Part shown: one piece after another, positions 1-64,000 of the stretch
How the letters are laid out: every line of letters starts with the position of its first letter
Numbering within the stretch: the first letter of the stretch is position 1
Source: Sebaldella termitidis ATCC 33386
Lineage (GTDB): Bacteria > Fusobacteriota > Fusobacteriia > Fusobacteriales > Leptotrichiaceae
Length of the DNA: 64,000 nt
Reading direction: 5' to 3'
Assembly: GCF_000024405.1 (NCBI RefSeq)
Contig: NC_013517.1
Coordinates: 620,001-684,000 of the forward strand
Program-made: the position numbers and the translations under genes
Notes under the pieces: model-generated
The model's input: only the letters and a program-made list of their open reading frames with translations
Told to the model about the DNA's origin: nothing
Databases searched by the model: none

Positions 1-1
1 A

Positions 2-190
2 AATATAAAAAGTCTGGATGCATGTATTACAAGATTGAGAGTAACAGTAGCAGATACCAAAAAAGTAAATGACGACGAGCTGAAAAAACTAGGTGCAAAA
101 GGTGTACTGAAAGTCGGAGAAGAAGGGGTACAGGCTATATTTGGAACACATTCCGAGATATTGAAGGATGAAATAAAGACATTACTATAA
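2..190 (+). CDS. PTS system EIIB domain, C-terminal end (partial)
   Basis: Only the last 62 residues are in the window; the gene begins upstream. The visible part matches the EIIB domain of glucose/N-acetylglucosamine-family phosphotransferase permeases: the motif [10 protein letters not shown] holds the cysteine that is phosphorylated by EIIA and passes the phosphate to the sugar, followed by the usual [18 protein letters not shown] stretch. The domain ends the protein (stop TAA), so any EIIC part must lie before it. Sugar specificity cannot be read from this fragment. A hairpin terminator follows. Confidence 0.85.
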
Positions 191-212
191 TTATATATAA
201 AACTAAAAAAAT

Positions 213-250
213 AAGGACTGCCGGCAGAATACCGCACAGTCCTTTTGTTT
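213..250. terminator. Bidirectional rho-independent terminator
   Basis: Stem AAGGACTG (213-220) pairs with CAGTCCTT (237-244), with T-rich sequence on the right and A-rich sequence on the left, so it can stop both the EIIB transcript and the leftward HAD gene. Confidence 0.8.
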
Positions 251-1065
251 TATAAGTCTAAAAATTTTTCCAGAGCTTCTGTAAGTCCGTTTTCATCATT
301 GTTTTTTTCAGTAATATAATCAGCATATTTTTTGACATGCTTGTACGCATTCTGCATGGCAACACTGTAGCCGGCTGTTTTTAACATTTCTATATCATTT
401 TCAGCATCACCTACAGCAAGTACAGAAGTAAGCGGAACATTCAAATATTCGGAAAGCCACTTTAAGGCAACTGATTTATCAGAAGCGGCAGGAAGAACTT
501 CAAGGAGCATGTCAAGGGAAAACATTGTTTTTATAGTGTCGCCGATTTCACTTTGCTTAAGAATTTCGGCGGCATATTCTAACTTTTTATGTTCCCCTAC
601 CAAAAGTATTTTCATGAATTTTTTTCCTGAAAGGTCTTCTATATCATTAATAAGCACCTTTGTCTGATGATTGCTTTCAGCTTCAAGCGTAGTTATTTCA
701 TTATCCTGAGTTACATAAATAAACTCGTCTTCATGAAGGCAGAAGCAAAGATCAGAGATATTCTGCAATATCAGATTGTAGATTTTTTTTATTATTTCAA
801 AATCCATGATCTTTGTGTAGATATTTTTTTTATTTTCTGTATCATAAACAATGCCGCCGTTATAAGCAATAAAGTATCTGATTTTATCTGTGAGTCCGGC
901 ATCGCCTATTTTCAGATTTATACCATAAACAGGTCTGCCTGATGCAAAAATGAATTCTGCTCCTGTATCAATGACCTTTTTTATTGTTTTTATATTTGCT
1001 TCCGAGATATTTTCATCTGTTCCAAGACTTGTACCATCCATATCTGCTGCTACTATTTTTATCAT
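250..1065 (-). CDS. Cof-type HAD-superfamily phosphatase
   Basis: A 271-residue cytosolic hydrolase of the Cof/YbiV group of haloacid dehalogenase phosphatases, which dephosphorylate sugar phosphates and related metabolites with Mg2+. Motif I is AADMDGTSL near the start (nucleophile Asp and acid Asp); SGRP is the motif II region; the C-terminal AVGDAENDIEMLKTAG is motif IV with the metal-binding acidic residues. The start at 1065 is chosen because AGGAG lies 8-9 bases upstream; a 15-residue upstream extension lacks a ribosome site and is unlike the family. Substrate unknown. Confidence 0.9.
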   Translation of the reverse strand: MIKIVAADMDGTSLGTDENISEANIKTIKKVIDTGAEFIFASGRPVYGINLKIGDAGLTDKIRYFIAYNGGIVYDTENKKNIYTKIMDFEIIKKIYNLILQNISDLCFCLHEDEFIYVTQDNEITTLEAESNHQTKVLINDIEDLSGKKFMKILLVGEHKKLEYAAEILKQSEIGDTIKTMFSLDMLLEVLPAASDKSVALKWLSEYLNVPLTSVLAVGDAENDIEMLKTAGYSVAMQNAYKHVKKYADYITEKNNDENGLTEALEKFLDL

Positions 1066-1162
1066 TATGAGCTCTCCTTGCTTAAGAAATTTTGTATATA
1101 CATTATACACTATAAAATATTTTATTGTAAGATATTTGAATAAGATAAAATTATAAAAGAGA

Positions 1163-1191
1163 TTGACTGAATTACTTTTTTATAGTAAAAT
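1163..1191 (+). promoter_or_regulatory. Sigma-70-type promoter for ROK-PHP operon
   Basis: TTGACT (1163-1168), 17-base spacer, TAAAAT (1186-1191), about 60 bases before the ROK-like start codon. Confidence 0.65.
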
Positions 1192-1195
1192 AAAA

Positions 1196-1226
1196 TATAC
1201 TTTTAAAAGATTATTTTAAAAGTATA
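1196..1226 (+). promoter_or_regulatory. 13-bp perfect inverted repeat in the leader (putative operator)
   Basis: TATACTTTTAAAA (1196-1208) is an exact reverse complement of TTTTAAAAGTATA (1214-1226) with a five-base loop. It sits at the predicted transcription start of the regulator gene, the place expected for an autoregulatory operator; no T-tract follows, so it is not a typical terminator. Confidence 0.5.
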
Positions 1227-1250
1227 TTTAAAAAGTTTACGAGGTATAAG

Positions 1251-2288
1251 ATGGATAAAACAACTAAAATAACAGGAAAACCCAAATTTATGAAAGAACT
1301 GAATATTTCGGAAATAAAAAGGGCTATTCTGAAAAATCCTATGATAACAAGATCAAATATAGCATCTTTGACAAATATCAGCCTTACGACAGTGGGGAAT
1401 ATTCTGACAGAGCTGATAAGAAATGAAGATATATTTACAGGTGGATATGAAGAGTCAAGCGGAGGAAGAAAGGCGGAAAGATATTATTTTAATAAGGAAA
1501 AGTATCATAGTCTGTCATTTTGCATAGATAATAAAAGTATTAAATACATAATTTCGAATATTCTGAATGAAGAAACAGAGCATGGTGAACTGGAAGTAAA
1601 TGACAGAGCTGTTCGGGAAGTTATTACAGAGTTTACAGAATACACACTGAAACAAAAAGATATAAAAGCTATAGCTCTCGGAGTTCCCGGAATTGTAAAG
1701 GACAGCAGCTACTTAATCAAGGGACCGGACGGGGAATGGATAAAAAATGATATAGGGGAATTTCTCCGGAATAAATTCGGCATACCGGTAATTCTGGAAA
1801 ATGACCTGAATTCTACAGTATTAGGCTTTAGTATAAATTTTGCCGGTAAAAATAAAGATAAGGAACTGAAAAATCTGAGTTCTGTATATATAGATTTTTC
1901 AGATGACTGTACTGGTGCGGGAATTATCACAAATGGCGAAATTGTACGGGGGAAATATAATTTTGCCGGTGAATTTGGTTTTATTCCTATGGACGGGGGC
2001 AAAACATTAGACGATATTATAAATGATGAGTGTGGAAATGAAGAATATGTGGAAACTTTGGTAAAACTGATTCTGATAATAAATTATACAATAAATCCCG
2101 GTATTATTATTATGAGAGGAGAAAGATTCAGGGAAGAGCTTCATAATTTAGTGGTAGAAGAATGTAAAAAGCATATGCCGGAGGGAAGCTTTCCGGAAAT
2201 CATATTCAAAGAGCACAGCTTTGATGATTATTTCAGGGGGATAAGCAGTCTCGGAGCAGAGTTAATGCACAAAAATATAGGATTATAA
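1251..2288 (+). CDS. ROK-family-like transcriptional regulator (degenerate sugar domain)
   Basis: 345 residues. The N-terminal third is a MarR-like winged helix (ISEIKRAILKNP, then TRSNIASLTNISLTTVG as the likely recognition region, and a GGRKAERY wing), as in NagC/XylR repressors. The rest follows the ROK fold: GVPGIV, a LENDLNSTVLG segment and GEFGFIPMDGG. The cysteine/histidine zinc motif (CxCGxxGC) typical of ROK proteins is missing and the C-terminal half is poorly conserved, so it probably binds an effector rather than phosphorylating sugar. It is followed after 21 bases by a PHP phosphoesterase gene, suggesting one operon. A perfect inverted repeat lies in its leader. Effector and targets unknown. 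Confidence 0.75.
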   Translation: MDKTTKITGKPKFMKELNISEIKRAILKNPMITRSNIASLTNISLTTVGNILTELIRNEDIFTGGYEESSGGRKAERYYFNKEKYHSLSFCIDNKSIKYIISNILNEETEHGELEVNDRAVREVITEFTEYTLKQKDIKAIALGVPGIVKDSSYLIKGPDGEWIKNDIGEFLRNKFGIPVILENDLNSTVLGFSINFAGKNKDKELKNLSSVYIDFSDDCTGAGIITNGEIVRGKYNFAGEFGFIPMDGGKTLDDIINDECGNEEYVETLVKLILIINYTINPGIIIMRGERFREELHNLVVEECKKHMPEGSFPEIIFKEHSFDDYFRGISSLGAELMHKNIGL

Positions 2289-2309
2289 ATAAAAAACGGA
2301 GGGAAAGAA

Positions 2310-3206
2310 ATGATAAAAAATATTATTGATCTTCATATGCATAGCGGGTATAGCGATGATGGAGAATTTAAGCCGTCTGTACTGGTGCAGATGTGTAAAG
2401 ATGCAGGGCTGAAATATATAGCTGTAGCAGACCATAATTCGGTTAAGGGGGTGGAAGAAGCTGTAAATAAAGGAGAGGAGCTGGGAGTAAAAGTAATTAC
2501 AGCAATAGAAATAGACTGTACATATGAAGGAGTGAATCTTCATGTGCTTGGATATTATATCGACTATAACCTGAAAGAATTCGGAGAACTGGAAGAAAAT
2601 ATACTGGAACAGGAGAAAAAAGCAAGTCCTGAGAGATTAAGACTTGTGGAAGAAACAGGAATATATGTTAATCGTGATAAGCTTAGCAAAATTGCAAAAA
2701 ATGGTATTATAATAGGTGAGGATATAGCCGAGGCATCTGTTTATGAGCCTGAAAATAAAGAGAATCCTCTTATAAAGCCGTATCTTGAGGGCGGTTCCAG
2801 AAGTGACAACCCTTATGTGAATTTTTACTGGGATATATGTGCACAGGGAAAGCCGGCATATGTACCGGTTCATTTTATCTCTTTGAAGGAAGCGGTAGAT
2901 TTGATAAATAAAGCCGGAGGTATACCGATTCTGGCACATCCGGGTAATAATATACATGAGGATAAAAAGCTTCTTGACGGAATTTTGGACTCTGGGGTAA
3001 AGGGAATGGAAGTATACAGCAGTTATCACAGCAGTGAGCAGATTGAATTTTATAGAAATGAAGCAGAAAGCAGAAACTGTCTGATGACATGCGGAAGTGA
3101 TTTTCACGGTAAGATTAAGCCGGCTATAGAATTGGGCGGCTGTAGATGTGACGGGAATACTGAAAAGAAGATAATAGAAAATTTTATTTTGAATATAAAA
3201 AAATAA
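2310..3206 (+). CDS. PHP-domain metal-dependent phosphoesterase
   Basis: 298 residues, cytosolic. The PHP-fold metal ligands are visible in order: DLHMHSGYSDDG at residues 7-18, VADHNS near 38, LAHPGNN near residue 210 and CGSDFHG near residue 265. The family (YciV/TrpH relatives) hydrolyses phosphate esters such as 3',5'-nucleoside bisphosphates or short RNA 5' ends, or histidinol-phosphate-type substrates. A GGAGGG site lies 8 bases before the start. Downstream partner of the ROK-like regulator; the pair may act on a small metabolite sensed by the regulator (inference). Confidence 0.8.
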   Translation: MIKNIIDLHMHSGYSDDGEFKPSVLVQMCKDAGLKYIAVADHNSVKGVEEAVNKGEELGVKVITAIEIDCTYEGVNLHVLGYYIDYNLKEFGELEENILEQEKKASPERLRLVEETGIYVNRDKLSKIAKNGIIIGEDIAEASVYEPENKENPLIKPYLEGGSRSDNPYVNFYWDICAQGKPAYVPVHFISLKEAVDLINKAGGIPILAHPGNNIHEDKKLLDGILDSGVKGMEVYSSYHSSEQIEFYRNEAESRNCLMTCGSDFHGKIKPAIELGGCRCDGNTEKKIIENFILNIKK

Positions 3207-3253
3207 TACAGATAACACGGATATTATCTGATTAAAAATGGACAGTCTGCTGT

Positions 3254-3298
3254 GCCGGTTTTCTATAATTGAAAGATTTTAGAAAACCGGCAGTTTTT
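3254..3298 (+). terminator. Rho-independent terminator after PHP gene
   Basis: GCCGGTTTTCTA (3254-3265) pairs with TAGAAAACCGGC (3280-3291), followed by a T run. Confidence 0.85.
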
Positions 3299-3328
3299 CA
3301 AAATGCATATTTAGATGAAAAAATTTAA

Positions 3329-3357
3329 TCGACAAAAGCTTTTATTTAATGTATAAT
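3329..3357 (+). promoter_or_regulatory. Orphan promoter
   Basis: TCGACA (3329-3334), 17-base spacer, TATAAT (3352-3357). No open reading frame with a ribosome site follows before the terminator at 3502-3537. Confidence 0.5.
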
Positions 3358-3363
3358 AATTAA

Positions 3364-3537
3364 ACACACTAAATAATAATGGTTTTTATCTGATATTATC
3401 CGGTGTATTAAGTTGTTTGATTAATTGAATTATAGAGGAGTTAGCAGATATTAATAAAGCTCTTTTAGAGTTTTATATATACTCAATGGTTTTAGTCAAA
3501 AAAAACAGAGCATGCATGTTTACATACTCTGTTTTTC
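3364..3537 (+). ncRNA. Candidate small RNA between an orphan promoter and a terminator
   Basis: About 174 bases run from the predicted start of the promoter at 3329-3357 to the terminator at 3502-3537. I find no convincing coding frame in it; a GAGGAG near 3435 is not followed by ATG, GTG or TTG at a usable distance. The RNA contains a further short hairpin around CTCTTTTAGAG near 3461. It does not resemble a known RNA family I can name. Alternative: the promoter is a chance match and the region is ordinary spacer. Confidence 0.35.
3502..3537. terminator. Bidirectional rho-independent terminator
   Basis: AAAACAGAG (3502-3510) pairs with CTCTGTTTT (3527-3535), with T runs on either strand. 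It can end the leftward aldo/keto reductase transcript and the candidate rightward small RNA. Confidence 0.8.
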
Positions 3538-3598
3538 TATTATTGTAAAATAATATATTCTGTTTATTTTTAGTCAGATATCAGATAATAAAATTTCT

Positions 3599-4594
3599 TC
3601 AGCCTTTCAGAATTTTTTCTATAGCTTCCAGCTCTTCGACAGTAAACTCAAGATTATCCAATGCATGAACATTTTCTATGATCTGGCTGGACTTACTGGC
3701 ACCTATTAGTGCAGATGTTACTTTTCCACCCCGTAAAGTCCACGCAAGAGACATTTGAGCAAGGCTTTGATTTCGTTGTTTTGCTATTTTATCAAGTTTT
3801 TTTACTTTTTCTATTTTATCAGCAGTTATGCTATCGGAATTCAGTGAAATTTCCCACGCTTTCCCGGCTCTTGAGTCTTCGGGAACACCGTTTATATATT
3901 TATTTGTAAGAAGTCCCTGTGCGAGCGGACAGAAAGCTATACTGCCTATTCCTTTTTCTGTAAGTACATCCTGAAGTCCGTCTTCTATCCATCTTTCAAA
4001 CATGGAATATCTGGGCTGATGTATAAGACATTTTATTCCCAGCTCTTTAAGTATTCTGTCTGCTTCCCTTGTCTGTTCTGCGGTGTAGTTGGAAATACCC
4101 ACATACAGAGCTTTACCCTGACGTACTATCTGTGCAAGAGCCTCCATAGTCTCTTCAAGAGGAGTATCAGGATCAAATCTGTGTGAATAAAATATATCTA
4201 CATAATCCAGTCCCATTCTTTTCAGACTCTGATCAAGACTTGAAATCAGATATTTTTTTGAGCCCCAGTCTCCATATGGTCCAGGCCACATTGTATAACC
4301 GGCTTTTGAAGAAATAATAAGCTCGTCACGATACGGCTTCAGGTCATCAGCGAGCATTTTTCCAAAATTCTCTTCTGCGGATCCCGGAATAGGACCGTAG
4401 TTATTGGCAAGATCAAAGTGGGTGATTCCCAGATCAAATGCAGTTCTTATCATTTCACGCATATTTTCATATTTATCCATGGTACCGAAATTATGCCAAA
4501 GCCCTAAAGAAATAGCAGGCAGTTTTAATCCGCTTCTTCCGCATCTGTTATATTTCATGGAAGCATATCTTTTTTCATCAGCTAAGTAAAGCAT
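3599..4594 (-). CDS. Aldo/keto reductase, YghZ/Gpr-like
   Basis: 331-residue NADPH-dependent oxidoreductase of the AKR superfamily (TIM barrel). Closest to the L-glyceraldehyde-3-phosphate reductase type: GRSGLKLPAISLGLWHNFG near the start, then the catalytic Asp/Tyr in FDLANNYGP, catalytic Lys in SSKAGY, and HRFDPDTPLEETM carrying the conserved His. The C-terminal GASKSSQI segment is the NADP phosphate site. The start at 4594 has GGAG nine bases upstream; the slightly longer versions overlap that site. Single-gene unit with an inverted repeat over its -10 region and a terminator behind it. Substrate uncertain. Confidence 0.85.
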   Translation of the reverse strand: MLYLADEKRYASMKYNRCGRSGLKLPAISLGLWHNFGTMDKYENMREMIRTAFDLGITHFDLANNYGPIPGSAEENFGKMLADDLKPYRDELIISSKAGYTMWPGPYGDWGSKKYLISSLDQSLKRMGLDYVDIFYSHRFDPDTPLEETMEALAQIVRQGKALYVGISNYTAEQTREADRILKELGIKCLIHQPRYSMFERWIEDGLQDVLTEKGIGSIAFCPLAQGLLTNKYINGVPEDSRAGKAWEISLNSDSITADKIEKVKKLDKIAKQRNQSLAQMSLAWTLRGGKVTSALIGASKSSQIIENVHALDNLEFTVEELEAIEKILKG

Positions 4595-4640
4595 TACATT
4601 CATCTCCATTCAGTAACATAATATTTCAGCTGCTGTCTAA

Positions 4641-4669
4641 AAACGGAGAATTATACAAGATGTCCGTTT
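4641..4669 (-). promoter_or_regulatory. Inverted repeat flanking the -10 of the aldo/keto reductase promoter
   Basis: AAACGGA (4641-4647) and TCCGTTT (4663-4669) are exact inverse copies. Between them, on the minus strand, is TATAAT (4650-4655). A repressor or activator site covering the -10 element is likely; the -35 element is weak. Confidence 0.5.
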
Positions 4670-4730
4670 CAAAACACTTCTGATAGTATAATAATACATG
4701 AATTTTGTGAGCTTGTAAAGATAATACCGT

Positions 4731-4760
4731 AAATAAAAACCGGAAGATTATCTTCCGGGT
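4731..4760 (-). terminator. Terminator of the symporter gene
   Basis: CCGGAAGAT (4740-4748) and ATCTTCCGG (4750-4758) form a hairpin; on the minus strand it is followed by TTTTTATTT. It lies just beyond the symporter stop codon. Confidence 0.8.
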
Positions 4761-4773
4761 AAAAAAAGTATAT

Positions 4774-6105
4774 TTATTTATTTAAAAATCTGTTTGTTTC
4801 GCTTTTAACCACTTTAGCAAGAAATAAAAGACCTATAAGATTTGGAAGTGCCATCAGACCATTGGCAATATCCGAAAATACCCATACTCCTTTACTAAAG
4901 ACTATTCCCAGATAAATAGCAAGAGTAAAAATAATCCTGTAAATCATAATGGATTTTTCTCCTGCAAGATATTCCAGAGCTTTTTCGCCGTAATATGCCC
5001 AGCCGAGTATTGTAGAATAAGCAAAAAAGATCAGGCTTATAGTAACTATAATTCCGCCGATATCGCCGGGCAGAAGTATACTAAAGGCTTTTTCCGTAAG
5101 AACTGCACCTGTACCTTCAGTGGCACCGCTCATGACTATAATCAAACCGGTCATCGTACAGACAATAATTGTATCAATAAAGGTCTGTGTCATAGAAACA
5201 AGAGCCTGTGAAACCGGATCATTTGTTTTTGCAGCAGCAGCGGCAATAGGCGAGCTTCCTAGACCAGATTCATTGGAGAATATACCACGGGAAACTCCTT
5301 TTTGTATGGTTTTACTAAGTAAGGCACCAAATGTACCACCGATGGCTGCCTGAGGAATAAATGCCGATTTGAAAATTAAGACAAATGCAGGAATTATTTT
5401 ATCATAATGCATAAATATAATAACAAGAGAACTTACCACATAAAAAATAATCATTGTAGGAACTATAGCAGATGTAAAACGTCCTATTCTCTGAATTCCT
5501 CCCAGAATAACAGAACCTGTAAGAACAAGAAGAACGATCCCTGTTATTCTCGGATCTACATTAAAGCTTGTTTTCATTGCAGATGCTACTTCTGAAACCT
5601 GAACGGTATTACCTATACCAAATGAAGCAATAACTGCAAATATTGCGAATGCTACTCCCAGAAACTTTGAATTAAGTCCTTCCTGAAGATAATACATGGG
5701 TCCGCCTATCATATTCCCATATTCATCGACTTTTCTATACTTTACCGCAAGGACAGCTTCGCTGTATTTAGTCGCCATTCCGAAAAAACCTGTCATCCAC
5801 ATCCAGAATAATGCTCCGGGACCGCCTACGGATATTGCTCCGGCAACTCCGGCTATATTACCTGTTCCCACAGTACCTGCGAGTGCAGTCATCAGTGCCT
5901 GAAAATGTGAAATATCTCCCTCTCCGCTGTTCCCTTCTTCTTTTCTTTTGATAAATGCTAAATATAATGAATGACCCAGCTTTCTGAACTGAAGTCCTTT
6001 TAACAGAAATGTATAATATATTCCTGTTCCGAGTAATAGTATAATGAGGGGCAACCCCCAGACGAAGTCATTAATTTTATTTAACAACTGAATAAAATTC
6101 TCCAT
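4774..6105 (-). CDS. Sodium:alanine/glycine symporter, AGCS family
   Basis: 443-residue inner-membrane protein with about ten to eleven hydrophobic segments, the usual size of AlsT/DagA-type carriers that import alanine or glycine with Na+. Family motifs are clear: GTVGTGNIAGVAGAISVGGP near residue 75-95 (substrate and Na+ site), and FSNESGLGSSPIAAAAA near residue 277-293. A GAGGAG site precedes the ATG. Monocistronic, with its own terminator. It shares a short AT-rich spacer with the divergent methyltransferase gene. Confidence 0.93.
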   Translation of the reverse strand: MENFIQLLNKINDFVWGLPLIILLLGTGIYYTFLLKGLQFRKLGHSLYLAFIKRKEEGNSGEGDISHFQALMTALAGTVGTGNIAGVAGAISVGGPGALFWMWMTGFFGMATKYSEAVLAVKYRKVDEYGNMIGGPMYYLQEGLNSKFLGVAFAIFAVIASFGIGNTVQVSEVASAMKTSFNVDPRITGIVLLVLTGSVILGGIQRIGRFTSAIVPTMIIFYVVSSLVIIFMHYDKIIPAFVLIFKSAFIPQAAIGGTFGALLSKTIQKGVSRGIFSNESGLGSSPIAAAAAKTNDPVSQALVSMTQTFIDTIIVCTMTGLIIVMSGATEGTGAVLTEKAFSILLPGDIGGIIVTISLIFFAYSTILGWAYYGEKALEYLAGEKSIMIYRIIFTLAIYLGIVFSKGVWVFSDIANGLMALPNLIGLLFLAKVVKSETNRFLNK

Positions 6106-6237
6106 AAATATTTTCTCCTCTTAATAAGTAATCATGTTCCTTAAATTCTATCATATTTTATGTATTTATAAAAATAACAATAAATTATCTTAGGATAAGT
6201 TTTATATATGTGATGAAAAAGATAAAATTTTGGGGAC

Positions 6238-6266
6238 TTACACTTTTTATATTAAAATGGTATCAT
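6238..6266 (+). promoter_or_regulatory. Putative promoter of methyltransferase gene
   Basis: TTACAC (6238-6243), 17-base spacer, TATCAT (6261-6266), ending 21 bases before the chosen start codon. If used, longer versions of the protein starting further upstream would not be transcribed. Confidence 0.45.
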
Positions 6267-6287
6267 ACAAAGAAACTGGAGGTATTT

Positions 6288-7067
6288 ATGGATAAAAGAA
6301 CTGAAGAGGTACTGGCAAAATCACTCACAGCGGAAACAACAGAGCTTTTAGAGTATATTCCGTATCTGCTGCAGGATTTGTGGGAAATAGGCAGCAGTCC
6401 TGAAGATATGGAAGAATTGATAAAGAGAAATATAAAGCATTGTGAAAAGTTCAAAGTACTTGATCTTGCATGCGGAAAAGGTGCTGTTTCTGTAAAATTA
6501 GCTGAAAGTATGGGATTTCATGTAAAAGGAATTGATATAATAAGAGAATTTATAGAATTTGCACAGGAAAAAAGCGAAGAATATAATGTTTCTGATTTAT
6601 GTGAATTTCTTACAGGTGATATAAATGAAGCGGTTGCTGCGGAGAAAAATTATGATATTGTTATTTTCGGAGCTGCGGGTAATGTACTTGGAAATCCAGA
6701 AGAAACTATGAGGAAATTAAGCAGGACTGTGAAAAACGGCGGTTTTTTGCTTATTGACGAAGCTTATCTGATTAATTCGGCAGAAGATATAAAGTACAGA
6801 AATTATGAATATCTGACTTACGATGAATGGCTTGAAATATTTAAGAAATCTGGTCTTGCTTTAGTCGATGAAATAACGGCGGATATGGAACAGATATCCC
6901 ATGATAATACAGATGTAGATCTTATAGAAAAAAGAGCAGAAGAACTGATAAGAAAGTTTCCGGAAAAAGAGAGCATATTTAAAGGATATGTTCGCAGCCA
7001 GAAAAATGAATGTGAAGATCTTGAGGAAAATATAAAAGGGATAACATGGCTTTTACAAAAATTATAA
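6288..7067 (+). CDS. SAM-dependent class I methyltransferase
   Basis: 259 residues. The Rossmann-fold SAM site is plain: motif I VLDLACGKGAVSVKLAE at about residue 54-70, then VKGIDI (motif II acidic residue), and a post-motif VIFGAAGNVLG. The variable C-terminal part is acidic and helical. The start at 6288 has GGAGG five bases upstream; a 26-residue upstream extension has no ribosome site and overlaps the promoter. Substrate (small molecule or protein) cannot be told. A bidirectional terminator follows. Confidence 0.85.
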   Translation: MDKRTEEVLAKSLTAETTELLEYIPYLLQDLWEIGSSPEDMEELIKRNIKHCEKFKVLDLACGKGAVSVKLAESMGFHVKGIDIIREFIEFAQEKSEEYNVSDLCEFLTGDINEAVAAEKNYDIVIFGAAGNVLGNPEETMRKLSRTVKNGGFLLIDEAYLINSAEDIKYRNYEYLTYDEWLEIFKKSGLALVDEITADMEQISHDNTDVDLIEKRAEELIRKFPEKESIFKGYVRSQKNECEDLEENIKGITWLLQKL

Positions 7068-7078
7068 TTATAAACTAT

Positions 7079-7116
7079 AAAAAATCCGGATTTTAATTTT
7101 TCCGGATTTTATTAAT
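7079..7116. terminator. Bidirectional terminator between methyltransferase and galT
   Basis: AAAATCCGGA (7081-7090) pairs with TCCGGATTTT (7101-7110), with T-rich flanks on both strands. Confidence 0.85.
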
Positions 7117-7179
7117 TTATACAGGTTGTCTTATTGAAAAAAATTTCTTTTGAATACTTCTCAGAAATCAAAACAGTTT

Positions 7180-8709
7180 CTATTTACACAGGTCTAAAAA
7201 TTTATGAAATCCTTTGTTTCCTGCGGCTGTATCCTTGAAAACCCCGCAGTCTTCCAATACCAGTGAAAATGTTTCTCCTATGGCATTATTAATTATTTTA
7301 TCAATATTCTCAGAAGTTATATTCTGGCTCATAATAAATTTTTTACACCATTCTGTATGTTTTGCCGTCTCCGGATTATTAGCGATTAATTCCGGCGCAT
7401 TTTCACAGAAAAGATATTTTTTGATAATGCTCATTTCTTCGCTTAGTCTGCCTGGAAGAACTGCAAGTCCCATTACTTCTATAAGTCCTATGTTTTCTTT
7501 TTTTATATTATGATATTCGCTATGCGGATGAAATATTCCCAACGGATGCTCTTTTGTTGTTCTGTTGTTTCTGAGAACAAGGTCAAGTTCAAAGCTGTTA
7601 TCCCTGAATCTGGCAATAGGTGTAAGGGTATTATGTCTTTCTTCGCCGGTATGTGAAAGTATCCCGTTGGCTTCATCAGAATAATTTCTCCATTTTTCGA
7701 GTATGATATCGGCGAGATTCAGCAGATCCTCTTTTGTGCCTCTCAGACGAATAACAGACAGAGGCCATTTTACAATGCCGGCTTCTACTTCCGGAAATTC
7801 TTTAAAGAAAATTTCTTCTTTTATTTCTGCAACAGCCATGGGGAAGATATAATTTCCGCCTTGAAAATGATCGTGTGAAAGTATGGAACCACCCACAATA
7901 GGAAGATCAGCATTAGAGCCTATGAAATAATGAGGAAACAATTCTACGAATTCCAGAAGCCGCTCAAAACAGTCTTTATCTATTTTCATCGGACGATGCA
8001 CGGCAGATAAAACAATACAGTGTTCATTATAATAAATATAAGGCGAATACTGCAGAAACCATTTTTCATTTTTTAGCTCCAAAGGAATGATTCTGTGGTT
8101 TTGTCTTCCGGGATGGTTTATCCTTCCGGCATATCCTTCATTTTCTTTACATAAAAGACATTTTGGATAAGAGCCTGACGGAGTATTTTTAGCCATTGCA
8201 ATTTCCTTCGGGTCCTTTTCAGGTTTTGAGAAATTAATGGTAATATCCAGCTTTCCGTATTTATTTTCATACTTCCAGCGTTTGTCTTTTTTTATTCTGT
8301 CAGTTCGTATATAGTTGCTCTGCTGAGATAAAGCATAAAAGTATTCGGTTGCTTTAGTACTGTCTTTTTTATAGAGCTCGTAGAATTTGTCTGTAATTAT
8401 TGAGGAACGGGGAATTATACGACCCATTATTTTGGAGTTCAGAAGATCCTGAAATGTAACTCCCGTATTCTCCATTTTATTATTTTGAATACACCAGTTT
8501 ATTATATTATTAAGTATTTCTGAAGGATATTCCGTTGATTCGAGTTCTTCCTTCAAAGAATATAGTTCAGTTTCGGAAAGCTCCTGAAAATCATCCATTT
8601 CCAGAACTTCCAGAATTTCATTTCTTATAAGAATTCTGTCTTCATCTTCAATAAGGGAGTGTTTAAGTCCGTAATAAACCAGTTTTTCTATTTCATAAAA
8701 AATATTCAT
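7180..8709 (-). CDS. galT: UDP-glucose--hexose-1-phosphate uridylyltransferase, class II
   Basis: 509 residues, the length of the Firmicutes-type (class II) GalT rather than the ~350-residue enterobacterial form. It exchanges UMP between UDP-glucose and galactose-1-phosphate. Visible: the N-terminal helical region, NTPSGSYPKCLLCKENEGYAGR, and the nucleotidyl-transfer motif SHDHFQGG with the catalytic histidine near residue 279. Last gene of the leftward galactose operon, 9 bases after galE, with AGGAG before its ATG. Confidence 0.95.
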   Translation of the reverse strand: MNIFYEIEKLVYYGLKHSLIEDEDRILIRNEILEVLEMDDFQELSETELYSLKEELESTEYPSEILNNIINWCIQNNKMENTGVTFQDLLNSKIMGRIIPRSSIITDKFYELYKKDSTKATEYFYALSQQSNYIRTDRIKKDKRWKYENKYGKLDITINFSKPEKDPKEIAMAKNTPSGSYPKCLLCKENEGYAGRINHPGRQNHRIIPLELKNEKWFLQYSPYIYYNEHCIVLSAVHRPMKIDKDCFERLLEFVELFPHYFIGSNADLPIVGGSILSHDHFQGGNYIFPMAVAEIKEEIFFKEFPEVEAGIVKWPLSVIRLRGTKEDLLNLADIILEKWRNYSDEANGILSHTGEERHNTLTPIARFRDNSFELDLVLRNNRTTKEHPLGIFHPHSEYHNIKKENIGLIEVMGLAVLPGRLSEEMSIIKKYLFCENAPELIANNPETAKHTEWCKKFIMSQNITSENIDKIINNAIGETFSLVLEDCGVFKDTAAGNKGFHKFLDLCK

Positions 8710-8718
8710 TTTTTTCTC

Positions 8719-9696
8719 CTAATATTTTCTGTTAAGTTCCCACTTCCAAGCAGAACTTATAATAGAGTCCAAATTATATTCCGGTTTCCATCCCAGCTCT
8801 TTTCCGGCTTTTTCCGAATCAGCCACAAGAACTGCCGGATCTCCGGCTCTTGGTCCCTCTTCTTCTACCGTAAAATCAACACCGGTAATAGCTTTTGTTT
8901 TTTCTATTATCTCTTTTACGGTAAAGCCTTCTCCGCTTCCCAGATTATAATTCAAACTCATATTTTCATTTTTCATTTTTTCCATCCCCAGAATATGGGC
9001 CTTGGCAAGATCGTAAACATGCACAAAATCTCTTACGCACGTCCCGTCTTTGGTGTCGTAGTCTGTTCCGAATATTTTTATACTTTTTCTTCTGCCGCTT
9101 GCAGCCTGTAAAATCAAAGGGATCAAATGTGATTCTGGATCATGGCTTTCGCCTATCAGTCCGTTTTCATCAGAACCGCTTGCATTAAAATACCGGAGGA
9201 CAGTACTCTTTAGTCCGTAAGCATTATCATAATCTTTTAGAATTTCTTCTACCATGAGCTTGCTTTTTCCATATGGGTTTATAGGCTTCTGCGGATGTGT
9301 TTCGCTTATTTTTTCAGTTTCAGGTTCTCCGAATGTAGCGGCAGTAGAGCTGAAAACAAAGTATTTTACATTGCTTTCCACCATAGCGTCCAGAAGCTCC
9401 AAAACCTTAGAAACATTATTATTGTAATATTTTGCAGGAGCAGTGACAGATTCACCGACTTCGATAAAAGCGGCAAAATGCATCACAATATCTATTTTTT
9501 CATCAGAAAAAACTTTTTTCAGCCTTTCCTTATCTCCAAGATCTCCGTTAATTAATTTTACGCCTAGTATTTCTCCTGCTTCTTTATGTCCTTTTGACAG
9601 ATTATCATAAATTATCGGGGTATAGCCTTCTTTTTTTAACAGGTTAACTGTATGTGAACCGATATATCCGGCTCCGCCTACTACTAATATATTCAT
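8719..9696 (-). CDS. galE: UDP-glucose 4-epimerase
   Basis: 325-residue short-chain dehydrogenase/reductase converting UDP-galactose and UDP-glucose. The NAD site GGAGYIGSHT begins at residue 7, the catalytic Ser is in VFSSTAATFG and the Tyr-Lys pair is in NPYGKSK. Start 9696 is an ATG with GGGAGG ten bases upstream; an upstream TTG lies inside that ribosome site. Third gene of the operon; 138 bases separate it from galM, with only weak hairpins. Confidence 0.95.
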   Translation of the reverse strand: MNILVVGGAGYIGSHTVNLLKKEGYTPIIYDNLSKGHKEAGEILGVKLINGDLGDKERLKKVFSDEKIDIVMHFAAFIEVGESVTAPAKYYNNNVSKVLELLDAMVESNVKYFVFSSTAATFGEPETEKISETHPQKPINPYGKSKLMVEEILKDYDNAYGLKSTVLRYFNASGSDENGLIGESHDPESHLIPLILQAASGRRKSIKIFGTDYDTKDGTCVRDFVHVYDLAKAHILGMEKMKNENMSLNYNLGSGEGFTVKEIIEKTKAITGVDFTVEEEGPRAGDPAVLVADSEKAGKELGWKPEYNLDSIISSAWKWELNRKY

Positions 9697-9834
9697 TTTA
9701 AAAAATCCTCCCAAAAATTTTTTGAACTGTAAATATTCCTTATTTTTCAGTACTTTACTATGAAGAATTCTATTTCAAAAACTACAGATAAAGCTGTGCG
9801 GCTCAGAGGCTGAAGAAGTCAGGATACTGTCAGC
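9697..9834 (-). other. galM-galE spacer
   Basis: 138 bases with no gene. It has a minus-strand TTGAAA-15-TAAAGT that could be a weak internal promoter, but the spacing is short; no terminator hairpin with T-tract is seen, so galM-galE read-through is likely. Confidence 0.3.
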
Positions 9835-10827
9835 TTACATGATGCTGAATTTGAAAACAGTTTTACTTCTGTAAGTATCATTTTTTTTCAGTACAGGTAC
9901 TTTGAATCCGCTGAAGTTAACCGCATTGGGAATGTGCTGTGTTTCCAGACAGGCTCCGAGGAAACGCCGGGAATTAATACCGCCTGTAAGCAACATATTT
10001 TCTCCCATTTTAGTGGAGTTATAGAATATTACAGCCGGAGCATCAGTATTTACAGTCATTTTTCTACCACTTATTTTATCATATAATTCTATATTTTGGG
10101 AATTGTTTAATATAAAGGCGTGGTCATACGCCCCGGAAGCATTCTGAATCTGTTTGTCCTCGGGATCAATATTTTTTCCTATATTTTTGATAGTATTAAA
10201 ATCAAAAGGACTTCCTTTTACATTTTTTATAACATCGGTAATCATTCCGCTTTCATCGATTTCTACAAAGGAATCAGAAGGAATTTTCAGATCATGCTCC
10301 AGCGAAGTTCTTTTATAATTTCCGCTGAGATTGAAATATGAGTGCTGTGTGAGATCAAGCAGAGTGTCTTTATCAGAAACTGCTTTATATTCCACTACCA
10401 GCTCATCTTCGTTTTCGATACGGTATTCTACTTCAATCTCCGCGGTTCCCGGATATCCTTCTTCTCCATCCCCGCTTGTGTAAGATAAAAGAATACCGCT
10501 CTCGGTATAGCTGAGAACTTCCCAGAAAACCTTGTTAAATCCTTTGCTTCCGCCGTGAAGATTATTATTCCCGTCATTTTTGGCAAGAGTATACTTCCTG
10601 TCATTAAGTATAAATTCCCCGTTTTGTATTCTGCCTGATGTACGTCCTATTAAAGAGCCGAGATAATCAGGATTTTTATAGTATTCTTCTATGTTTTCAT
10701 ATCCCAGTACTACATTCTCAAAAATTCCGTTTTTATCCGGAGTTTCGATTTTTCTGATGATTCCGCCCAAATTTAGTATTTCAATTTTCAATTTCGGACT
10801 TTTTAGTTCAAAAATTCTTAATTCCAT
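9835..10827 (-). CDS. galM: Aldose 1-epimerase (galactose mutarotase)
   Basis: 330 residues. It interconverts beta- and alpha-galactose so GalK can act. Family signs: NLGGIIRKIETPDKNG at the N-terminus, IGRTSGRIQNGEF, NLHGGSKGFNKVFW with one active His, LTQHSYFNLSG with the second, and GAYDHAF; the catalytic Glu is in CLETQHIPN. Start 10827 has AGGAG seven bases upstream; a longer form starting inside galK is less likely. Second gene of the operon, 31 bases after galK. Confidence 0.93.
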   Translation of the reverse strand: MELRIFELKSPKLKIEILNLGGIIRKIETPDKNGIFENVVLGYENIEEYYKNPDYLGSLIGRTSGRIQNGEFILNDRKYTLAKNDGNNNLHGGSKGFNKVFWEVLSYTESGILLSYTSGDGEEGYPGTAEIEVEYRIENEDELVVEYKAVSDKDTLLDLTQHSYFNLSGNYKRTSLEHDLKIPSDSFVEIDESGMITDVIKNVKGSPFDFNTIKNIGKNIDPEDKQIQNASGAYDHAFILNNSQNIELYDKISGRKMTVNTDAPAVIFYNSTKMGENMLLTGGINSRRFLGACLETQHIPNAVNFSGFKVPVLKKNDTYRSKTVFKFSIM

Positions 10828-10858
10828 AATTTCTCCTGTTCTGATATGTGATAAAGTT

Positions 10859-12025
10859 TTAGAGTATTTCATGTGCGCCGTCGCCTGAATGGGCGATATA
10901 AAAATCTGCAGTCAGACCGGTTTTTTCCTGATATTCTTTTCCTGTATTTTTTATAAAATCATCAATATTTTCATTTTTTACTATGCTTACAGTACAGCCG
11001 CCAAAACCTGCGCCTGTCATTCTTGATCCGATAACACCCTTTTGTTTTAGTGCGGCCTGCACGAGTGCATCAAGCTCCGCCCCGGCTACATCATAATCAT
11101 CGCGAAGTGAATCATGAGACGCGATCATTAGTTTTCCGAAATTTTCAAGATCATTATTTGTGAGATATTCCACGGCTTCAAGAGTTCTCAGATTTTCATA
11201 GACAGCATGTCTGGCTCTTTTTTCATTTGTCTTGTCAGTGATAAGATGTTTATATTTTTCGAACTCTTTTTCTGTAAGATCACCAAGGCTTTTTATATTC
11301 AGGACTTTTTGGAGATCGTGAAGGGCAGCTTCGCACTGGCTTCTTCTTTCATTATATTTAGAATCGGCAAGGGTTCTTTTTTTATTGGTATTGGATATAA
11401 TAATGCTGTAACCGTCAAGTATCAAAGGGACATATCTGTATTTCAGAGTATTGCAGTCAAGGATAACAGCAGTGTCCTGTTTTCCCATGCCAATGATAAA
11501 CTGATCCATTATTCCCGAATTAACACCGATATATTCATTCTCAACTTTTTGTGACAGCTTTATCAGCTCTATCATATCAAAATTAAGATTGTATATATTC
11601 TTGGCAAGTATGCAGGAAACGAGTTCTATGGAAGCAGAAGACGAAAGACCTGCGCCGTTGGGGATATTTCCGTAAAAGAGAATTTCCAGTCCGGTATCAA
11701 AGGCTGCACCACTTTGCTTCAGATGATGAAAAACGCCCTTTGGATAATTTGCCCAGTTATCTTCAGGGTTAAAGTCCAGATTGCTCAGATCAATTTCTAT
11801 AATTCCCGTATTTTCAAAATTCAGGGAAAAAAGTCTTAATTTAGGCTCGGAAATTTTTCTTGTGAGAGCATAAGTTCCTTGTGTAATAGCACATGGGAAG
11901 ACGTGTCCGCCGTTATAGTCGGTATGTTCTCCGATTAAATTGACCCTGCCCGGAGCAAAAAATACTTTTTCATTTTTATTATTGAAAATTTCTGTAAATT
12001 TTGCTTTTAATTCGTCTAAATTCAT
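10859..12025 (-). CDS. galK: Galactokinase
   Basis: 388-residue GHMP kinase phosphorylating alpha-D-galactose with ATP. Motifs in order: galactokinase signature PGRVNLIGEHTDYNGG near residue 24-39, ATP-binding GAGLSSSASIE, and C-terminal MTGAGFGGCTVS. The start at 12025 has AGGTG upstream; a 27-residue N-terminal extension is AT-rich, without ribosome site. First gene of the galK-galM-galE-galT operon. Confidence 0.96.
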   Translation of the reverse strand: MNLDELKAKFTEIFNNKNEKVFFAPGRVNLIGEHTDYNGGHVFPCAITQGTYALTRKISEPKLRLFSLNFENTGIIEIDLSNLDFNPEDNWANYPKGVFHHLKQSGAAFDTGLEILFYGNIPNGAGLSSSASIELVSCILAKNIYNLNFDMIELIKLSQKVENEYIGVNSGIMDQFIIGMGKQDTAVILDCNTLKYRYVPLILDGYSIIISNTNKKRTLADSKYNERRSQCEAALHDLQKVLNIKSLGDLTEKEFEKYKHLITDKTNEKRARHAVYENLRTLEAVEYLTNNDLENFGKLMIASHDSLRDDYDVAGAELDALVQAALKQKGVIGSRMTGAGFGGCTVSIVKNENIDDFIKNTGKEYQEKTGLTADFYIAHSGDGAHEIL

Positions 12026-12077
12026 ATTTTCACCTACTTTATATTTTATATATTTATAAAAAAATTCTATATTTATT

Positions 12078-12106
12078 TTGTCTGAAAAAAATTTGATATC
12101 AGACAA
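12078..12106 (-). promoter_or_regulatory. Inverted repeat in the gal operon leader
   Basis: TTGTCTGA (12078-12085) and TCAGACAA (12099-12106) are exact inverse copies with a 13-base centre. They lie just downstream of the predicted galK promoter start, a typical place for a repressor operator; the ROK repressor encoded next door is the natural candidate (inference). Confidence 0.5.
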
Positions 12107-12119
12107 TCTGCTTCTTTTA

Positions 12120-12148
12120 ATTATAATTCATAAAATTTATTTTTCAAA
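12120..12148 (-). promoter_or_regulatory. Promoter of the gal operon
   Basis: On the minus strand TTTGAA (12143-12148), 17-base spacer, TATAAT (12120-12125), about 95 bases before galK. Confidence 0.6.
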
Positions 12149-12149
12149 A

Positions 12150-12178
12150 AAAAAGAACTCTGTTTTAAAGTTCTTTTT
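12150..12178. terminator. Terminator between ROK repressor and gal operon
   Basis: AAAAAGAACT (12150-12159) pairs with AGTTCTTTTT (12169-12178); T runs on both strands. It should end the leftward repressor transcript just before the gal promoter. Confidence 0.75.
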
Positions 12179-12180
12179 TA

Positions 12181-12430
12181 ACTTTTAATCAAAATAAAAA
12201 AAATCTGTTTTAGACTGACACCTGCTGTATCTTGTTTGCTTTTGGCTAAGCAGCTGTTCATGTTTTACTGCTGCGTCAGCTGGTGATAATACATCAGAGG
12301 GCAGACGGACGATATCATTTGGCTGATTCCAAATAAGATATAATACCAGTCTGCGAAAAAACTTATTTAACTATATTGATAAAATGAACTAAATATTTGC
12401 AAAAGCCGTATATTCAATTCTCGATAAAAA
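12181..12430. other. Spacer with possible decayed coding remnant
   Basis: 250 bases without an intact gene. On the minus strand, about 12270-12370, one frame reads a hydrophobic 33-residue stretch containing ADWYYILFGISQM before a stop, with no start codon or ribosome site. It may be the tail of a lost membrane-protein gene or chance. Confidence 0.25.
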
Positions 12431-12432
12431 AT

Positions 12433-13599
12433 CTATTTTATCAGCTTTCTTCCCTTGAATAAATTAGTGGTAACGAGGGAAAAGGCACCGTATATTCCTA
12501 TAGAGTCATATAATTTAGCAGGAACTGTATGAAGATCTTTTTCAAGACCGTCAAGGATATTCTTTTTTATTCCTTTATTCAGATTGACAAAGAAAAGCGA
12601 ATCTGTATTGACAATTCTTCCTGCTACTATAACCAGCTTTATATTGAGTATATTCAGAAGATTTCCCACTGCTTTCCCTATTTCATAAGAAGAATTTCTT
12701 ACCACGCTGAAATATGGCTCTTTTTTTTCAGCTGCCATTTTGTATATATCTTCTGTTTTCAGGGAGATATCTACCTTCTCCTGTATTTTTTCCAGTTCGG
12801 TAAGAACTTTGTTTTTTATTGCTTCGTCGGAGCTTTCTGCTTCAAGACATCCGTATTTTCCACAGCTGCATCTTCTTGATGAATTTTCCACAGCAGTGAT
12901 ATGTCCGATTTCTCCTGCACTGAAGTCAGAGCCTTCATAGGTTTTACCATTCAGAAAGATGGCTCCGCCGATTCCATTGCTTATATGTATGACCAGAAAA
13001 TTATCGGTATTCTGTGCCCGTCCAAATTCATGCTCTGCAATTGCCATGGCTCTCACATCATTATCAATGATTACAGGCAGAGAATACTTTTTTTCTATAA
13101 GCTCCTGTATATTCAGGTTTTTCCATCCGAAATGTGGGGAAAATATAGATATTCCTTTTTCTCTGTTAACAGTGCCGTGAAGTGCAAGACCTATGCCGAG
13201 AATATCATCTTTAGAGTATTCTTCAAGGACATTATCTATTTCCTCAAAGAGTATACGCAGAATTTTTTCCTGACTGCGGATATAAAAATTTCTTCTTTTC
13301 ATACAAAGAAGTTCTCCGTCGAGATAGCTGAGTGCAGTTTCTATAAATTCGGGACCAAAATTTATCCCCAGAATCATTTTATATCTATGGTTTATCTTGA
13401 GACTTTTTTCCGGTCTTCCGCCAGTAGATTTCAAAATGTTATTGTTTTCAATAAGTTTCAGTCCGCTGAGTTTTTTTATTATTTTGGTAACAGCGGCAGG
13501 TGTGAGTTCAAGGCTTCCTGATAGTTTTATTCTGGAAATTTTATTGTTTGTTCTTATTTCCTCGAGAGCCTTATAGTCGGTAATATTCAGCTTTTTCAA
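12433..13599 (-). CDS. ROK-family transcriptional repressor
   Basis: 388 residues, NagC/XylR type. N-terminal winged helix (RIKLSGSLELTPAAVTKIIK is the helix-turn-helix core), a GGRPEKSL wing, then a sugar-kinase-like ROK domain: FGPEF nucleotide loop, LHGTV, IDNDVRAMAIAE, SNGIGGAIFLNG, and an intact zinc site made from GHITA and CSCGKYGCLE. Start is probably the TTG at 13599, six bases after AGGTG; the GTG three codons earlier overlaps that site. Its position upstream of galKMET, in the same direction but separated by a terminator, suggests that it represses the gal genes. The true effector could be another sugar. Confidence 0.85.
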   Translation of the reverse strand: MKKLNITDYKALEEIRTNNKISRIKLSGSLELTPAAVTKIIKKLSGLKLIENNNILKSTGGRPEKSLKINHRYKMILGINFGPEFIETALSYLDGELLCMKRRNFYIRSQEKILRILFEEIDNVLEEYSKDDILGIGLALHGTVNREKGISIFSPHFGWKNLNIQELIEKKYSLPVIIDNDVRAMAIAEHEFGRAQNTDNFLVIHISNGIGGAIFLNGKTYEGSDFSAGEIGHITAVENSSRRCSCGKYGCLEAESSDEAIKNKVLTELEKIQEKVDISLKTEDIYKMAAEKKEPYFSVVRNSSYEIGKAVGNLLNILNIKLVIVAGRIVNTDSLFFVNLNKGIKKNILDGLEKDLHTVPAKLYDSIGIYGAFSLVTTNLFKGRKLIK

Positions 13600-13650
13600 T
13601 ACAATCACCTACAATGTCAGATTTTGTTAAAAAATTCTATTCTCCACATA

Positions 13651-13659
13651 ATTATAACA
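13651..13659 (-). promoter_or_regulatory. Extended -10 promoter of the ROK repressor
   Basis: On the minus strand TG-T-TATAAT (13659-13651), an extended -10 motif, about 50 bases before the TTG start. No good -35 is visible. Confidence 0.4.
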
Positions 13660-13917
13660 CATTTAAATTCTAAGAAAGAGAAAATTTATAAAAATACACA
13701 GGAAATGCAAATAATAATGCAATTTCTTTTATTCAAAATATTTATGCCGAAAATGGCTGTAGATATATTGTATATATGGAAATTTATTATACTTTGATTA
13801 TATAAATATATTTATATTATTAGTAATGTTTAGCTTATCAATGTATTTAGTTTTTAAGTTTAGATATACAAAAAATGTTTTTTATATACATATTTTAAAG
13901 GATAAAAATAAAAAACA

Positions 13918-13950
13918 TTGACATTTATTTTGATTATCAATATAATTGAT
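13918..13950 (+). promoter_or_regulatory. Heme-operon promoter with overlapping Fur-like palindrome
   Basis: Full consensus TTGACA (13918-13923), 17-base spacer, TATAAT (13941-13946). Across the spacer and -10 lies TTGATTATCAA, and ATCAAT-ATA-ATTGAT (13936-13950), similar to the GATAAT-repeat architecture of Fur boxes. A repressor here would block RNA polymerase directly, fitting iron or heme control of the ten genes that follow. The regulator's identity is inferred, not shown. Confidence 0.7.
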
Positions 13951-14012
13951 TTAAGTAAAAAAGTATATATAAAGAAAATAATTTGTTGTTCAAAATAAAA
14001 AGGAAGTGGGAA

Positions 14013-14720
14013 ATGAAAGTAGTAAATTATTTAATTGTCGGCGGTATTTTCATGTGGCCGATATTGATGGCTCTGGTATGCGGAATGGCAGTGCTGCTGG
14101 AGAAAACATGGTATTTTCTGAAAAATGAAAAAGACATGACTGATAAGTTTAAGAAAAATCTTATAAAACTTATTCAAAACGGAAATAAAAAAGAGATTAT
14201 AGATTTTTGCAGTACAAAGAAAAATTCCGTTGCCAAAACAATAAAAAATACTCTGGAAACATTTGAAGAAGATGAAGGGGGAGATTTTGACCCGCGTTAT
14301 CTGGAAGAAATAGCCAAAGAAACTACTCTGGAACAGATTACCAGACTGGAGAAGGGAATGTGGCTTTTGAATATAGTGGCAACTGTATCACCTCAGCTTG
14401 GACTGCTTGGGACTGTAACAGGAATGATAATGGCATTTAAAGGTCTTTCGGGAGCAGGCGGAGCTGATTCGACAATAATAGCGGCAGGGATATCAGAAGC
14501 TCTTTATACTACAGCTTTTGGTTTGATAGTAGGAATTCCGGCACTTATTGCATATAACTTTTTTGACAGAAGAATAGACAGTGTACTGATAGAAGTGGAA
14601 CGAATGACTGTATATCTTACGAACAGCATGCAGAATAAAAACAACGGAATAAAAAATTCCTACAGAGTTTTTAATCAAGGAGAAGTCTATGAGAAATATG
14701 AGACGCAGAAGAAGAACTAG
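14013..14720 (+). CDS. exbB: ExbB-type proton channel subunit (MotA/TolQ/ExbB)
   Basis: 235 residues, inner membrane. Three hydrophobic segments: near residues 8-30, in the region of MWLLNIVATVSPQLGLLGTV (about 110-130), and YTTAFGLIVGIPALIAYNFF (about 160-180), with the long cytoplasmic loop after the first, as in ExbB/TolQ. The GLLGTVTGMI motif lines the proton path. It would energise the TonB receptor encoded two genes on. Start at 14013 has GGAAGTGGG just upstream. First gene of the heme operon, overlapping exbD by 32 bases. Confidence 0.93.
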   Translation: MKVVNYLIVGGIFMWPILMALVCGMAVLLEKTWYFLKNEKDMTDKFKKNLIKLIQNGNKKEIIDFCSTKKNSVAKTIKNTLETFEEDEGGDFDPRYLEEIAKETTLEQITRLEKGMWLLNIVATVSPQLGLLGTVTGMIMAFKGLSGAGGADSTIIAAGISEALYTTAFGLIVGIPALIAYNFFDRRIDSVLIEVERMTVYLTNSMQNKNNGIKNSYRVFNQGEVYEKYETQKKN

Positions 14721-15111
14721 AGGACCGGAAATTTCCATGCTGAATTTGATTGACATAATTTTCACGATGCTTATTTTCTTTATGGTAGCGACGACATTCA
14801 ATGTATACAGTAATCTGGGCATTAACGTACCTGATTCGGAAATGAAAAAAACAGAAACAAAGGAACAAAAAGTAGAAATTTTATTAAATAAAAATAAAGA
14901 ATATTTTTTAAAGACTGACAGTGCTGTAAGAAAAATAGATGTAAACAATCTTGAGGCTGAGGTGTCATTTTTGAAAAATACAAAGGAAAAAAACATAACT
15001 CTTACTGCGGATAAAGAGCTGGAATACGGGATGATAATAGAGCTTATGGGAAAATTAAAAAATGCGGGGATAAAGGATATTAATCTTAATATACAAGCTA
15101 CAGGTGTATAA
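14689..15111 (+). CDS. exbD: ExbD/TolR-type biopolymer transport protein
   Basis: 140 residues: a basic N-terminus (RNMRRRRRTRG), one membrane helix (LIDIIFTMLIFFMVATTF) containing the essential Asp near residue 22, then a periplasmic domain with the C-terminal ADKELEYGMIIELMGKLKNAG typical of ExbD. Partner of ExbB in the proton-driven motor. It overlaps exbB and is preceded by AAGGAGAAG, indicating coupled translation. Confidence 0.93.
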   Translation: MRNMRRRRRTRGPEISMLNLIDIIFTMLIFFMVATTFNVYSNLGINVPDSEMKKTETKEQKVEILLNKNKEYFLKTDSAVRKIDVNNLEAEVSFLKNTKEKNITLTADKELEYGMIIELMGKLKNAGIKDINLNIQATGV

Positions 15112-15134
15112 TAAAAATTCATATAGGAGGAAAA

Positions 15135-17129
15135 ATGTTTAAGAAAATTGCAATTTTATGTTTATTGGCTATTGCTCTTCTTGCCAATGCAAATGAGGAA
15201 GTCACTGTTACAGGTGAAATCAGAATGGACGAGAATATAACAACAACTACAGGTTTTGAAAGTACAGTAAAGGAGCAGGTAAAGAATGTTACTGTAATTT
15301 CAAGAGATGATATAGAAAAGAAAGGATATAAGAATCTTCAGGAAGTACTTAGAGATGCACCCGGTATTACATTTGTAGATGCCGGAGGCGGAGCAAGTAT
15401 TGATATGAGAGGTCAGGGAGATAAAGCTGTTTCTAAAGTAAAAGTACTTGTAGACGGAGTAATGATGAATCTTCTTGATACTTCACACGGAGTTACACCT
15501 ATTAATACAATAGGAGTATCAAATATTGAAAGAATAGAAATAATTCCCGGAGGCGGTGCCGTGCTGTACGGAAACGGAACTGTAGGGGGAGTGGTTAACA
15601 TTATAACTAAAAAACCTACTGAAACAGGCGGAAGAATAGGTGCGGAATATGGTTCGCACTATGATAAAAATGCTAATGCCTATCTGGGATTTAAGATAAA
15701 TGAGCAGCTGTACCTAAACTTTGATTACAGCGGAAGAGACGCACATACATACAGAGATAAGGAAGAATTCAGAAATGACTACTGGGCGGCAGGAATAAGA
15801 TATGATATAAGTGACAGACAATCATTGGCGTTTAAAGGAAGCAGATTCACAGAGGACGGGACTTCGGTAGGAGCTCTTACACAGGCTCAGATGGATCAGA
15901 ACAGAGAACAGGCAGGTTCGTCACTTACAAATTATGATGAAACAAGAACTGAATTTGTACTGGATTATGGAATAAATGTACTGGATAATCTTAGATTTGA
16001 CATTACAGGATATTGGCAGGAAGATGAGACTAAGACAAAACAGGATGCTAAAATGGGGTCAATCTCTTATACTTCAAACGGATTATTTGATGATGAAAAA
16101 TTTGGAATAAACCTGAAGGGTAAATATAATTATTCAAAAGGGGAATTAATATTCGGTTACAACTATCTGGACAATGATATGAAAAGACAGAGTCATTCAA
16201 TACTTGCATCAGGTGCAACAATGAGTAAAACAACAGTAGACCTTGGAAAAGTGACAAACAGTCTTTACATCTTAGAAAAGCATAATATTTTGGATAACTT
16301 GCAAATCATCGGCGGATTCAGAGAAGAGTGGGCTAAATATACTATAGACAGAACAGACGGTACTTATGCGCTTAACAAAGATGATAATGACAGTAACAGT
16401 GCATGGGAACTGGCTTTAAATTATCTTTACAGAGATACGGGGAATGTATATATGAGATATGAACACGGATTCTTATCACCTACACCAACACAGCTGACAA
16501 ATAAAGATCCGTTAACAGGATATTACTTAAATGACCTGAAATCGGAAACTTACGATACATATGAAATAGGAATGAAAGATGTAGTTTTAGGATCTTATGT
16601 TTCATTAACTGGATTCTATACTAAGACAAAGGATGAAATTTCACAGGTGTTTACTACCGGTCATGGTATGGGATGGGAATTCTATAACCTTGATGAAACT
16701 GAAAGATACGGAATCGAAGCATTTGCAGAGCAGTATTTCGGACCTGTAACAATAAACGAATCGATAGCTTATATAGATGCCGAAATTACTTCCGGAAGTA
16801 AAAAAGGACAGAATATACCTTATGTATCTGATATCAAAGCAACTATAGGCGTAAAATACGAAATTATCAAAAACCTGAATGCAGGATTAAACTTTAACTA
16901 TTACGGAGATGCCGAAGATGCTGCAGGAAAGAAAGTAGATGCTTACAGTACTACAGACTTCGTAGTAAGCTATGACTTTGAAAACGGAATTGGAATTATA
17001 GCCGGAGTTAATAATTTATTCAATGAAAAATATAATACATACCAAAGTACAAGCACAAGTACCGGGGTAACTGAATATAAACCCGCAGACGAAATTAATT
17101 ATTATGTAGGAGTGAGATATGCATTCTAG
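15135..17129 (+). CDS. TonB-dependent outer-membrane receptor (heme/iron)
   Basis: 664 residues. Signal peptide (cleavage about residue 19, ALLANA-NEE), TonB-box-like EEVTVTGE, plug domain (NVTVISRDDIEKKGY, LQEVLRDAPGITF, RIEIIPGGGAVLYG, GGVVNIITKK), then a 22-strand-type barrel ending in the aromatic NYYVGVRYAF. A stretch FLSPTPTQL followed by LNDLKSETYDTYEIG resembles the FRAP/NPNL region of heme receptors. Ligand is inferred as heme from the neighbouring HugZ and HutW genes; a siderophore or cobalamin cannot be excluded from the receptor alone. It overlaps the permease gene by 11 bases. Confidence 0.92.
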   Translation: MFKKIAILCLLAIALLANANEEVTVTGEIRMDENITTTTGFESTVKEQVKNVTVISRDDIEKKGYKNLQEVLRDAPGITFVDAGGGASIDMRGQGDKAVSKVKVLVDGVMMNLLDTSHGVTPINTIGVSNIERIEIIPGGGAVLYGNGTVGGVVNIITKKPTETGGRIGAEYGSHYDKNANAYLGFKINEQLYLNFDYSGRDAHTYRDKEEFRNDYWAAGIRYDISDRQSLAFKGSRFTEDGTSVGALTQAQMDQNREQAGSSLTNYDETRTEFVLDYGINVLDNLRFDITGYWQEDETKTKQDAKMGSISYTSNGLFDDEKFGINLKGKYNYSKGELIFGYNYLDNDMKRQSHSILASGATMSKTTVDLGKVTNSLYILEKHNILDNLQIIGGFREEWAKYTIDRTDGTYALNKDDNDSNSAWELALNYLYRDTGNVYMRYEHGFLSPTPTQLTNKDPLTGYYLNDLKSETYDTYEIGMKDVVLGSYVSLTGFYTKTKDEISQVFTTGHGMGWEFYNLDETERYGIEAFAEQYFGPVTINESIAYIDAEITSGSKKGQNIPYVSDIKATIGVKYEIIKNLNAGLNFNYYGDAEDAAGKKVDAYSTTDFVVSYDFENGIGIIAGVNNLFNEKYNTYQSTSTSTGVTEYKPADEINYYVGVRYAF

Positions 17130-18114
17130 TACTAGAAGGATTTATATTATCTTGATAGTTCTGTTGTTTATGATTTCTATATTCTCTCTTTCCACAGGAA
17201 GTGTCCAGATTCCGAAAACCGGAATTATAAAATATTTCCTTGGAATGGGGGGAGATTTAAGTGATTCAATGAAGACAATACTGATAAGTGTAAGGCTTCC
17301 AAGAATTTTGATGGCTGTACTGATAGGAATGCTGTTATCCAGCTCGGGAACAGTAGTACAGACAGTTTTTCAGAATCCTCTTGCAGATCCTTATATAATA
17401 GGTATAGCAGCTAGTGCCACTTTCGGGGCGGTACTAGCCTTTGTCTTTAATTTGCCTGATATTATGTACGGGGTTCTGGCTTTTGTAACATCTGTAATAG
17501 TTTCCATTATTATTTTCAAATTATCAAAATCCGGAAATAAGTCTGATATTACCACGCTTCTGATAATCGGAATCGCAATATCGTCTTTTCTGGGAGCCTT
17601 TACATCTTTTGCAATGTACCTTATAGGTGAGAATTCATTTAAGATAGTAACATGGATGATGGGATATCTGGGATCGGCAACATGGGAAAAAATAGTAATT
17701 TTATTGTTTCCCCTGATAGTATCTGTATTTTATTTTTTTGCCAAAAGACACGAACTGGATCTGCTTCTCAGCGGAGATGAAGAAGCACATGCTTTGGGAG
17801 TTAATGTAGAAAAACTGAAAAAAAGAATGCTGGTGGTTGCTTCGTTAATTGTGGGATTTTCTGTAGCATTTACAGGAATGATAGGTTTTGTGGGACTGAT
17901 AGTGCCGCATACGATGAGACTTCTGACTAAGAGCAGCAGCAATACAAGACTGATACCCCTTGCTTCCATTGGAGGAGGAGTTTTTCTGCTTTTTTGTGAT
18001 ACTATTGGAAGAACCATAATTGCACCTGTAGAAATACCAATCGGGGTTGTTACATCATTTTTCGGTGCACCGTTCTTTTTATATCTTGCTATGAGAAGTA
18101 AAAAGGGAGGATAA
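17119..18114 (+). CDS. FecCD/BtuC-family ABC permease
   Basis: 331 residues with about ten membrane helices. Family motifs: VRLPRILMAVLIGMLLSSSG, QTVFQNPLADPYIIGI, and in the second half GFVGLIVPHTMRLLTKSS, the loop contacting the ATPase. It forms the inner-membrane channel of the heme (or related) importer with the ATPase and lipoprotein that follow. Starts inside the end of the receptor gene. Confidence 0.93.
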   Translation: MHSSTRRIYIILIVLLFMISIFSLSTGSVQIPKTGIIKYFLGMGGDLSDSMKTILISVRLPRILMAVLIGMLLSSSGTVVQTVFQNPLADPYIIGIAASATFGAVLAFVFNLPDIMYGVLAFVTSVIVSIIIFKLSKSGNKSDITTLLIIGIAISSFLGAFTSFAMYLIGENSFKIVTWMMGYLGSATWEKIVILLFPLIVSVFYFFAKRHELDLLLSGDEEAHALGVNVEKLKKRMLVVASLIVGFSVAFTGMIGFVGLIVPHTMRLLTKSSSNTRLIPLASIGGGVFLLFCDTIGRTIIAPVEIPIGVVTSFFGAPFFLYLAMRSKKGG

Positions 18115-18116
18115 AA

Positions 18117-18896
18117 GTGAAACATAATGTAAAAGTAAATAAGCTGTCATTCAGCTATAATAACAATAATATACTGAATGAAGTGAATATTGACATAAAA
18201 AAGGGAGAGTTCACGGGAATACTGGGACCTAACGGCTGCGGCAAATCAACGCTTCTAAAAAATATACTGAGATATTTACAGCCGGAAAACGGGGTTATAG
18301 AAATTAAAGATAAAAATATAAAAGATTATAAACAAAAAGATCTGGCGAAAACACTGGGTTTTGTACCGCAAAAATCGTCTCTTTCCATGCCGCTTACCGT
18401 AGAGGATGTTGTTTATATGGGCAGGGTAGCGCATATGAAAAACAGCTGGGCGGGCTTTAGTGAAAATGATAATAAAATAGTAGATGATGTAATAAGAATA
18501 TTAAAGCTGGAAAAATTCAGAAAAAGACCTGCTTTTTCATTATCAGGCGGTGAATTTCAGAGGGTTCTTCTGGCACGGGCTTTGGTTCAGGAGCCGGAAA
18601 TATTGCTTCTTGATGAGCCTACATCAGCTCTTGATATTAATTATGCTCTTGAGATAATGAGACTTACCTCGCATTTTGTAAAAGAAGGCAGACTTACCGG
18701 AATAATGGTACTGCATGATTTGAATCTTGCGGCAATGTACTGTGATAATATAATATTTTTGAAAGACGGAAAAGTAAAGTATACAGGAAGTCCGACAGAG
18801 CTCTTTACTTCGGAGGTACTGGAGGAAATATACGGCTTTAAATGTGAAATAGTAAATAACGGTGATTATCCTTATGTATTACCGCATAAATTATAA
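18117..18896 (+). CDS. ABC transporter ATPase, FecE/BtuD/HmuV type
   Basis: 259 residues: Walker A GPNGCGKST near residue 38, Q-loop FVPQKSSLSMP, signature LSGGEFQRVLLARAL, Walker B ILLLDEPTSALD and H-loop VLHDLNLAA. Energises the permease encoded 2 bases upstream. The GTG/ATG area sits directly after the permease stop with GGGAGG, so translation is coupled. Confidence 0.94.
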   Translation: MKHNVKVNKLSFSYNNNNILNEVNIDIKKGEFTGILGPNGCGKSTLLKNILRYLQPENGVIEIKDKNIKDYKQKDLAKTLGFVPQKSSLSMPLTVEDVVYMGRVAHMKNSWAGFSENDNKIVDDVIRILKLEKFRKRPAFSLSGGEFQRVLLARALVQEPEILLLDEPTSALDINYALEIMRLTSHFVKEGRLTGIMVLHDLNLAAMYCDNIIFLKDGKVKYTGSPTELFTSEVLEEIYGFKCEIVNNGDYPYVLPHKL

Positions 18897-18955
18897 CTGT
18901 GCCTTTGCAGTTAACTGAATGGCATAGAGCTTTTAGACAGAAAAAGGAGGAAGAA

Positions 18956-19828
18956 ATGTACAAAAAGAGAATAATAATGTTTCTTATGATAGTTTTGGGT
19001 GCACTGGGATTAATTTCCTGCGGAAAAGAACCAGAGGCAAAAGAAGAAGCTGTAAAAGAAACTACAGTATATAAAAAAATAGTTGTGCTGGATCCGGCAG
19101 TAGTAGAGATGTTATACCTTCTGAATGCCGAAGACAGAATAGCAGCAGTAGCACATTCACAGACAACAGGTATATGGCCTGAGGATAAAACTAAGGATCT
19201 GCCTGATGTGGGAACTTTGGCAAAGCCTTCTCTGGAAAAAATAATTTCCTTTTCACCTGATCTGGTGGTATTAAGTATACATTCCACAGGTCTGGCTAAA
19301 GATCTGGAAGCACACGGTATCAAAACTGTATCTTTTCCTGCCAACAGTTTTGATGATATATTTAATAATTTTCTTGAGGTGGGGAAATTAATAGGAAAAG
19401 AAAACGAAGCACAAAAAATAACAGCAGAAAAAAAAGAAAAACTGGAAGAAATAAAGAAATCAGAACCGCTTAATAAAAAAGGCGCTTTTATATATTCTGC
19501 TTCACCTATGATGGCTTTCGGAGAGAATTCACTTCCGGGAGAGGTTTTGAAGATTTACGGTGTAGAAAATCTTACAGATAAGGTAAAAGGTGAAAGACCA
19601 ATACTGACACCCGAATATGTCATAGAAGAGAATCCTGATTTTCTTCTTGTAGGACTCGGAGTAAGCAGCGAAGATGAAATAGTAACTGCAAATCCGCAGT
19701 TAAAAGATACAAATGCAGTAAAGAATAAAAATATAATAAAAGTAAATTCACAGGCTCTGCTTAGAGGCTCGCCGAGAATAGTAGACGAAACTATGAATCT
19801 GTATGAAGAAATCAAAAATTTAAAGTAG
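18956..19828 (+). CDS. Periplasmic-binding lipoprotein, FecB/BtuF/HmuT type
   Basis: 290 residues. Lipoprotein signal with lipobox LISC at about residues 18-21, then an acidic linker and a class III binding fold: KIVVLDPAVVEMLYLL, AVAHSQTTGIWPE, VGTLAKPSLEKIISFSPDLVV, and a C-terminal PEYVIEENPDFLLVG and GSPRIVDE. It would bind incoming heme (or another chelate) in the periplasm and deliver it to the permease. Start 18956 follows AAAGGAGGAAG; a 19-residue upstream extension has none. Confidence 0.9.
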   Translation: MYKKRIIMFLMIVLGALGLISCGKEPEAKEEAVKETTVYKKIVVLDPAVVEMLYLLNAEDRIAAVAHSQTTGIWPEDKTKDLPDVGTLAKPSLEKIISFSPDLVVLSIHSTGLAKDLEAHGIKTVSFPANSFDDIFNNFLEVGKLIGKENEAQKITAEKKEKLEEIKKSEPLNKKGAFIYSASPMMAFGENSLPGEVLKIYGVENLTDKVKGERPILTPEYVIEENPDFLLVGLGVSSEDEIVTANPQLKDTNAVKNKNIIKVNSQALLRGSPRIVDETMNLYEEIKNLK

Positions 19829-19837
19829 AGGTATAAA

Positions 19838-20629
19838 ATGAAATTTTATGTGATTTCAATTATATTAACCGTTACAGCTTTATTTGTTCCGGTAATACAG
19901 CCCGCAATAGCAGGCGCAGGTGAAGATACAATAGCTGTAAGTCTCGAAAGTCTTGAATCAATGGATGGAGATGATGCCGGCGGCGGTAACGGCATGGAGT
20001 TACCTGAGGGTGGTGGAGGCAGCGGAGGCATCCCTCAGACGGAACAAAAACAAGTAACTCAAAAACATGAAGAAGTTACAAAAAACATACAGACAGAAAA
20101 ATCTGTAAATAATAACAAAACAGCAAGTACAAGTGAAAATTCTTCCAATGTAACAAAATCAGCTGGTTCTGAATCAACCGGGCAGGATAATACAGGCAAT
20201 TCCGGTGTTAATGGCGGAAGAGCCGGAAGTCCCGGAGGAGACGGAACCGGAGGAACACCCGGCGGAAAAGGAAAAGAAGGAGGAACCGGAAGTAAAGGTT
20301 CCGGCAATAATCCGATCGGTAAGAATCCTGATCCTGCACCAAAAACAACAACCAATTATGGATGTGTAAACGGGAAAGGATATAAAATGGTAACAAAACC
20401 CAAGATCAAATTAAACAGGGCACAGACACTGACTATACCATCAGGGACAAGGGTTACTGTAAACGGAGCTTTTAGTGCAAACGGTTCTCTGAATGTTTCA
20501 GGAGTCAGCGGAGGAAATGCCGAGGCACAGAGATTGGCAAGAAATGCAGCCTCAGGAATAAAAGTAAATGTAATAGACAAAACAATAACAAAATGTAATG
20601 TGACAATTACATATACTCTGGCTGAATAG
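19838..20629 (+). CDS. tonB: TonB-like energy transducer with glycine-rich linker
   Basis: 263 residues. One N-terminal membrane anchor (FYVISIILTVTALFVPVI), then about 150 residues of low-complexity linker rich in Gly, Ser, Thr and Asn (for example DGTGGTPGGKGKEGGTG), and a compact C-terminal domain: IPSGTRVTVNGAFSANGSLN, SGVSGGNAEAQRLARNAASG, CNVTITYTLAE. The beta-alpha-beta order and position fit the TonB C-terminal domain. The usual Pro/Lys/Glu spacer is replaced by a glycine-rich one, and two cysteines flank the C-terminal domain and could form a disulfide. TonB is the one part otherwise missing from this exbB-exbD-receptor operon. Assigned from architecture and context. Confidence 0.65.
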   Translation: MKFYVISIILTVTALFVPVIQPAIAGAGEDTIAVSLESLESMDGDDAGGGNGMELPEGGGGSGGIPQTEQKQVTQKHEEVTKNIQTEKSVNNNKTASTSENSSNVTKSAGSESTGQDNTGNSGVNGGRAGSPGGDGTGGTPGGKGKEGGTGSKGSGNNPIGKNPDPAPKTTTNYGCVNGKGYKMVTKPKIKLNRAQTLTIPSGTRVTVNGAFSANGSLNVSGVSGGNAEAQRLARNAASGIKVNVIDKTITKCNVTITYTLAE

Positions 20630-20644
20630 AACAGGAGTGATAAA

Positions 20645-21403
20645 ATGAAAGATACAATAATAAACCACATGAACCATGATCATATGGATGCTCTTATGGT
20701 TCTGGTGAGGTATCATAACGGAAAAGAAGATGTGAATAATGCAAAAATGCTTGATGTAGATAATAGAGGAATGAAAATTCTTGTAAATGAGGCAGAGGAG
20801 GTTTTTGTACCTTTTGGTAAGGATACGGAACTGTCTGAAGTAAAAGACGAATTGATAGATATGTTAAAAACAGCAAGAACAGCACTGGGGATAGAAAAAA
20901 AGCCGGGCGGACATATGAATGAGGCAGTAAAATATATCTCTGAATTTGGTTCTGTAGTATTGGGAACAGTAAATGCAGAAAGTGAACCGAATGTAACTTA
21001 TGCTCCTTATTTAAGATATGAAGATAAAAATTATATTTATATAAGTAAAATAGGTGTACATTATGATAATTTGAAAAATAACGGTAAGCTCGAGCTTCTG
21101 TTTCTGGAAGATGAGACAAAGGCGAAGGCTGTCACTGTAAGACAGCGTGTAAGATTCAAGGCACAGGCAGTTTTTCTGGAAAGAGATGAAAAATTCGGGA
21201 AAATAATGGATGCTTTTGAAGAAAAAGCCGGAAATACAATGAAAATAATGAGAGATATGACCGACTTTCATCTGGTGGAGCTGATATTTTTGGAAGGCAG
21301 CTTTGTAAAAGGGTTTGGGCAGGCATATACTATATCTGAAAGCGGTGAAATGGAACCGCTGACTTCGGATAAGCTTGGCAGAACACATGAAAGCAAAGAA
21401 TAG
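20645..21403 (+). CDS. hugZ: HugZ-family heme utilisation protein
   Basis: 252 residues. N-terminal DUF2470-like part (INHMNHDHMDALMVLVRYH) followed by a split-barrel pyridoxamine-phosphate-oxidase-like domain (GSVVLGTVNAESEPNVTYAP, FVKGFGQAYTI). Length and domain order match the Helicobacter/Campylobacter HugZ/ChuZ type, where a C-terminal histidine binds heme; here His248 lies in the tail LGRTHESKE. Role: heme binding or breakdown after import. Whether it is an oxygen-using heme oxygenase in an anaerobe is doubtful; heme storage or hand-off to HutW is also possible. 15 bases after the TonB-like gene. Confidence 0.85.
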   Translation: MKDTIINHMNHDHMDALMVLVRYHNGKEDVNNAKMLDVDNRGMKILVNEAEEVFVPFGKDTELSEVKDELIDMLKTARTALGIEKKPGGHMNEAVKYISEFGSVVLGTVNAESEPNVTYAPYLRYEDKNYIYISKIGVHYDNLKNNGKLELLFLEDETKAKAVTVRQRVRFKAQAVFLERDEKFGKIMDAFEEKAGNTMKIMRDMTDFHLVELIFLEGSFVKGFGQAYTISESGEMEPLTSDKLGRTHESKE

Positions 21404-21433
21404 AACAAATGGAGATAGAGAGAAAGGAAAAAT

Positions 21434-22681
21434 ATGTTTGAAAAGCGTTTTAAGTCACATCATGATGTAAAATCAATCATTGGTGCAAAATTTAAATCAT
21501 CTAAAAGAATGGGAACACCAGAAGAGATAAAAGTTCTTTTTGATTCGGAACCGAAAGATGAAACAGGAATTTTATATATTCATACTCCTTTCTGTGATAA
21601 GATCTGTTCATTCTGTAATTTGAACAGAAAGCAGCTGGACAATGACCTTGAGGAGTATACAGATTTTTTAATAAGCGAGTTTGAAAAATACGGGGCTACT
21701 AATTATATGAGACACAAAAGGCTGGAAGTAGTTTACTTTGGCGGCGGGACACCTACTATTTTTAAAGCCGGACAGCTTGAGAGAATATTGGAGTCTATAA
21801 ATAAAAATTTTATCCTGAAAGATAACTGTGAATTTACTTTTGAAACAACACTTCATAATCTTACGGATGAGAAGCTGGAAGTAATGGAAAGACTAGGGGT
21901 AAACAGATTAAGTATAGGAATACAGACTTTTTCCGATAGGGGAAGAAAAATATTAAACAGAACTTATGATAAAGAAACAGCAGTGAAAAGGCTGGGAGAA
22001 ATAAAAGCAAAGTTTAAGGGACTTGTCTGTGTGGATATTATTTATAATTATCCTGACCAGACTCCTGAGGAAGTGAAGGAAGATGCAGAGATAGTGCATA
22101 GTCTGAATATAGACAGTTCGAGTTTTTATTCACTGATGATACATGAAGGTTCGAAAATGTCAAAAGATATTAAGGATGATGTTTTTCATCTGGATTATAA
22201 ACTTGAAACTGATAAGGAACTGCATAATACATTCATGAATACACTTTTGGATACAGGAGAGTATGAAATACTTGAAATAACTAAAATAAATAAAAAGGGC
22301 AGAGATAAGTATAAATATATTACACTGTCAAACAAGGGAACAGATATTTTGCCGGTGGGACTCGGAGCAGGAGGAAAACTGGGGAATTATGAGATGTTCA
22401 GAATGAATTATGAAAGGCAGTTCTTTTCATACAGCAGTGACGAAGAACAGAGGATAAAAAATTTAAGCGGATTATTCCAGTATCCGGAAGTGTACTTTGA
22501 AGACATAAAGAAATTTGTGCCGGATAATACTTTTAATAAAATCTATAAATTGCTTGAGGGGATGAAAGAAAAGGAATTAATGGATATAAACAAGGATCAT
22601 ATAGAATTAAAAGGCGATGGTTTGTTTTGGGGAAATACAATAGGGCGTGAAGTAATTTCAATTAGTTTAGAGGAGGAATAA
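21434..22681 (+). CDS. hutW: Anaerobic heme-degrading radical SAM methyltransferase (HutW/ChuW type)
   Basis: 415 residues, HemN-like radical SAM fold. The 4Fe-4S cluster ligands are Cys54, Cys58 and Cys61 in CDKICSFC, followed by YFGGGTPT, a SAM-binding glycine motif, and RLSIGIQTF. The heme-operon setting and start FEKRFKSHHDVK point to the ChuW/HutW/HmuW branch, which methylates and opens the heme ring without oxygen to give anaerobilin and free iron, rather than HemN coproporphyrinogen oxidase or HemW. Overlap with the next gene is nil (1-base gap), suggesting coupled synthesis with its flavodoxin. Confidence 0.87.
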   Translation: MFEKRFKSHHDVKSIIGAKFKSSKRMGTPEEIKVLFDSEPKDETGILYIHTPFCDKICSFCNLNRKQLDNDLEEYTDFLISEFEKYGATNYMRHKRLEVVYFGGGTPTIFKAGQLERILESINKNFILKDNCEFTFETTLHNLTDEKLEVMERLGVNRLSIGIQTFSDRGRKILNRTYDKETAVKRLGEIKAKFKGLVCVDIIYNYPDQTPEEVKEDAEIVHSLNIDSSSFYSLMIHEGSKMSKDIKDDVFHLDYKLETDKELHNTFMNTLLDTGEYEILEITKINKKGRDKYKYITLSNKGTDILPVGLGAGGKLGNYEMFRMNYERQFFSYSSDEEQRIKNLSGLFQYPEVYFEDIKKFVPDNTFNKIYKLLEGMKEKELMDINKDHIELKGDGLFWGNTIGREVISISLEEE

Positions 22682-22682
22682 A

Positions 22683-23183
22683 ATGAAAACACTTGTAACA
22701 TATTCAACATTGACAGGGAACACAAAAAAAGTAGCAGAGGCTGTGTTTGAAGCAGTCAGCGGTGAAAAAGAAATAATGGATATAAAAAGCATAAAAGAAA
22801 CAGACGGATATGACAGAATACTTGTAGGATACTGGGTTGATAAAGGTGATGCAAATGAAGAGGCTAAAAAATTCATGGAAACACTGAAAAATAAAAAAGT
22901 AGGAACATTTGGAACTTTGGGTGCATATCCTGATTCAGAGCATGCACAAAAGTGTGTGGAAAAAATAAGTGAAGCATTAAAAGCAAATGGTAATACAGTA
23001 GTTGCAGAATTTATATGTCAGGGCGCGATAGATCCTAAAATAATAGAAACAATGAGAAAAATGGGATCGAACGGACCGCATGCACCTACGCCGGAAAGAG
23101 AAGCAAGATGGGCTGAAGCAGCAAAGCATCCAAATGAAGCAGATTTTTCAGCTGCCAAGGATGTTTTCGGGAAATTAGATTAA
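22683..23183 (+). CDS. Flavodoxin-family protein linked to heme degradation
   Basis: 166 residues. FMN phosphate loop STLTGNTKK at residues 8-16; WVDKGDANE and GTLGAYPDSEHA fill the other FMN loops. In fusobacterial heme loci a flavodoxin is the electron donor or anaerobilin-handling partner of the radical SAM enzyme (family knowledge recalled, not tested here). The C-terminal extension rich in His/Pro/Ala (GPHAPTPEREARWAEAAKHP) is longer than in classical flavodoxins and could hold porphyrin. Last gene of the ten-gene operon; a terminator follows. Confidence 0.88.
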   Translation: MKTLVTYSTLTGNTKKVAEAVFEAVSGEKEIMDIKSIKETDGYDRILVGYWVDKGDANEEAKKFMETLKNKKVGTFGTLGAYPDSEHAQKCVEKISEALKANGNTVVAEFICQGAIDPKIIETMRKMGSNGPHAPTPEREARWAEAAKHPNEADFSAAKDVFGKLD

Positions 23184-23258
23184 ACATATTGTTTGGAAAT
23201 AACTGTGCTCTCTTAATAAATATTATATAAAGACTATTTAACTTTCAGTAGTAAGAAT

Positions 23259-23310
23259 GGAACCTAAAAAATACAGAATATACTGTAAAATTTTTGAAGG
23301 TTCCTTTTTT
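23259..23310 (+). terminator. Terminator of the heme operon
   Basis: GGAACCT (23259-23265) pairs with AGGTTCC (23298-23304); an inner AAAAATACAG/CTGTAAAATTTTT helix extends it, and six T follow. Confidence 0.85.
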
Positions 23311-23546
23311 ATGTAAAGAAGCAGGCTGGAAATGAAAATATTATGCAAAAAAAGATATATGAAAATGAACAGAAAAATTTCAAAACCGGAGACAGATAAC
23401 CTCACATTTATCAAAGTATTTTGCAGGAATATAAAAACAGGGATAAAAATCCCTGTATCTATTAATTTTATTAAGTTTTCTAGAGTTTCTACAGAAATTG
23501 GGACACTCTCTGGAAACACTTTAAAGGTCAGAATATTTTCTTGGAC
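23311..23546. other. Spacer between heme operon and guanine deaminase
   Basis: 236 bases without a supported gene. A 72-codon rightward frame exists (23332-23550) but has no ribosome site and runs through the guaD terminator, so I do not call it. Confidence 0.5.
23430..23456 (-). terminator. Terminator of guaD
   Basis: ACAGGGAT and ATCCCTGT (23437-23456) form the hairpin; on the minus strand TTTTTATATT follows. Confidence 0.75.
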
Positions 23547-24830
23547 TTAAAATCTCTCTCTGTTTATCTCTTTCCCCGAAACAAACATTTTTATAATATC
23601 TTCTTTTGCACCGAAATAAATATATTTTTCAAGTCTTTCCTGAATAGTTTTATTGCTGCCTCCGCTTAGTTCATTATCATTTATAATCAAAGCATCGAAT
23701 TCATAATCTTTCTCAAAGCTCCCGACTTTTCCGAAAAACTCTCCTCCGCCTTTTGTAGCCATAAAAAAAGCTTCTGAGATGCTCAGGGAATGAAAAGTCC
23801 TGTCAGCATAAACACTGTACATTTTTGAAGCATGTATAGCGGAAATAATTGTTTCGGGTATGGATATAGTATGACCGCCGGCAATATCAGTTCCTATTCC
23901 CACTTTTACGTTATTATCCAAAAATTTTCTTATAGGGGCTATTCCGCTGGAAAGATTAAAATTTGAAGTAGGACAGTGAGCTACAAAAACTCCTTTTTCC
24001 TTCATTAATTTTATTTCGTCATCGGTATTATGAATACAGTGAGCCATTATCGTAGGTCTGTCGCCGAACATTTTGTAGTGGTTATAGACTCCTGCATAAG
24101 TTTCTATTTCTTTGTGCAATTCCTTTACCCATTCAATTTCTGACAGATTTTCCGACAGATGTGACTGAACAGGAACATTATATTTTTCTGAAAGCTTTGA
24201 CAGACCATCCATCAGCTCAGGGGTACATGTGGGAATAAATCTGGGAGTAATGATAGGCTTTATCATGCTGTCAGGCTTATTATATTTTTTTATAAAATAT
24301 TCAGTTTCTTCAAGAGATTTTTTATAGTTTTCAGTTAGATATGAAGGAGAATTCCTGTCCATATTTACTTTGCCTATATATGCCCCAAGACCTGATTCCA
24401 GAAATAAGTCAGCGAGAATTTCGGTAGATTCTAGATGAAGTGAGGAGAAAACCACACTTCTTGCAGTTCCGTGCATATATAATGCCTTTATAAATTTTTT
24501 ATAAATTTCTTCTGCATATTTAGTATCGCTAAATTTGGCTTCTTCAGGAAATGTGTAGTTTTCAAGCCACGGTAGAAGCTCATTGTCATAGCCCAGTCCC
24601 AGATTTTCAAACTGCGGGGCATGAAGATGGATATCCACAAATCCCGGAATAATAAGATTTTCTGAAAAATCCAAAATTTCAATGTCAGAATATTCTGCCG
24701 GGAGCTCCTGAACAGTTTCTTTAATTTTATTATTTTCAGTTATGATGTATCCGTTTTCAAGTGTTGTAAATTTATCGGGAGATTCACAGAATATGATATC
24801 ACCCTTGTATATTTTTATTTCTTTTATCAT
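23547..24830 (-). CDS. guaD: Guanine deaminase
   Basis: 427-residue amidohydrolase (Zn TIM barrel) converting guanine to xanthine and ammonia. Metal and substrate motifs: PGFVDIHLHAPQFENLG with the HxH pair and the guanine-specific PQ, WLENYTFPEEAKF, QSHLSEN, MAHCIHN, AHCPTSNFNLSSG and GTDIAGG. These match the GuaD rather than the atrazine-hydrolase branch. Start 24830 has GGAGG six bases upstream. A single-gene unit; the spared purine or ammonia may tie with the uracil genes elsewhere in the window. Confidence 0.93.
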   Translation of the reverse strand: MIKEIKIYKGDIIFCESPDKFTTLENGYIITENNKIKETVQELPAEYSDIEILDFSENLIIPGFVDIHLHAPQFENLGLGYDNELLPWLENYTFPEEAKFSDTKYAEEIYKKFIKALYMHGTARSVVFSSLHLESTEILADLFLESGLGAYIGKVNMDRNSPSYLTENYKKSLEETEYFIKKYNKPDSMIKPIITPRFIPTCTPELMDGLSKLSEKYNVPVQSHLSENLSEIEWVKELHKEIETYAGVYNHYKMFGDRPTIMAHCIHNTDDEIKLMKEKGVFVAHCPTSNFNLSSGIAPIRKFLDNNVKVGIGTDIAGGHTISIPETIISAIHASKMYSVYADRTFHSLSISEAFFMATKGGGEFFGKVGSFEKDYEFDALIINDNELSGGSNKTIQERLEKYIYFGAKEDIIKMFVSGKEINRERF

Positions 24831-24916
24831 AAAAAACCTCCATAGCAAGTTTATGATTTTTTTAATTGGCAAATATATGAAAAATCTGAAAGATCAAAGT
24901 CAGCATGAAACATCTA

Positions 24917-24944
24917 ATTATATAACAATTTCAGAAAAAGTCAA
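24917..24944 (-). promoter_or_regulatory. Promoter of guaD
   Basis: On the minus strand TTGACT (24939-24944), 16-base spacer, TATAAT (24917-24922). Confidence 0.65.
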
Positions 24945-25059
24945 TATTTACAATAAATCGGACTGTTATTATATTCAGATGGAGAAAATATATTTTTTGT
25001 TATAATTATAAAAAATATTTAAATAAAAAGAGATTGGAATGGATTTTGAGGAAAATTAA

Positions 25060-25090
25060 AAGGGACAGTATCATTTTTGATACAGCCCCG
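25060..25090 (-). terminator. Terminator of ligA
   Basis: GTATCA/TGATAC core with outer GGG/CCC pairs; on the minus strand TTTTAATTTT follows. It lies directly after the ligA stop. Confidence 0.7.
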
Positions 25091-25097
25091 TATAATT

Positions 25098-27134
<2,037 letters not shown>

Positions 27135-27193
27135 TTACTATATTTTACTATATTTTTTCCGTAAAGAGAAATATTTTATTTATATCCTACAGT

Positions 27194-27222
27194 TTGACTG
27201 TACAGCAAGAGTAAGATATAAT
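27194..27222 (+). promoter_or_regulatory. Promoter upstream of small membrane-protein gene
   Basis: TTGACT (27194-27199), 17-base spacer, TATAAT (27217-27222); about 85 bases of leader before the gene at 27313. Confidence 0.65.
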
Positions 27223-27312
27223 TATATTGACTAAAATAATGAAAAAAGACTATGGAAAACAATAAATTAAAATGTACAGCTATAATCAAAGAAGGTGCTA
27301 AAAAGGAGGAGT

Positions 27313-27630
27313 ATGGATAAGAAGATCAATGGTAAAAAAATATTATTTTTTATAATAATCATTGCAGTCTGTATTATTACGCAGAAATTTGTACTGGGGA
27401 TTATATTGATAATATTTTTAATAAACAGCCTGAAAGGTAAAAGCAGGAATAACGGAAATGCAAGAACCGGAAAACAGGGAAGAAAAAATTATTATAATCA
27501 GCCATCAGCATTATCAAAACAAGGCGGTCAAAGAAATTTTCCCGTAAATTCAGTAAAAACCGAGGAACAGAAGCAAAGGGAAAAATGGGCAAAACGCAGG
27601 GATAAAGATCCGTGGGAATGGGATGAATAA
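27313..27630 (+). CDS. Small membrane protein of unknown function
   Basis: 105 residues, not recognised. Residues 9-40 are a long hydrophobic stretch that could be one or two membrane helices (ILFFIIIIAVCIITQ and FVLGIILIIFLINSL). The remaining 65 residues are basic and polar, rich in Gly, Asn, Lys and Gln, ending in REKWAKRRDKDPWEWDE. This is a membrane anchor with a cytoplasmic or extracytoplasmic charged tail. AAGGAGGAG just before the ATG supports the start. It has its own strong promoter and no clear terminator before dtd. Confidence 0.7.
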   Translation: MDKKINGKKILFFIIIIAVCIITQKFVLGIILIIFLINSLKGKSRNNGNARTGKQGRKNYYNQPSALSKQGGQRNFPVNSVKTEEQKQREKWAKRRDKDPWEWDE

Positions 27631-27709
27631 AAACCGGCAAAGACATTTTTTTAAAAATGAAAATTCGAATGTAAAACTATCAAAAAATCATAAAATTTTA
27701 CTGAGAATA

Positions 27710-27738
27710 TTGACTTAATCTTATTTTAGTATTATAAT
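27710..27738 (+). promoter_or_regulatory. Promoter of dtd-nlpC unit
   Basis: TTGACT (27710-27715), 17-base spacer, TATAAT (27733-27738), about 25 bases before the dtd start. Confidence 0.7.
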
Positions 27739-27768
27739 TTATATTATTTAGAAAGGTAAGTTATTATA

Positions 27769-28212
27769 TTGAGAATAGTAGTACAGAAAGTAAAGAAAGC
27801 AGAAGTTGTAATAGATGAAAAAACTTACAGCAGTATCGGACACGGCATTGCAGCATTTGTCGGAATAAGCAGAACAGATACAATAACAGATATAAAGTAT
27901 AGTCTGGAAAAATTAATTAATTTAAGAATTTTTGAAGATATGGAAGGTAAGTTGAATTTATCTCTTCTTGATGTAAAGGGCGAACTTTTAGTAGTAAGTA
28001 ATTTTACTGTTTATGGTGATACGAAAAAAGGGAGAAGACCGAGTTATATAGAATCGGCATCTCCGGAAGATGCTGAAAAGCTGTATGATTTATTTTTGGA
28101 AGAATTATCAAAATATAGTATACCGTATGAAACCGGGAAATTCAGGGAGCATATGAATGTTATCCTTGAAAATGACGGACCGGTAACATTGATAATAAAT
28201 AGTAAGGATTAG
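27769..28212 (+). CDS. dtd: D-aminoacyl-tRNA deacylase
   Basis: 147 residues, standard length. It removes D-amino acids from tRNA (D-Tyr-tRNA deacylase). Family motifs: RIVVQKVKKAEV start, VVSNFTVYGDTKKGRRPSY (the SQFTL-like and GxxP regions) and the cross-subunit loop NDGPVTLII, matching the Gly-cisPro type layout. The start codon is TTG with AAAGG eleven bases upstream, an unusual but well supported start since conservation begins at the next residue. Confidence 0.93.
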   Translation: MRIVVQKVKKAEVVIDEKTYSSIGHGIAAFVGISRTDTITDIKYSLEKLINLRIFEDMEGKLNLSLLDVKGELLVVSNFTVYGDTKKGRRPSYIESASPEDAEKLYDLFLEELSKYSIPYETGKFREHMNVILENDGPVTLIINSKD

Positions 28213-28229
28213 TTTCAAAGGAGGAAGGC

Positions 28230-28835
28230 ATGAGAAAGTTTTTTATTTTTTCAGCAACTTTATTTATTTTTTGTTTTTTTATAGGCACTTCAGCAAAGAC
28301 AACCTCTTCCAGCACAAAGAAAAGTACTGCGGCCGGAGATCCCGGTGTATATGATTCAGAATATGTACATGATGAAAAGGTAATTACAAAAAAGGTTACA
28401 CAGCTTAAAGATGACCAGCAGGTAATACTAATGTCAGGAACATTTGATCAGCTTAATGATATCATTGTGGAAAATGAGCTGTTAAAATCATTTGAGAATT
28501 GGAGAGGAACCAGATATTCATGGGGCGGAGATTCTAAAAGCGGGATAGACTGTTCAGCTTTGACAAGAAGGGTTTACAGAGAAGTATTTGAATTTGAGCT
28601 GCCGAGAGTATCGGTAGATCAGGCACAAAGAGGAGTTCACATCTCAAAGTCGGAATTAAGACCCGGAGATATTTTATTTTTCAGACCGGAAAACAGGGTT
28701 AACCATACTGCAGTTTATGTAGGGAATTCTCTGTTTATAAACGCTTCATCATCACAGGGAGTGGTATTGTCGAGTTTGGAGAATAAATACTGGGGGAAAT
28801 ATTTTAAGTATGGTGTGAGAATTGCCGAAAAATAA
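28230..28835 (+). CDS. Secreted NlpC/P60 peptidoglycan endopeptidase
   Basis: 201 residues. Signal peptide about 1-23 (FFIFSATLFIFCFFIGTSA), then a linker and the NlpC/P60 domain: YSWGGDSKSGIDCSALTRRV with catalytic Cys, a HTAVYVG His, and a polar third residue near INASSS. Such enzymes cut the stem peptide of peptidoglycan in the periplasm, as Spr/MepS does. It is 17 bases after dtd and most likely cotranscribed. Confidence 0.9.
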   Translation: MRKFFIFSATLFIFCFFIGTSAKTTSSSTKKSTAAGDPGVYDSEYVHDEKVITKKVTQLKDDQQVILMSGTFDQLNDIIVENELLKSFENWRGTRYSWGGDSKSGIDCSALTRRVYREVFEFELPRVSVDQAQRGVHISKSELRPGDILFFRPENRVNHTAVYVGNSLFINASSSQGVVLSSLENKYWGKYFKYGVRIAEK

Positions 28836-28854
28836 TTTTTGAAATAAATGAAAG

Positions 28855-28881
28855 CTGTCTGAGATACAGGCAGTTTTTTTT
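28855..28881 (+). terminator. Terminator after nlpC gene
   Basis: CTGTCTG (28855-28861) pairs with CAGGCAG (28867-28873) with one G-U, then eight T. Confidence 0.75.
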
Positions 28882-28957
28882 ATAAAATTAAATATGATAA
28901 GATTACAAAGTAAATATGCTAGGATATAGGAGTAAAAAAATATATAAGGAGGGTAAA

Positions 28958-29557
28958 ATGACTGATAGACAAAGAAATACCCTAGTGGTCGGATGTATAA
29001 TTTTTGGTATTTTGGCTTTGGGGAGTGTTGGAACAGGAATAATAGTGACTGCCTTAGGTCAGACAGGGAATACGGCAAGAACAAGAACTGTACGTTCCAA
29101 TAGAACTGAAAAAGCAGCAAGTCAGCAGCAAAGCAGCAATGAAATACAGACAAAAGTATTTGAAGAAAAAGAAAGAATAGAGAAAAAAATACAAGAATAT
29201 GAGAATATCCACCTGCCTAACTGGTATAAACTTGTGGAAGCGCTGGAGACAAGCGATATTACTGATTCTTATAAATATGCAGAGACAGCTAAAAGGCAGA
29301 CAAAGGAAATTTTGGATGATATTCCCGATGTAGAATGGGGAAATACCGGTGATAAAGAATTTGATATACAATGCGAACAGTTGAGGAATAAAATGCTGGA
29401 GGTTTATACTGCCAAATACGAATCAATAGTAAAATTAATAATTTTTATAGAGAATCCTGATTCTCCCGAAAAAATGACCGAGGCAATAGTAGCCGTGGAA
29501 GAATCGGCAGATATATGGGAAGATTTTATAGATGAGGTTTCCGAAGTTATTTACTAA
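28958..29557 (+). CDS. Membrane-anchored helical protein of unknown function
   Basis: 199 residues, not recognised. One N-terminal membrane helix (TLVVGCIIFGILALGSVGTG to about residue 33), a Thr/Arg/Ser/Gln-rich linker, then an acidic helical domain with coiled-coil character (FEEKERIEKKIQEYENIH) and conserved-looking Trp residues (LPNWYKL, PDVEWGN, SADIWEDF). Likely an exported, anchored protein. Start 28958 is chosen for AAGGAGGG upstream. Single gene with terminator. Confidence 0.65.
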   Translation: MTDRQRNTLVVGCIIFGILALGSVGTGIIVTALGQTGNTARTRTVRSNRTEKAASQQQSSNEIQTKVFEEKERIEKKIQEYENIHLPNWYKLVEALETSDITDSYKYAETAKRQTKEILDDIPDVEWGNTGDKEFDIQCEQLRNKMLEVYTAKYESIVKLIIFIENPDSPEKMTEAIVAVEESADIWEDFIDEVSEVIY

Positions 29558-29580
29558 CTGCCAAAATATCTGCCTGGGAT

Positions 29581-29626
29581 AAAAAAAGAGATACAACGAC
29601 AAATCTGTCATTTTGTATCTCTTTAT
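29581..29626. terminator. Bidirectional terminator
   Basis: AAAGAGATACA (29585-29595) pairs with TGTATCTCTTT (29614-29624), A-rich on the left and T-containing on the right; serves the rightward helical protein gene and the leftward small lipoprotein gene. Confidence 0.8.
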
Positions 29627-29662
29627 AATATTCATAATTCTGGTAAAACTTGTTTTCAGCAT

Positions 29663-29791
29663 TTATTCCGCACTGTATCTTCTCATCATTTCCTCAGTTC
29701 TGTCTTCATCAGGATTAAAAGAAACAGAAGTACATGAAGTTACAAATAAAATTCCTGTTATAAGGGTAATCAGCATTATTGTTTTTTTCAT
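29663..29791 (-). CDS. 42-residue lipoprotein
   Basis: A short gene easily missed. AGGAGG lies six bases before ATG. The product starts MKKTIMLITLITGILF, a signal helix, and continues VTSC, a good lipobox with the lipidated Cys at residue 20. Mature peptide of 23 residues is acidic then basic (SFNPDEDRTEEMMRRYSAE). The family of tiny entericidin-like lipoproteins is comparable in size only; function unknown. Terminates at the shared hairpin at 29581-29626. Confidence 0.7.
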   Translation of the reverse strand: MKKTIMLITLITGILFVTSCTSVSFNPDEDRTEEMMRRYSAE

Positions 29792-29907
29792 ATTGTCCTC
29801 CTAATATTATAATAAAAATTATATTGTTGTTATTCTTTCCAAGTATTATTCTACAGGATAAATGTGTTAAAACAGTGTCAGAATTTAATTTTTTTAATAA
29901 AAAATGA

Positions 29908-30399
29908 TTATTTTTCTTTTGTAATAATGTGTTCAATTCTATCAGGAATTTTTGTAAGCTTTTCTTTGAAAAAAACAGGAAATACTTTTAATTTTTCTAA
30001 ACCGTCAATGGGTATCCAGTACATAAATTCCCTGCCTTCAAGGCAGCAGCTGTTACTGTTGAGCTTTTGGGTTCCCATAGGCTTCATCAAAAAGTAAAAG
30101 GCTGTCTCATGACATCGCAGCCCTTCAAATATACCATTGCCTGTAAAAAAGTTTTCATGAATGAATACCAGTCTGTCTACTTCATATTTTATGCCTGTTT
30201 CTTCATAAACCTCTCTTATAACAGCTTCCTCAGCTGTTTCGCCTAAATGAACCCCACCGCCTACCGAATAATAATAATCGGATTTTTCATTGCCTGCCAG
30301 CAGAATACAGTTATTTTCAATTATAATAGCTGCTGCCCGGTAACGAAACCAGTTTTTATCTCTTATAAAGCAGCAGTCGAGAGCTGTGTCATTTTCCAT
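29908..30399 (-). CDS. Nudix hydrolase
   Basis: 163 residues. Nudix box GGGVHLGETAEEAVIREVYE (residues about 46-65) followed by ETG, with the metal-binding Glu residues in place; hydrolyses nucleoside diphosphate derivatives. N-terminal FRYRAAAIIIENNCILLAG is the first beta strands. GGAGG precedes the ATG. Substrate unknown. Its leader holds an inverted repeat GGATAT/ATATCC (30454-30477). Confidence 0.88.
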   Translation of the reverse strand: MENDTALDCCFIRDKNWFRYRAAAIIIENNCILLAGNEKSDYYYSVGGGVHLGETAEEAVIREVYEETGIKYEVDRLVFIHENFFTGNGIFEGLRCHETAFYFLMKPMGTQKLNSNSCCLEGREFMYWIPIDGLEKLKVFPVFFKEKLTKIPDRIEHIITKEK

Positions 30400-30509
30400 A
30401 TGAAACCTCCGTAATTTTATAAATTTCTAAAATTATTATTTTTGTGTAGAACTGGATATATTGAATTTAACATATCCGCCAGTCTAAAGTAAATGCAGAA
30501 AAATAAAAA

Positions 30510-30540
30510 AGACTGTTTCATATCTAAAATGAAACAGTCT
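30510..30540 (-). terminator. Terminator of AKR-nitroreductase operon
   Basis: AGACTGTTTCAT (30510-30521) pairs with ATGAAACAGTCT (30529-30540); the minus strand continues with TTTTTTATTTTT. Confidence 0.9.
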
Positions 30541-30560
30541 AAAAGTTGACCAATAAAATA

Positions 30561-31061
30561 CTAGTATTTGTCCCAGTGAACAGCTGCCTCCTTATAACGG
30601 TCGGTAAAAGTATTTTTTTTATTGGAATAACCAAAACATACCACAGCAAAAGGCATTATATTATCAGGAAGACCAAAAATATCTTTCAAAGAGTCAATGC
30701 GTTCCTGTGTAGGATGAACACCAAGCCATACTCCGCCAAGACCTTCCTTTACAATTTGCAGCAGCATATTCTGCGTACATGCACCCATATCCTGCTGCCA
30801 TTTATCAGGAACAGTCATTTTGTCCTTGTTTCCAAGCAATACAATTAAAACGGCAGCTTTGGCAGCCAGCTTTGAAAAAGGACTCATTTGGGAAACTTTT
30901 TCTTTATCCTCCTGTGATGTGACAACTATGAATTCCCATGCCTGCTGATTTCTGGCACTTGGAGCCTGCATGCCTGCTCTCAGAATCTGTTCTATTTTTT
31001 CATTTTCGACAGGCTTATCCAGAAACTCTCTTATGCTTCTTCTTACAAAAATACTGTTCAT
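30561..31061 (-). CDS. Nitroreductase-family flavoprotein
   Basis: 166 residues, FMN-dependent oxidoreductase. VRRSIREFLDKPVENEKIE and the FMN-contacting APSARNQQAWEFIVV are classic; EGLGGVWLGV is the second FMN segment. Short subtype often annotated as NADH-dependent nitroreductase; physiological substrate unknown. 11 bases downstream of an aldo/keto reductase gene with AGGAGG before its ATG, so the two form an operon for reductive handling of carbonyl or nitro compounds (inference). Confidence 0.9.
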   Translation of the reverse strand: MNSIFVRRSIREFLDKPVENEKIEQILRAGMQAPSARNQQAWEFIVVTSQEDKEKVSQMSPFSKLAAKAAVLIVLLGNKDKMTVPDKWQQDMGACTQNMLLQIVKEGLGGVWLGVHPTQERIDSLKDIFGLPDNIMPFAVVCFGYSNKKNTFTDRYKEAAVHWDKY

Positions 31062-31072
31062 TTCTTCACCTC

Positions 31073-31876
31073 CTAAATATTATCCGGATCACGTCCTATT
31101 CTTATACCGGTATTTAACTCAGCTATTTTTTTCATGTCCTCATTATCAAGCTCAAAGTCAAATACATTTAAGTTATCTTTTATTCTTTGCTCATGGGTAG
31201 ACTTAGGGATAGTGACTACTCCGTTCTGTACTGCCCATCTTATACCGATTTGTGAAACAGTTTTGTTATGTTTTTGAGCAATTTCTTTTATAAGCTCTTT
31301 GTCAAAAATCTGCCCCTGCATAAGAGAACCCCAGGCTTCTGTTAAAATTCCTTTTTTTGTACAATAATTTCGAAGTGCTTCCTGCGGGAACTGAGGATGA
31401 AGCTCTACCTGATTTATCATAGGAGTTATCTCAGCATCTGTAAGCAGATCATCCAAATGGTGTTCTTTAAAATTACTTACGCCTATTGCCTTCACTCTTC
31501 CGTCTTTATAGAGTTTTTCCATAGCTTTCCATGATTCTTTGTTTTTATTCTTAGGCCAGTGGATAAGATACAGATCAAGGTAATCCGTGCCAAGTTTTTT
31601 CAGGGATACATCGAAGGCTTTCAATGTGCTGTCATAGCCCTGATCATCATTCCAGAGTTTGCTTGTAAGAAATATTTCATTTCTCGGGATGCCGGATTCT
31701 TTAATTCCGAGTCCTACTCCGTCTTCATTTCTGTATACAGCAGCAGTATCGATATGTCTGTAGCCAGCAGCCAGTGCATATTTCACACTTTGGGCAGCTA
31801 TGTCATCCGGTATTTTGAATGTACCAAAACCTATCTGGGGTATTTCGACACCATTTGCCATTTTTAAACTGATCAT
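31073..31876 (-). CDS. Aldo/keto reductase, AKR5-like
   Basis: 267 residues, NADPH-dependent, close to the 2,5-diketo-D-gluconate reductase/YvgN group. Catalytic tetrad: Asp in YRHIDTAAVYRNE with Tyr, Lys in LTSKLWN, His in LIHWP. IPKSTHEQRI is the cofactor phosphate site near the C-terminus. Preceded by AAAGGAG. First gene of the pair with the nitroreductase. Different subfamily from the reductase at 3.6-4.6 kb. Confidence 0.92.
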   Translation of the reverse strand: MISLKMANGVEIPQIGFGTFKIPDDIAAQSVKYALAAGYRHIDTAAVYRNEDGVGLGIKESGIPRNEIFLTSKLWNDDQGYDSTLKAFDVSLKKLGTDYLDLYLIHWPKNKNKESWKAMEKLYKDGRVKAIGVSNFKEHHLDDLLTDAEITPMINQVELHPQFPQEALRNYCTKKGILTEAWGSLMQGQIFDKELIKEIAQKHNKTVSQIGIRWAVQNGVVTIPKSTHEQRIKDNLNVFDFELDNEDMKKIAELNTGIRIGRDPDNI

Positions 31877-31918
31877 TTGCTAATCACTCCTTTGCGGTCT
31901 TTTGTAATTTATATCTCT

Positions 31919-31967
31919 CCTGTTTTATTAAGTATTGCCGGAAACTGTGTAAGTATTATAAAACAGG
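31919..31967. promoter_or_regulatory. 10-bp inverted repeat between gpmA and AKR
   Basis: CCTGTTTTAT (31919-31928) and ATAAAACAGG (31958-31967) are exact inverse copies 29 bases apart. A minus-strand TTACAC-16-TAATAA lies between them, so this may be an operator of the AKR-nitroreductase operon; it could also stem the end of gpmA, though there is no T-tract. Confidence 0.4.
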
Positions 31968-31970
31968 GGT

Positions 31971-32660
31971 TTAATCTTCAAGGTAATATTTTTTCAAAAC
32001 TTTAAAATTATCATCAAGTTCATAAATAAGAGGAACACCTGTAGGTATTTCCAAATCCATGATCTCGTCATCGCTTATATTCTCGAGATACTTTGCCAAG
32101 GCACGAAGACTGTTTCCATGCGCTGCAATAACTACTTTTTTTCCTGATTTCAGTGCAGGGGCAATTTCGTCTTCCCAGTAAGGCATCACTCTTTCAAGGG
32201 TTACTTTCAGATTTTCTCCTGAAGGTAAAATACGGGAATCCAATCCTTCATATCTCCTGTCAAATTTTGACTGTCTTTCATCATTTTCGTCTAAAAGCGG
32301 AGGGAGTACATCATAACTTCGACGCCATATATGAACCTGCTCGTCACCGTATTTTTCCGCTGTCTGAGCCTTATTAAGCCCCTGAAGAGCTCCGTAGTGT
32401 CTTTCATTCAGACGCCATGATTTATAAACCGGTATCCACAGCTGGTCAGTTTCATTTAAAACAAAGTAAAGTGTTCGAATTGCTCTTTTTAAAACAGAAG
32501 TGTAAGCCACGTCAAAAGTAAAATTGTGTTTTTTTAGCAGCTGTCCGGCTTTAATAGCTTCATTTATACCTTCATCGGATAAATCAACGTCAGTCCAGCC
32601 TGTGAAAAGATTCTTTTTATTCCACTCACTTTGACCATGACGAATAAAAACTAAATACAT
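31971..32660 (-). CDS. gpmA: 2,3-bisphosphoglycerate-dependent phosphoglycerate mutase
   Basis: 229 residues, full length. Interconverts 3- and 2-phosphoglycerate in glycolysis. Phosphohistidine motif [10 protein letters not shown] near the start, [16 protein letters not shown], and the second His in [19 protein letters not shown] lies before the ATG. Cytosolic, monocistronic. Confidence 0.96.
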
Positions 32661-32969
32661 AATTGTTCCTCCTTAAATAAGTTAAAGAAAATTATAGAAA
32701 AAAGCCTCTATATATAATATATTTTAACATGAAACCACAAACTTGTATATAGAAAATTCCCTTCCAAATCTCCTAAAGGATATATAATTTATATTATATG
32801 AAATAGGTTTTCTGCCTTGTGTTTCCTAATATCATTTTATCTTTTGTAAAATTTTTTGAATGAAGAAATAAATTATAATCACATAAAAAATATAAAAATC
32901 TTTATTTATCGTTTATTTACTTGAGAAAAAATAAAATATAGACATAAAAAAAATAATTCAAAAACTTCA
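32661..32969. other. Divergent AT-rich spacer upstream of gpmA and the lipoprotein gene
   Basis: About 310 bases with no gene. It must hold the gpmA promoter; a minus-strand TTGTGG-17-TTATAT near 32720-32750 is a weak candidate. No hairpins of note. Confidence 0.4.
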
Positions 32970-32998
32970 TTGAAATAGATAGTTAATTATGATATAAT
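32970..32998 (+). promoter_or_regulatory. Promoter of the lipoprotein gene
   Basis: TTGAAA (32970-32975), 17-base spacer, TATAAT (32993-32998). Confidence 0.75.
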
Positions 32999-33040
32999 TT
33001 TGTCGTTATTAGAATTAAAATTATTTGGAGGTAATAAAAA

Positions 33041-33448
33041 ATGAAAAAAATGTTATTAGTTTTATTAACTTTAGGAGTTATTTTTTCATGCGGGAAGAAA
33101 GAAGAGCCTAAAGCTGATGATGCAGCTACTGAAACACAAACAGAAACTACAGCAGAGCCTGCTAAAGAAGATGCAGCAGCAACTGAAGGAGCTACATTCA
33201 AAGATGCAGAAGTACAAAAATATGTTGATGACTATAAAGCTTATATTAAAGAAGTTTCAGAAGCTGTCGCAGCAAATGATGCAACTAAAATTGCAGATCT
33301 AGGAACTAAAGCACAAGAATGGGCTACAAAATCTCAAGAAATTACAACTAAATTAGCTAATGATCCTGAAGAAGCTAAGAAATTCGGAGAAGAATTAACA
33401 AGATTAAGTCAAGAATATGCTGATGAAATGGCTAAAATGGCAAAGTAA
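33041..33448 (+). CDS. Alanine/glutamate-rich lipoprotein
   Basis: 135 residues. Signal MKKMLLVLLTLGVIFSC with Cys17 as the lipidated residue. Then a 35-residue low-complexity Ala/Thr/Glu linker and a helical domain (about residues 50-135) of repeating Ala, Lys and Glu. No enzyme motif; looks like an abundant structural surface or periplasmic lipoprotein. Codons favour A/T-ending forms (GCA, GCT, GAA), as in highly expressed genes, and it has a strong promoter, GGAGG site and terminator. Family not recognised. Confidence 0.8.
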   Translation: MKKMLLVLLTLGVIFSCGKKEEPKADDAATETQTETTAEPAKEDAAATEGATFKDAEVQKYVDDYKAYIKEVSEAVAANDATKIADLGTKAQEWATKSQEITTKLANDPEEAKKFGEELTRLSQEYADEMAKMAK

Positions 33449-33465
33449 TAATTATAAAAGAAAAG

Positions 33466-33495
33466 AAAGAACTGTTTACGGACAGTTCTTTTTTC
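33466..33495 (+). terminator. Terminator of the lipoprotein gene
   Basis: AAAGAACTGT (33466-33475) pairs with ACAGTTCTTT (33482-33491), then T run. Confidence 0.9.
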
Positions 33496-33542
33496 TATAT
33501 ATCGAAATATAATTTAATAAAATAAGCTGGGAGAAGGAGAAT

Positions 33543-33863
33543 ATGAGAACAAATGAAAAAAAATAAAGTTTTGAGAATAAATGTAAGCTGTTTATAGATG
33601 CTTTTTTGGATTTTAATGAAACAGTAAGGTCAAATGAAGGACTAAATGAAACAAAGCTTGAAAATGTCTGTGCTCTGCTGGAGAATTTGAAAATAGAAAT
33701 ACAGGAAAGAAAATCAGTACCGTTAAATATAGCAGATGTATTTATAGATTTGTACAGTTCTATAGAAGCTTCGGCGTACAGACATGAAGAGGAAATGAAA
33801 AATAAAATTCTTTTAGCTGCGGATAAGCTGGCAGATACAGCCAGAAGCGTAGTTTGTGAATAA
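33543..33863 (+). pseudogene. Small helical protein gene interrupted by an in-frame stop
   Basis: AGAAGGAG just before ATG at 33543 opens a frame that reads MRTNEKK and stops at TAA (33564-33566), then continues open in the same frame with SFENKCKLFIDAFLDFNETV and ends at 33863. Together it would be a 106-residue acidic helical protein (LENVCALLENLKIEIQERK, SAYRHEEEMKNKILLAADKL). One substitution (for example CAA to TAA) explains the break; adding or removing one A in the preceding A8 run would not restore the frame. Re-initiation at TTG 33606 (85 residues) is possible but has no ribosome site. Family not recognised. Confidence 0.6.
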
Positions 33864-33984
33864 AAAAATACTTTGTTTATACAGATATAATGAATTGATA
33901 TTTTCATGAAACAGTGTTATTTATTCAGTTATAGCAGATAAACCGCAAAATTTAATAAATAAAAAAGACCGGCTAGATTCCGAT

Positions 33985-34225
33985 CTTCTTTAAAATAAGG
34001 GGAGAATGAAGAAAAAATTATTTCTTTATTTGTTAGTATTATAGTCTAAAAAACTTAGATTACGCTTATTTTATTCTTTATTTTAATTTTGATTTTTAAA
34101 ATAAATAACTGCTGAAAAAATCAGCAGCTATTAAGGGGGTTATGAAGAAAAATATTCTTTTTATTGGTATGCTGTAATTATAAAACTGACAGCTTAGATT
34201 GTTCTTATATTTTTCTTTATATTTG
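33985..34225 (+). repeat. Imperfect tandem duplication with strong ribosome sites and tiny frames
   Basis: Two diverged copies about 137 bases apart. Copy 1: AAGGGGAG, ATG at 34006, MKKKLFLYLLVL then TAG at 34042-34044, and ACTTAGATTACGCTTATTTT at 34053. Copy 2: AAGGGGG, ATG at 34142, MKKNILFIGML then TAA at 34175-34177, and GCTTAGATTGTTCTTAT at 34192. Each copy is preceded by a hairpin (33967-33990 imperfect; CTGCTGA/TCAGCAG at 34109-34127). The frames look like the first part of a signal peptide. Probably decayed small exported-peptide genes, or leader-peptide units. Confidence 0.45.
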
Positions 34226-34262
34226 TTGTCAATTAAATATGAGTCTTCAAATGAAAATGCAC

Positions 34263-34291
34263 TTTCAGAAATTTGATATTTGTAGTAAAAT
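34263..34291 (+). promoter_or_regulatory. Putative promoter of yaaA
   Basis: TTTCAG (34263-34268), 17-base spacer, TAAAAT (34286-34291), 35 bases before the start codon. Confidence 0.5.
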
Positions 34292-34325
34292 ATAAGCGTA
34301 ATTATAATATGTGAAGAGGTGAGAC

Positions 34326-35039
34326 ATGAAGATAATACTATCTCCGAGTAAAACACAGAAAATCAAAAAAATAAATGGCTTTGATCTAAAAGATATAATG
34401 TATGGAGAGCATACAGCCGGACTTGTAAATATTCTAAAGGGTCTTTCAGGCAAGAAACTGAAAAGAATAATGAAGACGAGTGATAAATTAACAGAAGAGA
34501 TACTGGACACTTATTGTAATTTTTATGAAAATGAACGCGGACATGCAGCAGCGAGCTATACAGGTGTTGCATTCAGGGCACTGGACACGGAAAACCTTTC
34601 GGATAAGGATATTGAGTATTTGGAAAAGTCTGTGGTAATCCTGTCAGCCTTATACGGAGTACTGACACCTCTGACTGGAATACAGCCTTACAGACTGGAC
34701 ATGACCATGTCTGTGCTGGACAAAAAGTCACTATATGAATACTGGAAGGAATGTATTGATAAATATTTTGAAAAAGAAGACTTGATAATAAATCTTGCTT
34801 CAAAGGAGTTTTCAAAAATGATAAAAAAACCTCTGACAGATATAGAATTCTACGAAATGAAAAACGGAAGTCCTGTTCAGGTAAGTACGAATTCCAAAAA
34901 AGCAAGAGGTGAGATGGCGAGGCATATAATTACACAAAAGATATCATCAAAAGAAAAAATAAAAGAGATTAGTTTTGGCGGTTATAAATTTGATAAAAAT
35001 GCTTCCGGGGAAAACAAGCTTGTTTTTATAAAGAGTTAA
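34326..35039 (+). CDS. yaaA: YaaA-family peroxide-stress protein
   Basis: 237 residues, cytosolic, DUF328/UPF0246 family. Clear family marks: LSPSKTQKI at the N-terminus, FRALDTENL, VVILSALYGVLTPLTGIQPY, LDMTM and INLASKEFSK. In E. coli YaaA lowers free iron under peroxide stress; the protein binds DNA in vitro. Function here is inferred from the family. GAGGTGAG lies before the ATG. Single gene. Confidence 0.93.
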   Translation: MKIILSPSKTQKIKKINGFDLKDIMYGEHTAGLVNILKGLSGKKLKRIMKTSDKLTEEILDTYCNFYENERGHAAASYTGVAFRALDTENLSDKDIEYLEKSVVILSALYGVLTPLTGIQPYRLDMTMSVLDKKSLYEYWKECIDKYFEKEDLIINLASKEFSKMIKKPLTDIEFYEMKNGSPVQVSTNSKKARGEMARHIITQKISSKEKIKEISFGGYKFDKNASGENKLVFIKS

Positions 35040-35118
35040 TGCAGTAAGATGAGATAATATTGCTGCGGCTGTTTTTCAAATTATTCTGATATTTTTGATT
35101 TCCGGGAAATTTATTAAT

Positions 35119-35158
35119 ATGACATGGTGTTGTCATCATAGAGAAGATAGAATATAAA
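35119..35158 (+). promoter_or_regulatory. Promoter with inverted repeat over the -35
   Basis: TTGTCA (35130-35135), 17-base spacer, TATAAA (35153-35158). ATGACA (35119-35124) and TGTCAT (35131-35136) are inverse copies covering the -35, suggesting transcriptional control of the GyrI-like gene. Confidence 0.5.
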
Positions 35159-35216
35159 TAGATTAATATAGATCTGACTGATTATGTATAGGACATTATA
35201 CCGGAGGTGTGAAATT

Positions 35217-35840
35217 GTGAAATATGAATGGAAAAAGCAGGAAAAGGAAATCTACCTGCCGAAAGGAAAGCCGGAACAGATATTTATAAAAAAATTTCGT
35301 TATCTGACTCTTGAAGGAAGCGGAAATCCTAATGAAAGCCTTTTTTCTGAACTGACAGGAGCTCTTTTTTCACTGTCTTACACATTGAAAATGCTGCCCA
35401 AAAAAGGAATAACACCGGATGGCTATTTTGATTATGCGGTATATCCTCTTGAGGGAATATGGGATTTAGATATAGACAGTGACTTTGACGAAACAAAACT
35501 TGATAAGAATAAACTGGTCTATAAAATAATGATAAGACAGCCGGATTTTATAAATAAAGAAATTATAGAAACAGCGGCAGAAATTTTGAAAAAGAAAAAA
35601 ACAGTCATGTATATTGATAAAATAAAATTTGAAGAGATAGAGGACGGTCTTGCTGTACAGATGATGCATACAGGTTCTTATGACAGTGAAACCGAGAGTT
35701 TTGAAAAAATGAAGAATTTTTGTCTGGAAAATAAATTAAATATACGAAGCAAGGCGCATAAAGAAATATACATATCAAATCCAGAAAGAACGGCACCGGA
35801 AAAGCTAAAAACCGTACTCAGATATTTTGTGAAAAAATAA
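35217..35840 (+). CDS. GyrI-like small-molecule-binding domain protein
   Basis: 207 residues with a GTG start nine bases after GGAGG. The sequence fits the GyrI-like/SOUL-like ligand-binding fold used as sensor domain of BmrR-type regulators, here without DNA-binding part: KFRYLTLEGSGNPNES, YTLKMLPKKG, YPLEGIWDL, and VQMMHTGSYDSETESFEKM near residue 145. These stand-alone proteins bind or hydrolyse small hydrophobic compounds; precise role unknown. Convergent with the uracil permease across a shared terminator. Confidence 0.8.
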   Translation: MKYEWKKQEKEIYLPKGKPEQIFIKKFRYLTLEGSGNPNESLFSELTGALFSLSYTLKMLPKKGITPDGYFDYAVYPLEGIWDLDIDSDFDETKLDKNKLVYKIMIRQPDFINKEIIETAAEILKKKKTVMYIDKIKFEEIEDGLAVQMMHTGSYDSETESFEKMKNFCLENKLNIRSKAHKEIYISNPERTAPEKLKTVLRYFVKK

Positions 35841-35850
35841 CAATATATAA

Positions 35851-35907
35851 AAAAATCTCCCTTTTAAAAGAGCTTTTACAGCAGGCTGTTTTATCAGGGA
35901 GATTTTT
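35851..35907. terminator. Bidirectional terminator with long stem
   Basis: AAAAATCTCCCT (35851-35862) pairs with AGGGAGATTTTT (35896-35907); between them AAAAGAGC/GCTGTTTT pairs weakly. T-rich on both strands. Confidence 0.85.
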
Positions 35908-35914
35908 ACCGCTT

Positions 35915-37126
35915 TTAGATATCTGACGGAAGAAGTTTATTCAAAATTACTCCGAATAATGCTGAAACAGCCAGTCCAGATACAGAAACCGTATTCCAGA
36001 TAACAATGTTGTCAATGGAAATTCCCAAAACCAGAATAAGGGATGATAAAATCAGGTTTCTTGAATGGCTGAAATCAAGATTGGCGTCAATAAGCGTACG
36101 GACACCTATAGAAGCTATCATACCAAACAGAATGATAGAAACACCGCCCATAACAGGCTGCGGCACGGTCTGAAGTACTGCGCCGAATTTTCCCATTATA
36201 CTGAGGAATATGGAATAACATGCAGCAATTCTGAGTATTGAAGGATCATAAACCTTTGTTACTGCAAGAACTCCTGTATTTTCCCCGTATGTAGTATTAG
36301 CAGGTCCGCCTATAAGACCGGCAGCAATTGTTGCCAGTCCGTCACCAAGCATAGTTCTGTGGATTCCGGGATTTTTGAAAAAATCTTTTCCTACTACTGC
36401 CCCGTTTGTGGTAATATCTCCGATATGCTCTATAAATACTACAAAGGCAATAGGAGCTATAGCTATTACCGAGCTGAGCCTGAATACAGGTACAGCAGTA
36501 AGGTCGCTCAGAGCCTCTTTGGAAAAACCGATCCAGTTTGCAGCATGAATGGGAGTAAAGTCTATTATCCCGAAGCACATGGAAACCAGATATCCTACAA
36601 TTACCGAGATAAGAATGGGAACCAGTTTGAAAAATGATTTCCCGAGTATTGAGACTACTATCATTGTAACGAGTACTGACAGGGCTATAATAAGACTTTT
36701 TACCTCGAATTTTCCGTCGGAATATCCGGACATGGAGAGTGCCACAGGGCTCATTCTAAGACCTATGACCATGATGATAGGGCCTGTTATTATAGGCGGG
36801 AAAAATGATTTTACTTTCTCTACGCCGAATACCTTGATAATGATACTCATAAAGACATATACAAAGCCTGCACATATAACGCCGCCTTTTACCGCACCAA
36901 TACCATCCTGCTTAAGTACAAGAGTAAGAGCACCGATAAAAGCGAAGCTGGAACCTAAAAATACTGGTACGATCCGTTTGCTGACAAGATGGAAAATCAG
37001 AGTTCCCAAACCGGCTGCCAGCAGAGCAAGAGAAGGATTGAGACCTGTAAGAAAAGGAACTAGTACTGTTGCGCCAAACATGGCCAACACATGCTGTATA
37101 CCAAGAATAAGTTTTTTTGCATTCAT
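35915..37126 (-). CDS. uraA: Uracil permease, NCS2 family
   Basis: 403-residue inner-membrane H+:uracil symporter with about 12-14 hydrophobic segments. Family motifs: LGIQHVLAMFGATVLVP, FLGSSFAFIGAL, PPIITGPIIMVIGLRMSP, FIEHIGDITTNGAVVG (substrate Glu) and GGPANTTYGENTGVLA with the second conserved Glu. Start 37126 has GGGAGG upstream. It pairs functionally with upp at 47.9 kb for uracil salvage, though they are not adjacent here. Confidence 0.95.
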   Translation of the reverse strand: MNAKKLILGIQHVLAMFGATVLVPFLTGLNPSLALLAAGLGTLIFHLVSKRIVPVFLGSSFAFIGALTLVLKQDGIGAVKGGVICAGFVYVFMSIIIKVFGVEKVKSFFPPIITGPIIMVIGLRMSPVALSMSGYSDGKFEVKSLIIALSVLVTMIVVSILGKSFFKLVPILISVIVGYLVSMCFGIIDFTPIHAANWIGFSKEALSDLTAVPVFRLSSVIAIAPIAFVVFIEHIGDITTNGAVVGKDFFKNPGIHRTMLGDGLATIAAGLIGGPANTTYGENTGVLAVTKVYDPSILRIAACYSIFLSIMGKFGAVLQTVPQPVMGGVSIILFGMIASIGVRTLIDANLDFSHSRNLILSSLILVLGISIDNIVIWNTVSVSGLAVSALFGVILNKLLPSDI

Positions 37127-37251
37127 TAAATTTACCTCCCGGAACATTTTCAAAAAATATTATATTCCATAAAAAGAGAAAAATAAAATATATTTAATAT
37201 ATACATATATAAAAAAACTACAAAGAGAAACTATTAAAATGCAAATAAATG

Positions 37252-37260
37252 TGATATAAT
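37252..37260 (+). promoter_or_regulatory. Extended -10 promoter of lptD-thrS
   Basis: TG-A-TATAAT at 37252-37260, an extended -10, about 40 bases before the start; no strong -35. Confidence 0.5.
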
Positions 37261-37298
37261 TTGAAAAAATATTATACATGTTAGATAAGGATAGATAT

Positions 37299-40200
37299 AT
37301 GAAGCTTAGGTATAAAATATTAGCGTTTTTTCTTTTAGCAGTTAGTTTATTTTCAGAAGAGATAGTTATACAGGTAGAAACAGAAAAATCGATTATAAAT
37401 ATAGAGAATGAATCCATGGTAGCATCTGGAGGAATTATCCTTAAATACGGGGACATGACTATAAGAGCCGATAACATGAAGAAGCTGGAAAATCAGAATC
37501 TTATAGTAGCATATGGAAATGTCATGTTTACACAGGGACCAAGCCAAATACTCGCTAAAGAGATCGTTTTTGATCTGGATTCTAAAAATGCGAGAATTAT
37601 AGACTCGAAAAGTGTTACTGAAGAAGGGATAGTTTTCGGCGGAGAAGAGACTATAAGCGAAGGCTCGGAAAAATTCACGATAAAAAATTCATGGTTTACT
37701 ACAAGTCCTTATAATAATCCATCTTATAAACTGAATGCTAAGAAACTGGTTATATTTCCGAATAAAAAACTGGAGGCTCACGGGCTTTCACTGAATGTAA
37801 AAGGGAAAGACATAGTCAGCATACCTTACTATGTGACATCCCTGAAACCTGAAACACAAAGAGCCACTCTGTTTCCTTATATAGGAGGAGATTCTGACAG
37901 AGGTCTTTTTGTAATTCAGGGATTCGATTATGACAGAGGCAAGCTTTTACAGGGATTTGTAGATTTTGAATTAAGTACAAAAGAAATTCTGGCACTCAGA
38001 TTTTCAAATGACTATGAATTAAGTCCGAATAATAAGGGAAACCTTTTTGTAAAAAGATTTGTACTTCCTGTAAGCGGTAATGAAGATGAGTGGAATGTCA
38101 ACTGGTCGCACAATTTTATAAGTATACCAAAAAATCCCAATGCAGAGGACAGAAAGTTTTATGAGCTGGGATATGGAATATGGGATCTGAATTACAGAAA
38201 TCTGACCACGAATCAGATGTACACAATAAACGGTAAAAGTCTTGATGATAACTATATGTCATTTAAAGAGCAGTATAAATATATTGGAACATATGATTTT
38301 AAAATAGATCAGGAAATAGGAAAATCAGGGGAATTTAATCTGGATTATTACTGGACCCAGAACATGGATGCCCTGAAGGCTTTGACGGCAATAAATGATG
38401 ATATTGCTGAGAATGATAGTATAGATCCGAGAAAAACAGATGTGGATCTTTTCAAGAGAATGACCTATAAGCAGGAAGATAACGGTCTGGGATTATACCT
38501 GCATAAGGAAAGGTTTATAGATCTGAATCCCGGGTATATCGGAGATACTCATTCATATAAAAATGCAGACGAATATTCCATAAATTTAAAGAGTCCAAAG
38601 ATAAAGCTGACCTACAGTAAGACAGATCAGGATGAATATCAGCCGATTTTCGGACTGAGGCAGAGAGCATACGGGGATCCTAATACGATAGATACCTATA
38701 CTGACAGGATTTTACCGACGACAGCATATGATTACAATAAAACATATGATGTAACTCTGGGAAATTATTATCCGTTAAAAGAAAATGACTTCTTCGGTTA
38801 CAAGAGAAAAGATGCTTTTAATAACTTAACAGATAATCTGTTTGTAGGGGGAGAGGTATACAGATCAGAAATAAAAAAGAAAACCTATGAATATGATTAC
38901 ACTACGGATAACCCAAATTACAGAAATTATATAGTACAGCCCGGCGTGGATGATTACAGCAGAATTTACAAGCTGTATGACGATGGCAGCAAGATAAGAA
39001 GAGTAAGAGACATTATTTATGAAAAGTATCAGGGAGCAACAATAAGACTTGGAAACGATAAAATTGATCTTCCTATTGCGAATTCATATTTTAGCTTTGG
39101 CTATGAAATGGATAACAGAATATACGACTCTACTCCTGTTCCTGTATTTGATGAGGACAGAAGAAAGGTAGAGGATACTGATTCCAAAACCGGATATAAG
39201 GTACTTACAGATTCTACGGGAGCAGCAATAACCCAAAAGCCTACAGTGCAGGTAAATAAATTTAATTTCGGGCTTTTTACCACACTATATGATAATACAA
39301 GATTTTCAGATAATAAGTATGACCTGAAGATTACAAATAATATACCCTTGTTTTTCCAGCTGACCGATGCGCATAATTCTATGTACGGCGGTAATGACAT
39401 AATCAATACGCCTGCTAATATTTTCAGATTTAACGATGATTTTAACGTATATCTCGGAAATATAAATTTAAATTACAATTTTACAAAACAAATGGATAAG
39501 CACTGGAAAGACAACTGGACAAAACAGGATTATACAAGAAATTACATAAAAGCAGGTATAGGGGACAGAAGATATTTAAGCTTTGATTTTTCAAAAAGTA
39601 ATTATTATCCTTACGAGGATTTTAAATATGAGGAAACAACAAACAGAGACATTACATATGGATTTAAGACGGTAAAAGACAATAATGTACAATATAAATA
39701 CCGTGAATACCTGTATAAAAATTATTCAAATGACACATGGGCAGGATGGGATCCGAATTCTGTAAAGGAATTAAACAGAGAAAGAGTATTCGGAGTAAAT
39801 TATAACGAATGGGGATTTGAATATTCCAATATAAAAGATAATATTCATGATGTCTTCGGAAATCAAATGGATCTGAAGCTGGAAAGCAACAGACACAGAG
39901 TAGGGTTTGTGTATGATACTGCAAGAATGAAGGAAAAACCCTTTGATTCAAACCATTTTTTCAGAGTAGCATTTGAGTTTGGAAAAGATAAATACAGAGA
40001 TCCCAATAATACACCGACTATTTTTACTGATGATACATATGTGGATAAAAGAGCAGGAAACAGACTTATTTTTGTTTACAGATATGAAAACGACAAAGCA
40101 TCTGTAATTCAGACAAGGAATACTGATCTGCAGTCTACAGGGCTTACAAGTGATGATTTGTTCAACAGATATCAGAGTAATGAGCTATTTGTTACACGTG

Positions 40201-40883
40201 AGGAAGAAGCAATATATGATACAGTTGTAAGTGATACGCGTGAAAAACAGGATAAATATAATCTGAATAATCTGGACAGAATTTTACAGGCACAGAGAAA
40301 AAATAAAAGATACTTTGAGTTTGGTATAGAGCTGGAAAATGACTCACAGTACTTTCATGATAATACCTCAGTAGGAAATTATTTTGATTCAATAACTGAT
40401 ATTGTCTTTAAGGCAGAAGTAGGTTATCTGGAAAAATTTTATTTCAGATATAAATACAATATGGAAAGACCTGACGTAGACCAGAGAGATAATCCCGCAA
40501 GACTTTCCTCATATAACTTCAGACAGCATGAGTTTGAAACAAAATATATGTTTAGCAAAGATCCTGATAATCCGTGGTGGATAGGTTACAAACTGAACTA
40601 TACACAGGACGGGGCACCAAAGTGGGATGAGCCGGAAGAATATGAAAGTTCATCAGCAGCAACAAGAGTAAATAAACCGACTTTGAATCTGATCACTTTA
40701 TCTCACAGATTTGAGAATCTGGAATGGGAAATAGGAGTGGGAAGACAGTGGGATAAACCTAAAGATAAAGGTTTAGGATATTACAATGTAGTTGTGCTGA
40801 AATTCGGGGTTACTAACTTCCCTGATAAAAATTTGCAGTATGAATACAGCGGAGGAACATCTTCATTTGGAGCAGGGCTTTAA
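37299..40883 (+). CDS. lptD: LptD-like LPS-assembly outer-membrane protein
   Basis: 1194 residues, much longer than enterobacterial LptD (~780). Signal peptide (ILAFFLLAVSLFSEE), then an OstA/LptA-like beta-jellyroll of about residues 20-170 (SMVASGGIILKYGDMTIRAD, VAYGNVMFTQGPSQILAKEI, NPSYKLNAKKLVIFPNKK), LptD-type IPYYVTSLKPETQRATLFP, then about 950 residues of alternating polar/aromatic beta strands ending in a barrel. It would insert LPS into the outer membrane. Start 37299 follows AAGGA; an earlier ATG at 37278 lacks a site. The extra length is odd and suggests inserted loops or lineage-specific strands. thrS follows after 17 bases. Confidence 0.85.
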   Translation: MKLRYKILAFFLLAVSLFSEEIVIQVETEKSIINIENESMVASGGIILKYGDMTIRADNMKKLENQNLIVAYGNVMFTQGPSQILAKEIVFDLDSKNARIIDSKSVTEEGIVFGGEETISEGSEKFTIKNSWFTTSPYNNPSYKLNAKKLVIFPNKKLEAHGLSLNVKGKDIVSIPYYVTSLKPETQRATLFPYIGGDSDRGLFVIQGFDYDRGKLLQGFVDFELSTKEILALRFSNDYELSPNNKGNLFVKRFVLPVSGNEDEWNVNWSHNFISIPKNPNAEDRKFYELGYGIWDLNYRNLTTNQMYTINGKSLDDNYMSFKEQYKYIGTYDFKIDQEIGKSGEFNLDYYWTQNMDALKALTAINDDIAENDSIDPRKTDVDLFKRMTYKQEDNGLGLYLHKERFIDLNPGYIGDTHSYKNADEYSINLKSPKIKLTYSKTDQDEYQPIFGLRQRAYGDPNTIDTYTDRILPTTAYDYNKTYDVTLGNYYPLKENDFFGYKRKDAFNNLTDNLFVGGEVYRSEIKKKTYEYDYTTDNPNYRNYIVQPGVDDYSRIYKLYDDGSKIRRVRDIIYEKYQGATIRLGNDKIDLPIANSYFSFGYEMDNRIYDSTPVPVFDEDRRKVEDTDSKTGYKVLTDSTGAAITQKPTVQVNKFNFGLFTTLYDNTRFSDNKYDLKITNNIPLFFQLTDAHNSMYGGNDIINTPANIFRFNDDFNVYLGNINLNYNFTKQMDKHWKDNWTKQDYTRNYIKAGIGDRRYLSFDFSKSNYYPYEDFKYEETTNRDITYGFKTVKDNNVQYKYREYLYKNYSNDTWAGWDPNSVKELNRERVFGVNYNEWGFEYSNIKDNIHDVFGNQMDLKLESNRHRVGFVYDTARMKEKPFDSNHFFRVAFEFGKDKYRDPNNTPTIFTDDTYVDKRAGNRLIFVYRYENDKASVIQTRNTDLQSTGLTSDDLFNRYQSNELFVTREEEAIYDTVVSDTREKQDKYNLNNLDRILQAQRKNKRYFEFGIELENDSQYFHDNTSVGNYFDSITDIVFKAEVGYLEKFYFRYKYNMERPDVDQRDNPARLSSYNFRQHEFETKYMFSKDPDNPWWIGYKLNYTQDGAPKWDEPEEYESSSAATRVNKPTLNLITLSHRFENLEWEIGVGRQWDKPKDKGLGYYNVVVLKFGVTNFPDKNLQYEYSGGTSSFGAGL

Positions 40884-40900
40884 TATTGAAAGGAGAAGAA

Positions 40901-42805
40901 ATGATAGAAATAATATTACCGGATAGCAGTATAAGAACTCTTGAGAATCCGGTTTCAGTTTTGGAATTTGCAAAAAGTATAGGTTCGAGCCTCGGGAAGG
41001 CAACAGTGGGAGCACTTGTAGATAATGTGCAGGTAGATGCTTCATATATATTAGATAAATCTGCAAAGGTAGAGTTAATAACTATAGATTCCGAAAAAGG
41101 AACAGAAATATTAAGACACAGTGCTGCACATATAATGGCACAGGCAGTACAGAGACTGTTCCCCGGAACAAAGGTGACAATAGGACCGGTTATAGAAAAC
41201 GGATTTTTTTATGACTTTGATCCTGAGAATCCTTTTACAGAAGATGATCTGGCAAAAATAGAAAATGAAATGAAAAAGATAATAAAAGAAAACTATAAAT
41301 TTGAAAGAACAGAAATGAGTGCGGCAGACGCCAAAAAGATGTTTCTTGATATGAAAGAGGACTACAAGATAGAAATCATAGATGATCTTGGTGAAGAAAA
41401 AGTAAGTATTTACACAATAGGAGAGTTTAAAGATCTGTGCCGCGGAACTCACCTTCCGTCAACAGGATATCTTAAGGCTTTTAAGCTGATGTCTACTGCA
41501 GGGGCTTACTGGCGTGGTGATTCTAATAAGAAGATGCTTCAGAGAATATACGGAGTGGCATTTTCTGCCAAAAAAGAGCTTGACGATTATCTGATAATGA
41601 TGGAAGAAGCTGAGAAGAGAGATCACAGAAAATTAGGAAAGCAGCTTAACCTCTTTTTCCTTGATGAGCACGGACCCGGATTTCCGTTTTTCATGCCAAA
41701 AGGAATGGAAGTAATAAATAAATTACAGGAAATCTGGAGAAGAGAACATAAAAAAGCAGGATACAAGGAGATAAAAACTCCTGTTATGCTTGATAAAGAA
41801 TTATGGGAAATTTCAGGACACTGGTTTAACTACAGAGAAAATATGTATACTTCGGAAATAGATGAAAAAGAATATGCAATAAAACCTATGAATTGTCCCG
41901 GAGCAATACTGGCATACAAAAATAACCTTCACTCATATAAGAATTTTCCGTTGAAATACGGAGAGATGGGACTTGTTCACAGACATGAATTCAGCGGAGC
42001 ACTTCACGGACTTATGAGAGTAAGAGCATTTACACAGGATGATGCTCATGTATTCTGTACAGAGGATCAGATAGAGGATCAGATAATGGAGATTATAAAT
42101 CTCTATGACAGATTCTATAAATTATTTGGTTTTGAGTATAACATAGAGTTATCGACTAAGCCGGATAAGGCAATAGGTTCTGATGAAATATGGGATATTG
42201 CGGAAAGAGATCTTACAAATGCACTTGTAAAAATGGGAATAGATTATAAGCTGAATCCCGGGGACGGAGCATTTTACGGACCGAAAATAGATTTCAAAAT
42301 GAAAGATTCAATAGGAAGAATATGGCAGTGCGGAACTATACAGCTTGACTTTAACCTTCCTCTGAGATTTCATATGAGTTACATCGGACCTGACGGGGAA
42401 AAGCATCAGCCTGTAATGATTCACAGAGCAATGTACGGAAGTATAGAAAGATTTATGGGAATACTTATAGAGCACTATGCAGGGGCGTTTCCGATATGGC
42501 TTGCACCTGTACAGGTAAGCATACTGACTATTTCCGGAGAGCAGGCAGAATATGCATCTGATCTGTTCAAAAAATTACAGAATATCGGAATAAGAACAGA
42601 ACTTGATATAAGAGATGAAAAAATAGGTTATAAAATAAGAGAAGCCAATGCAGAACAAAAAATACCGATTCAGCTGATCATAGGAAAGAATGAAGTGGCT
42701 AATAATGAAGTTAATATAAGAAGATTCGGTTCACAGGAAAGCAATACAATGAAGGCAGAGGATTTTCTAAAATTAATAGAAGAAGAATCAAAAATAGTAT
42801 TTTAA
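40901..42805 (+). CDS. thrS: Threonyl-tRNA synthetase
   Basis: 634 residues, class II synthetase. N-terminal TGS domain (IILPDSSIRTLENP), editing domain (RHSAAHIMAQAVQRLFPG with the HxxxH site, LCRGTHLPSTG), catalytic core (motif 1 GMEVINKLQEIWRR, motif 2 RHEFSGALHGLMRVRAFTQD, zinc ligands CPG and HxxxH in the core, motif 3 IHRAMYGSIERFMGI), and anticodon-binding domain. Start 40901 has AGGAG just upstream. No T-box leader is seen, as it is likely transcribed with lptD. Confidence 0.97.
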   Translation: MIEIILPDSSIRTLENPVSVLEFAKSIGSSLGKATVGALVDNVQVDASYILDKSAKVELITIDSEKGTEILRHSAAHIMAQAVQRLFPGTKVTIGPVIENGFFYDFDPENPFTEDDLAKIENEMKKIIKENYKFERTEMSAADAKKMFLDMKEDYKIEIIDDLGEEKVSIYTIGEFKDLCRGTHLPSTGYLKAFKLMSTAGAYWRGDSNKKMLQRIYGVAFSAKKELDDYLIMMEEAEKRDHRKLGKQLNLFFLDEHGPGFPFFMPKGMEVINKLQEIWRREHKKAGYKEIKTPVMLDKELWEISGHWFNYRENMYTSEIDEKEYAIKPMNCPGAILAYKNNLHSYKNFPLKYGEMGLVHRHEFSGALHGLMRVRAFTQDDAHVFCTEDQIEDQIMEIINLYDRFYKLFGFEYNIELSTKPDKAIGSDEIWDIAERDLTNALVKMGIDYKLNPGDGAFYGPKIDFKMKDSIGRIWQCGTIQLDFNLPLRFHMSYIGPDGEKHQPVMIHRAMYGSIERFMGILIEHYAGAFPIWLAPVQVSILTISGEQAEYASDLFKKLQNIGIRTELDIRDEKIGYKIREANAEQKIPIQLIIGKNEVANNEVNIRRFGSQESNTMKAEDFLKLIEEESKIVF

Positions 42806-42840
42806 TCATATAAAAACAGTTGAAAAAATAAGATTGGCAG

Positions 42841-42868
42841 TATCCCGGAGATTTCCGGGATATTTTTG
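42841..42868 (+). terminator. Terminator of lptD-thrS
   Basis: TATCCCGGA (42841-42849) pairs with TCCGGGATA (42854-42862), then TTTTTG. Confidence 0.85.
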
Positions 42869-42957
42869 TTAGCAGAAATATCAGGATACAAAGTTTTTGA
42901 TTTAAAATGATCTTAACATCGGGGAAATAAAAAAAGTATTGTATTCGCCTAAAAGTA

Positions 42958-42986
42958 TTGATAAAAACGAGATCATATGTTAATAT
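42958..42986 (+). promoter_or_regulatory. Putative promoter of the PhoH gene
   Basis: TTGATA (42958-42963), 17-base spacer, TAATAT (42981-42986). Confidence 0.5.
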
Positions 42987-43064
42987 TATCTTGATTACAG
43001 CGTGCAGCAGTTAACATAGGAGAAGACATACATTGATCAAATTCGAAAGCAGAAGGAGAAATGC

Positions 43065-44387
43065 ATGAAAAAAATCTTTATATTAGATACAAATGTATTA
43101 ATACATGACCCTAATTGTATTTTTGACTTTAAGGATAATGATGTTTATATCCCCATTTACGTAATAGAGGAAATAGACAGATTAAAGAACTATAATGATT
43201 ATGTGGGAAAATCTGCAAGAGAAGCATCAAGAAATATAGATTCCCTGAGAGAAAAAGGAACTCTGGCGAATGGTATAATAAACGAGGAGGGCGGAGAATT
43301 CAGAATACTTCTGGGAGATCACGAGCTGGAATATCTTCCTGATGCATTTTCCAAAACGTCAGCTGACAATAAAATAATTGCTATGGCTTTGAAGCAAAAA
43401 AATGAAAATAAGGATACAGAAGTCATTCTTATTTCCAAGGATATGAATGTAAGAATAAAGGCCGATGTTCTCGGGCTTGATACAATGGACTACGTAAAAG
43501 ACAAACTGGACATAATAACGCTTTATTCGGGGAACAGAACAATAGAGCTGGAAAGCAGTAAATTTGATCTTATATATAAATCTCCGGTGGTAAACTACTC
43601 TCTTTTGATCGATGAAGAGCCGCTTGCCAATGAAATGTTCAAATTTACATGCGGAGGAAAAAGTGTACTGGGAATTTATAAAAAAGAAAGAGGGAAAATA
43701 GAAAAGACTGTATTTTCCGAATCCCTGCTCTGGGGAATTAACGGAAGAAATACAGAGCAAAAGGAAGCAATAGAATTATTAATGGATCAGAGAATAAAAA
43801 TAGTAAGCCTTATGGGTGTGGCAGGAACTGGTAAAACACTGCTGGCTATAGCATCTGCCCTTGAGCAGGTAGTAGAAAGAAAGCTTTATAAAAAGATATT
43901 TATAGCAAGACCTGTTATTCCTATGGGAAAGGATATAGGCTATCTTCCGGGAAGCGAAAAAGAAAAAATGCGTCCGTGGATGCATCCTATCTATGATAAT
44001 ATAGAATTTCTCGTTACTAATAAACAGACTGCAAACAGCAATGATACCGAAAAGGTAATAGTCGGGCTTGAAAGCATGGGACTTTTGAAGGTGGAGCCTC
44101 TCACATATATAAGGGGAAGATCTATACCGCAGGGATTCATCATAATAGATGAAGCACAGAATCTTACACCTCATGAAATAAAAACTATAATAACAAGAGT
44201 AGGAAAAGATACTAAGATAGTGCTGACAGGTGATCCTTATCAGATAGACAGCCCTTATCTGAATGAAAACAGCAACGGTCTTTCATATATGGCAGAAAGA
44301 TTAAAGGACGAGCCTCTTGCAGGACATATGACGCTTGTAAAGGGAGAGCGTTCTGATGTATCGGAGCTGGCAAGTAAATTATTGTAA
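43065..44387 (+). CDS. PIN domain-PhoH ATPase (PhoH2 type)
   Basis: 440 residues. N-terminal PIN ribonuclease domain (FILDTNVLIHDPNCIF, with conserved acids; VIEEIDRLKN; ADNKIIAMAL; LISKDMNVRIKA) fused to a PhoH-like P-loop ATPase: Walker A GVAGTGKTLLAIASAL near residue 250, ARPVIPMGKDIGYLPG, Walker B FIIIDEAQNLTP, and sensor VLTGDPYQID. PhoH2 proteins act as RNA helicase/ribonuclease. Two ATGs four bases apart; 43065 matches the family start and has AGAAGGAG six bases before it. Confidence 0.93.
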   Translation: MKKIFILDTNVLIHDPNCIFDFKDNDVYIPIYVIEEIDRLKNYNDYVGKSAREASRNIDSLREKGTLANGIINEEGGEFRILLGDHELEYLPDAFSKTSADNKIIAMALKQKNENKDTEVILISKDMNVRIKADVLGLDTMDYVKDKLDIITLYSGNRTIELESSKFDLIYKSPVVNYSLLIDEEPLANEMFKFTCGGKSVLGIYKKERGKIEKTVFSESLLWGINGRNTEQKEAIELLMDQRIKIVSLMGVAGTGKTLLAIASALEQVVERKLYKKIFIARPVIPMGKDIGYLPGSEKEKMRPWMHPIYDNIEFLVTNKQTANSNDTEKVIVGLESMGLLKVEPLTYIRGRSIPQGFIIIDEAQNLTPHEIKTIITRVGKDTKIVLTGDPYQIDSPYLNENSNGLSYMAERLKDEPLAGHMTLVKGERSDVSELASKLL

Positions 44388-44405
44388 TAAAGAAAGATTA
44401 TTTTA

Positions 44406-44440
44406 GGGCAGAAAGGAAAAAGACTTTCTGCTCTGATTTT
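44406..44440 (+). terminator. Terminator of PhoH gene
   Basis: GGGCAGAAAG (44406-44415) pairs with CTTTCTGCTC (44424-44433) including one G-U, then TGATTTT; moderate T-tract. Confidence 0.6.
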
Positions 44441-44510
44441 AAAAACAGATGTATTTTCAGTATATTAAATTTTTAGATATTTAATAAAATCAAAAATAAA
44501 GGAGTAAAAA

Positions 44511-44996
44511 ATGAAAAAAGCTATATTGTTATTTATAATAATATTTTCTGCGGCAATAAATGCAAAAACATTAACAAAATCAGAAAAACAAGAAGTACTA
44601 AGGCAGTTTTCGGTTTTTCAGAAAGCTTTGGAAGCTAAAGACGGGAAGATTTTAAAGGGAATGATTAACTTTCCTGTGGAAATTACGGCTTATGGAAGAG
44701 ATTACGAGGAGGCTGTGAAAGAAAGTGAATTTATGGAAAGCCTTAATGAAGTTACAGAAGAGCTTGGGGGTATCTCATATATGAATGTAAATATTGAGTC
44801 CGGCTCTGTTTCAGATTATCTGAAGAAGGGGCATGCATGTAATATTAAGTACACAGGAAACTTTAGAGAAAATGAGCTGCACATTACGGAAACATTTGTA
44901 CCGGGAGAAATTACCTCATGCGGTGGTTATACAACTTATAAATTTAAAATGTATAAAAACAAACTGAAGCTTTTTGATGTGGAAAGAAAATACTAA
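44511..44996 (+). CDS. Secreted protein of unknown function
   Basis: 161 residues. Signal peptide about 1-18 (AILLFIIIFSAAINA), then a small alpha+beta domain: QFSVFQKALEAKDGKILKGM resembles the start of NTF2-like/DUF4440 domains, with a mid region INFPVEITAYGRDYEEA and C-terminal YKFKMYKNKLKLFDVERKY. Two cysteines (Cys108, Cys136 by approximate count) may form a disulfide. Function unknown. AAAGGAG precedes the ATG. The sequence just downstream appears to be a decayed relative. Confidence 0.7.
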   Translation: MKKAILLFIIIFSAAINAKTLTKSEKQEVLRQFSVFQKALEAKDGKILKGMINFPVEITAYGRDYEEAVKESEFMESLNEVTEELGGISYMNVNIESGSVSDYLKKGHACNIKYTGNFRENELHITETFVPGEITSCGGYTTYKFKMYKNKLKLFDVERKY

Positions 44997-45029
44997 GCTC
45001 AAAAATTGTTAACAAAAATAAGAAATTAT

Positions 45030-45231
45030 TTTAAAGGTAACGAGACAGAAGAAGATAAAAAATGAAAATACTATTTCGATGATCATATGTTGTCATATTA
45101 TTATATGGAAAAAATATCTTAAAACTGGACGTATATGGAATGATCGTGTGGAATTGGAATATACTGACGAAGGGGCAGTGTATGAATTTAAATTTGAAAA
45201 AAACAAGCTGAAATTATATCTGATGGAATGA
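45030..45231 (+). pseudogene. Decayed C-terminal fragment of a paralogue of the upstream secreted protein
   Basis: No start or ribosome site, and stops interrupt the first half. The last part reads VELEYTDEGAVYEFKFEKNK then LKLYLME and stop; YEFKFEKNKLKLYL matches the intact neighbour's YKFKMYKNKLKLFD at the same place near the C-terminus. Before it, another frame reads YYFDDHMLSYYYMEKIS before a stop, implying at least one frameshift. A tandem copy that has been lost. Confidence 0.5.
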
Positions 45232-45240
45232 TTAGTATAA

Positions 45241-45270
45241 AAAAATAAGGGCATTATACCCTTATTTTTT
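45241..45270. terminator. Bidirectional terminator
   Basis: AAAAATAAGGG (45241-45251) pairs with CCCTTATTTTT (45259-45269). The stop codon of the leftward gene lies inside the stem. Confidence 0.85.
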
Positions 45271-45846
45271 ATTAAATATATTAATGAGTTTCTTTTTTTC
45301 TTTTTCTGTTTTTTCACCAAATCTGTCGCTGAACAGAATACTGAATTTTTCCGAAAAATCAATGACATGTTCATAAATAAGCTCGAATTTTTGTTCAAGC
45401 ATATTTGTTTTTTCTTCGATATCATTAACTTTTTTGCTTAGAATTTCACCCATATTTATACTTTTTTCAAGCTGGGATAAAATAAGGTCAAAATTCTCGT
45501 CTATTTTATACTTGCTTATAGTATCCAGTTTATTAAATACGTTAATATTAGCATTGTCAAGAGACACAAGTCTTTCTCTGATGAGTTTATAATCAAATTC
45601 ATTGGTAAGCATAATCAGATTGTTGATCTCTTTCTGAATTTCTCTGAGCAGCTTGGAATTAACTTCCAGTGAGTTAGAAACCTGATTTTTGGTAATGCTG
45701 CTTTTTTTTGTCCCCAGATTTTCTTCGATAATATAAAGCTTATTATTCTCCTTGACAGTAGTAAGCTGGTTATTTTCAATTCTGTTATAAATAGTTCTGC
45801 GCGAGACTTTACGCGAACTCATATATTCCTTGACTGTTAATTTCAA
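45262..45846 (-). CDS. Helix-turn-helix protein with coiled-coil tail
   Basis: 194 residues, not assigned to a named family. N-terminus KLTVKEYMSSRKVSRRTIYN then RIENNQLTTVKENNKLYII is a MerR/excisionase-like winged helix. From about residue 60 on it is predominantly helical with heptad-like Leu/Ile (KLLREIQKEINNLIML, ILSKKVNDIEEKTNMLEQK), likely a dimerising or oligomerising coiled coil, and a basic end. Such layout is seen in plasmid/phage-type DNA-binding proteins and nucleoid-type regulators. Start is probably TTG 45846, six or seven bases after GAGGGGTG; the GTG three codons earlier overlaps the ribosome site. Confidence 0.7.
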   Translation of the reverse strand: MKLTVKEYMSSRKVSRRTIYNRIENNQLTTVKENNKLYIIEENLGTKKSSITKNQVSNSLEVNSKLLREIQKEINNLIMLTNEFDYKLIRERLVSLDNANINVFNKLDTISKYKIDENFDLILSQLEKSINMGEILSKKVNDIEEKTNMLEQKFELIYEHVIDFSEKFSILFSDRFGEKTEKEKKKLINIFNKK

Positions 45847-45877
45847 ACATATCACCCCTCAAAACTTATACACTACT

Positions 45878-45905
45878 ATTATATAGATATTTTTAATTTT
45901 GTAAA
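45878..45905 (-). promoter_or_regulatory. Promoter of the HTH-coiled-coil gene
   Basis: On the minus strand TTTACA (45900-45905), 16-base spacer, TATAAT (45878-45883). Confidence 0.65.
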
Positions 45906-46199
45906 GTTAAAAATTCAAATTTAATAATTTATATGCAGACAGTGTAACAATCAGTTGGTCTTTAGATAAATACCGATGCCTGTTTTACTGTATGCAGGCA
46001 GTATAATTAGGAAATAAAAAAAATCACATACAGTTCACAAAAATATGTGATAATAACATATTGACAGAACAGTGATATGACAAGTTTACCTTTAAGCAGA
46101 TGTTACTGATAATTTTACTGATCTGTTATTGCAATAGTTTGATTTACAGGTAAAAAAATATTCCGGAATAATTTTTATTTTTTATAGTAACGATAAAAA
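45906..46199. other. Divergent spacer with two hairpins
   Basis: About 300 bases without a gene. TGCCTG/CAGGCA frames 45976-45999 just before a TATAAT, and ATCACATA (46023-46030)/TATGTGAT (46044-46051) is an exact 8-bp inverted repeat. These could be operators for the divergent HTH gene or stems in an untranslated leader. Confidence 0.4.
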
Positions 46200-46228
46200 T
46201 TGAAATTTAACCATTAATATGGTATCAT
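46200..46228 (+). promoter_or_regulatory. Promoter of the 46254 gene
   Basis: TTGAAA (46200-46205), 17-base spacer, TATCAT (46223-46228). Confidence 0.65.
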
Positions 46229-46253
46229 TTATAAAAAATGTATGGAGTGAGGA

Positions 46254-46604
46254 ATGGCAGTAATAAAATTTCAAAAAAAGGAAGAACCGGAAATTCTTTT
46301 TGGCATAAAACTTCCGGAGATAGTAAAGAACCTGTATTATGAAATAAAAAACAGGGACAGATTTCTTGCAGTACTAAAGGAGACTTTTAATATTAACGAG
46401 GATAGATATCTGAAAATAGTAAATGCCAGAGATTTGAAAGGAAATGATACTTTAATAGTAGTAATCTTTGATAATTTTTATTCAAAGAGAAATGTTGCCA
46501 GATATGATTACGAAATAGAAGAATTTGATTTCAAAATTTATGAATTTGATTACAATTTAGAGGTTAACGTAGAAAAAATTATAGAACAAAACCATAAAAA
46601 TTAG
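46254..46604 (+). CDS. Small cytosolic protein of unknown function
   Basis: 116 residues, not recognised. No signal or membrane segment. It starts with a hydrophobic/charged IKFQKKEEPEILFGIKLPEI and is rich in Asp, Glu, Lys, Tyr and Phe; the last third is strikingly acidic-aromatic (YDYEIEEFDFKIYEFDYNL). GGAG six bases before ATG. Twenty bases upstream of the cyclophilin gene, so probably cotranscribed. Confidence 0.7.
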   Translation: MAVIKFQKKEEPEILFGIKLPEIVKNLYYEIKNRDRFLAVLKETFNINEDRYLKIVNARDLKGNDTLIVVIFDNFYSKRNVARYDYEIEEFDFKIYEFDYNLEVNVEKIIEQNHKN

Positions 46605-46624
46605 TTTTTAGGAGGAAAAAGAAA

Positions 46625-47233
46625 ATGAAAAAAATTTTAGTGATACTTACATTATTTATGCTTTCAATGTCCAGCTTTTCATTTGGATGGTTCAAAAGCA
46701 ACAAACCAAAAAATTATAGCTTAGAAGCAACTATAAGAACGAACAAAGGTGACATAAACGTATTTTTATATCCGGAAGCAGCCCCTTTAGCAGTGTTAAA
46801 CTTTGTGAATCTTTCGAGAAGAGGATTCTATAACGGACTGACTTTTCACAGAGTACTTCCGAATACACTTGTTCAGGGCGGAGATCCGAACGGTGACGGA
46901 ACAGGAGGACCTGGTTACACATTTGATGATGAAATAGCAAAATGGCTGAATTTTGATGATCCGGGAATGCTGGCAATGGCAAATTCAGGACCAGATACAA
47001 ACGGAAGTCAGTTTTTTATAACAATAAATCCTTTGGATCAGCTAAACGGGAAATATACTATTTTCGGTGAACTAAAGACAAGAGCGGATTTAAGTGTTTT
47101 GAAAACAATAAGACAGGGCGATGTAATTAACAGCATAGAGATAAGAGGAAAAGATTATGAAGAGTTCCTGATGCTTTATGCAAATCAGCTGGATGAATGG
47201 AATGCAGCACTAAATGCAAAATTTAGACAGTAA
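46625..47233 (+). CDS. Exported cyclophilin-type peptidyl-prolyl isomerase
   Basis: 202 residues. Signal peptide ILVILTLFMLSMSSFSFG to about residue 21, then the cyclophilin fold: TNKGDINVFLYPEAAP, NFVNLSRRGFYNGLTFHRVL with catalytic Arg, VQGGDPNGDGTGGPGYTFDDE, and GSQFFITINP with Phe. Assists periplasmic protein folding, like PpiA. AGGAGG precedes ATG; terminator follows. Confidence 0.94.
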   Translation: MKKILVILTLFMLSMSSFSFGWFKSNKPKNYSLEATIRTNKGDINVFLYPEAAPLAVLNFVNLSRRGFYNGLTFHRVLPNTLVQGGDPNGDGTGGPGYTFDDEIAKWLNFDDPGMLAMANSGPDTNGSQFFITINPLDQLNGKYTIFGELKTRADLSVLKTIRQGDVINSIEIRGKDYEEFLMLYANQLDEWNAALNAKFRQ

Positions 47234-47241
47234 ATAATATT

Positions 47242-47270
47242 AAAGGGTGTAAGTTATTACACCCTTTTTG
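47242..47270 (+). terminator. Terminator of the cyclophilin gene
   Basis: AAAGGGTGTAA (47242-47252) pairs with TTACACCCTTT (47257-47267), then T run. Confidence 0.9.
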
Positions 47271-47361
47271 TATGGCTATAAAAAATAGAATAATAAAAAA
47301 TAATGTTTTGAAAGAAAATAATATATAATATGAATAATACTGGATATATGAAAAACAGACA

Positions 47362-47420
47362 TAAGGTTTTGACGGAAACTGCATTTGGTTAATTTTTAGA
47401 AATGCAGTATCAGAGCCTTA
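47362..47420. other. Nested inverted repeat in the spacer before rpmE
   Basis: Outer TAAGG (47362-47366)/CCTTA (47416-47420) enclose ACTGCATTT (47378-47386)/AAATGCAGT (47400-47408). It lies upstream of the rpmE promoter, so it is not part of the L31 leader. No T-tract. Could be a structured RNA, operator or relic; the rest of 47271-47494 shows nothing else. Confidence 0.35.
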
Positions 47421-47494
47421 CAGCAGAAAATTATACGCTAAATCTTCTGAGATCTGCTTCCAGAAACTGTCTGTTGAAATGTTCAGAAAATACC

Positions 47495-47523
47495 TTGAAA
47501 AAAAAAAAAACATATGATACAAT
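47495..47523 (+). promoter_or_regulatory. Promoter of rpmE
   Basis: TTGAAA (47495-47500), 17-base A-rich spacer, TACAAT (47518-47523) with a TG-A extended -10; leader about 40 bases. Confidence 0.7.
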
Positions 47524-47568
47524 AATACGAACTATGAAAATTTTAAAATGTTGGAAAGGAGTACAAGG

Positions 47569-47811
47569 ATGAGAAAAGATATACATCCAGACTACAGATT
47601 AGTGGTTTTTGAAGATACTAGTAATGGATTTAAATTTTTAACAAAATCTACAAAGGCGACAAGAGAAACAACTGTTTGGGAAGACGGTAAGGAATACCCG
47701 GTTGTTAAAGTTGCTACAAGCTCTACATCACATCCATTCTATACAGGAAAATCTAAATTTGTTGATGAAACTGGAAGAGTTGATAAATTTAAGAAAAAAT
47801 ATAATTTATAA
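47569..47811 (+). CDS. rpmE2: 50S ribosomal protein L31 type B
   Basis: 80 residues. [20 protein letters not shown] at the start and [20 protein letters not shown] near the end are diagnostic of L31. It has none of the zinc-binding cysteines, so it is the zinc-independent (type B) form. Start 47569 has AAAGGAG seven bases before it; a slightly longer frame includes the ribosome site and is rejected. Confidence 0.95.
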
Positions 47812-47815
47812 TAAA

Positions 47816-47860
47816 CAGAGGGAGCTATTAGGTGTAATAGTAATCTCTGCTTTTTTTATG
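47816..47860 (+). terminator. Terminator of rpmE2
   Basis: CAGAG ... CTCTG outer pairs with an inner CTATTA/TAATAG helix, then CTTTTTTT. Confidence 0.75.
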
Positions 47861-47887
47861 AAAATACAATGAGGGAGTGAAATATAA

Positions 47888-48511
47888 ATGTCTGTTATCG
47901 AAATAAAACATCCGTTAATAGAGCATAAACTGACTAATCTAAGAAACAAGTACACAGATACTAAGTTATTCAGAGAAAGCTTAAATGAAATAGCAGGGTT
48001 AATGACTTATGAAGCTACAAAGGATTTGGAAGTAAAGGAAGTGGAAACGGAAACTCCGCTTCAGATGACAATAACAAAGGTTTTGAGCCAGCCGGTGACT
48101 TTGGTTCCTATATTAAGAGCAGGACTGGGAATGGTAGAAGGAATACTTCAGTTTGTTCCTACTGCAAAAGTAGGTCATTTAGGGGTATACAGAAATGAAG
48201 AAACTCTTGAACCTGTTTATTATTACGCAAAAATGCCTTCGAATGTGGCAGAAAGCAAGGTTCTGATAGTAGATCCCATGCTGGCGACAGGAGGTTCGGT
48301 TAACTATACTATAGATTATCTGAAAGGCGTCGGTGTAAGCAACATATCATTTTTATGTATAATAGCCGCTCCGGAGGGAATCGCAAAAGTAGTGGAAAGA
48401 CATCCTGACGTGGATATATATGCAGCATGTATAGATGAAGGATTAAATGAACATGCATATATATATCCGGGACTCGGAGATGCCGGAGACAGAATTTTCG
48501 GAACTAAGTAA
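47888..48511 (+). CDS. upp: Uracil phosphoribosyltransferase
   Basis: 207 residues, full length. Makes UMP from uracil and [37 protein letters not shown], and PRPP loop [15 protein letters not shown]; uracil-binding [17 protein letters not shown] at the C-terminus. GAGGGAG upstream. Monocistronic between two terminators; salvage partner of the uracil permease. Confidence 0.97.
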
Positions 48512-48561
48512 AAGAAACATCTGGATTTAAAGAAAAAATATATTGAAAATAAATATATGAA

Positions 48562-48600
48562 AAAGGGACTAAACTCTGGTCCCTTTCGTCTGTTTTTTTG
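48562..48600 (+). terminator. Terminator of upp
   Basis: AAAGGGAC (48562-48569) pairs with GTCCCTTT (48579-48586), followed after CGTCTG by seven T. Confidence 0.8.
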
Positions 48601-48736
48601 AAAAAAATATTATTCAGAGAATATAATAAATTTTTATAATACATGCGAACTGTTAATATATAACTATTTGTCAATGAATAATAAAAAATTAATCATATAA
48701 AATAATAAAAATTTATAATTATCTCTGAAAAAAATA

Positions 48737-48745
48737 TGTTATACT
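48737..48745 (+). promoter_or_regulatory. Extended -10 promoter of the hldE-ackA operon
   Basis: TG-T-TATACT at 48737-48745; no good -35. The 240-base spacer before it shows no gene. Confidence 0.4.
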
Positions 48746-48837
48746 AAAATAATGATATTGGTGTAATGTCCTTTTTATTTTTACTTAAAGGATATTAAAA
48801 ATAAACAGAACATTATGCCAAAAAAGAGGAGTTTAGA

Positions 48838-49329
48838 ATGAGAAATTTACTGGACAGGGAAAATGTGGAAAAGTTTATTTCCGATTTAAAAAAACAGAAT
48901 AAGAAAGTAGTTTTTACAAATGGTGTGTTTGATATACTGCATGTAGGGCATCTTACATATCTGGAAGAGGCAAAATCATTTGGAGATATTCTGGTAGTGG
49001 GAATAAACAGTGATTCATCAGTAAAGGTGAATAAAGGAGATAAAAGACCAATAAACAGCGAACAAGACAGGGCAAAAATGATACTTGGACTGAAACCCGT
49101 TGATTATGCTGTTATTTTTGACGAAAAAACTCCTGTGGAAATAATAGGGAAAATCAAACCGGATATTCATATAAAAGGCGGGGATTATAAAAAAGAAGAG
49201 TTGCCGGAGACTGAAATAGTAGAAAAAAACGGCGGAACCGTGGAAATTTTATCTTTTGTGGATAATAAATCTACTACGGGAGTAATAGAAAAAATATTGG
49301 ATGTTTATGGGAGTAAGAATGGAAAGTAA
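48838..49329 (+). CDS. hldE: D-glycero-beta-D-manno-heptose 1-phosphate adenylyltransferase
   Basis: 163 residues, corresponding to only the C-terminal nucleotidyltransferase domain of the bifunctional HldE (RfaE2/HldC-like). It transfers AMP from ATP to heptose-1-phosphate for the LPS inner core. Nucleotidyltransferase motif FTNGVFDILHVGHLTYLEEA near residue 26-45 with the HxGH site; KGGDYKKEELPETEIVE near 120. The kinase domain must be encoded elsewhere. Overlaps tsaE by 11 bases. GAGGAG upstream of ATG. Confidence 0.92.
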   Translation: MRNLLDRENVEKFISDLKKQNKKVVFTNGVFDILHVGHLTYLEEAKSFGDILVVGINSDSSVKVNKGDKRPINSEQDRAKMILGLKPVDYAVIFDEKTPVEIIGKIKPDIHIKGGDYKKEELPETEIVEKNGGTVEILSFVDNKSTTGVIEKILDVYGSKNGK

Positions 49330-49771
49330 AGTTTTGACTTTTGAAGAACTGGACAAGCTTGCGGAAAATATTGCACGAATATTAAAAAGAGGCGACAGTC
49401 TCGCACTGATTGGAGATCTGGGAACGGGAAAAACCACTTTTACAAAGAATATCTGTAAATATTTTAACATTACTGAAAATGTGAAAAGTCCTACTTTTAA
49501 TTATGTTATAGAATATAATTCTGGTGATATTCCAATATACCATTTCGATGTATACAGACTGGAAGAAGCATCGGAAATATACGATATAGGCTATGAAGAT
49601 TATCTTGGCGGTGAAGGAATATCCATTATAGAATGGGCTGACAAAATATCGGACGAGCTTCCGGAAGATACACTTTTTTTAGAGCTGGCCTATGATACTG
49701 AAAGAACAAGAAAAGTATCGGTATATAAATTAATAAACGGAGAAAAAAAATATGTTGATATTGGGAATTAG
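49319..49771 (+). CDS. tsaE: tRNA t6A biosynthesis ATPase
   Basis: 150 residues. Partner of TsaB/TsaD in threonylcarbamoyl-adenosine (t6A37) synthesis. Walker A IGDLGTGKTTFTK near residue 32-44, SPTFNYVIEY, YHFDVYRL and the Walker B-like ISIIEWADK. Start 49319 has GGGAG five bases upstream. Overlaps hldE and tsaB by 11 and 20 bases. Confidence 0.95.
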   Translation: MESKVLTFEELDKLAENIARILKRGDSLALIGDLGTGKTTFTKNICKYFNITENVKSPTFNYVIEYNSGDIPIYHFDVYRLEEASEIYDIGYEDYLGGEGISIIEWADKISDELPEDTLFLELAYDTERTRKVSVYKLINGEKKYVDIGN

Positions 49772-50441
49772 TGCTACAACCAAAACAGGAAGTATAGCTA
49801 TATATGATGAAGACAGGGGACTTCTGGGAGAAGTTACTGTAGATATAGAAAAAACTCATTCAGGAACACTTTTGGATAAAATTGATAAGCTCCTTGAATG
49901 GACATCAAAAAAAATATCAGATATAGATGAAGTAGCGGTGTCAAATGGTCCGGGATCATTTACGGGAGTGAGAATAGCAATAGCTACGGTAAAGGGTTTG
50001 TTCTTTGTGAAAAAAATACCTGTTTACCCTGTAAACGAACTCGATGCACTTGCTTATCAGGTGAATATGCCTGGTGAAAAAGTCGTATCTGTTATTGATT
50101 CAAGAAAAGAAAAAATTTATTATTCAATATCAAGAATAGAAAAAGATGGTTTGAAACTTCTGGAAGGGTATCATGTAGCAAAACTGGATGACCTTCTGGA
50201 AAAGCTGCATGCTGAAAATTGTGATTATTATTTTTCAGGAGACGGAGCCTTTAATTACAGGGGAAAAATCAGTGACAAGCTGGGAGAAAAGGCAAAATTT
50301 CCTCTGTATTCAAATATAAAAATAAAAGCTTCCACATTAATACTGATCAGAAAAAATTATGAAAAAGCAGACATCTACAGTCTGAAACCATATTATCTGG
50401 AAAAATCTCAAGCAGAAAAGGAGATAAAGAATGGCACTTAA
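49752..50441 (+). CDS. tsaB: tRNA t6A biosynthesis protein
   Basis: 229 residues, ASKHA-fold YeaZ family, scaffold of the t6A complex with TsaD and TsaE. LILGISATTKTGSIAIYD at the N-terminus, the tell-tale VSNGPGSFTGVRIAIATVKG near residue 70, and SVIDSRKEKIYYS. Overlaps tsaE and ftsY; co-translation likely. Confidence 0.94.
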   Translation: MLILGISATTKTGSIAIYDEDRGLLGEVTVDIEKTHSGTLLDKIDKLLEWTSKKISDIDEVAVSNGPGSFTGVRIAIATVKGLFFVKKIPVYPVNELDALAYQVNMPGEKVVSVIDSRKEKIYYSISRIEKDGLKLLEGYHVAKLDDLLEKLHAENCDYYFSGDGAFNYRGKISDKLGEKAKFPLYSNIKIKASTLILIRKNYEKADIYSLKPYYLEKSQAEKEIKNGT

Positions 50442-51474
50442 AGATTTGTTCAAGCTGAAAAAAAATAAAGCTGAAATTGATGAAGATAAAAATGCCGATG
50501 CATTGGAAGAAAACATCGGGGAGGCAGTGAGCGAAGAAGTTAGTAAACAGGCTGAAGAATACACTGCTGAAAAGCCGAAACCTCTGAAAGAAAGACTTGT
50601 AAAGACTAAAAAAGGATTTTTTACAAAGCTGAAAGAGGTTTTTACAGGAAAGCCGATAGATGATGAAATGTATGAGGAGCTGGAAGATCTGCTGATACAG
50701 TCGGATCTTGGTTTTGATATGACATTAAGAGTAATAGAGGAATTGGAAGAACGTGTGAAAAAAGCTAAAGTGAAGGATTCAGAAGAGGTATATGAAATAT
50801 TAAAGCAGATTCTGAGAGAAAAAATTTCCAGTGAAAACAGTGCTTTGGACATAGTGGACGGGAAATTAAATATAATCCTTGTAGTGGGTGTAAACGGAGT
50901 AGGAAAAACAACCTCTATTGGTAAAATAGCAAGCAAGCTGAAGCAGAAAAATAAGAAGGTAATAATAGGAGCAGCTGATACTTTCAGGGCGGCGGCAATA
51001 GAACAGCTGGAAGAATGGGGTAAGAGAACCGGTGTGGAAGTAATAAAACAGTCGCACGGAAGCGATCCCGGGGCAGTAGTTTTCGATACAATAAGTACAG
51101 CAAGAAGTAAAAAATATGATGTAGCAATTATAGATACAGCCGGAAGACTTCACAATAAATCTGATCTGATGAAGGAGCTGGAGAAAATAAATAAAATAAT
51201 CATTCAGCAGTCTGGTGAAGATAATTTTGAAAAATTACTTGTAATAGACAGTACGACCGGTCAGAATGGACTCCAGCAGGCAAAGCTGTTTAATGAAATC
51301 GTTGATTTATCAGGTGTGATACTTACCAAATTTGACGGTACCGCAAAGGGAGGAATTATTTTTGCGATATCAGATGAGCTGAAAAAGCCTATAAAATATC
51401 TCGGAGTTGGTGAAGGGATAGAGGATCTGCGTGAATTTAATGCCGATGAATTTGTTAATGCAATTTTTGATTAA
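50431..51474 (+). CDS. ftsY: Signal recognition particle receptor
   Basis: 347 residues. Acidic, low-complexity A domain (about residues 1-60), N domain helices (LEDLLIQSDLGFDMTLRV), and the SRP GTPase G domain: G1 GVNGVGKTTSIGK, DTFRAAAIEQL, G3 DTAGR, G4 TKFDGTAKGG, closing GEGIEDLREF. Guides ribosome-SRP to the membrane. Overlaps tsaB by 11 bases. Confidence 0.97.
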   Translation: MALKDLFKLKKNKAEIDEDKNADALEENIGEAVSEEVSKQAEEYTAEKPKPLKERLVKTKKGFFTKLKEVFTGKPIDDEMYEELEDLLIQSDLGFDMTLRVIEELEERVKKAKVKDSEEVYEILKQILREKISSENSALDIVDGKLNIILVVGVNGVGKTTSIGKIASKLKQKNKKVIIGAADTFRAAAIEQLEEWGKRTGVEVIKQSHGSDPGAVVFDTISTARSKKYDVAIIDTAGRLHNKSDLMKELEKINKIIIQQSGEDNFEKLLVIDSTTGQNGLQQAKLFNEIVDLSGVILTKFDGTAKGGIIFAISDELKKPIKYLGVGEGIEDLREFNADEFVNAIFD

Positions 51475-51505
51475 ATATATATAAAACATTAAGGAGTGAT
51501 GGAAA

Positions 51506-52510
51506 TTGTCAAGTTTGATGGAACAAATTAAAAGCAAGGCTAAAGACCTCAGAAAAAAAGTAGTATTACCCGAAACAGAGGATACAAGGGTAATAGAAGC
51601 AGCTGCACAGCTGATAAAAGAGGGGACAGTAAAAGTAGTATTGGTAGGTGCGGCTGATGAAATAAAAGCCAGTGCCGAAAAATTAGGGGTATGTGTAGAA
51701 GGTGCAGAAATATTAAACCCGAAAGAATATGCTCAGATGGATGACTTTGTGCAGGAACTTTTTAAATTAAGAGAAAAAAAAGGAATGACATTGGAAAAAG
51801 CCAAAAAAATACTGGAGCATGATAATCTTTACTTTGGAGCAATGCTTGTAAGAAAAGGATATGCAGCGGGAATGGTAGCGGGGTCGAATTCGCCGACAGC
51901 AGATGTTCTGAGAGCAGCAATACATGTAGTAGGTACAAAGCCGGGTCTTAAAACTGTATCAAGTTCCATGATTATGATAACAAATACACCTGAATACGGT
52001 GAAAACGGAGTTCTTATTTTTGGTGACTGCGGTGTCATACCAAAGCCTACTTCTGAACAGCTTGCAGATATAGCAATTTCAAGCGCTGAAAAAGCAAGAA
52101 GTCTGGTAGATATAAAAGAGCCAAAGGTGGCGATGCTGTCATTTTCAACTTATGGAAGCGCTTCTTCGGAAGATGTAACCAGAGTGCAGGAAGCAGTAGA
52201 AATCTTAAAGTCAAGAAATGTTGATTTCAAATTCGGCGGAGAATTACAATTTGATGCGGCAGTGGTGCCGGAAGTATCACGTAAAAAAGCTCCTAACAGT
52301 GAGGTAAAAGGAGAGGCTAATATTTTGATATTCCCGGATCTGGGTGCTGGAAATATAGGATATAAAATAGCACAAAGACTTGCCAAAGCGGAAGCTTTAG
52401 GTCCGTTAATACAAGGTCTGGCAAAGCCTATACATGATCTGTCAAGAGGATGCAGTGTACAGGATATAGTAAATGTAGCGGCCATCACGGCAGTAGAATC
52501 AGAATTATAA
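51506..52510 (+). CDS. pta: Phosphate acetyltransferase
   Basis: 334 residues, the short single-domain form. Converts acetyl-CoA and phosphate to acetyl phosphate. RKKVVLPETEDTRVIEAA, VRKGYAAGMVAGSNSPTADV, SSSMIMI and FPDLGAGNIGYKIAQRL are family motifs. Start codon is TTG at 51506, nine bases after AAGGAG; the next ATG (51518) is too far from the site. ackA follows after 17 bases. Confidence 0.95.
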   Translation: MSSLMEQIKSKAKDLRKKVVLPETEDTRVIEAAAQLIKEGTVKVVLVGAADEIKASAEKLGVCVEGAEILNPKEYAQMDDFVQELFKLREKKGMTLEKAKKILEHDNLYFGAMLVRKGYAAGMVAGSNSPTADVLRAAIHVVGTKPGLKTVSSSMIMITNTPEYGENGVLIFGDCGVIPKPTSEQLADIAISSAEKARSLVDIKEPKVAMLSFSTYGSASSEDVTRVQEAVEILKSRNVDFKFGGELQFDAAVVPEVSRKKAPNSEVKGEANILIFPDLGAGNIGYKIAQRLAKAEALGPLIQGLAKPIHDLSRGCSVQDIVNVAAITAVESEL

Positions 52511-52527
52511 TTTTTTAGGAGGAAAAA

Positions 52528-53721
52528 ATGAAAGTTTTAGTGATTAACAGTGGAAGTTCTTCGTTAAAGTTTGAACTGGTAGATATGACTAAGGAGGAGA
52601 CTCTTGCAAAGGGAATTTGTGAAAGAATAGGAATAAATGATTCAAAATTAGTTTATAAAAATATAGTAAAAGATACAAAAAATGAAATATCAGAGGACAT
52701 GCCGAATCACAAAGTAGCAATTGATCTGGTATTAAAAGCCCTTCAGGATTCTGAAAGCGGGAATATAGCCGATGTAAACGAAATAGATGCAATAGGCCAC
52801 AGAGTGGTACACGGCGGGGAATATTTTAAGGAATCGGCATTAATAACTGACGAAGCTTTGAAAAAAATAGAAGAAGTAGCAGAGCTTGCCCCTCTTCATA
52901 ATCCTGCTAACATTATGGGAATAAAAGTAATGCAGGAGCTGCTTCCGGGGAAACCAAATGTAGCGGTATTCGATACTGCATTCCATCAGACAATGCCTTC
53001 AGAAGCATATATGTACGCCCTTCCGTATGAAGATTATACAGAACTAAAAGTAAGAAAATATGGATTTCACGGAACGTCTCATAAATATGTAAGTGAGAGA
53101 ACAGCTGAATTAATTGATAATAAAAATTCAAAAATAATTGTGTGCCACCTTGGAAACGGAGCGAGTATTTCAGCAGTTAAGAATGGTGAATCTATAGATA
53201 CTTCAATGGGTCTTACGCCTCTTCAGGGACTTATGATGGGGACAAGATGCGGAGATCTTGATCCTGCAGCTGTATTATATATAATGGAAAAAAGAGGAAT
53301 GGACTCAAAACAGATGGATGCAAGAATGAATAAGCAATCAGGAGTTCTGGGGATATTTGGAAAAAGTTCGGATTTTAGAGATCTGGAAGATGCCAATGCT
53401 TTAGGAGATGACAGAGCTTATCTTGCACACCACATGTTTACATACAGAGTAAAATCATATATAGGGGCGTATGCAGCAGCATTAAACGGTGTAGATGCCA
53501 TAGCTTTTACAGGCGGTGTAGGAGAAAATGATTCAGCTGTAAGAAGAGACATATGCAACGGGTTAAAATTCCTCGGAGTAGAGCTGAATGAAGAAATAAA
53601 TGAAAAAAGAATCAGCGGAGATGTAGAATTAAGCACTGCAGCTTCCAAAGTAAGAATATTCAAAATAGAAACAGCAGAAGAATTAATGATAGCAAGAGAT
53701 ACATACGCTTTAGCAAAATAA
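52528..53721 (+). CDS. ackA: Acetate kinase
   Basis: 397 residues. Acetyl phosphate plus ADP to acetate and ATP, the substrate-level ATP step of mixed-acid fermentation. INSGSSSLKFEL at the start, DAIGHRVVHGG, FDTAFHQTMP, YGFHGTSHKYV, LGNGASISA, and GGVGEND motif. AGGAGG precedes ATG. Last gene of the six-gene operon; terminator follows. Confidence 0.97.
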   Translation: MKVLVINSGSSSLKFELVDMTKEETLAKGICERIGINDSKLVYKNIVKDTKNEISEDMPNHKVAIDLVLKALQDSESGNIADVNEIDAIGHRVVHGGEYFKESALITDEALKKIEEVAELAPLHNPANIMGIKVMQELLPGKPNVAVFDTAFHQTMPSEAYMYALPYEDYTELKVRKYGFHGTSHKYVSERTAELIDNKNSKIIVCHLGNGASISAVKNGESIDTSMGLTPLQGLMMGTRCGDLDPAAVLYIMEKRGMDSKQMDARMNKQSGVLGIFGKSSDFRDLEDANALGDDRAYLAHHMFTYRVKSYIGAYAAALNGVDAIAFTGGVGENDSAVRRDICNGLKFLGVELNEEINEKRISGDVELSTAASKVRIFKIETAEELMIARDTYALAK

Positions 53722-53730
53722 TGAAAAAAA

Positions 53731-53776
53731 AGGAAACAGTGATGTTATTTTATACCATAACACTGTTTCTTTTTTA
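53731..53776 (+). terminator. Terminator of the hldE-ackA operon
   Basis: GAAACAGTG (53733-53741) pairs with CACTGTTTC (53761-53769), inner GTTA/TAAC, then T run. Confidence 0.85.
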
Positions 53777-53787
53777 TTAAATATTAA

Positions 53788-53816
53788 TTGACAAAAATTA
53801 TCAATTTTGATAACAT
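53788..53816 (+). promoter_or_regulatory. Promoter with overlapping Fur-like palindrome
   Basis: TTGACA (53788-53793), 17-base spacer, TAACAT (53811-53816). TTATCAATTTTGATAA (53798-53813) is a perfect 16-bp palindrome inside the spacer and -10, similar in composition and placing to the site at 13930-13950. Confidence 0.65.
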
Positions 53817-53909
53817 TTGTATATAGAATGGTTTTTTAAATGGAATATTTTAAATATTTGGAATTAATAACGGCAGAAAACAATTTTGGATTATTGGGAG
53901 TGGTATGAA

Positions 53910-54776
53910 ATGATAATATTGGCAGATGAATCTGGAACTGCAAGGATTACAGCAAGAGGAATCCTCGTTTTATTATTGGTGATGTGCTTTCCTTTTCTAA
54001 CAATGAGCAACAGAGAGGAAGTTAAAGCGGCAGCGGTAAATGACAGAAATCAAAGTGTAGATGAGATTTCAAAAGAATTGTCAAATCCTGTGTCTTCTTT
54101 ATATATTTTTCCTTTTGAATACGATTTTGACGGTGATGTAGGACCGAATTACGGAAAAAGAAATACTTTGAATATACAGCCTGTAATACCTGTAAATCTT
54201 GGTAAAGACTGGAAAGTAATAATAAGAACAATAATTCCTCTGATACAGCAAAATGATATATACGGAGATACTTCGCAAAAGGGTGTGGGAGACATTGAAC
54301 AGAGCTTCTTTTTTGCACCGCAGAGCAGTTCGTCGCAGGGAGCAAATAAGCTTATATGGGGTGTGGGACCTATCGTAAATATTCCATTGGGCAATGATGA
54401 TTTCAGCTCTAAAAAGTGGGCTTTTGGACCTGCTGCTACGCTTGTGGTACAGACAGAAAACTGGACTTTCGGAGGTCTTGCAGAGCAATTATGGTCAACA
54501 GGCGGTGAAGGTGACAGAGATATTAACGAAACATCAGTTCAGCCATTTGTGGCGTATCATATAAAAGGCGGGTGGACGGTAAGCGGAAATGTGGAGCTTG
54601 ATTATGACTGGGTAGATAATGAGCTCAGTGCCCCTTTGGAAGTGGGAGTGGGAAAAATAGTGAAGCTGGGCGGAGTAGTACCGTTAAGTATTGGAATATC
54701 TCCGCGTTACTATCTGAAACGTACTGATATGGATCCAAGATGGGGCGTAAAATTGATGTTTGTAGTTGTATTATAA
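53910..54776 (+). CDS. Outer-membrane beta-barrel protein of unknown substrate
   Basis: 288 residues. N-terminus MIILADESGTARITARG then hydrophobic ILVLLLVMCFPFLT, a signal peptide with an unusually long n-region. The mature part alternates polar and hydrophobic strands: SLYIFPFEYDFDGDVGPNYG, TLNIQPVIPVNLGKDWKVII, KLIWGVGPIVNIPLG, WTFGGLAEQLWS, YHIKGGWTVSGNVELDYDW, ending MFVVVL. This pattern matches small transporter-like barrels often annotated as neuromedin-U-like or 'transporter'. Start chosen for GGGAG nine bases upstream. A Fur-like palindrome at its promoter suggests a metal or heme connection. Confidence 0.7.
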   Translation: MIILADESGTARITARGILVLLLVMCFPFLTMSNREEVKAAAVNDRNQSVDEISKELSNPVSSLYIFPFEYDFDGDVGPNYGKRNTLNIQPVIPVNLGKDWKVIIRTIIPLIQQNDIYGDTSQKGVGDIEQSFFFAPQSSSSQGANKLIWGVGPIVNIPLGNDDFSSKKWAFGPAATLVVQTENWTFGGLAEQLWSTGGEGDRDINETSVQPFVAYHIKGGWTVSGNVELDYDWVDNELSAPLEVGVGKIVKLGGVVPLSIGISPRYYLKRTDMDPRWGVKLMFVVVL

Positions 54777-54796
54777 TATAAAAATATATAGTTATA

Positions 54797-54828
54797 AAAA
54801 ACGGGTCAAACAGAATACCCGTTTTTTT
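54797..54828 (+). terminator. Terminator of barrel gene
   Basis: AAAAACGGGT (54797-54806) pairs with ACCCGTTTTT (54817-54826), T run after. Confidence 0.88.
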
Positions 54829-55256
54829 AATCTGGTATTATTCGTTATTTTATTGATTACTCAATACTGAAGCTCTGTTTAGTTATAAGGAGTGCTATTA
54901 TCAGCCGGATGAATTACTGTGCTTTTGTTTTTCAGGCTGCTGAATATTCAGTAAATAATAAATGATTTTGATAATTGTTAACAGATTCAGTAATGATTAT
55001 CAAAAAAAATTAATGTATTGAATATAATAGATAAAAATAGATTGTGAAAATATTAATTTTTAAATAATTGCATATATAAATGAAAAATAATTTATTCGAT
55101 AAAATAAAATGAAATAATCGGAACAAAATAATTGTCTGTATTACTTTTGAATAAAGTCGTAGAAAGATTTTAACATATAGAAAACTAATGATAAAAAGTT
55201 GTTTTTGAAAAAATATATATAATTAAAGGGAAATACAAGATTTAACTTGACTTAAA
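54829..55256. other. Long spacer upstream of the hydrogenase operon
   Basis: About 430 bases with no gene. Contains the TTTTGATAAT/ATTATCAAAA inverted pair; otherwise AT-rich sequence without ORFs or clear hairpins. Confidence 0.5.
54966..55005. promoter_or_regulatory. Fur-like half sites as a 10-bp inverted repeat
   Basis: TTTTGATAAT (54966-54975) and ATTATCAAAA (54996-55005) are exact inverse copies, 20 bases apart, sharing the GATAAT core with the palindromes at 13930 and 53798. Confidence 0.4.
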
Positions 55257-55284
55257 AGCTATTTAGTGTATAATATCGTTATGT
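55257..55284 (+). promoter_or_regulatory. Promoter of the hydrogenase operon
   Basis: TTGACT (55257-55262), 16-base spacer, TATAAT (55279-55284). Leader of about 100 bases; TTGTGA at 55304 could be half of a Rex site. Confidence 0.65.
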
Positions 55285-55391
55285 AAATTTTCTTTGTGAA
55301 AAAATTAACTTAGTAAGATAAACAAAATGTTTAATATCAAAAAAAATTTAATATAAAAATATTTGATTGACAAAATAAAGGAGGAAAAGAA

Positions 55392-55868
55392 ATGTGTGCA
55401 AACAAATTAAAAGAAGCAGGTTTTAGAGAACTTGATGTTTTTATTGATTCGCTGGAAACTAAAAAAGGATCTCTGATTTCTGTTTTGCACAAAGCTCAGG
55501 GGATCTTCGGATACTTGCCTAGGGAGATTCAGGAGTATGTTGCGGAGAAATTAAATGAATCTCTGGCTAATGTTTACGGAGTTGTTAGTTTTTATTCATT
55601 TTTTACAATGGTGCCGAAAGGGGAACATGCAGTTTCAGTATGCATGGGAACAGCTTGCTATGTAAGAGGAGCGGATAAAGTGCTGGGTGAATTCCAAAAA
55701 GAACTAGGAATCAAATCAGGAGAAACAAGTCTTGACGGTAAGTTCTCAATAGATGCTTTAAGATGTGTAGGTGCCTGCGGTATCGCACCAGTGGTATTAG
55801 TTGGTGAAAAAGTGTATAAAAAAGTAGAAGTAAAAGAAGTAAAGAAAATTATAAATGAATATAAATAA
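55392..55868 (+). CDS. NuoE-like subunit of NADH-dependent [FeFe] hydrogenase
   Basis: 158 residues. Thioredoxin-fold [2Fe-2S] protein: helical start (LISVLHKAQGIFGYLPREIQ), YGVVSFYSFFTMVP, then cluster ligands CMGTAC and, 36-40 residues on, CVGACG. It is the HydC/HndA-type small subunit feeding electrons between the flavin subunit and the hydrogenase. First gene of a three-gene operon; AGGAGG before ATG. Confidence 0.94.
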   Translation: MCANKLKEAGFRELDVFIDSLETKKGSLISVLHKAQGIFGYLPREIQEYVAEKLNESLANVYGVVSFYSFFTMVPKGEHAVSVCMGTACYVRGADKVLGEFQKELGIKSGETSLDGKFSIDALRCVGACGIAPVVLVGEKVYKKVEVKEVKKIINEYK

Positions 55869-55883
55869 TTTAGGAGGGAACTT

Positions 55884-57728
55884 ATGTCACGTGTGACTTC
55901 TATAGAAGAGTTAAATACTTTAAAAGACAGTATTAATAAAGGCAGAAAATACAGCAAGCAAGTTCTTATATGCGGTGGAACAGGTTGTATTTCCTCAGGC
56001 AGTAATGATATAGCTGCTAAAATGGAAGAAAGAGTGAAAGCTCTGGGAAAAGAAGATGAAATAAGAGTAATAAAAACAGGATGTTTTGGGTTTTGTGAAA
56101 AAGGTCCGATAGTAAAAATGCTTCCTGATAATACATTTTATACAGAAGTAACACCTGAAGATGTGGATAAGCTGGTAGATAAACATCTTATAGGTGATGA
56201 AAAAGTAGAGGAGCTATTATATGTAGATCCTGTTTCTAAAAAGAGAATAAGTGATTCAGATCATATGGATTTCTACAAAAAACAGGAAAGAGTAGCTTTA
56301 AGAAACTGCGGACTGGTAGATCCGGAAGATATTGATGATTATTTTCTGCATGACGGGTATACAGCGCTTCATAAAGTAACTGGAATGGAGCAGCAGGCAG
56401 TAATAGATATTATAAAAAATTCAGGTCTTAGAGGAAGAGGCGGAGCCGGTTTCTCGACAGGAATGAAGTGGCAGTTTGCACTAAATAACAAAGCAGATCA
56501 AAAATATGTAGTATGTAACGCCGATGAGGGAGATCCGGGAGCATTCATGGACAGATCAATCCTCGAGGGAGATCCGCATTCTATAATAGAAGCTATGGCA
56601 ATCTGCGGATATGCTATAGGAGCAACTAAAGGTCTTGTATACATAAGAGCAGAGTATCCTCTGGCTATAAAAAGACTTAAAATAGCTTTGGAAGAAGCAA
56701 AAGAAAGCGGAGTTTTAGGAACAAATATATTTAATTCAGGTTTTGAATTTGATATTGAAATAAAATACGGTGCAGGAGCATTCGTATGCGGTGAAGAAAC
56801 AGCACTTATCCATTCAATGGAAGGACACAGAGGAGAACCTACAACAAAACCTCCGTTCCCGGCAGAGCACGGATATAACGGATACCCTACAAATGTTAAT
56901 AACGTAGAAACTCTGGCAAATATACCTGTTATTATAAACAAAGGAGCAGACTGGTTCAAATCATTCGGTACAGAAAAATCATCAGGAACAAAAGTATTTG
57001 CTCTTGCAGGAAAAATAAATAACGTAGGACTTATAGAGGTACCTATGGGAACTACTTTGAGAGAAGTTATTTATGAAATCGGCGGAGGAATCAAAGACGG
57101 GAAAAAATTTAAGTCAGTTCAGACAGGAGGACCTTCTGGAGGATGCCTGACTGAAAAACACCTTGATGTAGCAATAGATTTTGACAGTTTGATGGAACAG
57201 GGATCTATGATGGGATCTGGCGGAATGATAGTTATGGACGAAGATGACTGTATGGTAGCAGTGTCGAAATTCTATCTGGAATTCACAGTAGAAGAATCAT
57301 GCGGAAAATGTACTCCGTGCAGAATAGGAAACCAAAGACTTCTTGAAATACTGGAAAAAATAACAAAAGGAAACGGAACGGAAGATGATTTAAGAAAATT
57401 AAAAGAACTTTCTAACGTAATAAAAGATACTTCATTATGCGGTCTTGGGCAAACAGCGCCAAATCCGATATTATCTACATTAAATAACTTCTGGGATGAA
57501 TATGAAGCACACGTAAAAGATCATAAGTGTCCTTCAGGTCAATGTACTGCACTGCTGAAATATGTGATAAATGACAAATGTATAGGATGTACTGCCTGTG
57601 CGAGAGTTTGTCCGGTATCATGTATAGAAGGAAAAGTAAAAGAAAAGCACGTTATCGAGCAGGATAAATGTATTAAGTGCGGTGCATGTTATGACAAATG
57701 TAAATTCAGTGCAATAGACAGAATATAA
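55884..57728 (+). CDS. NuoF-like flavoprotein subunit of NADH-dependent [FeFe] hydrogenase
   Basis: 614 residues, HydB/HndC type. N-terminal [2Fe-2S] thioredoxin-like part (LICGGTGCISSG, CFGFCEKGP), FMN/NADH core (GLRGRGGAGFSTGMKW, NADEGDPGAFMDRSILEGDP, GAGAFVCGEETALIHSMEG), [4Fe-4S] ligands ESCGKCTPCRIG and a later CGLG, and C-terminal ferredoxin with two CxxCxxCxxxCP clusters (CIGCTACARVCP, CIKCGACYDKC). It oxidises NADH; with the neighbours it can couple NADH and ferredoxin oxidation to H2 formation. Confidence 0.95.
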   Translation: MSRVTSIEELNTLKDSINKGRKYSKQVLICGGTGCISSGSNDIAAKMEERVKALGKEDEIRVIKTGCFGFCEKGPIVKMLPDNTFYTEVTPEDVDKLVDKHLIGDEKVEELLYVDPVSKKRISDSDHMDFYKKQERVALRNCGLVDPEDIDDYFLHDGYTALHKVTGMEQQAVIDIIKNSGLRGRGGAGFSTGMKWQFALNNKADQKYVVCNADEGDPGAFMDRSILEGDPHSIIEAMAICGYAIGATKGLVYIRAEYPLAIKRLKIALEEAKESGVLGTNIFNSGFEFDIEIKYGAGAFVCGEETALIHSMEGHRGEPTTKPPFPAEHGYNGYPTNVNNVETLANIPVIINKGADWFKSFGTEKSSGTKVFALAGKINNVGLIEVPMGTTLREVIYEIGGGIKDGKKFKSVQTGGPSGGCLTEKHLDVAIDFDSLMEQGSMMGSGGMIVMDEDDCMVAVSKFYLEFTVEESCGKCTPCRIGNQRLLEILEKITKGNGTEDDLRKLKELSNVIKDTSLCGLGQTAPNPILSTLNNFWDEYEAHVKDHKCPSGQCTALLKYVINDKCIGCTACARVCPVSCIEGKVKEKHVIEQDKCIKCGACYDKCKFSAIDRI

Positions 57729-57752
57729 TTAAAGATAGGGAGTGAAAGTTCA

Positions 57753-59516
57753 ATGAGTCAAAAACTTGTAAATGTAACAGTTGATGATATAAAAGTACAA
57801 GTTCCTGAAGGAACAACGATATTAGCTGCTGCAAAAAGTGCAGGAGTAAACATTCCAACATTATGCTATCTGAATCTGGCAGATTTTGGATGTGTAAATA
57901 AAACAGCTTCATGCAGAGTCTGCGTTGTTGAAGTGGAAGGAAGAAGAAATCTGGCTCCTTCTTGTGCAACACCTGTTAATGAAGGAATGATAGTAAAAAC
58001 TAATACAATAAAAGCCTTGAATTCAAGAAAGATAGTATTGGAACTATTACTATCAGACCATCCTAAAGATTGTCTTGTTTGTCAGAAATCCGGAGAATGC
58101 GAACTTCAGGATCTGGCACATGAATTCGGGATAAAAGAGATAGCTTATGAAGGTAAAGAATCTACATACAGAAAAGATATATCAAAGTCTATAATCAGAG
58201 ATATGGACAAATGTATAATGTGCAGAAGATGTGAAACAATGTGTAACGAAGTTCAGACAGTAGGAGCTCTTTCAGGAGTAAACAGAGGTTTTGACGCAGT
58301 TGTTGCCCCTGCAATGGAAATGGATTTAAATGATTCAGTATGTACTTACTGCGGACAGTGTGTTGCCGTGTGCCCTACAGGTGCATTAGTAGAAAGAGAT
58401 GCTACATGGGATGTATTATCAGCACTTGCTGATCCTACAAAAACAGTTATTGTACAGACAGCACCTGCAGTAAGAGTAGCACTTGGAGAAGAATTCGGAT
58501 ATGCTCCAGGAACTTCCGTAACTGGTAAAATGGTTTCATCACTTAGAAAATTAGGTTTTGACAGAGTTTTTGATACTGATTTTGCAGCAGATTTAACAAT
58601 TATGGAAGAAGCATCTGAGCTGTTAGACAGACTAACACGTCATTTAAACGGTGATACAAGTGTAAAATTACCTATTTTGACATCTTGCTGTCCGGCATGG
58701 GTAAAATTCTTCGAGCATAATTTTAATGACTTATTAGATGTACCGTCAACTGCTAAATCACCAATGCAGATGTTTAGTGCCGTGGCTAAAAATGTATTTG
58801 CCAAGGAACTGAATGTGGACAGAAAAGATCTGATAGTAGTTTCTGTAATGCCTTGTCTTGCTAAAAAATATGAGGCAGGAAGAGAAGAATTCTCTAAAGA
58901 CGGAGATTTTGATACAGATATAGTTCTTTCTACAAGAGAGCTAGCAAGATTAATAAAACAGGCTAATATAAATTTCAATATTCTGAAAGACGAAGAATTT
59001 GATAATCCTCTTGGAGAATCAACAGGAGCAGGGGTAATTTTCGGAAGAACCGGAGGAGTTATAGAAGCTGCTCTTAGAACAGCCGCAGACTGGTATACAG
59101 GAAAAAGCCTTGAAAATATAGATTATGAAGCTGTAAGAGGTTTTGAAGGTGTAAGAAGTGCAGATGTAAAAGTCGGAGATCTGGATCTAAAAATAGGAAT
59201 AGCTCATGGTCTTGGAGAAGCAAGAAAGCTTCTTGAAGAAGTAAGAGAAGGAAAATCTATGTATCATGCAATAGAAATAATGGCATGTAAAGGCGGATGT
59301 ATCGGCGGCGGAGGTCAGCCTTACCATCACGGAAACACTTCTATACTGAGAAAGAGAACAGAGGCAATAAAAATAGAAGATGAATCTAAAGCAATAAGAA
59401 AATCACATGAAAATCCATATATTAAAAAACTGTACAATGAATATTTCAAAGAGCCGATGAGCCATCAGGCACATGAGCTTTTACATACTAAATATTTCAA
59501 AAAACATAAAATCTAA
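57753..59516 (+). CDS. [FeFe] hydrogenase catalytic subunit
   Basis: 587 residues, HydA of the trimeric type. N-terminal [2Fe-2S] ferredoxin, His-Cys3 cluster region (HPKDCLVCQKSGECELQD), two [4Fe-4S] sites (CIMCRRCETMC, CTYCGQCVAVCP), then the H-cluster motifs L1 TSCCPAWVKF, L2 VMPCLAKKYE and L3 EIMACKGGCIGGGGQP with all cluster cysteines, and a C-terminal small-subunit-like tail. With NuoE/NuoF partners this matches group A3 electron-bifurcating or NADH-dependent enzymes. Maturases HydE/F/G are not in the window. Confidence 0.96.
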   Translation: MSQKLVNVTVDDIKVQVPEGTTILAAAKSAGVNIPTLCYLNLADFGCVNKTASCRVCVVEVEGRRNLAPSCATPVNEGMIVKTNTIKALNSRKIVLELLLSDHPKDCLVCQKSGECELQDLAHEFGIKEIAYEGKESTYRKDISKSIIRDMDKCIMCRRCETMCNEVQTVGALSGVNRGFDAVVAPAMEMDLNDSVCTYCGQCVAVCPTGALVERDATWDVLSALADPTKTVIVQTAPAVRVALGEEFGYAPGTSVTGKMVSSLRKLGFDRVFDTDFAADLTIMEEASELLDRLTRHLNGDTSVKLPILTSCCPAWVKFFEHNFNDLLDVPSTAKSPMQMFSAVAKNVFAKELNVDRKDLIVVSVMPCLAKKYEAGREEFSKDGDFDTDIVLSTRELARLIKQANINFNILKDEEFDNPLGESTGAGVIFGRTGGVIEAALRTAADWYTGKSLENIDYEAVRGFEGVRSADVKVGDLDLKIGIAHGLGEARKLLEEVREGKSMYHAIEIMACKGGCIGGGGQPYHHGNTSILRKRTEAIKIEDESKAIRKSHENPYIKKLYNEYFKEPMSHQAHELLHTKYFKKHKI

Positions 59517-59524
59517 TAAAAAGC

Positions 59525-59562
59525 AAAAAGCTGTTCAAATTATTATGAGAACAGCTTTTTGT
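59525..59562 (+). terminator. Terminator of the hydrogenase operon
   Basis: AAAAAGCTGTTC (59525-59536) pairs with GAACAGCTTTTT (59549-59560). Confidence 0.9.
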
Positions 59563-59646
59563 ATCATTTTATGTAGAAAGTATATAAATTATATTTAATA
59601 AAAATCAAAATAGCAATGTTTAAAAGTACTATTTTTATAAAAAAAT

Positions 59647-59675
59647 TTGCTTTTTAGTATAAAATTTTGTATAAT
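59647..59675 (+). promoter_or_regulatory. Promoter of the OmpA-family gene
   Basis: TTGCTT (59647-59652), 17-base spacer, TATAAT (59670-59675). Confidence 0.65.
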
Positions 59676-59721
59676 TTATACGAACATACCAAAACTAAAA
59701 TAATAAGTAGGAGGAAGTCAA

Positions 59722-60822
59722 ATGAAGAAAGGGATGAAAAATCTTTCGCTTCTTTTGGGAGTAGCTGTAGCATCACAAGTTTCAAGCGCTATAACAGTGG
59801 ATTTGAAGCCTGGTGTATTAGGTTACAGAACAATAACAAAAGATGAATTTGGAGAAAAGCCAAATAGTTTTGAGCCTGGAGCAAGTATTGGTCTGGAAAT
59901 TATGTCAGGGAAGCCTGAAGACGGTTTTAGATGGGGACTTGGTTCTGAGTATCAAACTGAATTGAATGGTAAAAGAGGATATAAGGCATTTTCATCAGTA
60001 CCGGTTTACGCAGTATCAAGAATAGGAATCGGACATAGTTCTACAGGGAATGCATTTTACATACCGGTAAGATTAGGGTATCAGTTTAACTTTGAAGACA
60101 GAGACACTATAAAAGAAGCAAAAGACGGATTTTATTACGCAGCAGGTGTGGGTAAACAATTCGCACCGTGGTTTAATGCTGAACTTTTATATGAAGGATC
60201 TACATATAAATTAACAGATAATAACGATAAGAATCACAGCGGAACTGAAAGTCAGGTTTCACTTAAATTAGGTTTCACTTTTGGAGCAGGGGAAAAGAGA
60301 GATTATCCTGTATTACCAGCTGCAAGACCAGTTGAACCAATAGTAGTAACACCTGAGAAGCCTGCACCAATAGGAAAAACTATGGACTTAACAGTTTCGG
60401 GAGCATACTTTGATTTTGACAAAGCAACAGTAAAAGAAAATGCTAAGCAAGAGATAAGAGGAGCTGCTCAGCAGATCAAAAATCTGAACCAAAACAACAA
60501 CCTAACAGGTGTATTAGATATAGCAGGACATACAGATTCTAAGGGAGCAAAAGAATACAACCAAAAGCTGTCTGAAAGAAGAGCGGCTGCAGTTGCCGAT
60601 GTTTATACACAGGTTATCGGAACTGGAAACGGAATTAGATATAACGTAGCAGGATATGGTGAGGACAGACCAGTTGCACCAAATACACTGCCTAACGGTA
60701 AGGACAATCCTGAAGGAAGAGCAAGAAACAGAAGGGTTGAAGTTAAATTCTATCCTGATAATAAAATTATCAGAGAAAACAACACAAATTATGAACTGGA
60801 TGTTGAGTCTCAAATCAAATAA
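59722..60822 (+). CDS. OmpA-family outer-membrane protein
   Basis: 366 residues. Signal peptide to about residue 23 (LLLGVAVASQVSSA), N-terminal beta-barrel of about residues 24-195 (repeated strands such as FYIPVRLGYQFNFED, GFYYAAGVGKQF, VSLKLGFTFGAG), a Pro/Val linker (AARPVEPIVVTPEKPAPIG), and an OmpA peptidoglycan-binding domain: SGAYFDFDKATVK, DIAGHTDSKGAKEYNQKLSE, RRAAAV, GYGEDRP, GRARNRRVEV. A C-terminal 20-residue tail follows. Tethers outer membrane to wall; fusobacterial relatives are adhesion-related. Directly before two FadA-like genes. Confidence 0.94.
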   Translation: MKKGMKNLSLLLGVAVASQVSSAITVDLKPGVLGYRTITKDEFGEKPNSFEPGASIGLEIMSGKPEDGFRWGLGSEYQTELNGKRGYKAFSSVPVYAVSRIGIGHSSTGNAFYIPVRLGYQFNFEDRDTIKEAKDGFYYAAGVGKQFAPWFNAELLYEGSTYKLTDNNDKNHSGTESQVSLKLGFTFGAGEKRDYPVLPAARPVEPIVVTPEKPAPIGKTMDLTVSGAYFDFDKATVKENAKQEIRGAAQQIKNLNQNNNLTGVLDIAGHTDSKGAKEYNQKLSERRAAAVADVYTQVIGTGNGIRYNVAGYGEDRPVAPNTLPNGKDNPEGRARNRRVEVKFYPDNKIIRENNTNYELDVESQIK

Positions 60823-60826
60823 AATA

Positions 60827-60855
60827 TTGACAAACATCAGTAATTATTGTAAAAT
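60827..60855 (+). promoter_or_regulatory. Promoter of FadA-like pair
   Basis: TTGACA (60827-60832), 17-base spacer, TAAAAT (60850-60855), starting just after the OmpA-family stop codon. Confidence 0.75.
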
Positions 60856-60886
60856 TTAATAGTATAAATATATCAAGGAGGAAAAT

Positions 60887-61312
60887 ATGAAAAAGATAGG
60901 AATTATATTAATGATATCTTCAGTAGTAGCTTCAGCAGCTGCTAAAACAACAAAAACTACAACTACAGCACCTACAGCAACAATGACATTCGAACAGAGA
61001 TACGATGCAATATCTAATCAATTAGATGCATTAAGAGCAAAGGATGATCAAAGATTTCAATTAGAGCAACAAAAAGCTGATAATGCACAGGCAGAATTAG
61101 ATAAGCAAGTAGAAATGAGAGATGAATTACAGGCTAAATATGAAGAGGCTGCTCAATTAGCTAAAATTTCTTATTACAAAAATACTTACGGACCAGTAGC
61201 TAATCAATACAAAGATCTATTAGGAAAATTAGATTCTTCAATCAAAGAAAACCAAAAAATTATAGACAATTTTGAAAAATTAAGCGCAGCTAGAGACGCT
61301 TACGCTCAATAA
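60887..61312 (+). CDS. FadA-like small helical adhesin, copy 1
   Basis: 141 residues. Signal peptide about 1-19, Thr-rich linker (KTTKTTTTAPTATM), then one long helical hairpin: FEQRYDAISNQLDALRAKDD, QQKADNAQAELDKQVEMRDE, SYYKNTYGPVANQYKDLLGK, ENQKIIDNFEKLSAARDAYA. Same layout as FadA of Fusobacterium nucleatum, which forms filaments on the surface and binds host cadherin; here host binding is not implied. AGGAGG and a strong promoter. 34 bases before copy 2. Confidence 0.82.
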   Translation: MKKIGIILMISSVVASAAAKTTKTTTTAPTATMTFEQRYDAISNQLDALRAKDDQRFQLEQQKADNAQAELDKQVEMRDELQAKYEEAAQLAKISYYKNTYGPVANQYKDLLGKLDSSIKENQKIIDNFEKLSAARDAYAQ

Positions 61313-61346
61313 TTTTTTAAATAATAAAAATTTTTTAGGAGGAAAA

Positions 61347-61730
61347 ATGAAAAAGATAGTTTTAACTGGATTATTTATAGCAGCTTCATTATCATTTGCT
61401 GCAACAGCTACTGATATAGAAAGACAGGCAGCAGCTATTGACCAACAAATACAGGTTATAGAAAACAGAACAAGCCAAACATTAGCAGCTGAACAGCAAA
61501 AAGCTGAAGTAGCTACAGATAACGTAGCTAAATATTCTGAATTATTAGAAAATGTTCAGGATCAATTAGATGTAGTAGCTGGAGAAAGAAAAGTAAGTTT
61601 TTATGAAAAAGAATACCAAGGAGTAATTTCTTCTTTAACTTCTTTAAGAAATGACTTACAAAAATCTATAACTGCAAACCAAAAAGTTGTAGATGCTTAC
61701 GAAGAGTTTAGTGCTATAGTAGGAAATTAA
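61347..61730 (+). CDS. FadA-like small helical adhesin, copy 2
   Basis: 127 residues, close to FadA length (129). Signal peptide ending SLSFA-ATATD; helical hairpin with IERQAAAIDQQIQVIENRTS, EQQKAEVATDNVAKYSELLE, ERKVSFYEKEYQGVISSLTS, TANQKVVDAYEEFSAI. Paralogue of copy 1: shared EQQKA..A and SxYxKxYxxxxxxxxxL patterns, without the Thr linker. High use of A-ending codons (GCA, GCT, CAA) suggests strong expression. Terminator follows. Confidence 0.85.
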   Translation: MKKIVLTGLFIAASLSFAATATDIERQAAAIDQQIQVIENRTSQTLAAEQQKAEVATDNVAKYSELLENVQDQLDVVAGERKVSFYEKEYQGVISSLTSLRNDLQKSITANQKVVDAYEEFSAIVGN

Positions 61731-61751
61731 TTAATTTTTTATATTTATAAC

Positions 61752-61781
61752 AGATACTCCTCCACATAGGAGTATCTTTTA
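61752..61781 (+). terminator. Terminator of FadA-like pair
   Basis: AGATACTCCT (61752-61761) pairs with AGGAGTATCT (61768-61777), then TTTT. Confidence 0.85.
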
Positions 61782-61840
61782 AGTTATATATATGCGGGAA
61801 AGTTAAAAAAGAAGAAAAGTATTTATAGAAAGGAAGATCT

Positions 61841-62689
61841 ATGGATAACGCAAAAGATTTTATATCTTTAACGGAAAAAGAAATAGAAAAATATAAAAGC
61901 AGACCTAATGAAATAGCTCAGGTGCTGGTAGATAAAGCTTTGTTATATGAAGCAAAACAGGCTGAAAGAACAGAAGCAGAATTAAAAGAAATGGATTTCC
62001 TACAGGAAAATGCCCTTGTAAGATTTTATGTTCAAAAGAAACTGGATGGTACAGTGGCAGTTACAAATAACGAGATCCAAAGCTTTTATAATGCAAACAG
62101 AGGCTTGTTTGCAAACCAGAATGAGAGTAATTCTGATAATATAGCTGCACAGATCTATAACTTCTTATACAGACAAAAGCTGGTTGCCAATGAAACAAAA
62201 ATGATACAGGATATCATAGCTAATTTTCAGGGTGAACTTGTGCTGAGCAATGATGAAGTAAAATATATGAGTAATAATTCTGTAAGAATTACTGCAAAAT
62301 ATTTTGATAAAATAATGCTTGAAGAGATGAAAAAGGAAGATTTTTTTACTACTGAGGCTGACGAAATAGAAGAGATTAAAGATAAAGTACAGATAAACTA
62401 TTATATAGAAAAAAGTTTGTCAGGAAAGGTGAATGTAACTGAGGATGAAGTTAAGAATTTCCATGAAATGAATAAGGAATCATTCCTAAACTTCACCATA
62501 GCAGATGCATATACACAAATTTACAATTTCTTATTTCAGCAAAAAATAAACAACGACAGACTTGAAATAATGAAAAAAGTTGTAGATAAATATAAATTAA
62601 ATGACATAATAAAAGATTATGATAAAAAAGGTCTGATAAATCTCGGGAAAATAAAAATGACAAAAAAAGATAAACCGGATGCTGAGTAA
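61841..62689 (+). CDS. SurA/PrsA-like chaperone module without isomerase domain, internally duplicated
   Basis: 282 residues, all-helical prediction, without a signal peptide. Two repeats of about 70 residues: ALVRFYVQKKLDGTVAVTNN and EIQSFYNANRGLF ... AQIYNFLYRQK (residues about 55-125); VQINYYIEKSLSGKVNVTED and EVKNFHEMNKESF ... TQIYNFLFQQK (about 185-250). The motif VT-x-x-E-V/I-x-x-F/Y-x-x-N is the helix before the parvulin domain in SurA/PpiD/PrsA, but no parvulin domain is present. Lies between exported-protein genes, so may be a holdase for them in the cytosol. GGAAGATC weakly supports the ATG. Confidence 0.65.
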   Translation: MDNAKDFISLTEKEIEKYKSRPNEIAQVLVDKALLYEAKQAERTEAELKEMDFLQENALVRFYVQKKLDGTVAVTNNEIQSFYNANRGLFANQNESNSDNIAAQIYNFLYRQKLVANETKMIQDIIANFQGELVLSNDEVKYMSNNSVRITAKYFDKIMLEEMKKEDFFTTEADEIEEIKDKVQINYYIEKSLSGKVNVTEDEVKNFHEMNKESFLNFTIADAYTQIYNFLFQQKINNDRLEIMKKVVDKYKLNDIIKDYDKKGLINLGKIKMTKKDKPDAE

Positions 62690-62696
62690 GAAAAAA

Positions 62697-62726
62697 TCAC
62701 TGATATTGAATCAGTGACTTTTTTTT
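62697..62726 (+). terminator. Terminator of the SurA-like gene
   Basis: TCACTGAT (62697-62704) pairs with ATCAGTGA (62710-62717), then CTTTTTTTT. Confidence 0.88.
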
Positions 62727-62773
62727 CTGGGTTAAATCAGATAAGAATACAGTGTATTAGTTAATGTTTTATA

Positions 62774-62802
62774 TTGAATTAATTTAATATATATGTTATT
62801 AT
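62774..62802 (+). promoter_or_regulatory. Promoter of the three small exported-protein genes
   Basis: TTGAAT (62774-62779), 17-base spacer, TATTAT (62797-62802). Confidence 0.6.
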
Positions 62803-62846
62803 ATATTGAAAAATGCTTTTTATTTAATTTATATAAGGAGGAGAAT

Positions 62847-63056
62847 ATGAAAAAAATCATAATTGGTATTATGCTTGTATTAGGTGCAGTTTCATTTAGT
62901 GCAAAAAAAGATAAAGCAGCACCTGAAATGCCTGATATAAGCGCACAAATGGAAAAGGCAGATAAAATAGAAAATTACAGAGCTAAAAAAGATGTGGCGT
63001 GGCATAAAACAGAGTATAATAAAGTACTAAAATATCTTAATAAAACAAAAAAATAG
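62847..63056 (+). CDS. Small exported protein 1
   Basis: 69 residues. Signal peptide KKIIIGIMLVLGAVSFSA to about residue 18, mature part about 50 residues, basic and helical (EMPDISAQMEKADKIENYRA ... KVLKYLNKTKK). AAGGAGGAG before ATG at 62847; an 18-residue upstream extension is rejected for lack of a site. First of three tightly spaced genes; family not recognised, FadA-like size and charge only. Confidence 0.75.
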   Translation: MKKIIIGIMLVLGAVSFSAKKDKAAPEMPDISAQMEKADKIENYRAKKDVAWHKTEYNKVLKYLNKTKK

Positions 63057-63065
63057 GGAGGGTGC

Positions 63066-63356
63066 ATGAAAAAACTATTATTATTATTTTTAATGGGTTT
63101 AATGACTGCTGCAGCATACAGTGCTGAAAATGGAGATGTACAGGTAAGTAAAGCAGTAGAGGACAGTATAACGAAGGACTATGATCAGGACGGAGTATAC
63201 TCTTCATATGAAAAGGCATTAAGAAGATCACAGGAATCAGTATATGTAACATTACCTGAAAAAAGAGGATACTGGTATACAATACTGGACAGAATAAAAG
63301 CAGAAGAAGAGGAACTAATGCCGGATGAACAGGCAAGAATGAGAAGAAAGAGATAA
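63066..63356 (+). CDS. Small exported protein 2
   Basis: 96 residues. Signal peptide KKLLLLFLMGLMTAAAYSA to about residue 20; mature part 76 residues, charged and helical (ENGDVQVSKAVEDSITKDYD, then SYEKALRRSQESVYVTLPEK, ending RIKAEEEELMPDEQARMRRK). A Trp-Tyr patch RGYWYTIL is in the middle. Starts 9 bases after the previous gene with GGGAGGG. Function unknown. Confidence 0.75.
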   Translation: MKKLLLLFLMGLMTAAAYSAENGDVQVSKAVEDSITKDYDQDGVYSSYEKALRRSQESVYVTLPEKRGYWYTILDRIKAEEEELMPDEQARMRRKR

Positions 63357-63368
63357 AAGGAGGAGAAA

Positions 63369-63638
63369 ATGAAAAAATTAGGAATAACAGCAGTATTATG
63401 TGTATTTACAGGAATGATAGCAGGTGCAGCTCCAACTTATGAATATAGAAGAGAGTTAAGAGAAGGTGCAAGAGGAAAATGGACAAATCTAAGACAGCAT
63501 CTGAACAGCGGGACAAGATTGGAAAAAGAACTTACAAAGGTAGACAAGCAGATAGATAAAAAAGTAAATGAAATACAGGAAATAGAAGATTTATTATTCA
63601 GAATAGAGCAGTATAAAGCGGAAAATAACATAAGATAA
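63369..63638 (+). CDS. Small exported protein 3
   Basis: 89 residues. Signal peptide ending MIAGAA-PTYEY near residue 21; mature part a basic helix then coiled coil (KWTNLRQHLNSGTRLEKELT, KVDKQIDKKVNEIQEIEDLL). Heptad-like Leu/Ile/Val suggests coiled-coil pairing. AAAGGAGGAG before ATG, 12 bases after the previous gene. Function unknown. Confidence 0.75.
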   Translation: MKKLGITAVLCVFTGMIAGAAPTYEYRRELREGARGKWTNLRQHLNSGTRLEKELTKVDKQIDKKVNEIQEIEDLLFRIEQYKAENNIR

Positions 63639-63649
63639 CTGGAAATTGA

Positions 63650-63684
63650 AATGGTTGCTGTTAATTCAGAGCCATTTTTTTATT
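63650..63684 (+). terminator. Terminator of small exported-protein operon
   Basis: AATGG (63650-63654) pairs with CCATT (63672-63676), inner GCTG/CAG pairs, then seven T. Confidence 0.65.
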
Positions 63685-63791
63685 TATAAAAATTACACTA
63701 TTAAAGTTTTAAAATTATAAAGTGTACTGAATACAAACACTGTTAAAAAAACAATTATATCATCATAACTCTAATCTTTGAAAAAATTTTG

Positions 63792-63820
63792 TTTCAAATA
63801 GTCTTCAAATGTAGTATAAT
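63792..63820 (+). promoter_or_regulatory. Promoter of the edge gene
   Basis: TTTCAA (63792-63797), 17-base spacer, TATAAT (63815-63820), 34 bases before ATG 63855. Confidence 0.6.
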
Positions 63821-63854
63821 TGAGATATGAATTATTTCAAAAGAAAGTGCTGAT

Positions 63855-64000
63855 ATGGAAAATATAAAAGATTTAATTAATAATTATCTGTTAGTAAAAA
63901 AGGATGATACTGATCTGTTTGATGTTCTGCACTTTGTACAATCCCAAATAGGCTGTATACCTGAAGATATACAAAAATTTATTGCTGCAAGAATGTGTCT
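63855..64000 (+). CDS. NuoE-like [2Fe-2S] subunit, second copy (partial at window edge)
   Basis: The first 48 residues are visible: MENIKDLINNYLLVKKDDTD, then LFDVLHFVQSQIGCIPEDIQ and KFIAARMC. The VLH-x-x-Q-x-x-x-G-x-x-P-x-x-I-Q helical signature matches the N-terminus of NuoE/HndA proteins, and of the copy at 55392 (VLHKAQGIFGYLPREIQ). The cluster cysteines lie beyond the edge. It suggests that a second NADH-linked hydrogenase or formate dehydrogenase operon starts here. Confidence 0.7.
   Translation, partial: MENIKDLINNYLLVKKDDTDLFDVLHFVQSQIGCIPEDIQKFIAARMC

What the first reader, a model, noticed from the sequence alone, without database searches (positions are those of the whole stretch)
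3329..3537. Candidate small RNA from an orphan promoter to a terminator
A TCGACA-17-TATAAT promoter is followed, with no usable reading frame, by a strong terminator about 180 bases on. A stand-alone non-coding transcript of about 174 bases is the simplest reading.
Basis: partly seen in the sequence, partly recalled or inferred. Interest (0 to 1): 0.5.

Follow-up and report, generated by a model that had tools for sequence, protein, structure and literature searches.

The report
Conserved small RNA gene in Sebaldella
A short stretch between two metabolic genes of a termite-gut bacterium has a promoter, a structured non-coding body and a terminator that are kept in two related genomes, so it is probably an ordinary small regulatory RNA whose target is not yet known.

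Summary
The window matches the Sebaldella termitidis type-strain genome in size (4,486,650 bases). The locus occurs, in the same place, in two of the three other genus genomes held. Against the more distant one the promoter keeps 38 of 42 positions and the terminator 86%, while the flanks keep 30-48% and the RNA's middle 57%. A small hairpin is kept with two double-sided changes and no break, but with three sequences shuffles do not make this significant. No Rfam family reaches its cut-off; the genus's 6S candidate is elsewhere. Among 92 other genomes of the order one weak model match passed 1e-3, a terminator. Corrections: the terminator is two-way, shared with the convergent aldo/keto reductase gene and stronger on that strand; predicted lengths differ (173, 232, 202 nt). 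Best reading: a genus-restricted small RNA in bacteria without detectable Hfq, probably acting by base pairing through a conserved linker; target unknown. New member of a known kind; interest modest.

The parts
3253..3292 (+). Hairpin that probably ends the upstream ROK-PHP transcript, isolating the RNA gene
   Evidence: 17-nt arms 94% complementary; 36 nt before the -35 box; 68% identity in G002
3316..3357 (+). Promoter: A/T-rich upstream stretch, TCGACA (3329-3334), 17-nt spacer, TATAAT (3352-3357)
   Evidence: 38 of 42 positions kept in G002; pattern TTTAATCGACAAAAGCNTTNATTTNATGTATAAT once each in G000, G002, G003 and not in G001, up to 3 mismatches allowed
3364..3536 (+). Predicted small RNA, about 173 nt (start inferred from the -10 box)
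   Evidence: no kept reading frame
3381..3449 (+). Poorly conserved, length-variable middle (whole RNA 59 nt longer in G003, 29 nt longer in G002)
   Evidence: 57% identity; lengths; alignment
3456..3474 (+). Small hairpin, 7 pairs kept in all three sequences; two of them changed on both sides in G002
   Evidence: also in the single-sequence folds
3474..3500 (+). Conserved linker, candidate base-pairing region (ATATACTCAAT, two bases, TTTTAGTCAA)
   Evidence: 23 of 27 kept in G002
3501..3536 (.). Two-way terminator hairpin shared by the RNA (+) and the aldo/keto reductase gene (-)
   Evidence: 86% identity in G002
2310..3206 (+). Upstream gene: PHP-domain phosphoesterase
   Evidence: PF02811 E 1.2e-13; best NCBIfam 3',5'-nucleoside bisphosphate phosphatase, 133 bits, below its cut-off of 400
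3599..4609 (-). Convergent gene: aldo/keto reductase, L-glyceraldehyde 3-phosphate reductase subfamily
   Evidence: PF00248 E 3.9e-69; NF007388 463.4 bits, cut-off 448

Best explanation
A stand-alone small non-coding RNA gene of the genus Sebaldella. Shown by sequence comparison: a sigma-70-type promoter, a 3' domain (small hairpin, conserved linker, terminator hairpin) and a non-coding body, kept at the same place in three genomes. Inferred: RNA polymerase starts near 3364 and stops at about 3537, giving an RNA of about 173 nt. Inferred with less support: the conserved linker pairs with one or more mRNAs and changes their translation or stability, without Hfq, of which no match was found in the genus.
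For: Same locus between the same genes in G002 and G003. Promoter 38 of 42, linker 23 of 27 and terminator 86% identical to G002, against 14 of 46 for 3207-3252, 39% for 3293-3315, 57% for the middle, 30 of 62 for 3537-3598, and 59-71% at third codon positions of five nearby genes. The promoter is as conserved as three other intergenic regions nearby that should hold gene promoters (79-91%). Nearly all of the linker (3474-3497) lies beyond the T run of the opposite gene's terminator, so that gene's 3' end does not explain its conservation. The hairpin at 3456-3474 is kept with two double-sided and two one-sided changes and no break in a sequence-only alignment; slid versions of the structure pair at 27-64% of cells against 96.8%. 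Frames are not kept between species. No Rfam family at its cut-off; below the cut-offs, 11 low hits of mixed kinds in 3200-3620; the 6S candidate is elsewhere. No Hfq match in 4 of 4 genus genomes, two of them incomplete; F. nucleatum is stated to lack Hfq and ProQ yet uses small RNAs (PMC11005410, passages read).
Against: No transcript data. Only three sequences; letter shuffles reach the observed pairing in 195 of 500 trials and the covariation score in 55 of 500. One terminator pair is not standard in 2 of 3 sequences. The terminator's T run is shorter on the RNA's strand in the window. The linker is predicted mostly paired in the window's own RNA (mean unpaired 0.21, below the RNA's mean of 0.36), though about half open in the relatives (0.53, 0.52). 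No target site conserved between genomes was found, and complements of the linker core are no commoner than the reversed control.
Confidence: 0.66

Rival explanations
1. Cis-acting partner of the aldo/keto reductase gene: the two convergent transcripts overlap over the shared terminator (and beyond it on read-through) and the RNA tunes the end or stability of the reductase mRNA.
For: Convergent arrangement and shared terminator in 3 of 3 genomes that carry the RNA; the fourth genus genome (G001) has no close reductase (best 35% identity), no promoter match and only a weak model match (E 0.006).
Against: The conserved linker lies almost wholly outside the predicted reductase mRNA; the 3' untranslated part of that mRNA (3537-3598) is poorly conserved (30 of 62). 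G001 is an 87% complete draft.
Confidence: 0.15
2. No RNA gene: the hairpin is only the reductase terminator and the promoter is a chance match.
For: The longer T run is on the minus strand in the window; promoter-like sites are common in this A/T-rich DNA.
Against: Promoter including its spacer and the linker are conserved above most of the surrounding non-coding DNA in G002.
Confidence: 0.12
3. The transcript encodes a small protein.
For: A short ATG frame (MVLVKKNRAC...) starts at 3486, and G002 shows a similar LVKKNRAC stretch.
Against: The ATG is ATA in G002, the frame shifts in G003 after a one-base deletion, no Shine-Dalgarno precedes it, and it runs through the terminator.
Confidence: 0.04
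4. A protein-binding or housekeeping RNA such as 6S rather than a base-pairing RNA.
For: Single-copy, own promoter, structured.
Against: A 6S candidate lies elsewhere in 4 of 4 genus genomes, though below the family cut-off; no Rfam match here at cut-off; the longest conserved piece outside the terminator is a linker, not a helix.
Confidence: 0.06

Closest known systems
FoxI and FoxJ small RNAs of Fusobacterium nucleatum (PMC11005410, passages seen)
   Same: Bacterium of the same phylum without Hfq; small RNA with its own conserved promoter; [quoted passage not shown]
   Different: Those have sigma-E promoters and a C-stretch seed; this has a sigma-70-type promoter and an A/U-rich linker with no C stretch; foxJ lies upstream of ylmH, this does not. 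Sequence membership was not tested, as no Fox sequence was fetched
6S RNA (Rfam RF00013)
   Same: Length class
   Different: The genus has its own 6S-like locus elsewhere; no RF00013 match here

Membership tests
Stand-alone trans-acting small RNA | Own promoter and terminator, no kept open frame | tested here: met
   by sequence and conservation only:
Stand-alone trans-acting small RNA | A discrete transcript is made | not testable with these tools
   no expression data held
Stand-alone trans-acting small RNA | Accessible conserved pairing region | tested here: inconclusive
   linker conserved 23 of 27; mean unpaired 0.21, 0.53, 0.52 in the three RNAs
Stand-alone trans-acting small RNA | Conserved complementary site in an mRNA | tested here: inconclusive
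   none found that is shared between genomes near a start codon, but the searches were narrow patterns and the place list was cut before any G000 row
6S RNA | Match to RF00013 | tested here: not met
   the genus's candidate is elsewhere
Small protein gene | Reading frame kept across relatives with a ribosome site | tested here: not met
sigma-E-dependent FoxI/FoxJ | sigma-E promoter | not tested
   the letters of the sigma-E motif were not retrieved
sigma-E-dependent FoxI/FoxJ | C-stretch seed | tested here: not met
   the RNA holds no run of C longer than two

The most novel reading that the evidence does not exclude
A genus-specific small RNA of a bacterium without Hfq that pairs through an 18-nt A/U-rich stretch with the ribosome site of a conjugation gene in a mobile element, so that the host chromosome restrains an incoming element (site in G003, locus L097).
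Probability: 0.04. Interest if true: 0.6.

Novelty: new member of a known kind. Interest (0 to 1): 0.3.

Why it matters
From general knowledge, small RNAs of this phylum have been studied mainly in Fusobacterium nucleatum. A conserved one in Sebaldella, where no Hfq was found, would be a concrete and easily probed example of how such RNAs work without the usual chaperone. It changes no general picture.

Tried and rejected
Chance promoter plus gene terminator: thought unlikely because promoter and linker are conserved above most surrounding non-coding DNA. Small protein: frame not kept. 6S and other Rfam families: none at cut-off. Mobile element: no match in plasmids or phages at 1e-5, none of the promoter pattern in viral contigs. 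Paralogues in the same genome: the best further hit (E 8e-5, L002) matches only the terminator and the bases just before it; of the other 32 hits only L004 and L005 were looked at. Relatives outside the genus: the family search gave weak hits (E 0.01-0.07) in G013, G043 (two places), G004 and G045. G043 and G045, of one other genus, align over hairpin, linker and terminator (32.8 and 30.7 bits), but the match starts inside a 50-codon frame, there is no TCGACA promoter before it, and the neighbours differ; I do not accept it as a relative, though a shared 3'-end form is not excluded. The order search gave G050, a terminator at the end of a coding frame. Alignments were printed for only 5 of the 19 matches.

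Targets. A resemblance at the 5' end of the gene at L005 (also L040, L041): the complementarity falls partly in that gene's likely promoter and is almost all A/T; dropped. Linker complement with up to 3 mismatches: only the locus itself, in 3 genomes. Core 11-mer: 24 places in 4 genomes against 25 for the reversed control; no orthologous group other than the RNA locus, and one unrelated pair within G001. GACTAAAANNATTGAG with 2 mismatches: fewer matches than the control in 4 of 4 genomes. One exact site lies just upstream of a ribosome site in G003, in an operon between VirD4-like and VirB11/TrbB-like genes (names recalled, from no call). Predicted duplex -23.4 kcal/mol with the G003 RNA; the best 1% of 3000 random window stretches begins at -14.4 and the single best reached -37.6, probably the RNA locus itself, not checked. 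But G000 has no relative of the neighbouring ATPase at 1e-20, and upstream of the G002 and G001 relatives the best duplexes with the G002 linker are only -10.1 and -13.3. A site shared by L102, L104 and L105 lies inside a coding frame. Papers: searches listed none on small RNAs of Sebaldella by title (open-access library only).

Full report
What it is in. The window is positions 620001-684000 of a 4,486,650-base genome in three contigs; that number is the genome size given for the Sebaldella termitidis type strain (PMC3035275, abstract read). The finding lies between a PHP-domain phosphoesterase gene (2310-3206, +) and an aldo/keto reductase gene (3599-4609, -).

The observation. TCGACA-17-TATAAT stands at 3329-3357 and is the only 11-of-12 promoter match in the first 9 kb, though 12 such sites occur in the window against 3.5 expected. 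A hairpin at 3253-3292 separates it from the upstream gene. The terminator at 3501-3536 is real but two-way: the T run is 5 on the plus strand and 8 on the minus strand.

Comparison. The genus has four genomes on hand including this one. Two others carry the locus: G003 (87-89% identical; apparently the Fusobacteriales MAG contig found, by equal contig length) and G002 (about 70%). The promoter pattern occurs once in each of these three and not in G001. Against G002 the promoter keeps 38 of 42 positions, the linker 3474-3500 keeps 23 of 27, the 3' domain before the terminator (3450-3500) 75% and the terminator 86%. The stretches around keep less: 3207-3252 14 of 46, the upstream gene's hairpin 68%, 3293-3315 39%, 3358-3380 70%, the middle of the RNA 57%, and 3537-3598 30 of 62. 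Third codon positions of five neighbouring genes are 59-71% identical. As a yardstick, three other intergenic regions nearby are 79-91% identical, so the promoter is conserved like ordinary upstream regions, not more.

The RNA. Predicted lengths are 173, 232 and 202 nt. All three fold better than most shuffles. The 3' domain has a small hairpin (3456-3474), a linker and the terminator. In an alignment made from sequence alone, the hairpin's seven pairs are kept in all three sequences with two double-sided and two one-sided changes; sliding the partners destroys much of the pairing, but letter shuffles with so few sequences do not distinguish it (195 of 500 as high). The linker is about half open in the two relatives and mostly paired in the window's own predicted fold. 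No reading frame is kept.

Spread. A covariance model of the 3' domain finds the three loci it was built from with E 4.3e-15 or better. Among 33 genomes of the family and 96 of the order (both sets include the genus; the larger search used stricter filters), all other matches are weak, E 6e-4 or worse, and several are the palindromic terminator read backwards. Those I looked at are terminators or 3' ends of other genes. Two genomes of one other genus show a hairpin-linker-terminator resemblance at E 0.03-0.07, in another setting and without the promoter; I leave it as a curiosity. No match in plasmids, phages or viral contigs.

Mechanism. No Hfq match was found in 4 of 4 genus genomes, while the same search finds it in 5 of 14 control genomes. 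A small RNA here would work without it, as in F. nucleatum (PMC11005410, passages). I take base pairing through the linker as the likeliest action, but no mRNA target conserved among the genomes was found. One striking 18-nt complement just before a ribosome site in G003 belongs to a conjugation-like operon whose ATPase has no relative in S. termitidis at 1e-20, and pattern searches gave no excess over control. It is a lead only. The cis rival (tuning of the reductase) stays open.

Verdict. It is a likely but ordinary, genus-restricted small RNA with unknown target.

Noticed in passing
window 3501-3536; L036 (minus strand): The terminator hairpin of G003 matches the reverse strand of the window's hairpin at 97% over 36 bases, as if the hairpin had been inverted in one lineage.
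   Followed up: partly
window 2271-2335: 65 bases identical to G002 across the ROK-PHP gene junction, the longest exact run in the first 7 kb; may hold a regulatory site.
   Followed up: no
window 1183-1234: 52 bases identical to G002 upstream of the ROK regulator gene, containing an inverted repeat (TACTTTTAAAAGATTATTTTAAAAGTA), a possible operator.
   Followed up: no
G000:C1:1243393-1243592 and loci L049-L052: 6S RNA candidates in all four genus genomes, just below the Rfam cut-off (37.7-45.4 bits, cut-off 46.4).
   Followed up: no
L097 (G003:C137): 18-nt complement of the RNA's linker immediately upstream of the ribosome site of a small gene in a conjugation-like operon.
   Followed up: partly
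L062 1501-1608; L064 1501-1607: In two genomes of another genus of the family, a 50-codon frame is followed by a hairpin, an A/T-rich linker and a terminator that resemble the 3' domain of this RNA (32.8 and 30.7 bits).
   Followed up: partly

What the first reader, a model, noticed from the sequence alone, without database searches (positions are those of the whole stretch)
13918..23310. Complete anaerobic heme capture-and-degradation operon
Ten genes with overlaps or gaps mostly under 50 bases encode ExbB, ExbD, a TonB receptor, a three-part ABC importer, a TonB-like protein, HugZ, a HutW/ChuW radical SAM enzyme and a flavodoxin, between one consensus promoter and one terminator. Seen: the gene order and motifs. 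Known: HutW/ChuW enzymes open heme without oxygen. Inferred: the operon handles heme from the cell surface to ring opening in an anaerobe, with HugZ as binder rather than oxygen-dependent oxygenase.
Basis: partly seen in the sequence, partly recalled or inferred. Interest (0 to 1): 0.75.

Follow-up and report, generated by a model that had tools for sequence, protein, structure and literature searches.

The report
Anaerobic heme import and breakdown operon
Ten neighbouring genes in a Sebaldella (anaerobic, Fusobacteriota) genome encode a full route from capturing heme at the cell surface to opening its ring without oxygen; this is a known kind of gene cluster, but relatives in which two of its proteins are fused point to an untested partnership between HugZ and the ring-opening enzyme.

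Summary
Ten + strand genes (14013-23183) lie between a perfect sigma-70 promoter (13918-13946) and a strong hairpin terminator (23259-23311): exbB, exbD, TonB-dependent receptor, FecCD permease, ATPase, binding lipoprotein, TonB, HugZ, HmuW, HmuF. The same order recurs in two other Sebaldella and in two other Leptotrichiaceae genera. The radical SAM protein lies in the fusobacterial HmuW clade (100/99), joined to ChuW/HutW and apart from HemW/HemN (99/97). The flavodoxin keeps the heme-ligand His of FldH (H133), so it is more likely the HmuF heme carrier/anaerobilin reductase than a plain electron donor. Gene 7 is a divergent TonB, shown by graded alignment and predicted fold. In this genome the operon holds the only detected ExbD, TonB and plug-domain receptor, and no ferrochelatase is detected. 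Such clusters are published for Fusobacterium and Leptotrichia (PMC10404700), so this is a new member of a known kind. One new lead: in two related genera HugZ, or its N-terminal domain, is fused in frame to HmuW. That supports HugZ as a partner of the anaerobic enzyme. But HugZ's heme and propionate residues are intact, so oxygenase activity is not excluded. Heme specificity of receptor and lipoprotein rests on gene context.

The parts
13918..13946 (+). Promoter: TTGACA-17 nt-TATAAT, with a Fur-box-like palindrome TTGATTATCAA (13930-13940) between the hexamers
   Evidence: 12/12 match; palindrome; same arrangement upstream of the operon in L044 and L045. Fur binding is inferred.
14013..14720 (+). 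exbB (proton channel)
   Evidence: PF01618 105 bits
14689..15111 (+). exbD; the only ExbD/TolR-family gene detected in the genome
   Evidence: PF02472 87 bits; single genome hit
15135..17129 (+). hmuR, TonB-dependent outer-membrane receptor; the only plug-domain receptor detected in the genome
   Evidence: PF00593 and PF07715; single genome hit
17119..18114 (+). hmuU, FecCD-family permease
   Evidence: PF01032 299 bits
18117..18896 (+). hmuV, ABC ATPase (GTG start)
   Evidence: best NCBIfam: heme ABC ATPase NF010068, 248 bits, cut-off 261
18956..19828 (+). hmuT, periplasmic-binding lipoprotein
   Evidence: PF01497 120 bits; PDB relatives are siderophore, heme and B12 binders
19838..20629 (+). 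tonB, divergent: N-terminal anchor, Gly-rich linker, C-terminal domain (about 20345-20626) with two extra Cys
   Evidence: graded alignment A1; TonB_C in 12 of 14 aligned relatives; CTD model pLDDT 81 with best PDB matches all TonB/TolA C-terminal domains
20645..21403 (+). hugZ (DUF2470 + PNPOx-like split barrel)
   Evidence: TIGR04109 249 bits, over cut-off 240; 3swj ChuZ 9.9e-48; R166 and C-tail H248 kept
21434..22681 (+). hmuW, predicted anaerobilin synthase (radical SAM, CxxxCxxC)
   Evidence: TIGR04107 best family, 239.6 bits; phylogeny
22683..23183 (+). hmuF, flavodoxin-like predicted heme carrier and anaerobilin reductase; heme-ligand His133
   Evidence: 8g64 7.9e-32; H133 aligns with FldH His134
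23259..23311 (+). Intrinsic terminator (long hairpin plus T run)
   Evidence: -15.6 kcal/mol, z -4.05

Best explanation
This is the Sebaldella version of the fusobacterial hmu operon. HmuR takes up heme at the outer membrane, powered by the co-encoded ExbB-ExbD-TonB, which serves this single receptor. HmuT-HmuUV carry heme into the cytoplasm. There HmuF (and, as I infer, HugZ) hold the heme and hand it to HmuW. HmuW opens the ring by oxygen-independent radical SAM chemistry, giving Fe2+ and anaerobilin, and HmuF reduces the anaerobilin. A Fur-like repressor probably controls the promoter. Shown here: gene content, order, conservation, homology, placement of HmuW, key residues, and the sole ExbD/TonB/plug receptor found. 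Inferred: the substrate, the reactions in this species, regulation, and HugZ's role.
For: Same ten-gene order in three Sebaldella genomes and in L046, L053 and L055 of other Leptotrichiaceae genera (in L055 the hugZ and hmuW places are taken by a fusion); partial clusters in many Fusobacteriaceae. HmuW clade 100/99 including F. vincentii HmuW, which sits in the published hmuTRUVWF order; split from HemW/HemN 99/97. The F. vincentii protein also misses the TIGR04107 cut-off (213 versus 400), so that cut-off is not informative. HmuF His133 = FldH His134. Biochemistry of F. nucleatum HmuW/HmuF: PMC10404700. One plug receptor, one ExbD and one TonB in the genome. No ferrochelatase and no cytochrome bd found; ALAD present, so imported heme is more likely an iron source than a replacement for home-made heme.
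Against: Receptor and lipoprotein are not diagnostic: the best solved relatives of the receptor are YncD/PqqU and of the lipoprotein YclQ-type siderophore binders, with ShuT and Yersinia HmuT weaker. At the position of the 'IGY' Tyr of E. coli ShuT, which I recall as its heme ligand, the lipoprotein has Thr; F. vincentii HmuT has Asn. No expression or biochemical data exist for this species.
Confidence: 0.88

Rival explanations
1. HugZ in this operon is an oxygen-dependent heme oxygenase used when the cell meets traces of oxygen, while HmuW works in anoxia, as proposed for HutZ and HutW of Vibrio cholerae.
For: HugZ is over the TIGR04109 cut-off; Arg166 and a C-terminal-loop His (H248), the residues tied to heme binding in H. 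pylori HugZ, are kept (PMC6018153). In V. cholerae HutX feeds HutZ in air and HutW in anoxia (PMC12670364).
Against: HugZ and its relatives are fused in frame to HmuW in L055 (complete HugZ) and L051 (degenerate DUF2470 domain); no cytochrome bd is found.
Confidence: 0.35
2. The transport half serves another ligand, a siderophore or a cobalamin, and only the cytoplasmic half handles heme.
For: Sequence matches of receptor, permease and lipoprotein are shared with siderophore and B12 systems.
Against: Conserved ten-gene linkage to hugZ-hmuW-hmuF across genera; orthologous receptor and lipoprotein in the hmuTRUVWF cluster, whose receptor HmuR is described as the heme receptor in F. nucleatum (PMC10404700).
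Confidence: 0.06
3. The radical SAM protein is a HemW-like heme chaperone or a HemN-like coproporphyrinogen oxidase, not an anaerobilin synthase.
For: Related fold and 153 bits to the HemW model; public records call relatives coproporphyrinogen-III oxidase family.
Against: Groups with HmuW and ChuW/HutW with 99/97 support; holding it with HemW gives p-AU 0.069 (unfavourable, not rejected at 0.05); the genome has a separate HemW-like protein (L002).
Confidence: 0.04

Closest known systems
hmuTRUVWF cluster of Fusobacterium nucleatum (HmuW anaerobilin synthase, HmuF/FldH; PMC10404700)
   Same: Orthologous receptor, permease, ATPase, lipoprotein, HmuW and HmuF; hmuW-hmuF adjacent; HmuF heme-ligand His kept
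   Different: Different gene order (receptor first, lipoprotein after the ATPase); exbB, exbD, tonB and hugZ lie inside the operon; Sebaldella is not named in that paper
Leptotrichia hmu clusters listed in PMC10404700
   Same: hmuR-U-V-T-hugZ-W-F order, seen here in L048-L050 and L052
   Different: Those loci lack exbB, exbD and tonB next to the receptor; their HmuF and HugZ lack the heme-ligand His residues
chu/hut operons of E. coli and Vibrio (ChuW/HutW, HutX, HutZ, ChuY)
   Same: Radical SAM heme opening beside a heme importer; HutZ is a relative of HugZ
   Different: HmuW forms its own clade (26-29% identity); no HutX, ChuS or ChuY gene in the operon; HmuF takes their place
HugZ/ChuZ of Helicobacter and Campylobacter
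   Same: DUF2470 + PNPOx architecture, Arg166, C-tail His
   Different: Here in an operon with an anaerobic heme-opening enzyme, and fused to it in two related genera

Membership tests
HmuW/ChuW/HutW anaerobilin synthase | Radical SAM CxxxCxxC motif | tested here: met
   CDKICSFC in window, shared with nearly all fusobacterial HmuW aligned
HmuW/ChuW/HutW anaerobilin synthase | Groups with characterised members and apart from HemW/HemN | tested here: met
   99/97 and 100/99 support
HmuW/ChuW/HutW anaerobilin synthase | Reaches curated NCBIfam cut-off of TIGR04107 | tested here: inconclusive
   239.6 versus 400 bits, so the cut-off itself is not reached; F. vincentii HmuW, ortholog of the characterised F. 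nucleatum enzyme, also fails at 213, so the cut-off fits ChuW/HutW only
HmuW/ChuW/HutW anaerobilin synthase | Converts heme to anaerobilin | not testable with these tools
   needs purified enzyme
HmuF/FldH heme-binding flavodoxins | Flavodoxin fold family with heme-ligand His in the helical cap | tested here: met
   PF12641 218 bits; 8g64 match; H133 aligned with FldH His134
HugZ | DUF2470 + PNPOx with TIGR04109 over cut-off | tested here: met
   249 versus 240 bits
HugZ | Arg166 and C-terminal-loop heme-ligand His | tested here: met
   R166 in register; H248 in the tail, not alignable residue by residue
HugZ | Oxygen-dependent heme degradation | not testable with these tools
   needs assay
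TonB | N-terminal anchor, linker, TonB C-terminal fold, next to ExbBD | tested here: met
   E-values of the fold match are weak (0.06) but all top matches are TonB or TolA
TonB | Pfam TonB_C match | tested here: not met
   window protein has no match, 12 of 14 aligned rows do
Heme TonB-dependent receptor | Curated heme-receptor model TIGR01785 over cut-off | tested here: not met
   174 versus 316.85 bits

The most novel reading that the evidence does not exclude
HugZ is a dedicated heme-feeding partner (in some species a domain) of the anaerobic heme-opening enzyme HmuW, so in these anaerobes a 'heme oxygenase' family protein works without oxygen. Basis: a complete HugZ (DUF2470 + PNPOx) joined in frame to HmuW in a single-contig genome (L055), a DUF2470-HmuW fusion in a second genus (L051), and one HugZ subclade (99/100) holding both fused copies and the Leptotrichia HugZs, in which HmuF and HugZ have both lost their heme-ligand His.
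Probability: 0.45. Interest if true: 0.6.

Novelty: new member of a known kind. Interest (0 to 1): 0.4.

Why it matters
It extends anaerobic heme degradation to Sebaldella and shows a complete, self-contained example: the genome's only detected TonB system and receptor sit in one operon with heme breakdown. The HugZ-HmuW fusions found in relatives make an unresolved question, what HugZ-family proteins do beside oxygen-independent heme-opening enzymes, directly testable with a single polypeptide.

Tried and rejected
Fur regulon: the promoter palindrome pattern was searched genome-wide; the only exact hit is this operon, and near matches (104 versus 54 for the reversed control) do not lie before recognisable iron genes, so no regulon is claimed. 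One near match lies 152 nt before an ALAD gene; left as chance. Sequence-only heme specificity of HmuR and HmuT: not decided. An extracellular 'HG' loop in the receptor is shared by some relatives only. First HmuW tree had badly extracted own-genome paralogs; rebuilt. Sebaldella plus heme literature: nothing relevant. HugZ-radical SAM fusion literature: nothing found in the held library.

Full report
WHAT IS THERE. Ten + strand ORFs lie at 14013-23183, between a 12/12 promoter at 13918-13946 and a hairpin terminator at 23259-23311 (-15.6 kcal/mol, z -4.05). Neighbours on both sides run on the - strand. Junctions are overlaps or gaps of 1-30 nt, with one gap of 59 nt before the lipoprotein. Pfam and NCBIfam name nine of the ten. 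The promoter, with a TTGATWATCAA palindrome between its hexamers, is kept upstream of the same operon in two other Sebaldella genomes, with one mismatch in one of them. The genus is Sebaldella: the same-genus genome G088 has the contig of a named Sebaldella record, of equal length 50,428.

CONSERVATION. HmuW relatives occur in 54 of 98 Fusobacteriota genomes. The exact ten-gene order recurs in L044 and L045 (Sebaldella) and in L046 and L053 (another genus of the family); L055 (a further genus) has the same order with hugZ fused to hmuW; L047 holds the end of such an operon at a contig edge. Leptotrichia-type loci (L048-L050, L052) have receptor-U-V-T-HugZ-W-F without exbBD and tonB. Fusobacteriaceae have many rearranged clusters, some with two HmuW copies. 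This is far more than chance adjacency.

THE RADICAL SAM ENZYME. In a tree with E. coli ChuW, Rahnella and Vibrio HutW, E. coli HemW and HemN and the genome's own HemW-like protein, the window protein lies in a fusobacterial HmuW clade (100/99) that includes F. vincentii HmuW in the hmuTRUVWF order. That clade joins ChuW/HutW against HemW/HemN with 99/97. Long branches are present, and forcing it with HemW is disfavoured but not rejected (p-AU 0.069). It scores below the TIGR04107 cut-off, but so does F. vincentii HmuW, ortholog of the characterised F. nucleatum enzyme (PMC10404700).

THE FLAVODOXIN. It matches the FldH structure 8g64 (that 8g64 is FldH is my reading of its sequence, whose His134 and length fit PMC10404700). 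Its His133 aligns with FldH His134, the heme ligand (PMC10404700). So it is best read as HmuF: a heme carrier that passes heme to HmuW and then reduces anaerobilin.

GENE 7 IS TonB. The window protein has no family hit, but it aligns in steps through Leptotrichiaceae relatives, which keep a YP..AERLG motif, to canonical TonB proteins beside exbBD in Fusobacteriaceae; 12 of 14 rows hit TonB_C. A two-sequence AlphaFold model of its C-terminal domain (pLDDT 81, pTM 0.70) has TonB or TolA C-terminal domains as its 17 best PDB matches, with weak E-values from 0.06. Sebaldella TonBs have a Gly-rich linker (22-25% Gly against 5-11% in three related loci) and two Cys in the C-terminal domain that their family relatives share.

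WHOLE-GENOME CONTEXT. The operon holds the genome's only detected plug-domain receptor, only ExbD and only TonB. No ferrochelatase or cytochrome bd is detected; ALAD is present, which fits a cobalamin route (inference). Heme therefore looks like an iron source. Other heme proteins were not searched.

HugZ. HugZ passes its curated cut-off and keeps Arg166 and a C-tail His, the residues tied to heme binding in H. pylori HugZ (PMC6018153). Residues alone thus do not show that it is 'only a binder'. Independent evidence came from relatives. In L055 (a genome in one contig) a complete HugZ is joined in frame to HmuW: DUF2470, PNPOx and Radical_SAM in one 707-aa ORF, after a separate DUF2470-only ORF. 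In L051 a degenerate DUF2470 domain (20.7 bits, just under the Pfam cut-off of 22) is joined to HmuW, beside an intact HugZ. Both fused copies and the Leptotrichia HugZs form one subclade (99/100). In five Leptotrichia-type loci HmuF has Phe at the ligand position and HugZ lacks a tail His: one lineage, so one event. No report of such a fusion was found in the held papers. Internal initiation at a GTG in L055 is not excluded. These facts favour, but do not prove, HugZ acting with HmuW. In V. cholerae HutX feeds HutZ in air and HutW in anoxia (PMC12670364), so the aerobic-backup rival stays open.

WEAK POINTS. Receptor and lipoprotein specificity for heme rests on context. Fur control is a guess from a palindrome. 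Co-transcription is inferred.

VERDICT. The finding is real and its reading is essentially right. The system is a new member of a published kind. The HugZ-HmuW fusions in relatives are the part a specialist would want to follow.

Noticed in passing
L055:9781-11901: In-frame HugZ-HmuW fusion (DUF2470 + PNPOx + Radical_SAM) in a single-contig Leptotrichiaceae genome, preceded by a DUF2470-only ORF (9416-9718).
   Followed up: yes
L051:6786-8432: Degenerate DUF2470 domain fused to HmuW, next to an intact stand-alone HugZ (5969-6736).
   Followed up: yes
L048-L050, L052, L054: HmuF heme-ligand His replaced by Phe, and the C-terminal-tail His of HugZ lost, in the same five loci of one lineage.
   Followed up: partly
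L072 and L073: Tandem repeats of an hmuW-hmuR-hmuU-hmuV-hmuT unit, two copies each.
   Followed up: no
window 19838-20629: Sebaldella TonB has a Gly-rich linker and two extra Cys in its C-terminal domain, and is not recognised by Pfam TonB_C.
   Followed up: partly
L010 and L043: Cetobacterium hmuW stands alone on a large plasmid, away from heme transport genes, between a MurR/RpiR-type regulator (SIS domain) and a potassium channel gene.
   Followed up: no
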